From NCBI GenBank assembly GCA_018829565.1, contig JAHJTW010000202.1:1-33468 (forward strand): a stretch of 33,468 nt of DNA, written 5' to 3'. The position numbers were made by a program, and so were the translations under genes. How positions within the stretch are numbered: position 1 is the first letter of the stretch; every line of letters begins with the position of its first letter. This stretch comes from a bacterium. Its GTDB lineage: Bacteria; Krumholzibacteriota; Krumholzibacteriia; LZORAL124-64-63. Below the pieces are notes generated by a model. The model searched no databases, was not told the origin of the DNA, and worked only from the letters and a program-made list of their open reading frames with translations. Shown piece by piece: positions 1-33,468 of the stretch.

Positions 1-663
1 CCCGACCTCTCCCGATCCTCACGCAGCCTCCTTTACCGCGGCAACGTCGGCCACTTTCCCGGCGATACGCTGTTCGCGCGCATCGCCCGCGCCGTCTGCG
101 AGGCCGAGTGCCTGCCGCGCAAGGAACTGTACGAGGCCTGGGAAACCGCCCGGCGCATCCGGCGGCAGATGCGGGGCGGACCGGTGGTCGAACTGGCCGC
201 CGGCCACGGGCTGCTGGCGATGATCCTCATCATCCTCGATGACACGTCCGAGACCGCCCTGTGCATCGACATCCAGCGGCCGCCCAGCCACGCGACGCTT
301 CTGGCCGTCATGGAGCGGCACTGGCCGCGCCTTCAGGGGCGCATCGAGTACCATGAAGCCCGCATGGAGGATGCCGCGGTTCACGCCGGCGCCATCCTCG
401 CCTCGGTCCACGCCTGCGGCTCACTGACCGACCAGGTGCTCGATCTTGCCATCGCCGGCCGAAACCGCGTGGCCGTGCTTCCCTGCTGCCACGACCTGCA
501 GAAGTGCGACACCGGATCCCTCGAGGCCTGGATGGACGGCCCCCTCGCCGTCGACGCCACCCGGGTCGCCCGCCTGCGGCAGGCCGGCTATCGGGTCCAG
601 ACGGCCACGATTCCCGGCGACATCACGCCCAAGAACCGGCTGCTGCTGGGATGGCCGCTTTGA
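1..663 (+). CDS. Class I SAM-dependent methyltransferase-like protein, 5' truncated by window edge
   Basis: Frame 1 is open from base 1 (PDLSRSSRSLLYRGNVGHFPGD...) through the listed 169..663 ORF; VVELAAGHGLLAMILI...CIDIQRP resembles a SAM-binding motif I region, followed by HACGSLTDQVLDLA. Confidence 0.7.
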   Translation, partial: PDLSRSSRSLLYRGNVGHFPGDTLFARIARAVCEAECLPRKELYEAWETARRIRRQMRGGPVVELAAGHGLLAMILIILDDTSETALCIDIQRPPSHATLLAVMERHWPRLQGRIEYHEARMEDAAVHAGAILASVHACGSLTDQVLDLAIAGRNRVAVLPCCHDLQKCDTGSLEAWMDGPLAVDATRVARLRQAGYRVQTATIPGDITPKNRLLLGWPL

Positions 664-696
664 GATTTTCGGGATTGGTTTATTGAAAAAGTCATG

Positions 697-720
697 AAAC
701 CCCCGTCCGGACGGGGGTTT
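697..720. terminator. 24-bp perfect palindrome in a convergent intergenic region, likely bidirectional terminator
   Basis: AAACCCCCGTCCGGACGGGGGTTT between the + methyltransferase and the - ParE gene. Confidence 0.7.
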
Positions 721-796
721 TGCAATCAAAGCTCAAAACGTCGTAAGGCCGGCCGGGCATCGCGGGGCAGGCGGCTTCATGACACCGTGTTGCAGG

Positions 797-1099
797 CTAC
801 TTGATGAGCCGCGACAGCAAGACGTCTTCCACGTTTCTCCGGCCATCGATGACCGAAACGACATAAACCACATTGCCTTCGATCTTGTACATCAACCGCC
901 AGGGGTTGATGATCAGCTCCCGGTAGAGCGTGATTCCCTGGCTCTGCAATTCCGGGACAATTCGGCCGCGCTGAGGGGCTGTTTCCAGCTTTAGGATCTC
1001 GAGGGCGGTATCGACGCTGTCTTCAGCAATGTGGGCAATGATTCCCAGCAGGTCGGATTCGGCGACTCCGGCCCAGCGAACCTCGAAAGACGCGGTCAT
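797..1099 (-). CDS. RelE/ParE-family toxin-like protein
   Basis: MTASFEVRWAGVAESDLLGIIAHIAEDS...PELQSQGITLYRELIINPWRLMYKIEGNVVYVVSVIDGRRNVEDVLLSRL matches the ParE/RelE pattern; AAAAAGGAA lies just before the ATG at 1099. The longer listed ORF start (1189) is less likely. Confidence 0.8.
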   Translation of the reverse strand: MTASFEVRWAGVAESDLLGIIAHIAEDSVDTALEILKLETAPQRGRIVPELQSQGITLYRELIINPWRLMYKIEGNVVYVVSVIDGRRNVEDVLLSRLIK

Positions 1100-1190
1100 T
1101 TCCTTTTTCAGGCCGCCCCGGCAACCCCAATCCCGCGAACTGACATCCAGGCTTGCCGGCCCGATGCGCGGGCCGCAGAGTTGGCGCATG

Positions 1191-1219
1191 TTGACGAATT
1201 GAATTCAGACTGTTATTCT
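1191..1219 (+). promoter_or_regulatory. Candidate sigma70-type promoter for the HAF-repeat protein gene
   Basis: TTGACG-N17-TATTCT about 60 bp upstream of the ATG at 1277. Confidence 0.5.
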
Positions 1220-1276
1220 CTTATATACGCTCGTCTATTTATCGAATCCGTTACGGAATTCCTCGGAGGATATCCC

Positions 1277-2629
1277 ATGTCCCGCTCATTCACCCCAGCC
1301 CTGGCCGCGGTCTGCCTGTGCGGCCTGCTCGGCGCCGAGGTCGCTTTCACCCAGCCCACCTTCGACGCCTTCGTCATCGAACCGTGGGACGATTCCTACG
1401 AACTGGCCTTGTCCTTCATCCATGACATCAACGAGCTGAATAACGGCGTCGGCATCGCCAACATCAGTGGCGGTACGACGGCCAAGTTCACGTGGTCCCA
1501 GACGGGCGGCAAGGAAGAGGGCGACATCGGGCCCTACGAGATCAACAACCTCGGCGTGACCGCGAGCAACAGTGCCGTCTTCTGGGGGCCGGGGGACTAT
1601 GAGCTGATTCCGACGCCGGATTCCACCGGCAGCCCCGCGATCGTGGATCTCAACAACCTCAACGTCGCCGTGGGATCCGCCTCGGCCCTGGGCGAAAGCC
1701 GGGCCCTGGTCTGGGATCCCGAGAACGGGAGCCGCTGGCTGGACGATTACGGTCTGCCGGATTCCACGTCCATTGCCTACGCGATCAACGATTCCGGCCG
1801 CATCGCCGCCACGCATCACCTGCCTTCGCAGTTCACCAGCGAGAGGGCGTTTGTATTCGACCTCTCCACTCAGGAGTACTTCGGGCTTCATGACATGTTG
1901 AATCCGTCCGGGTCCGGCATCACCCGTGTGCTCGACGTGGCCGAGAACGGGATCGTGGTGGGCGAGGGCACGAAGGAGGCCTTCGGCGGCGGCATCGCCG
2001 GCTTCACCTGGACCGAGACGGGTGGTTTCACCTTCATGCCGGGCCTGAACGGCGGCCAGACCAGGCGGGTCCACCCTCGTTCGGTCAACAGCACGGGCAC
2101 GGCTGTCGGTCGCGCGCTGGATGGACAGAACGAATGGCGGGCCTTCATCTGGAACCCGGACTACGGAATGCAGGACCTCGCGTCGCTCGCGACCCTGCCC
2201 GACGGCATCAACCTGCAGGAGGCTCTCGTCATCAACGAGAACGGCTGGATCGTGGCCCTCGCCTTCGCGGGAGACCCCTTTGGCCCGCAGCGGGCTGTGG
2301 TGTTCGTTCCCCAGGGCGGAACAGCGCCGGTCGAGGAGAGGACGCCGACCACGACCCGCTTGACTTTGAAGGCCAGCGGCCCGGGCGAGGGCGGCGGTTC
2401 CCGCCTCTCGTTCACGCTGCCCGAGGCCGCTCACGTGCGCGTGAGCATCCACGACATCCGGGGCCGCAGGATAACCACGCTGGTGTCCGGGGTGCGGGCC
2501 GCCGACACGCATGAGGTGGTGTGGAACAGCCGTCTCGCCGACGGCCGGAATGCCGCCACCGGTGTCTATCTGGCCCTGCTCGAGGCGGGTCCAGACCGCG
2601 CCACGGCCAAGGTCCTGGTGCTGCGGTAG
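1277..2629 (+). CDS. Secreted HAF-repeat-like protein with C-terminal FlgD/T9SS-like tail
   Basis: Signal peptide MSRSFTPALAAVCLCGLLGAEVAFT; repeats such as AINDSGRIAAT and VINENGWIVAL; C-terminus VRVSIHDIRGRRITTLVSG...GVYLALLEAG...KVLVLR. GGAGGA upstream of ATG 1277. Confidence 0.8.
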   Translation: MSRSFTPALAAVCLCGLLGAEVAFTQPTFDAFVIEPWDDSYELALSFIHDINELNNGVGIANISGGTTAKFTWSQTGGKEEGDIGPYEINNLGVTASNSAVFWGPGDYELIPTPDSTGSPAIVDLNNLNVAVGSASALGESRALVWDPENGSRWLDDYGLPDSTSIAYAINDSGRIAATHHLPSQFTSERAFVFDLSTQEYFGLHDMLNPSGSGITRVLDVAENGIVVGEGTKEAFGGGIAGFTWTETGGFTFMPGLNGGQTRRVHPRSVNSTGTAVGRALDGQNEWRAFIWNPDYGMQDLASLATLPDGINLQEALVINENGWIVALAFAGDPFGPQRAVVFVPQGGTAPVEERTPTTTRLTLKASGPGEGGGSRLSFTLPEAAHVRVSIHDIRGRRITTLVSGVRAADTHEVVWNSRLADGRNAATGVYLALLEAGPDRATAKVLVLR

Positions 2630-2674
2630 CGGCACATGGCGAATAATCCGGCAAAATGCTGGAACATCAGACGC

Positions 2675-3790
2675 TTATGATCCCTCCAGCGCCTCCTTCA
2701 CATGCGGCATCAACGCCCTCGTGAACGCCACCGCATCGCGCGCCGTCAGGTGCGACCACTCGGGGCATTCGAAGCCCGCCAGCTCCGGATGGTTCTCGAA
2801 GTGGATCCCCGGCGCCCCGCTGGCCCCCACCATCCGGGCATAGATCGCCTCGCGCGGCGTGGTTTCCTGCTCGATCTCGCGCAACTCGCCGCTCGAGGGC
2901 GGACGGACCCACACCATCCGCGCTCCGCGGGCCCGCAGCTTATCGCAAGCCGCGGCGATCCGCTGGAAGTGCGCCTCGAATCCCGCCTGGACCATCTGGC
3001 CGAACTCCTCGGGCGGGATGTGCGGCGGCGGTGGCGGCGGCGTGAACAGCGGCACCCAGATCTGCTGGATGCGCGCAGCCAGCGGCGTGCCGAAGTCGCA
3101 CAGCTCCCACATGCGGTTCTGGCGGCGGTCGTCGGGCCAGGCGAAATAGGGGGGAAGCACGGGCGGCAAGTTGTCGGCCGTGCCCGGGCGGTCGGCAAGC
3201 TGCAGGTTCTTCTGCAGCAGCGTGGGCAGGGTCAGGTCATCGGCATTGATGAACGCCAGGCGCTTCTGCAGCACCGAACCGAAGACCAGGCCCGCCTTCT
3301 GCGACGGCGACCAGTTGCGGTACCGGCCCAGCGCCCCGTTGGCCCGGTCGACCGGCATGCCCTGAGGCGCCATCCACAGGCCGGGAACCGCGCCGATCAA
3401 CAGGATGCCCCGGAACTCGGTGTTGTCGGCCAGATCCTCGAGGATGGGCAGCGGATTGGTGCCCGGCATCGCGAGCTGCACCGGCAGCGCGACTCCCAGC
3501 GAGTCGGCGCAGGTCTGCAAGTCGAGGTCGAAGAGGATGCGCGACGATCCGATCACCACCATCTGGTCGGGGTCGTCGTTGACCTGCGACCGCGAGCGGG
3601 CCCACAGGTCGGACGAGTCGTTCAGGCAGGGCGCGTAACCCCATGCGCGCACCTTGCCTTCCCACACGCCTACCGCCACGAGCAGAATGACCAGCGCGAC
3701 GATCGCCGAGCGCGTCCACGCCCCCCGGGGAGTCTCGCGCCGGAACTCGCCCCCGCCGCCGCCGCTAGAACTGGAAGTAGATGAAGGCAT
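2675..3790 (-). CDS. Membrane-anchored SGNH-hydrolase-like protein associated with MBOAT acyltransferase
   Basis: N-terminal TM segment (SAIVALVILLVAVGVW), MVVIGSSRILFDLDL block and C-terminal SHLTARDAVAFTRAL; overlaps the MBOAT gene by 26 bp. Confidence 0.7.
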   Translation of the reverse strand: MPSSTSSSSGGGGGEFRRETPRGAWTRSAIVALVILLVAVGVWEGKVRAWGYAPCLNDSSDLWARSRSQVNDDPDQMVVIGSSRILFDLDLQTCADSLGVALPVQLAMPGTNPLPILEDLADNTEFRGILLIGAVPGLWMAPQGMPVDRANGALGRYRNWSPSQKAGLVFGSVLQKRLAFINADDLTLPTLLQKNLQLADRPGTADNLPPVLPPYFAWPDDRRQNRMWELCDFGTPLAARIQQIWVPLFTPPPPPPHIPPEEFGQMVQAGFEAHFQRIAAACDKLRARGARMVWVRPPSSGELREIEQETTPREAIYARMVGASGAPGIHFENHPELAGFECPEWSHLTARDAVAFTRALMPHVKEALEGS

Positions 3791-5189
3791 TGTCCGACCC
3801 CTGCGTGAGAGTGAGAAGAACGAGCATGGCGCCCCAGACGATCCCGTGCGCCCAGGCGGGCAGCCGCTCGGCGGCGCGTTCGACCGGGATGGAGCGATGG
3901 ATCCAGTGCGTGACCACCAGCCCGGTGATCACGACAATGACCTTGACGATGTCCAGCGTGGGCAGCACCTGGGCGCCGTCCCTGATGATCCCGAACATCG
4001 ACAGCAGCAGCAGCTTGGCGGAACTGAAGCTGTCGGCGCGGAAGAACACCCAGGTGACGTTCACCAGCAGGTAGGTCACCAGGCCCAGGGCGATCTGTCC
4101 GCCGAGGGTACGGATCCAGGCCGCCCCGCCGAACCGGCGCTGGAGCGCGCGCTCGATCCCCAGGTATGCGCCGTGCAGTCCGCCCCAGGCGACGAACGTC
4201 CAGCTCGCCCCGTGCCACAGGCCGCCCAGCAGCATCGTGATCATCAGGTTCACGTCGGTGCGCACCTTGCCCTTGCGGTTGCCGCCGAGGGGGATGTACA
4301 GGTAGTCCCGCAGCCACGTCGACAGCGAGATGTGCCAGCGACGCCAGAAGTCCGAGAATCCCACCGCGGCGTAGGGGCAGCGGAAGTTGTCCGGCAGCGA
4401 GAATCCGAAGCACATCGCCGCGCCGATGGCGCAGGTCGAGTAACCGGCGAAGTCGAAGAAGATCTGGCCCGAGAACGCGAGGACGCCCAGCCAGGCGTCG
4501 AGGGTGGCCAGCGGTCCGCGATCCCAGTTGAACACCGTCTCGGCCGCGCCCGAGAGCATGGCGTCGGCCAGAACGACCTTCTGGAACAGGCCCAGCGTCA
4601 TCAGGAACAATCCCCAGCTGAACATCTCGCGCGTGGCGTTCTGCGGCTTCGCGCACTGGGGGATGAAATCAGTGGCGCGCACGATGGGTCCGGCCACCAG
4701 CTGCGGGAAGAACGTCACGTAAAGGGCGAAATCCAGGAACGACCGCGACGGCGCCGACCGCTTCAGGTACACGTCCAGCGTGTAGGACATGGTCTGGAAG
4801 GTGTAGAACGAGATGCCGACGGGCAGGATGATGTCGGGCTTGGCCGCCTCGAAGGTCATCCCGTAGAAGCCGACCAGGTTCTGGAAGTTCTCCAGCATGA
4901 ACCCGCCGTACTTGAAGAACCCGAGCAGGCCGAGGTTGGCGGCCAGGCTGACGCAGAGCAGGGCGACGCGTCGGCCCTTGCGCTCCTCGGTGTGCATGCG
5001 TCCGGCGGCGAACCAGTCGATGGCCGTCGAGATCCACAGCAGGATCACGAAGGGCGGATTCCAGGCCGCGTAGAACGCGTAGCTGCCCACCAGGAGCAGC
5101 GCCTTGCGGGCGGTCCAGCCGCGCATGGCGTAATACGCCGCGAGCAGGACCGCGAAATAGACCACGAAGGTCAGGGAGTTGAAGAGCAT
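3765..5189 (-). CDS. MBOAT-family O-acyltransferase (AlgI-like)
   Basis: MLFNSLTFVVYFAVLLAAYY...LWISTAIDWFAAGRM...GISFYTFQTMSYTLDVY...GGLWHGASWTFVAWGGLHGAYL; AGAGGAA Shine-Dalgarno. Confidence 0.9.
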   Translation of the reverse strand: MLFNSLTFVVYFAVLLAAYYAMRGWTARKALLLVGSYAFYAAWNPPFVILLWISTAIDWFAAGRMHTEERKGRRVALLCVSLAANLGLLGFFKYGGFMLENFQNLVGFYGMTFEAAKPDIILPVGISFYTFQTMSYTLDVYLKRSAPSRSFLDFALYVTFFPQLVAGPIVRATDFIPQCAKPQNATREMFSWGLFLMTLGLFQKVVLADAMLSGAAETVFNWDRGPLATLDAWLGVLAFSGQIFFDFAGYSTCAIGAAMCFGFSLPDNFRCPYAAVGFSDFWRRWHISLSTWLRDYLYIPLGGNRKGKVRTDVNLMITMLLGGLWHGASWTFVAWGGLHGAYLGIERALQRRFGGAAWIRTLGGQIALGLVTYLLVNVTWVFFRADSFSSAKLLLLSMFGIIRDGAQVLPTLDIVKVIVVITGLVVTHWIHRSIPVERAAERLPAWAHGIVWGAMLVLLTLTQGSDNAFIYFQF

Positions 5190-5316
5190 GAAGTTCCTCT
5201 GAGGAGTGAATTCCCGTGTGGGCCGGGCCCAAATTAAGGACGGTTTATATCCGAATTAAAGGAAGATGTCACGCGGGAATTGTTGGGGCGGGATGGAATT
5301 TTCGAGAAAGTCATGA

Positions 5317-5338
5317 AACCCGCGCACGTGCGCGGGTT
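5317..5338. terminator. 22-bp perfect palindrome, terminator-like
   Basis: AACCCGCGCACGTGCGCGGGTT, intergenic, with flanks resembling those of the element at 697-738. Confidence 0.5.
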
Positions 5339-5542
5339 GGGGGGCCAAAGATCAAAACCTGGATCAAGACAACCGGTTGGCCGCCGACGGCATTCATGCG
5401 GGCCGACACTGGTGATCTCCCGGCAAAGCCGGGGGGTCCCCCGCTTACGCTAGTATATGAGTCATTTTCTATCAAGAGATCGCCGTTTCGTATCCTTCGC
5501 CCCGGCTGGGCGGAAATCCAGTCAACCCGACCTCCGACACCT

Positions 5543-6574
5543 TCATAGACCGCGTCGAATTTCCGATGCAGGAAGGGCTTGGGGGTGGCCGCGAGGTTTC
5601 GATTTTGCGGGGAGGGGTCGGATGTGGTGACCCAGGTAGCCGAATCCCAGGGCCAGAGCCCGCAAGGCGAGGAAGAACGGCGAAGCCAGGGCAACCCTCC
5701 GGTCCTTCCGCCAGGTCTTGGCGATGAAGGGAAAAGTCGATCCCAGGTAAACCACGGTGGTGGCTTCCGCAAGGTAGAACATGTCGGTAAAAAGGGGCGC
5801 AAGCGCAATGGCGCCCAGGAGGAGTGCCATCAAGGCGACCTGGATTTTCAGGACCTGGGGAGTGTACGAGTCCTCCTTCTGGCGCTCGGGGTAGAGGTTG
5901 ACCGCCTTCCCGGCCCAGAACCCATTGTGCATTTTTTTCCTGAAATATGAGCCGATCGAATTGGCGTGGATGTGCCTGACCAGGGCCTGCGGCTGGAAGA
6001 CCATGGCATGCCCGGCTGCTGCAACCCGGTAGGACAGTTCCCGATCCTCCGCGATGGGGAATCGTTCGTCGAACCCCCCGACTTCGTCAAGCACCTCACG
6101 CCGGTAAGCCGCAGAATAGGTGTCGACGAAGCTGATCCTCTTGAAACTTCTCAGCTTGTCGTACTTGTCCTCGTATTCAACCTGCACGAACCTGGCCGTC
6201 AGCTCGGTCTGATCGGAAAGGTAAGCACCTTTGGCGGCCTGCAAGGTGGGGTCATTCCGCAGGGGAGCGGTGATCTGTTCCAGCCAATCCGTTTCGGGAA
6301 AGCAATCGGCGTCGGTGAAGCAGGTTATCTTCCCATGGGAATGGGCGATGCCGACGTTCCGCGCTGCGGCCTGGCCTCCGTTGCGGGGCATGAAGAGGAC
6401 CCGGGCTCCCAGTTCCTCGGCCAAGAAACCCGTCCCGTCGGACGACCCGTCGTCGATCACAATGATCTCGTACTGGTCCCGGGGAATGGTCTGTCGTTCG
6501 AGGGCGGCGATGCAGCCTGGCAGGGTGGCGGTCGCATTGAATGCGGGAATGATGATCGAATACCGGACCGTCAT
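5543..6574 (-). CDS. Glycosyltransferase family 2 protein with C-terminal TM segments
   Basis: YSIIIPAFNATATLPGCIAALERQTIP...IIVIDDGSSDGT...ITCFTDADCFPETDWL...EVGGFDERFPIAEDRELSYR. Confidence 0.92.
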   Translation of the reverse strand: MTVRYSIIIPAFNATATLPGCIAALERQTIPRDQYEIIVIDDGSSDGTGFLAEELGARVLFMPRNGGQAAARNVGIAHSHGKITCFTDADCFPETDWLEQITAPLRNDPTLQAAKGAYLSDQTELTARFVQVEYEDKYDKLRSFKRISFVDTYSAAYRREVLDEVGGFDERFPIAEDRELSYRVAAAGHAMVFQPQALVRHIHANSIGSYFRKKMHNGFWAGKAVNLYPERQKEDSYTPQVLKIQVALMALLLGAIALAPLFTDMFYLAEATTVVYLGSTFPFIAKTWRKDRRVALASPFFLALRALALGFGYLGHHIRPLPAKSKPRGHPQALPASEIRRGL

Positions 6575-6775
6575 GATACCCTCATACTACTGTCCAGGAT
6601 TTCCCTCCGGAATGGGTTCCCGCTGAGCCCCTGGATTGCAATAACTCGAGCGCCTGAAAGGTCTGAAAAAGTTGAAGGACGGCTCCACCCATGGGATCAT
6701 GAAATTGCGGGGCCTCCATTACCGAGGCCGCAGGAAGCCGATATTCACAGTGTCCACCTGAACACATGTTCTCAG

Positions 6776-8314
6776 TCACGTCCACAACATTCGCTCCGCC
6801 TTCCCGAACCCCGCCACGTGGCAGGCCCGCCCGGCGAACCACAGCCCGGCTCCGCTGCACCAGTCCCCATCGATTTCCAGCTGCAGGCCCGGGCCCTCGG
6901 CGCCCTCCACCACCTTGACCCCTGCGGCCAGGTCGCGCAGGAAGGCCTCTGCCGCAGCACCGGCCGTTTCCGTGCCCCGCGGCGGCTCATCCGGTTCCCG
7001 GACCCTTCGCCCTCGCCCCGCGACCGCTTCGAGGAAGTAGCCCTCGGACAGCCGCGGCCACAGCGCCTTCAAGGTTGCGGGATGGTCGAACAGGTCGGCG
7101 CCCAGGATCCTCCCCCCGGCCGCCACCAGGACCCCCGCGGCATCGTCGGGCAACGGCAGGGCCCCGCGGTATTCCTTGATCTTCTCGTCCGCCGCCTCGA
7201 AGGCATGGCTGAGTGACCCGGTGCGGGATTGCGCCCCGGTCTCCTGGACGAACGACGCCACCTCCGACCAGACCGCGCCCTGGTCGCTGTGCGCCCGGCC
7301 GCCGTGCATGCGCGAGGCGGACATCGAGGAGACGATCTTCGACCGTACGCTCGGCGTGGAATACCGGCCCGCCGTGAACCTCCGCGACGAGAACGCCCAC
7401 CGACCCTGCTCCACGCAGCTGACCCCGATGATGCGGTCGCTCTGCGCCGCCACCATCAGCGTCGCGTTGACGGTGCGATCCTGCTTGGCGCCCACGAGGA
7501 TCTCGCCCGCCGGGATCAGCACCGGACGATCCGCCCGGTTCTCCACCACCAGCTCGGGTACGTGTCCCTGTTCCGAGACCTCGCTGACCTCGGCCAGGTT
7601 CCCGGCCAGGGCGTCCTGGAGCAGGAGGTAGGACGGTTCATCGACCACGGCGGCCCCGTGCAGCGGCCACAGGGTCACTCCCTCGTGGTGGACGGCATCG
7701 CCGAGCCGGACCTGGTCCATCCAGCTGCGCACCTGCTCCGCCGCCCGCTCCCCCGCGGCCGCTTCCAGCGCCCGTCCCCGGCTGCGGATCAGTGCCAGCA
7801 GCATCCTCGTCTCGGGCGCCAGGTGTACCGTCGAGAGTCCGATCAGCTGCAGGCCGACGCTGCGGGCTGCGTCCGGGTCGGTCCAGTCCTTCATCAGGTT
7901 CCAGACCTGAAGGACCGCCTGGTGCATGGCCGCGGCCGACCCGACCGGGTCGGCCTGCATCTTCATGATGCCCTCCCCCTTCGGGTGAAGGTTCAGGTCC
8001 ACCTTCAGGTAGGTGCGGGACGGCTGCTTGGTCCTGTCCACCCCGTTCACCGAACCCTCGGCCTGCACCTTGCCGGCGTCGATCAGTGGGGCGAGCCAGT
8101 CCGCCACCCGGCGGGGCAGGTGGCCGGCGGGACGGAAGGCGTGATCATCCACCCGGATGGCGTTGCGGTCGTGCGGATTGTCGGGCTCGCGCTCGAGGTG
8201 GATGCGTTCGCCCGGGTCAAGGTGAGCGTCGTAGAACTGGCCGCCGGCGAGCTGGGTGAAGATGGGGCCGATGGGTTCGGAGGGAGTGGGCTGGGATCTC
8301 GTTTTCTTTGCCAT
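6776..8314 (-). CDS. HIRAN-domain protein fused to an ARPP-1 (DUF6569)-like domain
   Basis: N-terminus QFYDAHLDPGERIHLEREPDNPHDRNAIRV...AGHLPRRVADWLAPLIDAG fits HIRAN; PVLIPAGEILVGAKQDRTVNATLMVAAQSDRIIGVSCVEQGRWAF fits ARPP-1. GAGAGG precedes the ATG at 8314. Confidence 0.75.
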   Translation of the reverse strand: MAKKTRSQPTPSEPIGPIFTQLAGGQFYDAHLDPGERIHLEREPDNPHDRNAIRVDDHAFRPAGHLPRRVADWLAPLIDAGKVQAEGSVNGVDRTKQPSRTYLKVDLNLHPKGEGIMKMQADPVGSAAAMHQAVLQVWNLMKDWTDPDAARSVGLQLIGLSTVHLAPETRMLLALIRSRGRALEAAAGERAAEQVRSWMDQVRLGDAVHHEGVTLWPLHGAAVVDEPSYLLLQDALAGNLAEVSEVSEQGHVPELVVENRADRPVLIPAGEILVGAKQDRTVNATLMVAAQSDRIIGVSCVEQGRWAFSSRRFTAGRYSTPSVRSKIVSSMSASRMHGGRAHSDQGAVWSEVASFVQETGAQSRTGSLSHAFEAADEKIKEYRGALPLPDDAAGVLVAAGGRILGADLFDHPATLKALWPRLSEGYFLEAVAGRGRRVREPDEPPRGTETAGAAAEAFLRDLAAGVKVVEGAEGPGLQLEIDGDWCSGAGLWFAGRACHVAGFGKAERMLWT

Positions 8315-8387
8315 GGGGATACCTCTCGACAATGGAATTCGAATAGGGAACTGGGTTGAATGGAGTATATCAGATCCAGGGGAAGAT

Positions 8388-8409
8388 GCCCCGGGCGAAT
8401 GCCCGGGGC
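8388..8409. terminator. Hairpin GCCCCGGGC-GAAT-GCCCGGGGC downstream of the 8432 gene
   Basis: 9-bp perfect stem, 4-nt loop; weak U tract. Confidence 0.4.
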
Positions 8410-8431
8410 CTTGGTCAGATCCTGGAGCCGG

Positions 8432-8962
8432 CTAGTATATGGACATGTACCAGTTGAAGGACAGTGCGACGTACACCCCCGGCCAGGTCGTCTCAGTGGG
8501 AACGATGATCTCCTTGGAGCGATCCCAGTAGGTTCCCCCGAGCTCCGCCTGGAAATAGGACGTGTCCGAAAGGGTCCACGCCCGGCCAAGGTACCCCGTG
8601 TAGCCGTACACCTGCCCACCACCCGACTCCTGTTCGACGTAGCTGAACCCGACACCCGCCAACCAGGAAGCGTCCTCGCGGTCGAGATCCAGGAAGTAGC
8701 GCGAAAACCCGATCATGAAGGCGAGCGTGGTCGTGTTGATCGTGTTGTCGTTGTCGGCGTAGGGCGTCAATCCCCAGGATGCGTCCAGACAGTATCGGCC
8801 GTTGTTTGAGAAAAGGCCCATCCCCAGCAACGTCGAGCCTCCTGTGGAGGATTTTACCTGGAAGCCATAGGCGTTCGAGTTGTAGCTCGGCCGATCGAGA
8901 TCCCCATATGCCGCTGTGCCCAGGAGCGAAACAATGATGATGACCAATCCAGCAATTCGCAT
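8432..8962 (-). CDS. Small secreted outer-membrane beta-barrel-like protein
   Basis: Signal peptide MRIAGLVIIIVSLLGTAAYG, amphipathic/aromatic strand pattern ending FNWYMSIY; SD AGGAGAGG. Confidence 0.55.
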   Translation of the reverse strand: MRIAGLVIIIVSLLGTAAYGDLDRPSYNSNAYGFQVKSSTGGSTLLGMGLFSNNGRYCLDASWGLTPYADNDNTINTTTLAFMIGFSRYFLDLDREDASWLAGVGFSYVEQESGGGQVYGYTGYLGRAWTLSDTSYFQAELGGTYWDRSKEIIVPTETTWPGVYVALSFNWYMSIY

Positions 8963-9017
8963 CTGCCTCTCCTTGTTGTCGGAATCTTGTCCCTCCACTG
9001 GAGATCTGTCGCACTTG

Positions 9018-9386
9018 TCAATAGGGGGTTATCTTTTGACCGGAGTGGGTAACCCGGATCACCTCCCTGTCGCCGGTGGAAAAATTGAAGGATTCCGTGA
9101 CCATTTCTCCCTGTTCCTGCCAGTAAGTCCTGCTTTCGACCACCTGGGACGTGCCGCCGGCGTAATCCACACGGAAATCATGGTCCGTCAACAGGATTGT
9201 TCCGGTCCCCGTGTTCCGGCAGGTGTATTCCACGATGCTATGGTCCTGGTATTCCTGGATCACGTTTAGAATTTCCACTCTTACCGAGAAAATCGGTTCT
9301 TCGGTCTTGCTGCATCCCGACAGAGCCAAGGCCGGGACCATCAACAGCACCGCGACCGTTCCCTTGCTTTTAATTCCCACTCTCAT
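9018..9386 (-). CDS. Small lipoprotein of unknown function
   Basis: Lipobox LALSGC after a TM-like signal; SD GGAGG before ATG 9386. Confidence 0.65.
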   Translation of the reverse strand: MRVGIKSKGTVAVLLMVPALALSGCSKTEEPIFSVRVEILNVIQEYQDHSIVEYTCRNTGTGTILLTDHDFRVDYAGGTSQVVESRTYWQEQGEMVTESFNFSTGDREVIRVTHSGQKITPY

Positions 9387-9421
9387 GACCTCCATTCAGC
9401 CCTTCGACGTCATATTCGCCG

Positions 9422-10135
9422 TCACTGGTAGAACAGCTCTCCGACAAGATGAAAAGTGGAGTCCAGGGAACGGACCTGGGTCTTGAGATGCCCGATGAAG
9501 TTGTCCTCCATGCAGGCATCCCAGCGCGTGATCCGCAGGATAAGTTCCATCGAGGTCCGGCCCAGCGTGATATCCCGGACTTCCAGGAACATCTGGCTCT
9601 CCGCCTCAAACACTCCCTTCGCCGCGAAGACCCCGCAATCCAGTTCCGCCCTGGCGCCGCTGATGGGATCGACGATCCTGCCGTTCATGTTCCGAACTTC
9701 CATCTTCCTGGAGGCATTGACCCGTTTGACCTCGAACTCCATCCAGACCTGGACCTTGCGGGAGGGGGCCAGCTCGCAGGTTTCGTCGATGATGTACTTG
9801 TCCACCCGTTCAGGGTTGATGCATTCCAGATCCATGGCGACGAATTCGACCCTCTTCTCTTCTCCGGACTGGACTTCAGCCGGCTCCTCGCGCACCACCT
9901 TGTTGTCCCTGTCGATGACCAGCTGGATGCTGTCGCGCGGGATGGTACGGAAGAGCCGGGGGCCCGCCGGATCAAGCTCCAGGATGGTCGGCGTTACCCG
10001 GATGATCTCTCCCCTGATCCGGGAGCCATCGAGCGTCACTACCGTGCACGGCCCTGAAAGTTCGTCCAGTCCAGCCGCGACGGCCTGGCTATGGAGAAAT
10101 ACAGCTGCCAGCATCCATGGTAAGAAAACGCGCAC
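9422..10135 (-). CDS. Secreted protein of unknown function with N-terminal small beta domain
   Basis: GTG start at 10135 preceded by GAGGAGGA; signal peptide MRVFLPWMLAAVFLHSQAVAAG; CTVVTLDGSRIRGEIIRVTPTILELD...IPRDSIQLVI. Confidence 0.6.
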   Translation of the reverse strand: MRVFLPWMLAAVFLHSQAVAAGLDELSGPCTVVTLDGSRIRGEIIRVTPTILELDPAGPRLFRTIPRDSIQLVIDRDNKVVREEPAEVQSGEEKRVEFVAMDLECINPERVDKYIIDETCELAPSRKVQVWMEFEVKRVNASRKMEVRNMNGRIVDPISGARAELDCGVFAAKGVFEAESQMFLEVRDITLGRTSMELILRITRWDACMEDNFIGHLKTQVRSLDSTFHLVGELFYQ

Positions 10136-10895
10136 TTCCGTCCTCCTCGATGACAAGATTGATCAAGACGTCCTGGAACTCGACATAGTCGGCCTTGGCA
10201 CCGGGAATGGAAATGATGACCCGGTTCCCCGGTTTCCCCTCCTTCAGGAAGATCGCGTTCCCGACCCCCGACAAGATTTCCTGACCTTCCGCCGAGAGGA
10301 TCCGATACTCAATGCACTCGTGATCCAGTCGAGCGTACCGCCCTTCCTGGCCCTGGATGTTCGCCGACCAGCCAAGGAACATGAGGACGGCTTCCGGGCC
10401 GGGATGGAGACAGGCCTCCATCAGGCGGGGGCCATTATATCCTCCATAATCTGCGTACTCTTCGATGCCTCCAGGATCAAACACCTGCTGCTTGTCCAGT
10501 TGCAGGATCAGATTGTGCGTCACCTCGTACTTGAATCCGGACGCATGATCGAGGACAACCGGCTCCAAGCTGATGTATTGCTTTCCTCCGAACCGGACCC
10601 GCGTATTCCCTGAATTCAAGGAGAGGCGGCTGCCCATTTCTTTGGCGCTCTGCCCCCCCAGATCGATAATCTCTCCGGAATCCATCAGAATGACGTCGAT
10701 GGAACTACGGGCCACCGTCGCAATCTCCTCCCCGACCATATAGAAAACGCTTTCGACGTCGATCTTGGTCACTGTTCCCTCGATCATTCCCCCGCCGACC
10801 AAATAGATCTGGTCGGCGTGAGCCGGCGCCGCAAAGACCGCCAGGGATGCCACGAATACTGCCAACCTGAGGCGAATCCTGTTATTTCCTGGCAA
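10089..10895 (-). CDS. Secreted protein of unknown function with the same type of N-terminal beta domain
   Basis: TTG start with GGAGG upstream; signal peptide RLRLAVFVASLAVFAAPAHA; IYLVGGGMIEGTVTKIDVESVFYMVGEEIATVARSSIDVILMD. Confidence 0.6.
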   Translation of the reverse strand: MPGNNRIRLRLAVFVASLAVFAAPAHADQIYLVGGGMIEGTVTKIDVESVFYMVGEEIATVARSSIDVILMDSGEIIDLGGQSAKEMGSRLSLNSGNTRVRFGGKQYISLEPVVLDHASGFKYEVTHNLILQLDKQQVFDPGGIEEYADYGGYNGPRLMEACLHPGPEAVLMFLGWSANIQGQEGRYARLDHECIEYRILSAEGQEILSGVGNAIFLKEGKPGNRVIISIPGAKADYVEFQDVLINLVIEEDGSARFLTMDAGSCISP

Positions 10896-11556
10896 AGCTG
10901 AGCCTCCAGACCGAAGCGTCCCTCAGGACTTGACCCTTCCCGTAGCGGCTGGTTCCCTCTACGCTGAGGTCCACCGTGAAGCTGCAGTCGCAAAATGGAC
11001 CTATATCCATGCCCTTGAAATCGTAGCTCACCCCGAAATAGCCATCGTCATCATAGATGTGAAGAACCGGGAGGGGATCTTCTCCGTAATACTTGTTCTT
11101 CGGGTGCCGGCCCCCGTCTTTCCACTTAAATTCGTAATATTCGGCATGGGCGACCGGGGGGGATTGCACCATTCCCACCACTCTGTCCGCCTTGTCCAGC
11201 AACATAACGGCTTCTACCGAAACGGCCGGGTCATTCGATGCAATAATCTTGGGCCCGTACTTAGACGGCTTGGAAATCGTTGGATAATAGGCGCTGAAAA
11301 ATATCAGCATCCGGTAGTATTCCCCATCCACGGCCGCGAACACCTCGGATGCGCACATGTGTTCCCGCTTAAGATACTCCCCGCCATCCTTGGGGAGTTT
11401 GGTGTGCTGAAATGTTTTTGCCGAGATGGCCTCCTCGCCCCGGCCCTCAGCCGGCAAAAATCCTGACCACAGCACCAGCACCGTCAGGAACGAAATCGTC
11501 CATTTGATTCCTTGCCGTGATTTTTTCCTGAGAATTATTTTTGCAGCCACGTCCAC
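10882..11556 (-). CDS. Secreted protein of unknown function
   Basis: GTG start; signal/TM segment WTISFLTVLVLWSGFLPAEG; overlaps the downstream gene by 14 bp. Confidence 0.55.
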   Translation of the reverse strand: MDVAAKIILRKKSRQGIKWTISFLTVLVLWSGFLPAEGRGEEAISAKTFQHTKLPKDGGEYLKREHMCASEVFAAVDGEYYRMLIFFSAYYPTISKPSKYGPKIIASNDPAVSVEAVMLLDKADRVVGMVQSPPVAHAEYYEFKWKDGGRHPKNKYYGEDPLPVLHIYDDDGYFGVSYDFKGMDIGPFCDCSFTVDLSVEGTSRYGKGQVLRDASVWRLSFARK

Positions 11557-11601
11557 CTTCCTCTCGCCAGCTTGTGGCCCCCCGCGTGACCACCGGAAAC
11601 T

Positions 11602-12024
11602 TCACAAGCCCGTCCACAGGGCCCCAAGCAAAGTCCCTGAAATCAGGAAAGCTGCCATCCCGGGTGGTGGATCACTCGCGTAATATGCAAGGGAGTAGGC
11701 GGCGAAACCCACTGCACATCCCCAGATCGCCCCCTTGACTGGTGAGATCTCCGAACTCGAGGAAACCCGTCCGGAAGCGAAGGACGGGGAGAACGGGTGC
11801 GGATCAGAGAAGTCCTTCAGAACGGTATTCCAGGGCCCGCCATCAACCGAGCTCATCAGTTCAGCAGTCGGCAAGGACGGTTTGCCCTCAATTTTCCCGT
11901 CATTTCCATCCACAATCAGGTTGCAATTCCGACTCCACTGCCAAGTCTGGTCCATTTGGGCAAAGCTCTGAGTAGTGATGCAAAGCCCAATACAAATCAT
12001 GATCATCTTGTGCACGGAAATCAC
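11602..12024 (-). CDS. Small secreted/membrane protein of unknown function (GTG start, 12024 or 12015)
   Basis: Signal peptide HKMIMICIGLCITTQSFAQ plus C-terminal hydrophobic helices GAIWGCAVGFAAYSLAYYA and AAFLISGTLLGALWTGL. Confidence 0.5.
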   Translation of the reverse strand: MISVHKMIMICIGLCITTQSFAQMDQTWQWSRNCNLIVDGNDGKIEGKPSLPTAELMSSVDGGPWNTVLKDFSDPHPFSPSFASGRVSSSSEISPVKGAIWGCAVGFAAYSLAYYASDPPPGMAAFLISGTLLGALWTGL

Positions 12025-12083
12025 CTTTCTGGTCGATCAACTTTCCTCATGAGCGCCGGTTCGCATCGACATTCAACATTGTT

Positions 12084-12596
12084 TTACTCCACCGTCACCA
12101 TCGCCTCCCCCAGTTCCAGCCCTTCCACGAACACCTCCGTGCCCGTGGCGTCGATGAAACGCACATTCTCCGGGTCGATCATGAAATGGCACACTCCGGG
12201 GGCGAGGCCGCGGATCGTGATCGTGCCGACCGACCCGCTCCTCAACGCCTTGCCGTTGTCGTTGATGTCGGTGAGCGAGAGATAGATCACCCCGTCGTCC
12301 ACCTGGAAGATTCCCAAGGCGTCCGAACCCAGGAAACCTCCGGGAGCATACCCATCGTTTTCTTCCACCTCGACCACCGCGGGGTCATAGCCTATTCGCA
12401 GGCTCAGGGCGAATACCTTTCCAGACACGTCCTTGATGGCCACCGAGAGACTGCCCGTCTCATCCGGGCCGAGCGTCTCGCTCGACAGGGACAGACGAAT
12501 CCCCGGTTCCGGCTCCGGTGCGACAGGATCGTCGCTGCAGGCAGCCAAGAGCAGGCCGATCAGGCACAGAACCAGGGCGTTGGGTGTCTTCCGCAT
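12084..12596 (-). CDS. Lipoprotein with cohesin-like domain
   Basis: Lipobox LLLAAC; IRLSLSSETLGPDETGSLSVAIKDVSGKVFALSLRIGYDPAVVEV...GIFQVDDGVIYLSLTD...GSVGTITIRGLAPGVCHFMIDPENVRFIDATGTEV matches the cohesin pattern. AAGGAG before ATG 12596. Confidence 0.75.
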   Translation of the reverse strand: MRKTPNALVLCLIGLLLAACSDDPVAPEPEPGIRLSLSSETLGPDETGSLSVAIKDVSGKVFALSLRIGYDPAVVEVEENDGYAPGGFLGSDALGIFQVDDGVIYLSLTDINDNGKALRSGSVGTITIRGLAPGVCHFMIDPENVRFIDATGTEVFVEGLELGEAMVTVE

Positions 12597-12614
12597 GGTC
12601 ATCTCCTTTGCCCT

Positions 12615-15404
12615 TTACTTGAGGACGGTCATTTTCCGGACGGCCGTTTTCCCGGCGGCATCCAGGCGATAGAAGTAGACCCCGCTGCCCAGCCTGTCGG
12701 CGGTCACCTCGACGGCATGGCTGCCGGCCTCGAAGGGGGTATCGATCAGCACCGTTTTGGCCAGCCGACCACCGAGATCGTAAATCTCCAGGGTGACCGG
12801 CCCAGGCCGGGGCAGGTCGAAGGAAATGGTCGTCCGCGGATTGAAGGGATTCGGATGGTTCTGGTGGACGGCGAAGGCCATGGGAACTCCGGATTCTTCG
12901 ATCCCGAGGATCCCCGCCAGCAAGGCCTTCATCGCCCTGGTGGGCTCACCGGAACCCGACAGGCCGTTGTATAGGGTTTGAAGCGCCGCACCATGTTCAG
13001 CGAACAAATCTGGATCGCTCGGATCGACTTCGGTCACGAAAGAACCGTTGTCGTGGGTCCGGCCCCAGTTGAGCCCGATGGCGAACACGTCCTGCTCGTC
13101 CACGACGCCGTTGCCGTCGGCATCCGCCCGCGCCGCCAGTAGGGGATCCCAGCAGGGGCAGCTCCCGGCCGTCCATCCCAAGCCCGCGCCGTCCCTGGGG
13201 CTCCCGGTTTGGAGGAAGTGGATGCCGATGGGCAGGATGTCGTACTCGTCGACCATACCGTTGTTGTCTGTATCACCCGGATAGACTTCGTACCCGCCCT
13301 CGCCTGTATAGGCCTCGCAGGCCAGGTGAGTGCATTGCGCCAGCTTGAAGGGCCCGCAACCGTTGCCCGACATGGCCAGGGCCTTTTGCCCCGCTGGATT
13401 CAAAGCCGGCCCGTCCATCTCCAGCTCGATGGAACCTGTCGCGAGGTTCAAGACCCCCGCCGATGTTTCGGAACTGTAGAATATGAATGGCGCCCCGGGG
13501 TCGAGAGTGATCAGCCTCAGCCACCCCTCGGCGCCCAGGACCAAGTCCTTTTCCACTGCGAGGGTTTCCCCATCCACCGCTCTGAGATGGCCGGAGTTGT
13601 CGCCCAGGAGGATCTCCGCCGCATCGTCTCCATCGACGTCGGCCAGAGCCAGGGTGGCGAAGCCCTCGATGTCGATCTGCCGTCCGTCGTGAGTACTTCC
13701 GTCGAACACCCAGAAATCCCCGCAATAAGCGATGAGCTCGGGCTGGGGGTCCTGGTCGACATTCCCCACAATCACCTGCCAGATCTTGGACCAGTAAGAC
13801 CCCAAGCTCGGGCTGTGCCACTCCACCTCGCCCGTTGAACCGTCGATGACATAAACGAATACCCCGGGAGCTCCGGTGGTCTCGCGCCCCCCCCCGGCCA
13901 CGATCTCGGTGCCGCCATCGAGATCGACGTCCCCCAGAGCAAGGGAATACATGGGCGCTCCGTTGTCGAAGACATAGCCATGTTCCACCTCGTGGCTGGC
14001 CCCGTTGACCACGTAGACCGCGCCCGCATACAAATAATCCGTGGCCACCAGGATCTCCGTGTCCCCGTCGTCGTCGCAATCGCCGATTTCCAGATCTTGA
14101 ATTCCCGTCATGGACATGCGGCCGAAAAAACTCCGTCCGCTCTGGAATTCGAGCTCGTAAGTGGAGGCGTCCACGATGGTGAGGATCCCATCGCCGTGGC
14201 CGCTTTCGCTCACGCGCGACATGAACACGATTTCCTCGGAGCCGTCGTCGTCGCAATCCCCGATTTCCACCAGGCCGAAACCGCCGGTGTGCAGGCTGAT
14301 GAACTCGCGGGCCAGGGACGGGAGTTCGTGCACGACAAAGTTGTCCTGCCCCGTGGTGCCGGAGCCGCATCCCCAGAAGACTTCCAGATTCCCGTCGCCG
14401 TCCAGATCGGCGCAGCCCAGGTTGGTCACGCCCTCGCTGGGAACGGGGATGGCCCAGAGGTCCTCCAGCGTGACCACATCCACCCCGTGGATGTTACCCC
14501 CCTGGGCGTCCGCATAGAGGACCTCCTTCTTGCCGTCCCCGCTGACGTCCATGAGCAGCAGGGCGTCGATGTCAATGCGCGTTTCGAGTTCCCATTTCTG
14601 GGTCTGCAGATCGGCGTCGAAAGCCCGGATGGCGTACCAGCCTTCGGCTCCCACGATCTCGGACTGGGGATCGTCATCGATGTTGCCCAGGGCAACGCGG
14701 ATACCGAATCCTGCGCCCGAGTTGTTCCATTCCTCCTTCAGGGCCTCCCCGTCGTATTCAAGGACCAGGCCCTCGACCGTGACGACCTCCAGCGCCGGAT
14801 CCCCGTCGATGTCGCCTACTGCGAAGTCCCGGGCGCCGACAGCCAGTTGATGATCAAGGGTCATGCCCGCAGTTTCGAAGAGATACAGGTTGCCGGTGTT
14901 CGAAAGGACCAACTCCTCGAGCCCGTCATTGTCCGCATCGGCCAGGCACATCTGCCGGATGTAGCCCGCGCCGGATTCGATTCGGCGGACCTCCGTCATG
15001 GTCGCCGCGTCGAATTGCAGAATCATTCCCGTATCCTGGACGATGAAGATCTGAGGTCCGGCGCCAAGATCGAACGACCTGATCAACAGGATGTTGTCGG
15101 TGGACGTTTCGCTGATCCAGGTGATCCTGTATTCCCCTGAATCCTCATCGCGTTCGAGGATGTACCAGTAGTCGTTGTCCCCCCAGGTACTCAGGGATCC
15201 CCCGCAGGCGATCTCGATGAGGCCGTCCCCGTCAAAGTCCCCCGTGGCGAAACCGGAACGCCCTATCTGGTCCCCCAACACCCCGTAGATCCAGGTCTGC
15301 TCCAGGTCCACCGTAGACTTGGAGGGGAAAGCCTGGGCCTGCATGGAGAAGACGACAACCCAGAGTACCGAGAAGAGGAGGATGGTGGATTTTCGCAACT
15401 GCAT
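12615..15404 (-). CDS. Large secreted FG-GAP/VCBS-repeat propeller protein with internal dockerin-like domain and C-terminal FlgD/T9SS-like tail
   Basis: Signal peptide MQLRKSTILLFSVLWVVVFSMQAQA; about eleven repeats such as GDFDGDGLIEIACGG, GDCDDDGSEEIVFMS and GDVDLDGGTEIVAGG; dockerin-type loops DTDNNGMVDEYD and DADGNGVVDEQD; tail NHPNPFNPRTTISFDLPRPGPVTLEIYDLGGRLAKTV...VRKMTVLK. Confidence 0.85.
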   Translation of the reverse strand: MQLRKSTILLFSVLWVVVFSMQAQAFPSKSTVDLEQTWIYGVLGDQIGRSGFATGDFDGDGLIEIACGGSLSTWGDNDYWYILERDEDSGEYRITWISETSTDNILLIRSFDLGAGPQIFIVQDTGMILQFDAATMTEVRRIESGAGYIRQMCLADADNDGLEELVLSNTGNLYLFETAGMTLDHQLAVGARDFAVGDIDGDPALEVVTVEGLVLEYDGEALKEEWNNSGAGFGIRVALGNIDDDPQSEIVGAEGWYAIRAFDADLQTQKWELETRIDIDALLLMDVSGDGKKEVLYADAQGGNIHGVDVVTLEDLWAIPVPSEGVTNLGCADLDGDGNLEVFWGCGSGTTGQDNFVVHELPSLAREFISLHTGGFGLVEIGDCDDDGSEEIVFMSRVSESGHGDGILTIVDASTYELEFQSGRSFFGRMSMTGIQDLEIGDCDDDGDTEILVATDYLYAGAVYVVNGASHEVEHGYVFDNGAPMYSLALGDVDLDGGTEIVAGGGRETTGAPGVFVYVIDGSTGEVEWHSPSLGSYWSKIWQVIVGNVDQDPQPELIAYCGDFWVFDGSTHDGRQIDIEGFATLALADVDGDDAAEILLGDNSGHLRAVDGETLAVEKDLVLGAEGWLRLITLDPGAPFIFYSSETSAGVLNLATGSIELEMDGPALNPAGQKALAMSGNGCGPFKLAQCTHLACEAYTGEGGYEVYPGDTDNNGMVDEYDILPIGIHFLQTGSPRDGAGLGWTAGSCPCWDPLLAARADADGNGVVDEQDVFAIGLNWGRTHDNGSFVTEVDPSDPDLFAEHGAALQTLYNGLSGSGEPTRAMKALLAGILGIEESGVPMAFAVHQNHPNPFNPRTTISFDLPRPGPVTLEIYDLGGRLAKTVLIDTPFEAGSHAVEVTADRLGSGVYFYRLDAAGKTAVRKMTVLK

Positions 15405-15458
15405 GGACTCACTCCTGATTTCAGACCCCCGATGAACTGCTGGTTTGCCTTCCAATGG

Positions 15459-15473
15459 GCAAACCCCGTTCCG
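15459..15473 (-). promoter_or_regulatory. Candidate sigma-54 (-24/-12) promoter of the dockerin-cohesin operon
   Basis: Minus-strand CGGAACG-GGGT-TTGC versus consensus TGGCACG-N4-TTGC: correct spacing, GG/GC conserved, about 55 bp upstream of ATG 15404. Confidence 0.55.
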
Positions 15474-15541
15474 CCCCACTATCGGGCCGGAATCGCCGGC
15501 CAAACTCATAAGTTGTTGTCTTTTAAACCATTATTGAAGTT

Positions 15542-15554
15542 GTCCAGAGTGGAC
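15542..15554. promoter_or_regulatory. Candidate enhancer-binding (UAS) inverted repeat
   Basis: GTCCA-gag-TGGAC centred about 100 bp upstream of the start site implied by the -24/-12 element. Confidence 0.35.
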
Positions 15555-15712
15555 TTTGGGGCAACCATGGCAAAGGGGAAACAAGGGAATGGCGCTCGCA
15601 ATGGCCGCTCCGTGCAGCATGTTGTTATTCAATGACTTAAGCTTATTGGGTTTTTATGGCAGAGGATGCGTCAACACATGTGTCCATGGGTCAAAATGTT
15701 CGCCTTACCCCG

Positions 15713-17128
15713 CTATTCTCTTTCATCCAGGGAAAGCCCGACCTCCTTCAGCATCCGCTGCAAGCTCGGCCGGGGAACGCCTGCAGCCTCGGCGGCGGCC
15801 GTCACGTTCCCCCCGCAACGTTGCATGAGCTCGGTCATGTAGGCGTGCTTGAAGCGGTGGGTTTCCTTGGCCTTGGCGACCTTGTAGGGCGCCAGCTTCG
15901 CCGGCCAGGTCCGCATGGCTGGAGCAAGGTGCTCGGGGCGGATCCACCCCCCGTCGCAGTCGATGACCGCCCTCTCGACGGCGTTGCGCAGACCGCGGAC
16001 GTTGCCCTTCCACTTCTGTCCCAGCAGGAATGCGCCGGCCTCCTCGGAGAATCCCTTGATGGGCTTTCCACATCTCTGGGCGAAGACCCCGAGGAAGTGT
16101 TCCGCAAGGGCGGGAACGTCCTCCATGCGCTCCCGCAGGGGGGGCAGGGGGATGCGATAGACGTTGAGGCGGTGGTACAGCTCCTCTAGAAAATCCCCCG
16201 AGGCGACCCGGCTTTCGGGATCCGAACTCGAGGCGGCGATCAGCCGGATGTCCGCCACCTGGGCGGCCGACGCGCCCACCGGGTAATATTCCCCGTCCTC
16301 GAGGATGCGCAGCAGCTTGGACTGCAGCGGCATCGTGGCGAAGCCGATCTCGTCCAGGAAGAGGGTGCCGCCGCGGGCCATGCCGAACTTGCCGATGCGG
16401 TCCTTCTCCGCCCCCGTGAACGCCCCTTTGAGGTGGCCGAAGAGTTCCGACTCGATGAGGTTCTCGGGAATAGCCGCGCAGTTCACCGCCACGAAGGGAC
16501 CATCACGTCGATTGCTGATCTCGTGGACGCGCCGGGCCACCATCTCCTTGCCCGTGCCCGTCTCCCCGGTGATCAGCACCGTGGTGTCGGTAGGGCCTAC
16601 ATTGCCGATGTTCCTCAGGATCCGCAGCATGGCAGGGTCGGCAACGACCATTTCACCGCTGAGGTGCTTGACGTCCTCGGCGAAGGCCCGCAAGCGCCGC
16701 CTGGAGGTCGCATCCGCGTAGGCGAGATTGATCAGGTTGGACAGTTCGCCCAGGGCGGGTGGCTTTCGCACGTAATGGAACGCCCCCAGCTTGATGGCCT
16801 GGACCACCGTCGCGATGTCTCCGGCCTGGGTGACCATGATGACCGATACCGGCTCGTCGCGCCCCACCAGGCGTTCCAGGACCGCCAGTCCGCCAAGGCC
16901 GGCTCCCATGTCGACATCCAGGAGGACCACATCCGGCATGATCCCGCCGACCCGTTCAAGGGCTTCTTCCCCGGAACTCGCCACCGCCACGGAATAGTCG
17001 TCCGCAAGCAGCGAGGCCAGGTCCGCGGCGAATCCCTTGTCGTCATCGACGAGAAGAACGCGGATGGGCTTCGGACTTGAATGTTGGAGGCCGCCCCCGG
17101 AATCAGTTGCGTTCATGGCTGGATCCAT
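15713..17128 (-). CDS. NtrC-family sigma-54-dependent response regulator (REC-AAA+-Fis HTH)
   Basis: IRVLLVDDDKGFAADLA...VVLLDVDMG; GETGTGKEMVARRVHEIS; ELFGHLKGAFTGAEKDR; C-terminal GGNVTAAAEAAGVPRPSLQRMLKE. Confidence 0.95.
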   Translation of the reverse strand: MDPAMNATDSGGGLQHSSPKPIRVLLVDDDKGFAADLASLLADDYSVAVASSGEEALERVGGIMPDVVLLDVDMGAGLGGLAVLERLVGRDEPVSVIMVTQAGDIATVVQAIKLGAFHYVRKPPALGELSNLINLAYADATSRRRLRAFAEDVKHLSGEMVVADPAMLRILRNIGNVGPTDTTVLITGETGTGKEMVARRVHEISNRRDGPFVAVNCAAIPENLIESELFGHLKGAFTGAEKDRIGKFGMARGGTLFLDEIGFATMPLQSKLLRILEDGEYYPVGASAAQVADIRLIAASSSDPESRVASGDFLEELYHRLNVYRIPLPPLRERMEDVPALAEHFLGVFAQRCGKPIKGFSEEAGAFLLGQKWKGNVRGLRNAVERAVIDCDGGWIRPEHLAPAMRTWPAKLAPYKVAKAKETHRFKHAYMTELMQRCGGNVTAAAEAAGVPRPSLQRMLKEVGLSLDERE

Positions 17129-19556
17129 CCTCCGCGGCGAGTTCCGTCGAGAGGGGCAGGCTCAGCACCATCGTGGTGCCGGCACCCAGTTCGCTGTGTT
17201 TGACCGCAAGATCGCCTTCGAACTTTCGCAGGAGCTCCCGCGACCGCGAGAGTCCGAGTCCTCCGCCCTTGCGCGTACTGTAACCGGGCTGCATGACCCG
17301 CTGCCAGTCGTCCGGCACGATGCCGCAGCCGGTATCGCTCACTTCGCACCTTGCGAGACCGTCCACCACCTCCCAGGTGATGGTCAAGGTCGCCTCCTCC
17401 TTGCCCTCCATGGCCCGCAGGGCGTTGCCCACCAGGTTGTCCAGGACGAAGGCGAGTTCACGTTCATCGGTCCTCAAGGAGGGGGAGGGGTGCTGTGGAT
17501 CCGGCAGGCGAACGTCCGTGCCTCCGGTGGCCAGGTCCTCGCCGAATGCCTCCAGGACCCGGCCAACCGTGGCGCGCAAATCCGCGTGGAAATCCGCAGC
17601 GGCCTCTCTGCGCAGCTTCTGCAGCGCTTTCTCGGCGTCTTCCCCGGCCGCTCTCAGTTCGCCTTCCAGCCCCAGGAGCTGGTCGGCCGCGAAGCCATCA
17701 GCGGCGAGGGATTCCAGGTGCCGGTCGATGAGAGCCAGGGCCTCCTTGGCGTTGAGGCGGGCCCTTTCATCGAGGCCGCCCGCCCGGGCCAGGTCAAGGA
17801 TGGCCAGCATGTCGGGAATTGCCCGTTCCCGGCATTCGCGCTCCAGATTCATCAGCCGGGTGGTGATCTCCGGAGACACGGCTCCCTTGGCCGCGCAGCC
17901 GCCGATCAACCAGGTCAACCGACGCAGGGTCTGCAGCCCGCCGATGGCCCCGTGGCCGGAGAGTTCGAGCTGGCCGAGGATCTGGAGGCGCAGGTCCCGC
18001 CGGGAAATGAGGTTCGGCCCGCTCACCCGGCGCCTCCGCCAGAATCCCGCCGCCGCCCCGGCCGCGGCCACCCCCAGGCCGGCAACCCATAGCCCGGGGA
18101 CGGTCGATTTTCTGGCCGGCACAAGGCTCAGGACCTGAACGGGATCCGAAATGCGATTGTACAGGAGGATCTGTTTTTGGCCTTCTGCCGGCCTGGTGAT
18201 CTCGATTCCACCGGGGCCTGGTCCTAGCCCGGGTTCATGCACATGACGGGCAAGCACCGCCCCGTCATTGGAAATGGCGTATACGTTTCCCTGAAAGTCC
18301 GTCACCAGTAATTCCTCACCCGACTCGGGAAGGAGATCTTCACTCCGTTCCAGGTTGAGCCGCCCCTGGCAGCGAACCACCGGCTCGGGTTTCCCGGGGT
18401 CACGGCCTCCACGGGGAATCTTCAGCAATTGGCCGACTCCCGACCACCAGATATCCTGGCTCCCATCCGAAGGAACGACGCATAGCCCTGTGGCCTGTCC
18501 CGGCATGGAATACTCGGTCAGGATTTCGCCCGTAGCACCTTCGAGCACACGAATGACATTGCCTTCCATTTCTTTCTGCATCTGGCTGGCGACCACGACT
18601 TCGGGATTCCCCCCGGGATCAGTACCCAGACGGATGAGGGATCCGCCCGTCCCCTTGAAAACCCGATGCGACCATAACAAGGTGCCGTCCAGGTTCAACG
18701 CGAACACCATGGCATGGTCGTCGCTCGTGCCGTTGTATTCCCGACCATTCTTGAAATTGTTGACCGCGATCCCCTGGAAGACGAATTCGTCTTCGCCGTC
18801 GCCGTCAAGGTCTGCAAGCAGGCCGTCGCCCACCTTGGGATCCGGCCCGACCAGGTAACGCCAGTATTCCTCGCCAGTCAGGCAATCCAGCGCAATGGCG
18901 CCCCTGGGTTCGAGATCCAATCGGGCACAGGACAGGATGATGAAGGACCGACGCATTCCTCGTGGCGTCGGAACCTCGCCGACACAACCGACCCGGTACC
19001 GGCCGTCCCACTTTCCGTCGGGACGGAGATCAGGACCTGCCGCAAGAGTCACCGATGTTTTCACCTCCCCCGTCACGGCGTCGAGGGCCCAGATTCGCCA
19101 AGTGCGGTTGTCCTCGGTTCTGGCGGAGCAAATCAAGTCCTCAACGCCGTCGCCCTCCACATCGTGAAAACCCTCGACCAATCCGCAGGGATTCATCCAG
19201 GTGAAATCCACCGGGAGGTTGAATTGCCAGTTGGTTATCTTGAAGTTCTCCCTGGGGGAGACAGAAACGACACCGAGTTCGTTGATCCGGATGCGCTCGT
19301 CCGCTCCATCCCCGGTGAGGTCGCGCAAGGCGAAATTGGTACCGGTCCCGGATCGAAAAATCCCGTGTCCCCCGTTCATGATTTCCATAACCTTGAAATC
19401 ATAGGGCAGGTGATCGGGGCATTCGGAGAGGTCGAGAAAGCTGGATTGAACCGGACCGGCCGAAATCCCCAGAATCAGAAGGTTAAGGGTCAGCAGGGGG
19501 TGAATCCTGGTCAAGATGTCGGTCTCCCTGTGATGAGGATCTCTGGAAGTTGGCAT
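17103..19556 (-). CDS. Sensor histidine kinase with periplasmic FG-GAP/PQQ-like propeller ectodomain (true start may be TTG at 19514)
   Basis: Ectodomain repeats DLTGDGADERIRI, DVEGDGVEDLICS and DLDGDGEDEFVFQ; TM GLWVAGLGVAAAGAAAGFW; ATPase boxes LDNLVGNALRAM, DTGCGIVPDDW and GGGLGLSRS; overlaps the response regulator by 26 bp. Confidence 0.88.
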   Translation of the reverse strand: MPTSRDPHHRETDILTRIHPLLTLNLLILGISAGPVQSSFLDLSECPDHLPYDFKVMEIMNGGHGIFRSGTGTNFALRDLTGDGADERIRINELGVVSVSPRENFKITNWQFNLPVDFTWMNPCGLVEGFHDVEGDGVEDLICSARTEDNRTWRIWALDAVTGEVKTSVTLAAGPDLRPDGKWDGRYRVGCVGEVPTPRGMRRSFIILSCARLDLEPRGAIALDCLTGEEYWRYLVGPDPKVGDGLLADLDGDGEDEFVFQGIAVNNFKNGREYNGTSDDHAMVFALNLDGTLLWSHRVFKGTGGSLIRLGTDPGGNPEVVVASQMQKEMEGNVIRVLEGATGEILTEYSMPGQATGLCVVPSDGSQDIWWSGVGQLLKIPRGGRDPGKPEPVVRCQGRLNLERSEDLLPESGEELLVTDFQGNVYAISNDGAVLARHVHEPGLGPGPGGIEITRPAEGQKQILLYNRISDPVQVLSLVPARKSTVPGLWVAGLGVAAAGAAAGFWRRRRVSGPNLISRRDLRLQILGQLELSGHGAIGGLQTLRRLTWLIGGCAAKGAVSPEITTRLMNLERECRERAIPDMLAILDLARAGGLDERARLNAKEALALIDRHLESLAADGFAADQLLGLEGELRAAGEDAEKALQKLRREAAADFHADLRATVGRVLEAFGEDLATGGTDVRLPDPQHPSPSLRTDERELAFVLDNLVGNALRAMEGKEEATLTITWEVVDGLARCEVSDTGCGIVPDDWQRVMQPGYSTRKGGGLGLSRSRELLRKFEGDLAVKHSELGAGTTMVLSLPLSTELAAEDGSSHERN

Positions 19557-19637
19557 TTTACCATTGTTTAACTTATCGGGTCAATTCGGAAAGCCGGCGG
19601 GGAAAGCCGGTGGCGGCAAAAAATTCGAAATATGATG

Positions 19638-19673
19638 TTGACGCAGCCGGTACTGTGTACTACCCTATACACA
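19638..19673 (+). promoter_or_regulatory. Candidate promoter plus overlapping operator of the XRE gene
   Basis: TTGACG-N17-TACCCT overlapped by inverted repeat TGTGTA-N8-TACACA (19654-19673), immediately before ATG 19676. Confidence 0.45.
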
Positions 19674-19675
19674 CC

Positions 19676-20029
19676 ATGAACGCATTCGGCAAGCACATTC
19701 GTCAGAAAAGGGAGTCGCTCCAGCGCGACGGCCGCCCCCTTTCGGTCCGCAAGCTGGCGGGGCTGATCGAGGTCGAGCCCAGCTACCTGAGCAAGGTCGA
19801 GCGGGGGGAGACGCCGCCGCCGTCGGAGGGCAAGATCGCCCTGCTGGCCGCCGAGCTGGGGGAGGATCCGGACGTGTTGCTGGCCATGGCCGGCAAGGTC
19901 TCGAGCGATCTGCAGGAGGTGATCCGCAAGCGTCCGGCGCTGTTCGGCGAGCTCATCCGGCAGCTCAAGGACGCCCCCGAACACGCGGTCCTGCGCCTGG
20001 TCCGGGAGGTCCGGGATGGAGATTGGTAG
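19676..20029 (+). CDS. XRE-family helix-turn-helix regulator
   Basis: FGKHIRQKRESLQRDGRPLSVRKLAGLIEVEPSYLSKVERGETPPPSEGKIALLAAELGEDPDVLLAMAG. Confidence 0.9.
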   Translation: MNAFGKHIRQKRESLQRDGRPLSVRKLAGLIEVEPSYLSKVERGETPPPSEGKIALLAAELGEDPDVLLAMAGKVSSDLQEVIRKRPALFGELIRQLKDAPEHAVLRLVREVRDGDW

Positions 20030-20089
20030 CGTTCGGGTATCGTCGTGGGGAGAGAACCGGAGTATTGTAACCATTTGGAGGACAAGACG

Positions 20090-21172
20090 ATGATCGAATT
20101 GAATACTGAATACAGTGATTCCCGGGCCAACCATGAGCCCGGCCGGCAGCATCGTGACCGCCTCCGGTTCTCCTTCCCCGAGGTCCACAAGGACGCCCGC
20201 TTCGACCTGGAGTTCCAGCGCACCCTGCGCATCCCCGACGACGACAGCATCCACTACCTGCCGCCCGGACTGGGGAATTTTCCCCTGCGCCACGTCGACG
20301 ATTTCGCCACACGGTTGCCCGCCCGCTGGCGCGAACACGGCGGGGTGATGATGCCCATGTACCAGGCCGAGGCCATGTGGATCAACTTCACCGGCCCGAC
20401 CCGCTACCCCTTCCTGGTCAAGATCGCCGCCGGCAAGATCAACGCCGTGACCGGCGAGCCCTGGCGCGACGCCCCCAACCGCGATCCCCAGGATTACGTG
20501 GTGGTGTCCGAGCAACCCTGGCTGGACGGGTTCTGCGTGAAGAAGGGCGAGATCCGCCAGTTCGTCGCGGCGCCCCTGGGCTCCGGCTACTCGGTGGAGG
20601 AACAGGTCACCGGCCAGGCCGAGCACGGCGGGCTGCAGATCATCGCCTATCCCATGAAGGCCGAGGAGTGGGAGAAGGTCCTCGAGGAGCAGCGGCGCGA
20701 GCGGGAGCGGATCGGAATCCGGTACCGGAAGGCCAAGAACCTGATGCCGATGATGGAGTGCCTTGCCGATCCAATCATGGGCCTGGCCCAGGGCGGCCGC
20801 ATGAAGCAGTCCATCCATGACGACCCCTACGACTTCTCGGTCTGGGATCTGCGGCATAGCTCGCGGTGCTTCGTGCATATCACGAACTCGGTAGCATGGC
20901 GCGCCATCACCGGCGAAGCGCCGCCGACCCTGCCGCCGACGGCGGCGCAGTACACCGCGGCCGGTCTGCCCTGGTTCGATTATTACTCCGAGGCCCCCGC
21001 GGTCGAAGGCAGCGGGATCCTCGATGGGGTCAAGTCCGTGGCGCAGATGGACAAGGAGCGGGCCGCCGCCCAGGGCGGCGGCATGCTGCCCGAGAACGAA
21101 TCCACCGGCGAGGTCCGGGTCGTGAAGCTGGGGACGCCCCCCGGGGGGCCGCGGAAGGTGCGGGAGTTCTGA
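20090..21172 (+). CDS. Conserved-looking protein of unknown function, paired with XRE gene
   Basis: Long ORF, SD GGAGGAC before ATG 20090; well-formed motifs MYQAEAMWINF, YPFLVKIAAGKINAVTGEPW and EQPWLDGFCVKKGEIRQFVAAPLGSGYSVEEQVTG. Confidence 0.75.
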   Translation: MIELNTEYSDSRANHEPGRQHRDRLRFSFPEVHKDARFDLEFQRTLRIPDDDSIHYLPPGLGNFPLRHVDDFATRLPARWREHGGVMMPMYQAEAMWINFTGPTRYPFLVKIAAGKINAVTGEPWRDAPNRDPQDYVVVSEQPWLDGFCVKKGEIRQFVAAPLGSGYSVEEQVTGQAEHGGLQIIAYPMKAEEWEKVLEEQRRERERIGIRYRKAKNLMPMMECLADPIMGLAQGGRMKQSIHDDPYDFSVWDLRHSSRCFVHITNSVAWRAITGEAPPTLPPTAAQYTAAGLPWFDYYSEAPAVEGSGILDGVKSVAQMDKERAAAQGGGMLPENESTGEVRVVKLGTPPGGPRKVREF

Positions 21173-21640
21173 CAGGTGAGAGCCTCAGACCGGGGGATTG
21201 TGTTGATGAATGGTCTACCAATCCCCCTCACAGATCTGTCCAGAATAGGTTTCCCGTGCTGTTTTGGGGTTTCTGGGTAGGCCGATCCTCCTTCCCGGGC
21301 GCCGGCAGCCGAGGGTTCTCCGTCAGGCCGCGAACCAATAGTACCGGCTGTGCAGTCCGCCGACCATGGGTCTTCGCTTCACGGGCCCCAGCCGGGGGGC
21401 TCGATTTGTCTCCCTCGTGGGTATCCTTGTCCGGACCCAGGTGGATCCGCGAGCCGTGGAAATATTGTGGACGCGGCCACCGAAAAGAAGGCGAACATGC
21501 CAACTCATTTACGGCAGAGGAGGGGGACATCCATAACTGGCCGCTACGCTGTACACATTGAAAATCCCATTTACAATTTACACAAAACGGAGTATGCTTT
21601 GGTGGTCAGGGGAATCGATCCGAAGGAAAGGGATCCGGGC

Positions 21641-22837
21641 ATGATCAAACGACAGATGTCGAGCCTTTTGAAAGACAGAGCCGGCCGTTATCCGGTTGTA
21701 ACCCTGACGGGGCCGCGGCAATCCGGCAAGACGACCATCTCCAGGGCCACTTTCCCCAACGCTGCCTACGTCAATCTGGAAGAGCCCGACCAGCGGGATT
21801 ATGCGCTGAGCGATCCGAGGGAATTCCTGGCCCGTTTCGACGATCGGGTGATCATCGACGAGGTCCAGCGCGTTCCGGATCTCTTCTCGTATATCCAGGC
21901 CGTGGTGGACGAGGAGGACCGACCTGGGCGATTCATCCTGACCGGCTCGCATAATTTCCTGCTGATGAAATCGATCCGGCAGACACTGGCCGGTCGCGCG
22001 GCGATCCTTCACTTGTTGCCCCTGTCCGGATCGGAGCTCGCTTCGCGAAAACCGGCGCCGCTGGAGAGGCTCGGCACCTGGTCGCCCAGTAAGGACGCGT
22101 CCCCGGAGACGGATCTGCTCGACGTCCTGTTCGTCGGCGGCTATCCCCGGATCCACGACAAGGGGCTCATGCCTCAGGACTGGCTGGCGAACTACGTCCG
22201 GACCTACATTGAACGCGATGTGGGGGAGATCCTGAATGTCGGCGACCTGGAGGCGTTCCGGCGTTTCGTTTCGCTCTGCGCCGGTCGCAACGCGCAGGTG
22301 CTGAACCTGTCGAGTCTGGCCAATGATTGCGGCATCACCCATCCGACGGCCAGGAGCTGGCTGTCCGTTCTGGAAGCCGGTTTCCTGGTCCGGTTGCTGC
22401 GGCCACACCATCGGAATTTCAACAAACGACTGGTCAAGAGTCCGAAGCTCTATTTCCTGGACACCGGCCTGCTCTGCTATCTGTTGAGGATCCGCTCGGC
22501 GGAGGACTTGCGAAACCATGCCCAGCGGGGAGGCGTTTTCGAAAGCCACGTCCATGCCGAACTGGTCAAGAATTTCCTGAACCGGGGATTGGAGCCTGAC
22601 CTCTATTTCTGGCGTGACTCGAGAGGGAACGAAGTTGATTTCGTCCTGGATCAGGGGGACCGGTCCCTGCCGATCGAGGTCAAATCCGCCCGCACGATCG
22701 CCGCGGATTTTTTTTCCAGCCTGCATTATTGGCGGGGGCAGGCGGGAGATCCCAAGGCTCCGGCCGCCCTCGTATACGGCGGAGATGATAATCTCAAGCG
22801 GGAAGACGTCCGCGTGTATTCCTGGTCGGTGCTCTGA
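21641..22837 (+). CDS. AAA-type ATPase with DUF4143-like C-terminus
   Basis: VVTLTGPRQSGKTTISRATFPNAAYVNLEEPD...VIIDEVQRVPDLFSYIQAVVDE...FILTGSHNFLLMKSI...NEVDFVLDQGDRSLPIEVKSA. Confidence 0.9.
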   Translation: MIKRQMSSLLKDRAGRYPVVTLTGPRQSGKTTISRATFPNAAYVNLEEPDQRDYALSDPREFLARFDDRVIIDEVQRVPDLFSYIQAVVDEEDRPGRFILTGSHNFLLMKSIRQTLAGRAAILHLLPLSGSELASRKPAPLERLGTWSPSKDASPETDLLDVLFVGGYPRIHDKGLMPQDWLANYVRTYIERDVGEILNVGDLEAFRRFVSLCAGRNAQVLNLSSLANDCGITHPTARSWLSVLEAGFLVRLLRPHHRNFNKRLVKSPKLYFLDTGLLCYLLRIRSAEDLRNHAQRGGVFESHVHAELVKNFLNRGLEPDLYFWRDSRGNEVDFVLDQGDRSLPIEVKSARTIAADFFSSLHYWRGQAGDPKAPAALVYGGDDNLKREDVRVYSWSVL

Positions 22838-22902
22838 GAACGACGAACGGCACCGGTAATTTCCGTGGTCCCAAGTCAAAACCCCATCCCCGCCAAGAAC
22901 TG

Positions 22903-22922
22903 ATCCCCACACGTGTGGGGAT
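22903..22922. terminator. 20-bp perfect palindrome in a convergent intergenic region
   Basis: ATCCCCACACGTGTGGGGAT between the ATPase (+) and DUF3307 (-) genes. Confidence 0.5.
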
Positions 22923-22936
22923 TTCGGGCTCAAAGA

Positions 22937-23674
22937 TCAAAATACCAATCTGCAAAGATCCATCGCCCAGCCCGCCGCCATCCCCGCGGTGATGGCCACC
23001 AGCAGGCTGGTCAGGGTGCCGATCAGGTAGTACTCGGCGAAACCGCGCTCGTCGAGATCCTTGAACCGGGCCAGGGACTTGGCGGCCATGACCAGGCCGA
23101 TCACGCCCCACTGGCCCACCAGGACCAGGACCATCACCATGATCCGTTCGAGGTAGCCGATCATGGCGCCCCGGGCGGGCAGGGATTCCCGGCCCGCTCC
23201 GCTGGGAATCGTCGGACCGAGAGCCAGCCTGACCAGGGTGCTGCCGCCGATCAGGTTGAATCCGACCAGGCCGACCATCACCACGCTCCAGACGTACAGC
23301 GGAAACCAGCTTCCCGGCGACATGCCCCCGAACCAGGGCGAATATCCCCCGGGGGACAGCCACCGCCACAGGGCGGCCAGCAGGACGAGGTGGGCGGCCT
23401 GATCCAGCAGGAAGGCCCGCAGGGACGGCGCGGCCCTGACCTTGAACCCATCGACCACCAGGTGCAGGGCGGCCACCAGTCCCAGCGCCGCCAGGAACCG
23501 GGCCGACCAGAACGGCCAGGCCACGGCCGATGCGGCAAGGAACACGATCGCCCCGTGCAGGAGCATCACCGGGAACCGTCGCTTGCCTGCGGCGATGCGC
23601 CCGGGCTGCAGAACGAAGTCCCCGATCAGATGACCCGCGGCAAGCAGCAACGCCAGGGCGATCTCGGGTTTCAC
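22937..23674 (-). CDS. DUF3307 family integral membrane protein
   Basis: LALLLAAGHLIGDFVLQPGRIAAGKR...HGAIVFL...HLVVDGFKV; multiple TM segments; overlaps the SatD gene by 4 bp. Confidence 0.8.
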   Translation of the reverse strand: MKPEIALALLLAAGHLIGDFVLQPGRIAAGKRRFPVMLLHGAIVFLAASAVAWPFWSARFLAALGLVAALHLVVDGFKVRAAPSLRAFLLDQAAHLVLLAALWRWLSPGGYSPWFGGMSPGSWFPLYVWSVVMVGLVGFNLIGGSTLVRLALGPTIPSGAGRESLPARGAMIGYLERIMVMVLVLVGQWGVIGLVMAAKSLARFKDLDERGFAEYYLIGTLTSLLVAITAGMAAGWAMDLCRLVF

Positions 23675-24312
23675 GTCATCCTCCCCAGGAGTGCGCCGAG
23701 CAATCCCGGCATCGCTTCTTCCATCTCCGTCACCTGCTTGTAATGGGCCGCCTTCAGCATCTTGCTGAGGGTGGTCTTGTCGAGGCTCAGCTGGTCGGCG
23801 ACCGCGCCCTGCGTCGGGACGGTCTCATTCCCGATGCTGCGCCACATCGCCGCCGCCGCCAACCTCTGTTTTTCCGTCCAGCCGTCCCGGACCACCTGGA
23901 GGAGACGGAAAACGCCGTTGAGGGCGGCGTCCCCGGCCTCGCCGATCCCGCTGACCGTCACCCAGCGGTCGTCCTTCTTGCCGGTGGCGATGGCCCGGCG
24001 GGCATGGTGGAAGCACTCGCCGTCCATCTCCCAGGTCCGCCCTGCAATTGGGGTGCTCAGCGGTCCCCAGCCGATTCCGAACCGCCACGAGAATCCGACC
24101 GCCTCGTGGTCGAGATGGTTGATGACGGTGAAAAGGGCGGTCGGATCCGCCAGCATGCCCTGGATCTCGTCGCCCCCCGCGATGCTGAACGGGACGGCGA
24201 TGGCCCCGGCCGCAGAGGCGTTGACGCGCCGGACCAGCTGGTCCAGCTGGGTTTGCAACCCCGGACGATCGGCGATCAGGCGGGAATCCCGGACGTCGCC
24301 GAGGACCACCAT
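23671..24312 (-). CDS. SatD family protein with C-terminal HTH
   Basis: MVVLGDVRDSRLIADRPGLQTQLDQLVRRVN...IAGGDEIQGML...WRFGIGWG; C-terminal TQGAVADQLSLDKTTLSKMLKAAHYKQ. Start at 24312 preferred over 24429 because the upstream ORF part is a repeat-rich operator region. Confidence 0.8.
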   Translation of the reverse strand: MVVLGDVRDSRLIADRPGLQTQLDQLVRRVNASAAGAIAVPFSIAGGDEIQGMLADPTALFTVINHLDHEAVGFSWRFGIGWGPLSTPIAGRTWEMDGECFHHARRAIATGKKDDRWVTVSGIGEAGDAALNGVFRLLQVVRDGWTEKQRLAAAAMWRSIGNETVPTQGAVADQLSLDKTTLSKMLKAAHYKQVTEMEEAMPGLLGALLGRMT

Positions 24313-24320
24313 CCCGCTTT

Positions 24321-24440
24321 GTTGGTTGTTTTGGGCCAACTCATTCATGATTGGCATGATTCGGCCAACGCTGCGGGATGTCAAGCAAAATGTTGGCCTG
24401 ATTGGGCCAACATTAATCACGTTGGCCATTTTAAGCCAAC
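24321..24440. promoter_or_regulatory. Operator array: four GTTGG-N10-CCAAC palindromic sites
   Basis: 24321-24340 GTTGGTTGTTTTGGGCCAAC; 24350-24369 ATTGGCATGATTCGGCCAAC; 24392-24411 GTTGGCCTGATTGGGCCAAC; 24421-24440 GTTGGCCATTTTAAGCCAAC. Confidence 0.75.
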
Positions 24441-24551
24441 AAAATCATCCAAGCTACCCGAAAGGCTCCGCAAACGATGACGCCCACCCCCCGACCGTGA
24501 TATCGTCCCCGCTTCACCGGAACCGTCCACCCCCAGCCGAGGATCGCACCG

Positions 24552-25778
24552 TTGCCGCTCGCCCCCGAGACCATCACCACGCGCGCCGCCCGCCGCCTGG
24601 CCCTGGCCAGGGCCGGCCTGCTCAAGCCCGAATGGACCGGGATGCCCGCCCGCGCCTCGGGCGGCGGCAAGCGGGCCCGGACCGCGGCCCTGAAGATCCT
24701 CGACCGGTTCGGATACCTCCAGCTGGACACCGTCGCGGTGGCCGGGGCCCGCAGCCACGCCCTGGTGCTGATGTCGCGGCTGGAGGGATTGGACCCCGCC
24801 CTGGGCGAGGCGCTGCTCCAGCCCGGCGAGCCCGTCTTCGAGTACTGGGGCCACGAGGCCTGCTGGCTGCCGCTCGATCTCTATCCCGCGTTCGAGTTCC
24901 GGCGGCAGGAGTTCCGCGTCCATCCCTGGTGGGGCGATCTGCTGGGGGCGCATCCCGAGGTGGCCGACCGCCTGCTCGAGCGCATCGCCCGCGAGGGACC
25001 ACTGCGCTCGGTGGACATGGACGGCGCGGGAGGGGCCGGCTGGTGGAACCTGAAGACCATGAAGAAGGTGGCCACGGCGCTGTGGTCGAGCGGGGAACTG
25101 GCCATCCTCGAGCGGCGCAACTTCCAGCGCTCGTACGACCTCGTCGAGCGGGTGATCCCCTCGAGCGTGCGGTCGCGGCCCCTGCCCGAGGCCGAAGGCC
25201 TGCAGGCGCTGCTGCTGCGCGCCCTCGAAGGCCACGGCTGGGCCACCACAGGAACGCTGGCCGCCACCTGGCGCCTGCGGAACCGCCAGGCGGGGATCAA
25301 AAACGCGCTGGCGGCGCTCAGGGAGCAAGGTGCGATCCTGCCGTGTGGGCTGGAGAACCCCAAGGGCCGCCCCACCGCGGGCTGGATCCGGCCGGCGGAC
25401 CTCGATCTGGCCGGTCGGCTCGAACGCGTGCGGCCCCGCGCCGATCGCGGCGTGCTGCTGTCGCCCTTCGATCCGGTGCTCTGGGACCGGGCCCGCACCG
25501 CGCGGTTGTTCGGATTCGATCAGGCGCTGGAGATCTTCAAGCCGGCATCCCAGCGGGTCTTCGGCTACTTCTGCCTGCCGGTGCTCGCGGGGGACGCGCT
25601 GGTGGCGCGCGTCGACCTGAAGGCCGAGCGGAACGCGGGCCGCCTGCGCGTGCTGTCGCTGCATCACGAGGGGGACGATCCCCGCCGGGCGCCGGACGCC
25701 GCCGTGAAGGAGGCGGTCCGCCACGCGATCGCGCGGCACGCCGCGGCGCTGGGACTGGACGTTCGGACTCGTCCTTGA
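24552..25778 (+). CDS. YcaQ/AlkX-like (HTH_42 family) DNA glycosylase
   Basis: TTG start; ILDRFGYLQLDTVAVAGARSHALVLMSRL (Q-L-D motif), VFEYWGHEACWLPLDLYPAFEFRR, GVLLSPFDPVLWDRARTARLFGFDQALEIFKPASQRVFGYFCLPVL. Confidence 0.85.
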   Translation: MPLAPETITTRAARRLALARAGLLKPEWTGMPARASGGGKRARTAALKILDRFGYLQLDTVAVAGARSHALVLMSRLEGLDPALGEALLQPGEPVFEYWGHEACWLPLDLYPAFEFRRQEFRVHPWWGDLLGAHPEVADRLLERIAREGPLRSVDMDGAGGAGWWNLKTMKKVATALWSSGELAILERRNFQRSYDLVERVIPSSVRSRPLPEAEGLQALLLRALEGHGWATTGTLAATWRLRNRQAGIKNALAALREQGAILPCGLENPKGRPTAGWIRPADLDLAGRLERVRPRADRGVLLSPFDPVLWDRARTARLFGFDQALEIFKPASQRVFGYFCLPVLAGDALVARVDLKAERNAGRLRVLSLHHEGDDPRRAPDAAVKEAVRHAIARHAAALGLDVRTRP

Positions 25779-25794
25779 GCGGCGCCGGCCTCGG

Positions 25795-28302
25795 CTACCG
25801 CACCAGTACGACTTTCCGCGTCGCCGCGGTCGCACCCGCCGAAAGCCTCAGGAAGTAGACGCCCGAAGCCATCCCCGTCCCCGCCTCGTTTGTCCCGTCC
25901 CAGACCAGGTTCCGCAGGCCGGCCGGATGCTCGCCCGTGGCCAGCGTCCGGACCCGGCGGCCCGCCAGATCGTGGATCGTGATCTCCACCGGTCCGGCCG
26001 TCAGGACCTCGTACCGGATGGTGATCCGCGGATTGAAGGGGTTCGGGTAGGGGTCCAGCAGGCGCGCGCGGCCGGTGGATCCATCCGGAATCTCCGGTGC
26101 GGCCGAGATCCCGCCCGGCGACAGGATGACCAGGCCCATGCGCGGCAGTTCGAGCATCACCGACCGCGGGAATCCGTCGTAGGCGACGGCCTCGGGCACG
26201 AGCCCGCCGGGATTGATGGGGCCTGCGCCGCCGTAGAGGGGATCCTGGCTGTTCAGGTCTTCCTGCCAGGTTCCGTCCACCGGCAGACCGATGCGGTAGC
26301 CCGAGTAGTCGGAATTGCTGAAGTTCACGACGACCACCTGCACGGCGCCGTCCAGGTTGTTGCGCTGGAAGGCCAGCACGTTGCCGCCCTCGTTCAGGTG
26401 GAAGACGTTCACGCCCACGTCGGCGCGCAACGCGGGTGAGGTGCGCCGCAGGGCGATCAGGTCCTGGAAGTAGGAGAAGACCGGCGCGTAGGTGGTCTTC
26501 TTGCCCCAGTCGATGCGGTTGACGATGTCCGTGCCGAAATCGGTGTCCTCGAGCCACTCGGTCCCCTGCAGGATGGCCGGGATGCCCGGCGCGGTCATCA
26601 CCAGGCCCTGCGCCAGCTTGACGCGGCCCTGGGCGTAGACGTCGTCGTGGGGATAGGTGGTGTCGATGGTCTTGACCATCCGTTGCCCGCCGCTGGTGGG
26701 CCAGCATTCGTCATGGAGCTCGAGGTAGTTGACGACGAAGCGGCCGTTCAGGTATTCGCCGCTGCCGTTGACGATGTCCCTGATCTTCCACATCTCCGGA
26801 TCGCCGGCCGCCGCATCGAAGATCTCTTCCCGCAGGCGGTCGGTGAACGCGTCGTGGTACTGGGCATCGAAGCCCGCACCGCTCAGGCTGGTGGGACGGG
26901 TGAACCAGGGATTGTCGGGCAGCTGCTCGGCGATGGCGATCTTGTCGGCCGAGCGCGCGTCCATCTCGTCGTTCAGCCGCTGCATCAGGCTCCAGCCCGA
27001 GGCCTCCTGGGGCGCGATGTTCATGTAGCTGGTGGCGTCCATGCGGAAACCGTCGAACCGGAACTCCTCGAGCCAGTGGCCGGCGCTCTCGGCGAAGTAG
27101 TCCCGCACGCCCTCACGATCGAAGTCCGCCTGGTCTCCCCAGGGGGTGCCCACGGCCGGATCGTCGAAGTAGATCTGCCCGCCGTCGTAGTACCACAGGA
27201 AGTTGTCGGTGCTCGAGAAGTGGTTCCAGACGATGTCCAGCAGCACCGCGATGCCGTGGCCGTGCAGCGCGTCGATCATCTGCTTCAGGTCGTCGGGAGT
27301 GCCGTACTTCCACTCCGGAGCCCACTGGCTGACGGGGTTGTAGCCCGCGGAGAAGTCACCGGGAAATTCGGTGATGGGATTCAGGAGCACGACGTTGATC
27401 CCCAGCTCGGCCAGATGGCCGGCCCGGGCGGCGACGTCCACGTACCGCGAGGGGAACGGGGCCGAACCCAAGGGATCATTGCGGCCGGCGAAGGTGCCCA
27501 CGTGCAGCTGGTAAACCACCATCTCCTCGAAGGGCGGGACGGTGAAGTCCGGCGCCTGCCAGGCGTAGGCGTCGGGATCGATGATGCGGGCGTTGTAGTT
27601 GTTGTTGGGAATGACCGATTTCGCGCGGGCGTCGGTGTTCCAGTGGGACCCATTGAAGAAGTACTTGTACATCTGGCCCGCGGTGGCCGCGGGAACCCGC
27701 CCGATGAAGTACTCGCCGACCCGGCTCAGGGGATTCGCCAGGCCCCACCCGTTGAACTCTCCGCGGACGTGGGCGGTCGCGGTGGCGGGAGACCACACCT
27801 TGAACACCACTCCGCCGCCCGGCAGCGGCGTGGCGCCCACCGGCGCATGGTCCAGGGTCGTGAAATCGATGACGAAGCCGCCGTCTGCGGGAAGACCATC
27901 GCTCATCCCGCCGATGCTGAGGTAGTCGGTGTCCCCGCCGTCGGTGAGCTCAAGGTAATAGGAGATCGTCGCGGACGCGGTCGCGGGGGCCTGGGCGGTC
28001 CAGACGTCATAGGGGCCGCGGCGGTGGTCGAAGGCGGCCGGGATCCAGGCGAGGCCGCCGCCGTCATCGACGCCCAGGCGGGCGGCGGTGAGATCGTCAT
28101 GGAAGACCTGGAAGCTCACCGCGAAGCTCTGGCCGTCGACCGGGCAGCGGGGACTCAGGTCGAACCGGCCGACGTGGGAGGCTCCGGACCACTCGACGTT
28201 GCCGTCGGGGCCGGCGGCGATTCCCGGGGGCGGGGATCCCCCGCCGGTTATCAGGAAAACGCACAGAATTACCAGGGCCCGGCGGGAAATGAGAAACTGC
28301 AT
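25795..28302 (-). CDS. Secreted GH13-family alpha-amylase/branching-enzyme-like protein with C-terminal FlgD/T9SS-like tail
   Basis: Signal peptide; FKVWSPATATAHVRGEFNGWG; VYQLHVGTFAG; LLDIVWNHFSS; FRFDGFRMDATSYMN; tail DPYPNPFNPRITIRYEVLTAGPVEITIHDLAGRRVRTL...KVVLVR. Confidence 0.92.
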   Translation of the reverse strand: MQFLISRRALVILCVFLITGGGSPPPGIAAGPDGNVEWSGASHVGRFDLSPRCPVDGQSFAVSFQVFHDDLTAARLGVDDGGGLAWIPAAFDHRRGPYDVWTAQAPATASATISYYLELTDGGDTDYLSIGGMSDGLPADGGFVIDFTTLDHAPVGATPLPGGGVVFKVWSPATATAHVRGEFNGWGLANPLSRVGEYFIGRVPAATAGQMYKYFFNGSHWNTDARAKSVIPNNNYNARIIDPDAYAWQAPDFTVPPFEEMVVYQLHVGTFAGRNDPLGSAPFPSRYVDVAARAGHLAELGINVVLLNPITEFPGDFSAGYNPVSQWAPEWKYGTPDDLKQMIDALHGHGIAVLLDIVWNHFSSTDNFLWYYDGGQIYFDDPAVGTPWGDQADFDREGVRDYFAESAGHWLEEFRFDGFRMDATSYMNIAPQEASGWSLMQRLNDEMDARSADKIAIAEQLPDNPWFTRPTSLSGAGFDAQYHDAFTDRLREEIFDAAAGDPEMWKIRDIVNGSGEYLNGRFVVNYLELHDECWPTSGGQRMVKTIDTTYPHDDVYAQGRVKLAQGLVMTAPGIPAILQGTEWLEDTDFGTDIVNRIDWGKKTTYAPVFSYFQDLIALRRTSPALRADVGVNVFHLNEGGNVLAFQRNNLDGAVQVVVVNFSNSDYSGYRIGLPVDGTWQEDLNSQDPLYGGAGPINPGGLVPEAVAYDGFPRSVMLELPRMGLVILSPGGISAAPEIPDGSTGRARLLDPYPNPFNPRITIRYEVLTAGPVEITIHDLAGRRVRTLATGEHPAGLRNLVWDGTNEAGTGMASGVYFLRLSAGATAATRKVVLVR

Positions 28303-28342
28303 GGATTAGCCTCGGGAGTCGGGACAGAAGGGTATAAGTCGT

Positions 28343-28363
28343 TTTGTTAAATTATATAACAAA
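28343..28363 (-). promoter_or_regulatory. Candidate -10 box embedded in a palindromic operator upstream of the GH13 gene
   Basis: Minus strand TTTGTTA-TATAATT-TAACAAA; exact TATAAT at 28351-28356. Confidence 0.5.
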
Positions 28364-28410
28364 TGGGCGGAAAATGACAGTCCCATGGCGCGGGGGGGAT
28401 TTCCTCGCGG

Positions 28411-29115
28411 TCATCCGGAATACGGGCGGGATCGCCGGAACAGGACGACGAGCAGACACGCCACGATCAGGAAGACCCCCAGGTAGCCGACGATCCCGAT
28501 GTTGCGAAGCTGCATGTCGCCGGCCACCACGCCCGAAAGCCCCGCCAGCGCGAGCACCCCGCTGACGATCATGAGCCAGCGGATCCCGTCGGCGAGCCGG
28601 CTCCCGCCGAAAACCGGGGCCGCGAAGAGCATCGCAACAGGGAAGAAAACGTCCCAGCCGAGGATGTCCAGGGCGTAGACCACCGAGGGCCACTCGAAGG
28701 ACAGAAACAGGGGCAACCACGGCTGCCCGGCGAAGGCGGCCTGCCGGCTCATCGTCAGGATGACGAAGTGCACGCTGCAGGTCACGCCGGCCAGCAACCC
28801 CATGAAGACCACGGCGGTGAGGCTGAGCGTCCTGGCGTGGGCCGGCGCCCAGGCGTGGATCGCCACCATGAGGGCCACCATCGCCGGCATCAGGAGGATG
28901 ATCAGGATCTCGAGGATCGTGAACATCGGGTCGCCGATCGGGTCACTGGGGCTCTGAAGCGACATGAAGCCGACGGCGAGGGTCACGGCATACGCCACCA
29001 GCAGGACCACGACGCATCCCGCCGAATAGAGTCCCAGCCGCCTGGCGGTCGTGCTGAATTCTCCGGACAATGACCTTCCCCCTGGCTGATTTCCCTGCTG
29101 GATGGCTGCCGCCAC
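28411..29115 (-). CDS. Integral membrane protein of unknown function (about 6 TM)
   Basis: GTG start 1 nt after the upstream stop; hydrophobic segments AGCVVVLLVAYAVTLAVGF, ILEILIILLMPAMVALMVAI, YLGVFLIVACLLVVLF. Confidence 0.65.
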   Translation of the reverse strand: MAAAIQQGNQPGGRSLSGEFSTTARRLGLYSAGCVVVLLVAYAVTLAVGFMSLQSPSDPIGDPMFTILEILIILLMPAMVALMVAIHAWAPAHARTLSLTAVVFMGLLAGVTCSVHFVILTMSRQAAFAGQPWLPLFLSFEWPSVVYALDILGWDVFFPVAMLFAAPVFGGSRLADGIRWLMIVSGVLALAGLSGVVAGDMQLRNIGIVGYLGVFLIVACLLVVLFRRSRPYSG

Positions 29116-29116
29116 T

Positions 29117-30859
29117 CTACTTCAAGAGAGCCATCTTCCGCACCGCCGCGAAGTCCGCCGTCTCCAGCCGCGCCAGGTAGGTGCCCGACGGCACCGGCCT
29201 GCCGGCGTCGTCGCGGCCGTCCCACTCGAGCGCATGGGCGCCTTCGTTAAGGGTGGATCCCGCCGCCAGCGTCCGCACCAGACGTCCCGCCGCATCGAAG
29301 ACCCGGACCGTCGCCGGGCCCGACCGTTCCAGGGTGAACGAGATGGTGGTCCGGGGATTGAACGGGTTGGGGTGGACGTTCGGCTCCTTCGCTGCGGCTG
29401 GTGGCGGTCCGGCCGCCCTTTCGTTCCAGCCCCGGGTCGCCCAGGTCTCGATCGCAACGGAGAGGCCTCCCACCGGGAGCTTTTCGAAGGCGAACGCCTC
29501 CGTGTCGATGATCCCCAGGGACGCCGAGCCCACGCCGACACGGAAGGTGTAGTTCCCCGCCGGAGCGGCGGCGGGCACGTCCTGCCGGATCCCCGTCCGC
29601 ACCACCGTCGCCCCGGCCCGGAACAGCACGTCGGGCACGGTGGTGACGGGGTAGGTCGATCCGTTCGGCAGGATGGCATCGACCTGGGCCGTCGCCAGGA
29701 TGTCGGTGGCAGTGGTGTTGGTGATGGACACGTCGTAGGTGAATGATCCGCCGGTGGCCGGAATGGTCAGGGGCCCGGCGACCGTGATGACCACATCGAG
29801 ATCCGGGCCGGCTTGATGCAGCAGGTCGTTGCTGCTGATGAAGAACCCCGCTCCCTGGGATGTGAAAGCGACAAGGTCCCCGACTTCCCTCACGCCGAAA
29901 CAGGCATCCCCGGGATCGTGATGCCCGACCTCGACGGGATCGGCGGGATCGGAGACGTCGATGATCCGCACCCCCAGCTCGTTGTTGGCCACGTAGGCGA
30001 AATCGTCCCGCAGCCAGACGTCCGTTGCCCGGTCCTGCAGGGCCAGGCCCCCGAGGTCCTCGATCGCCGCGGGATCGGTGACGTCCAGGATCCGGAACTG
30101 GTCGTAGCACCCCACGTAGGCCAGACCGTTTTTGACGGCAACTGAAAGGGCGCCCGCCCCCGGCAGGACATGGCTGCCCAGGATGACGAGGTTGCCCGGA
30201 TCGGAAGCCTCGATGATGGTCAGGTTGGGAGTGTCGATGACGTAGATCATCGTACCCTGGGCTTCGATGCTGTAGCCCGCTCCGGGAAGGACCGTGCTAT
30301 CGCGCGGGATGGGAAGCGTGGGGTTCGAAACGTCGAACGTCCTCACCCTCCCGTCGAACTGGACGAGAAATACGAGGTCGCCGGACACCGCGACGTCCAG
30401 CGTGAAACCCGACATGGTGAACGAACCGACCTGGGCGGCATTGGCCGGATCGGAGATGTCGATCACCCTCAGGCCGTACTGGCTGTCCGCCACGTAGGCA
30501 TGGGATCCGGCCACGGCGATGCCGATGGCGCCTCCGGGAACGGGGACGTTGGCGCCGGCCGGGTGGGGATTCGCGGGATCGCTGACGTCCAGGATGACCA
30601 GTCCCTCGAATTGCGAACTGATCAGGGCCAGGTCCCCTTCGACGGCCAGGCGCTCGGGGTTCCCCGGCAGCAACCAGCTCCCGACCGGAGTCATGCCGGC
30701 GATGGACTTGTCGGCGGGGCCGGGACTCGTTGCCCGATCCATTGCGCCGTCCAGGGCCGCTTGAAGGGCCGACCGCGAGCCGGGATTACCCAGAACGCTC
30801 CCCGAGGCGCAGGTGATGGTCACGAGAAGGAGGATCGCCGCCATGGTCCTCGATTGCAT
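29117..30859 (-). CDS. Secreted LVIVD-repeat propeller protein with C-terminal FlgD/T9SS-like tail
   Basis: Repeats GLVILDVSDPANP, GLRVIDISDPANA, QFRILDVTDPAAI and GVRIIDVSDPADP; tail NVHPNPFNPRTTISFTLERSGPATVRVFDAAGRLVRTL...VRKMALLK. Confidence 0.9.
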   Translation of the reverse strand: MQSRTMAAILLLVTITCASGSVLGNPGSRSALQAALDGAMDRATSPGPADKSIAGMTPVGSWLLPGNPERLAVEGDLALISSQFEGLVILDVSDPANPHPAGANVPVPGGAIGIAVAGSHAYVADSQYGLRVIDISDPANAAQVGSFTMSGFTLDVAVSGDLVFLVQFDGRVRTFDVSNPTLPIPRDSTVLPGAGYSIEAQGTMIYVIDTPNLTIIEASDPGNLVILGSHVLPGAGALSVAVKNGLAYVGCYDQFRILDVTDPAAIEDLGGLALQDRATDVWLRDDFAYVANNELGVRIIDVSDPADPVEVGHHDPGDACFGVREVGDLVAFTSQGAGFFISSNDLLHQAGPDLDVVITVAGPLTIPATGGSFTYDVSITNTTATDILATAQVDAILPNGSTYPVTTVPDVLFRAGATVVRTGIRQDVPAAAPAGNYTFRVGVGSASLGIIDTEAFAFEKLPVGGLSVAIETWATRGWNERAAGPPPAAAKEPNVHPNPFNPRTTISFTLERSGPATVRVFDAAGRLVRTLAAGSTLNEGAHALEWDGRDDAGRPVPSGTYLARLETADFAAVRKMALLK

Positions 30860-30920
30860 GTCTTCCCCTTGAACGTGCGGATCGGCCGCGCGTCATGAAT
30901 GGACAATCCACCCTTGCCCA

Positions 30921-31847
30921 TCACTTCAAATACTGAGCCTTCAAGTCCCCCCACGTAATGCCTTCATTCGGAATCAGGGGACTGATCCGCAGCCAGATAA
31001 CGATGTTTTCAATCAGCCTTATTTCATCCTCCGCCAGGCGTCCTGGAAAATAGTCGCGGTGGAGTGGGGTCATGTCGCATGAAAATACAACCCGCCCTGA
31101 TGACTCCCACGCGGCGAGAACTGGCGGTGGGAGTGGGCAACCCTCTGCGAGTGCATTTTCCCCGGCTGAAGCCAAAATCTGCGCCTGCCCTGAAACAACC
31201 ATGCTGCAGCCGGCCATGTGGCGAAATTGAAACACATTATCCAAGGTCGGGTGGCCGTACACGGGTCGAATAATCGGCCAGTATCCAACTCCTCCATCAT
31301 AATTGTCGACGGGATCGGTTACCCAACAATTCTTGTATTCAACTCCCAATGATGACGCCAAACTATTAATCCCTGAAGGGTCCTGGCGGTATTCGTGAAA
31401 GAGCCAGAGACCCGCACCCCTGTTCAGGAAAAGCTCAACAGCATTTACCTCATCTTCTGAAAATGAATTGATCCCTATATCCCAAGTGCGTACTGGAACA
31501 ACGAACACATCAAACGACTCCAAGATCTGGAAGTCAATGGGACCATTTGTTACTTCCTCAACCACCCAGCCTTGTGCCTCCAGGGTCTCCGTAAATGTAT
31601 GGATATCGAAATTTTGACCGTGCGCGCGGTCCACGAGCATGGCGCCTGGAGGACCCGAACTGAAGATGGACCCTGCTTGTCCAGGCACGGCCGACTGGTC
31701 TAACCCAGCAAGGTCGTCCGACCTCAGGCGGGCGACGGCGTTCGGACCCTCAACCACCGCCCCTCTCACATGCGAATCGCCGCCCCAGATCAGAGCCAAC
31801 GCAAATGACAAGGACATAAGCCATGGATTCCTTGAAATCATTTCCAC
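30921..31847 (-). CDS. Secreted protein, DUF4350/GATase-like fold suspected, short C-terminal WG..K motif
   Basis: AMLVDRAHGQNFDIHTFTETLEAQGWVVEEVTNGPIDFQILESFDVFVVPVRTWD...FLNRGAGLWLFHEYRQDP; ends ITWGDLKAQYLK. Confidence 0.55.
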   Translation of the reverse strand: MEMISRNPWLMSLSFALALIWGGDSHVRGAVVEGPNAVARLRSDDLAGLDQSAVPGQAGSIFSSGPPGAMLVDRAHGQNFDIHTFTETLEAQGWVVEEVTNGPIDFQILESFDVFVVPVRTWDIGINSFSEDEVNAVELFLNRGAGLWLFHEYRQDPSGINSLASSLGVEYKNCWVTDPVDNYDGGVGYWPIIRPVYGHPTLDNVFQFRHMAGCSMVVSGQAQILASAGENALAEGCPLPPPVLAAWESSGRVVFSCDMTPLHRDYFPGRLAEDEIRLIENIVIWLRISPLIPNEGITWGDLKAQYLK

Positions 31848-31932
31848 TCCTCCCCGATCATAAGCCCCTCATATTATCCGAAAATTCAACCTGACCCCTC
31901 AATCAGCGTTGGGTTTCATCTGCAAACACAAA

Positions 31933-31945
31933 GGCCCGAAGGGCC
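31933..31945 (-). terminator. Rho-independent terminator of the 31991-32590 gene
   Basis: Minus strand GGCCC-TTC-GGGCC followed by TTTGTGTTTG. Confidence 0.65.
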
Positions 31946-31990
31946 GGGCCGGCGCAAGCTGCTGTCAGGGGTCCCTCTCGCAATGGCTTC

Positions 31991-32590
31991 CTACCTGAAT
32001 ACTGACTTGACCCGCCCCCAAGAAGAGGGTATTACCTCGACGGGAGCTTGGCCATTTATTGTGGCGGCGGGCATTTCCCAACTTCCCGATGAAGGCTGGA
32101 ACTCCGCCCCGCCTGAGTCAGCGCCATAGCCGCCGAACTCTGATCCAGGAGCGACACATAGGTTGATTGGTATATCGTAACGGTTGGGCCAAATCGTAAT
32201 CACGGCGAGAACTGTGATTGTCGTTGCAGGGAACGGCGTCTCAGGCGCAACAGATACCTCGAAAACCCAATGATCTGAACCAGGCATGTTGAGGGCCAGG
32301 TTAAACCCTTCTGTTGGGAGCCCGGTAACCATGGCATTCCCCGAACCTCCACAAACGGCACTCACGCTGGCAGACCAATGAACGAGGCTTCCCCCGACAG
32401 AGGGGTTCGTCAGAATGAGATAAGCAGTGACCGATTCGGTTCCTTCGGCCACGGTCGACGAAACGACCGTGGCACCTTGGTCAAAGTACAATCCTAGCCC
32501 ATCGGGATCGGGGTCTATCTGAGCGTAGGTGTAGGCCACCGAGGCCAGCATCATCAAGGAAAGACAACTGATTCGCCCAATAACTTTCAT
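31991..32590 (-). CDS. Secreted protein of unknown function with short C-terminal WG..K..FR motif
   Basis: Signal peptide MKVIGRISCLSLMMLASVAYTYAQ; DPDPDGLGLYFDQGATVVSSTVAEGTESVTAYLILTNPS; ends PSSWGRVKSVFR. Confidence 0.6.
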   Translation of the reverse strand: MKVIGRISCLSLMMLASVAYTYAQIDPDPDGLGLYFDQGATVVSSTVAEGTESVTAYLILTNPSVGGSLVHWSASVSAVCGGSGNAMVTGLPTEGFNLALNMPGSDHWVFEVSVAPETPFPATTITVLAVITIWPNRYDIPINLCVAPGSEFGGYGADSGGAEFQPSSGSWEMPAATINGQAPVEVIPSSWGRVKSVFR

Positions 32591-32771
32591 GAAACGTTTC
32601 CCTCGCGTAGATCCGACAATCCTGCCACGGTGAGCGCCGGAAGCTCATTTTCTCACAGTAACCCTTGACGATTGTTTCAGCCGCAAATCTGGTTGCCACG
32701 GGCCGTGCACCCGCACGACGCGGGACGAACGGTATTGTCATGTGCAAGCTCTCGCAATACGGACAGTCTCC

Positions 32772-33299
32772 TCATTCCGCCCCGGAGAACTCAAACAAGC
32801 CCGTTTCCGACAACCGCACTCGGAGACGGCGCGACTCCCGGGTCGGCTGCCCTCCCTGGAACTGAATTTGGTCAACGAGATCAAAAGTATCCGGCGCAAC
32901 CCATACCACCTCACCGGGTTCAACGCGGGTCAAGCCCGGAAACTGCCGATACAACTCACTGAACCACACTTGCGAGCATTTTCTCACCTCAGCGCCACCA
33001 GCACGATTGATATAGACCTCTTCGACCCACATTCGATGCGACCGCTCGACCCTGAACAGCGTCACGCGCAAAACTCGTGTTACCCTCCACATGCCTGCGT
33101 CATGACCCGAGTCAAATACAAGAGGTTCTTCGATCGACAGGCCGGGCCCCAGACTCATCAGATATGCCGAGCCGGGGAGCGTTTTCGTGAGTTCAACAGA
33201 CTCGGGCTCAACGCATACAGCTTGGCCGAACGCTGCTTGGGACAGAACTGCAGACACCAACAATGCCGCGGTCAAAGGACGCATGTCGAACTTTCTCAT
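32772..33299 (-). CDS. Secreted protein of unknown function
   Basis: Start at MRKFDMRPLTAALLVSAVLSQAAFGQA (ATG 33299); listed ORF start at 33413 runs back through the hairpin. Confidence 0.5.
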   Translation of the reverse strand: MRKFDMRPLTAALLVSAVLSQAAFGQAVCVEPESVELTKTLPGSAYLMSLGPGLSIEEPLVFDSGHDAGMWRVTRVLRVTLFRVERSHRMWVEEVYINRAGGAEVRKCSQVWFSELYRQFPGLTRVEPGEVVWVAPDTFDLVDQIQFQGGQPTRESRRLRVRLSETGLFEFSGAE

Positions 33300-33373
33300 T
33301 CCGTAAGACTCGGCGGTAACTTGGTTCAGCATAACACGCCCACGGGATCGCATGCGGAAAAATCCCGCGAAAA

Positions 33374-33397
33374 GGCCCCCCGCCGAAGCGGGAGGCC
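33374..33397 (-). terminator. Rho-independent terminator of the truncated gene at the window end
   Basis: Minus strand GGCCTCCCGC-TTCG-GCGGGGGGCC followed by TTTTCGCGGGATTTTT. Confidence 0.65.
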
Positions 33398-33424
33398 ATT
33401 CAAGGCAGCGCATTCGAACAGTCG

Positions 33425-33468
33425 CTATTTCAAGAGAGCCATCTTCTGCACCGTGGCGAAGTCCGCCG
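33425..33468 (-). CDS. C-terminal end of another protein with FlgD/T9SS-like tail (truncated by window edge)
   Basis: Minus strand reads ADFATVQKMALLK-stop, nearly identical to ADFAAVRKMALLK-stop of the 29117 gene. Confidence 0.65.
   Translation of the reverse strand, partial: ADFATVQKMALLK

Follow-up and report, generated by a model that had tools for sequence, protein, structure and literature searches.

A widely conserved cohesin lipoprotein-dockerin gene pair outside cellulosomes and its possible role in holding a type IX-secreted protein at the cell surface

Introduction

Cohesin-dockerin pairing is best known from cellulosomes, in some of which single-cohesin proteins anchor their partners at the cell surface. 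What would a cohesin and a dockerin encoded side by side do in a bacterium of the phylum Krumholzibacteriota? This question is raised by a DNA stretch of 33,468 nucleotides (the window; assembly GCA_018829565.1, contig JAHJTW010000202.1), in which the gene of a propeller protein, P0002, is followed by that of a small lipoprotein, P0001. An earlier note had read the two as a non-cellulosomal cohesin-dockerin pair whose lipoprotein anchors the propeller on the surface. The two genes do form a real, widely conserved non-cellulosomal cohesin-dockerin gene pair, and the conserved adjacency expected of it was found, while the anchoring is a step that we infer. The reading that we favor, as the probable though by no means secure one, is that of a dedicated, non-cellulosomal pair forming a Ca2+-dependent tether, which would hold a single protein exported by the type IX secretion system (T9SS) at the outer membrane. 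Binding, its Ca2+ dependence, the surface exposure of the lipoprotein and the role of the propeller are all proposed here from sequence.

Gene layout and domain architecture

Both genes lie on the minus strand (Table 1), and coordinates and translations agree with the earlier note in placing the lipoprotein gene 12 bp downstream of the propeller gene. The two are in the same frame and are probably co-transcribed. An AGGAG ribosome site precedes the propeller-gene ATG at 15404. For the lipoprotein, the second ATG (12596), situated six bases beyond AAAGGAG, is a likelier start than 12602.

Table 1. Features of the propeller and lipoprotein genes (positions in the window)
Feature	Position	Strand	Basis or content
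Propeller protein gene (P0002), 929 aa	12615..15404	minus	Signal peptide, FG-GAP propeller, dockerin, helical hairpin, T9SS sorting domain
Dockerin module, residues 708-787, ~80 residues	13044..13283	minus	Dockerin_1 19.1 bits isolated; relatives; AF2 helices
Ca2+-binding-type loop 1, DTDNNGMVDEYD, residues 711-722	13239..13274	minus	Sequence; conserved in 90 modules
Ca2+-binding-type loop 2, DADGNGVVDEQD, residues 761-772	13089..13124	minus	Sequence; conserved in 90 modules
Helical hairpin between dockerin and sorting domain	12906..13013	minus	Alignments; AF2 helices
T9SS type A sorting domain, residues 851-927	12624..12854	minus	TIGR04183 30.4 bits, cut-off 23 (NCBIfam)
Cohesin lipoprotein gene (P0001), 172 aa (170 aa from ATG 12596)	12084..12602	minus	Pfam Cohesin, lipobox, PDB profile matches, Foldseek
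Lipid-acceptor Cys22 then SDD (C-S-D-D)	12528..12539	minus	Read from translation
Cohesin domain, residues 33-172	12087..12506	minus	Family HMM; Pfam match residues 45-129; AF2 pLDDT ~90-98 over most

P0002 begins with a signal peptide (MQLRKSTILLFSVLWVVVFSMQAQA), carries an FG-GAP propeller recognized by Pfam, and ends in a T9SS sorting domain that the earlier note had overlooked. With this domain over its cut-off and the SprA translocon encoded in the genome (500 bits in sum against a cut-off of 200), P0002 qualifies as T9SS type A cargo. The window genome holds 103 sorting-domain matches, and just one of those proteins has the dockerin module considered here. The helical hairpin between module and sorting domain is common to relatives with two separate genes, and in fused forms a second cohesin takes its place. 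The T9SS sortase may already attach the protein by its sorting domain, which would make a second anchor unnecessary and counts against the tether.

The lipoprotein carries a cohesin

The identification of the lipoprotein as a cohesin is firm. The earlier description of a lipobox protein with a cohesin-like sequence is borne out by the lipobox LAAC (Cys22) and by a match to Pfam Cohesin (PF00963) of 24.7 bits, above the curated cut-off of 24.1. The same profile finds 13 of the 24 neighboring cohesin-type proteins at E<=0.01, and a profile built from neighboring lipoproteins matches scaffoldin cohesins in the PDB (3l8q, E 1e-5). Foldseek searches with both structure models, which show the beta-sandwich cohesin fold, rank cohesins first, the nearest solved one being the non-cellulosomal, archaeal 2xdh, with TM values normalized by target of 0.76-0.81 over the two models (0.76 for the window lipoprotein).

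Gram-negative lipoproteins by default face the periplasm, and this counts for the main rival to a surface tether, namely that the pair binds in the periplasm, where the cohesin lipoprotein would be an inner-leaflet escort or holding factor for the folded T9SS cargo before export and would release it afterwards. T9SS cargo does transit the periplasm, and we nonetheless regard this escort as unlikely. The mature window lipoprotein starts with CSDDP, polar at +2 and acidic at +3/+4, which resembles the surface export signals of Bacteroidota lipoproteins, SDDDD and SDDFE (PMC5080379), and argues against the escort, though the lipoproteins of the relatives differ in this respect. Since the C-S-D-D motif is short and absent from those lipoproteins, it is weak evidence for export, and an outward-facing lipoprotein is a guess with some support.

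A divergent dockerin at the end of the propeller protein

The earlier note had also pointed to two EF-hand-like loops of dockerin type in P0002, and DTDNNGMVDEYD and DADGNGVVDEQD are indeed its only matches to the EF/dockerin loop pattern. Seven further Asp-rich loops, such as DFDGDGLIE, are part of the FG-GAP propeller itself, and motif counting alone was rejected as proof of a dockerin on account of them. Both loops are present in all 90 relatives examined, position 1 being always Asp and position 12 Asp or, occasionally, Glu. AF2 places helices at residues 720-728, 755-760 and 772-778 of the window protein, a dockerin-like set of three. Loop statistics and the AF2 model thus give the features by which a dockerin is recognized: a pair of Ca2+-type loops, each with Asp at position 12 and a helix after it, and three helices in total.

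Scored against Dockerin_1 (PF00404) on its own, the window module reaches 19.1 bits, short of the curated cut-off of 22.9; the whole-protein Pfam scan of P0002 reported no Dockerin_1, and a Pfam Dockerin_1 search of its own genome missed the module, so that a family profile was needed. Among the family members, 54 of 60 match Dockerin_1 at E<=1e-4 (best 9.9e-15), and the whole proteins from loci L053 and L081 exceed the cut-off; it is because its relatives match that the window module is taken as a dockerin. Of the two Pfam matches that the earlier note proposed to look for, the one to Cohesin was obtained over its cut-off, while that to Dockerin_1 was obtained through the relatives and failed for the window module on its own. 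The best PDB match of the family profile is a solved cellulosomal dockerin, 2y3n_B, with both halves aligned, and generic calmodulins rank lower. In comparison with textbook dockerins, the family has a longer inter-loop segment with conserved tryptophans, and we place the module within the dockerin family as a divergent branch.

Copies in the genome and in the phylum

The 4.39 Mb genome of the window has only two Pfam cohesins, and the dockerin module occurs in it once, so the neighborhood of the two is more than chance. The remaining cohesins found in the genome are confined to one cluster on contig C232, where they lie within or next to proteins that bear another type of EF-hand pair; all cohesins detected in this genome therefore sit on or near EF-hand-pair proteins.

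The second EF-hand-pair type (LDVGPTTDWSVDARPTTDNKVQFEDLMMFAINYG) of the C232 cluster (L019 4552-10389, minus) is part of a sorting-domain protein of 1400 residues, beside a cohesin; two further cohesin-like genes come next, and a 50%-identical second copy of the LDVGPTTDWSVDARPTTDNKVQFEDLMMFAINYG-type pair is located 8 kb off in another cohesin protein (C232:30644-30889).

These cohesins, together with their different EF-hand pair, could be taken to suggest a larger cellulosome-like complex in which the lipoprotein is the anchoring scaffoldin and the other dockerin proteins have gone unrecognized. A precedent is offered by Cloacimonadota, for which dockerin-bearing enzymes and a multi-cohesin scaffoldin with a sorting domain have been reported (PMC8542988). 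We consider such a complex very improbable here, given one cohesin per lipoprotein and one such module in the genome; the search of the window genome turned up no multi-cohesin scaffoldin, nor was a glycoside hydrolase with a dockerin seen. A cellulosome proper was rejected, there being no multi-cohesin scaffoldin and no further dockerins of this type. The non-cellulosomal role that the earlier note assigned to the pair fits the single dockerin per genome seen in most cases and the lack of a multi-cohesin scaffoldin beside the pair.

Within the phylum, the module was found in 5 of 80 genomes, the window genome and four others in which it is convincing, and in all five a cohesin-type lipoprotein gene adjoins the module gene. 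In three of the others (L015, L016 and L017) a cohesin lipoprotein gene of about 170 residues follows 11-15 bp after the module gene, while the heads of the module proteins are quite different: lamin-tail and CotH-like in L015 (by likeness to L050 and L053), a C39-type peptidase in L016, and in L017 a large protein with a Big_9 domain and a HEMAH motif. The fourth (L018) has a head of Ig-like repeats, judged by eye. Its partner lipoprotein, in genome G076, joins leucine-rich repeats to a cohesin-like part, and its gene runs convergently to the dockerin gene (L018 682-2241, plus).

Cohesin matches are far more widespread than the module, being found in 48 of the 80 genomes, and this favors the reading that no cohesin-dockerin binding takes place at all: both would be common tail modules of secreted FCB proteins, the lipoprotein binding something else and the EF-hand module stiffening a stalk. 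We hold this to be improbable, in view of how the two families are arranged and how they diverge in a wider set of relatives.

Relatives across FCB phyla

A scan with one genome per species gave at least 289 relatives; the 80 most similar were taken and 79 loci kept; the cohesin profile was iterated. According to record titles, the kept loci come from Krumholzibacteriia, Electryonea, Calditrichaeota, Zixibacteria, Marinimicrobia, Latescibacterota, KSB1, Balneolia, Rhodothermales, Cloacimonadales, WOR-3, Poribacteria, Eisenbacteria and Bacteroidota. Across these FCB-type phyla the same tail is found on varied heads, including CotH kinases, C25, C39 and C1 peptidases, and FG-GAP propellers. Two arrangements occur. 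In the two-gene form, a head is followed by dockerin, helical hairpin and sorting domain, and then, after a gap of -11 to 83 bp, by the gene of a single-cohesin lipoprotein; in the fused form, found in other phyla, cohesin, dockerin, cohesin and sorting domain lie in this order on one chain. The conserved parts are the tail (dockerin, helical hairpin and sorting domain) and the cohesin lipoprotein, while heads can be exchanged from one species to another.

The dockerin and cohesin lipoprotein genes share four bases of the ATGA type in two loci (L051 6666-6669 and L053 3649-3652), which suggests translational coupling there.

Counted by gene offset, 49 of 88 module genes contain a cohesin themselves; a cohesin is encoded by 24 of 74 genes at +1 and by 4 of 49 at -1, against 4 of 247 genes that lie two or more places away on either side. 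The excess at +1 over larger offsets has a Fisher p of 2e-13, a value that overstates independence because a dozen loci come from one MAG (Yes70-08). Together with the five genomes of the phylum, this enrichment supplies the conserved adjacency that the earlier note had asked for. A cohesin in cis or adjacent was seen for 69 of the 88 module genes, and 11 more abut a contig end; the other 8, with both neighbors visible, have no cohesin in cis or adjacent and count against the tether. Exactly one module was found in 13 of the 15 genomes with the two-gene tail type and two modules in the other 2; these genomes are MAGs or single-cell genomes, so some module copies may be missing. In the genomes of L055 and L058, which belong to these 15, no adjacent cohesin is seen.

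An expansion unlike this one-per-genome pattern is seen in Yes70-08, with at least 12 dockerin-module genes that have a cohesin in the same chain (L064, L067-L071, L074-L076, L084, L092 and L095).

The arrangement of the genes bears on both rivals. A dedicated periplasmic escort would be in keeping with the one-to-one pairing of the genes and the very short gaps between them; in the fused forms, on the other hand, the cohesins and the dockerin are on one exported chain, so the pair would act outside there. The strong +1 enrichment, and the occurrence of the same two families both as separate genes and fused, speak against a lipoprotein and a module that do not bind each other.

Correlated divergence and structure prediction

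Dockerin and cohesin distances are correlated across 15 two-gene pairs (r 0.59, Mantel p 5e-5), a small sample from which common descent was not removed, and the correlation is unchanged once the distance of the sorting domain is controlled. The sorting domain itself is less correlated with the cohesin in the same pairs (r 0.33), and this difference is a further argument against non-binding. The correlated divergence supports, rather than proves, a partnership of dockerin and cohesin.

Structure prediction is neutral as to binding and leaves the non-binding alternative some room. An artificial chain of the P0002 tail, the TAA stop read as Gln, and P0001 was modeled by AF2 with pLDDT 87.8 and pTM 0.43, the individual domains being well predicted and their mutual placement not, so that the confident interface the earlier note had looked for was not obtained. 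A natural cis fusion (L063) gave a mean pLDDT of 88.8 and a pTM of 0.67, with one disordered linker.

Proposed mechanism and relation to known systems

In the most economical account, export by signal peptide and T9SS would be followed by Ca2+-dependent capture of the dockerin by the cohesin. The propeller protein would enter the periplasm by its signal peptide and, led by the C-terminal sorting domain, pass the outer membrane by way of the type IX system; the dockerin just before this domain would load two Ca2+ ions, and the cohesin of the adjoining outer-membrane lipoprotein would bind it, holding the propeller at the cell surface. A broader scheme is offered more tentatively, as plausible rather than probable: cargo-independent surface capture spanning the FCB phyla, in which, for most carrier genomes with separate genes, a single T9SS-exported dockerin protein has its own Ca2+-dependent cohesin lipoprotein, with cis-fused forms elsewhere.

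The pair shares with the type I and II systems of clostridial cellulosomes the two Pfam families (PF00963 and PF00404), the cohesin fold and the paired Ca2+-type loops. It differs from them in having no multi-cohesin scaffoldin or dockerin-bearing glycoside hydrolases, with one dockerin in most genomes that have separate genes, and in its longer inter-loop segment with conserved tryptophans, its T9SS sorting domain, its lipid anchor and its Gram-negative FCB hosts. Cohesin- and dockerin-like modules outside cellulosomes were reportedly described by Peer et al. in 2009; the present pair is likewise non-cellulosomal, and here it is a defined pair of neighboring genes, with a conserved tail, in many phyla. 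As for usual T9SS type A cargo (TIGR04183), P0002 has the C-terminal sorting domain, with SprA in the genome; unlike such cargo, it has an added dockerin and a cohesin lipoprotein partner, which would replace or supplement the usual attachment.

A further comparison is with the cloacimonadotal 'Ca. Stygibacter', whose cellulosome-like complex has a 3,755-residue multi-cohesin scaffoldin serving several enzymes (PMC8542988). The common features are an FCB phylum, dockerins on C25 and S8 peptidases and other enzymes, and a cohesin protein with a sorting domain; that complex differs from the present pair in the multi-cohesin scaffoldin, and the part of its description consulted mentions no dedicated adjacent lipoprotein. 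A literature search that left most subscription journals outside found neither a dedicated lipoprotein pair nor the cis cohesin-dockerin-cohesin form reported, and nothing relevant on dockerins in Krumholzibacteria or Latescibacteria or on cohesin lipoproteins of candidate phyla.

If true, the tether would be a second means of retaining T9SS cargo on the cell surface, and its one-cargo, one-anchor form, tied to T9SS export in many uncultured phyla, would be a simpler way of using cohesin and dockerin. It would also assign a testable function to lipoproteins that so far have none, and would supply new orthogonal pairs for surface display.

Other genes of the window

The genes immediately upstream of the pair (15713-19556, minus) encode a response regulator of sigma-54 type and a histidine kinase, the sensor part of the latter being weakly FG-GAP propeller-like. 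The window does contain a glycoside hydrolase 10 kb from the pair, a GH13 alpha-amylase that has CBM48 and a sorting domain (25795-28302, minus), but it lies outside the operon of the pair and has no dockerin. Another T9SS-type surface protein without a dockerin is an LVIVD-repeat propeller with an FlgD-like sorting domain (29117-30859, minus). At 2675-5189 (minus), to judge from the sequence, an MBOAT acyltransferase-like protein adjoins a lipase-like partner, an arrangement that may be compared with polysaccharide O-acetylation.
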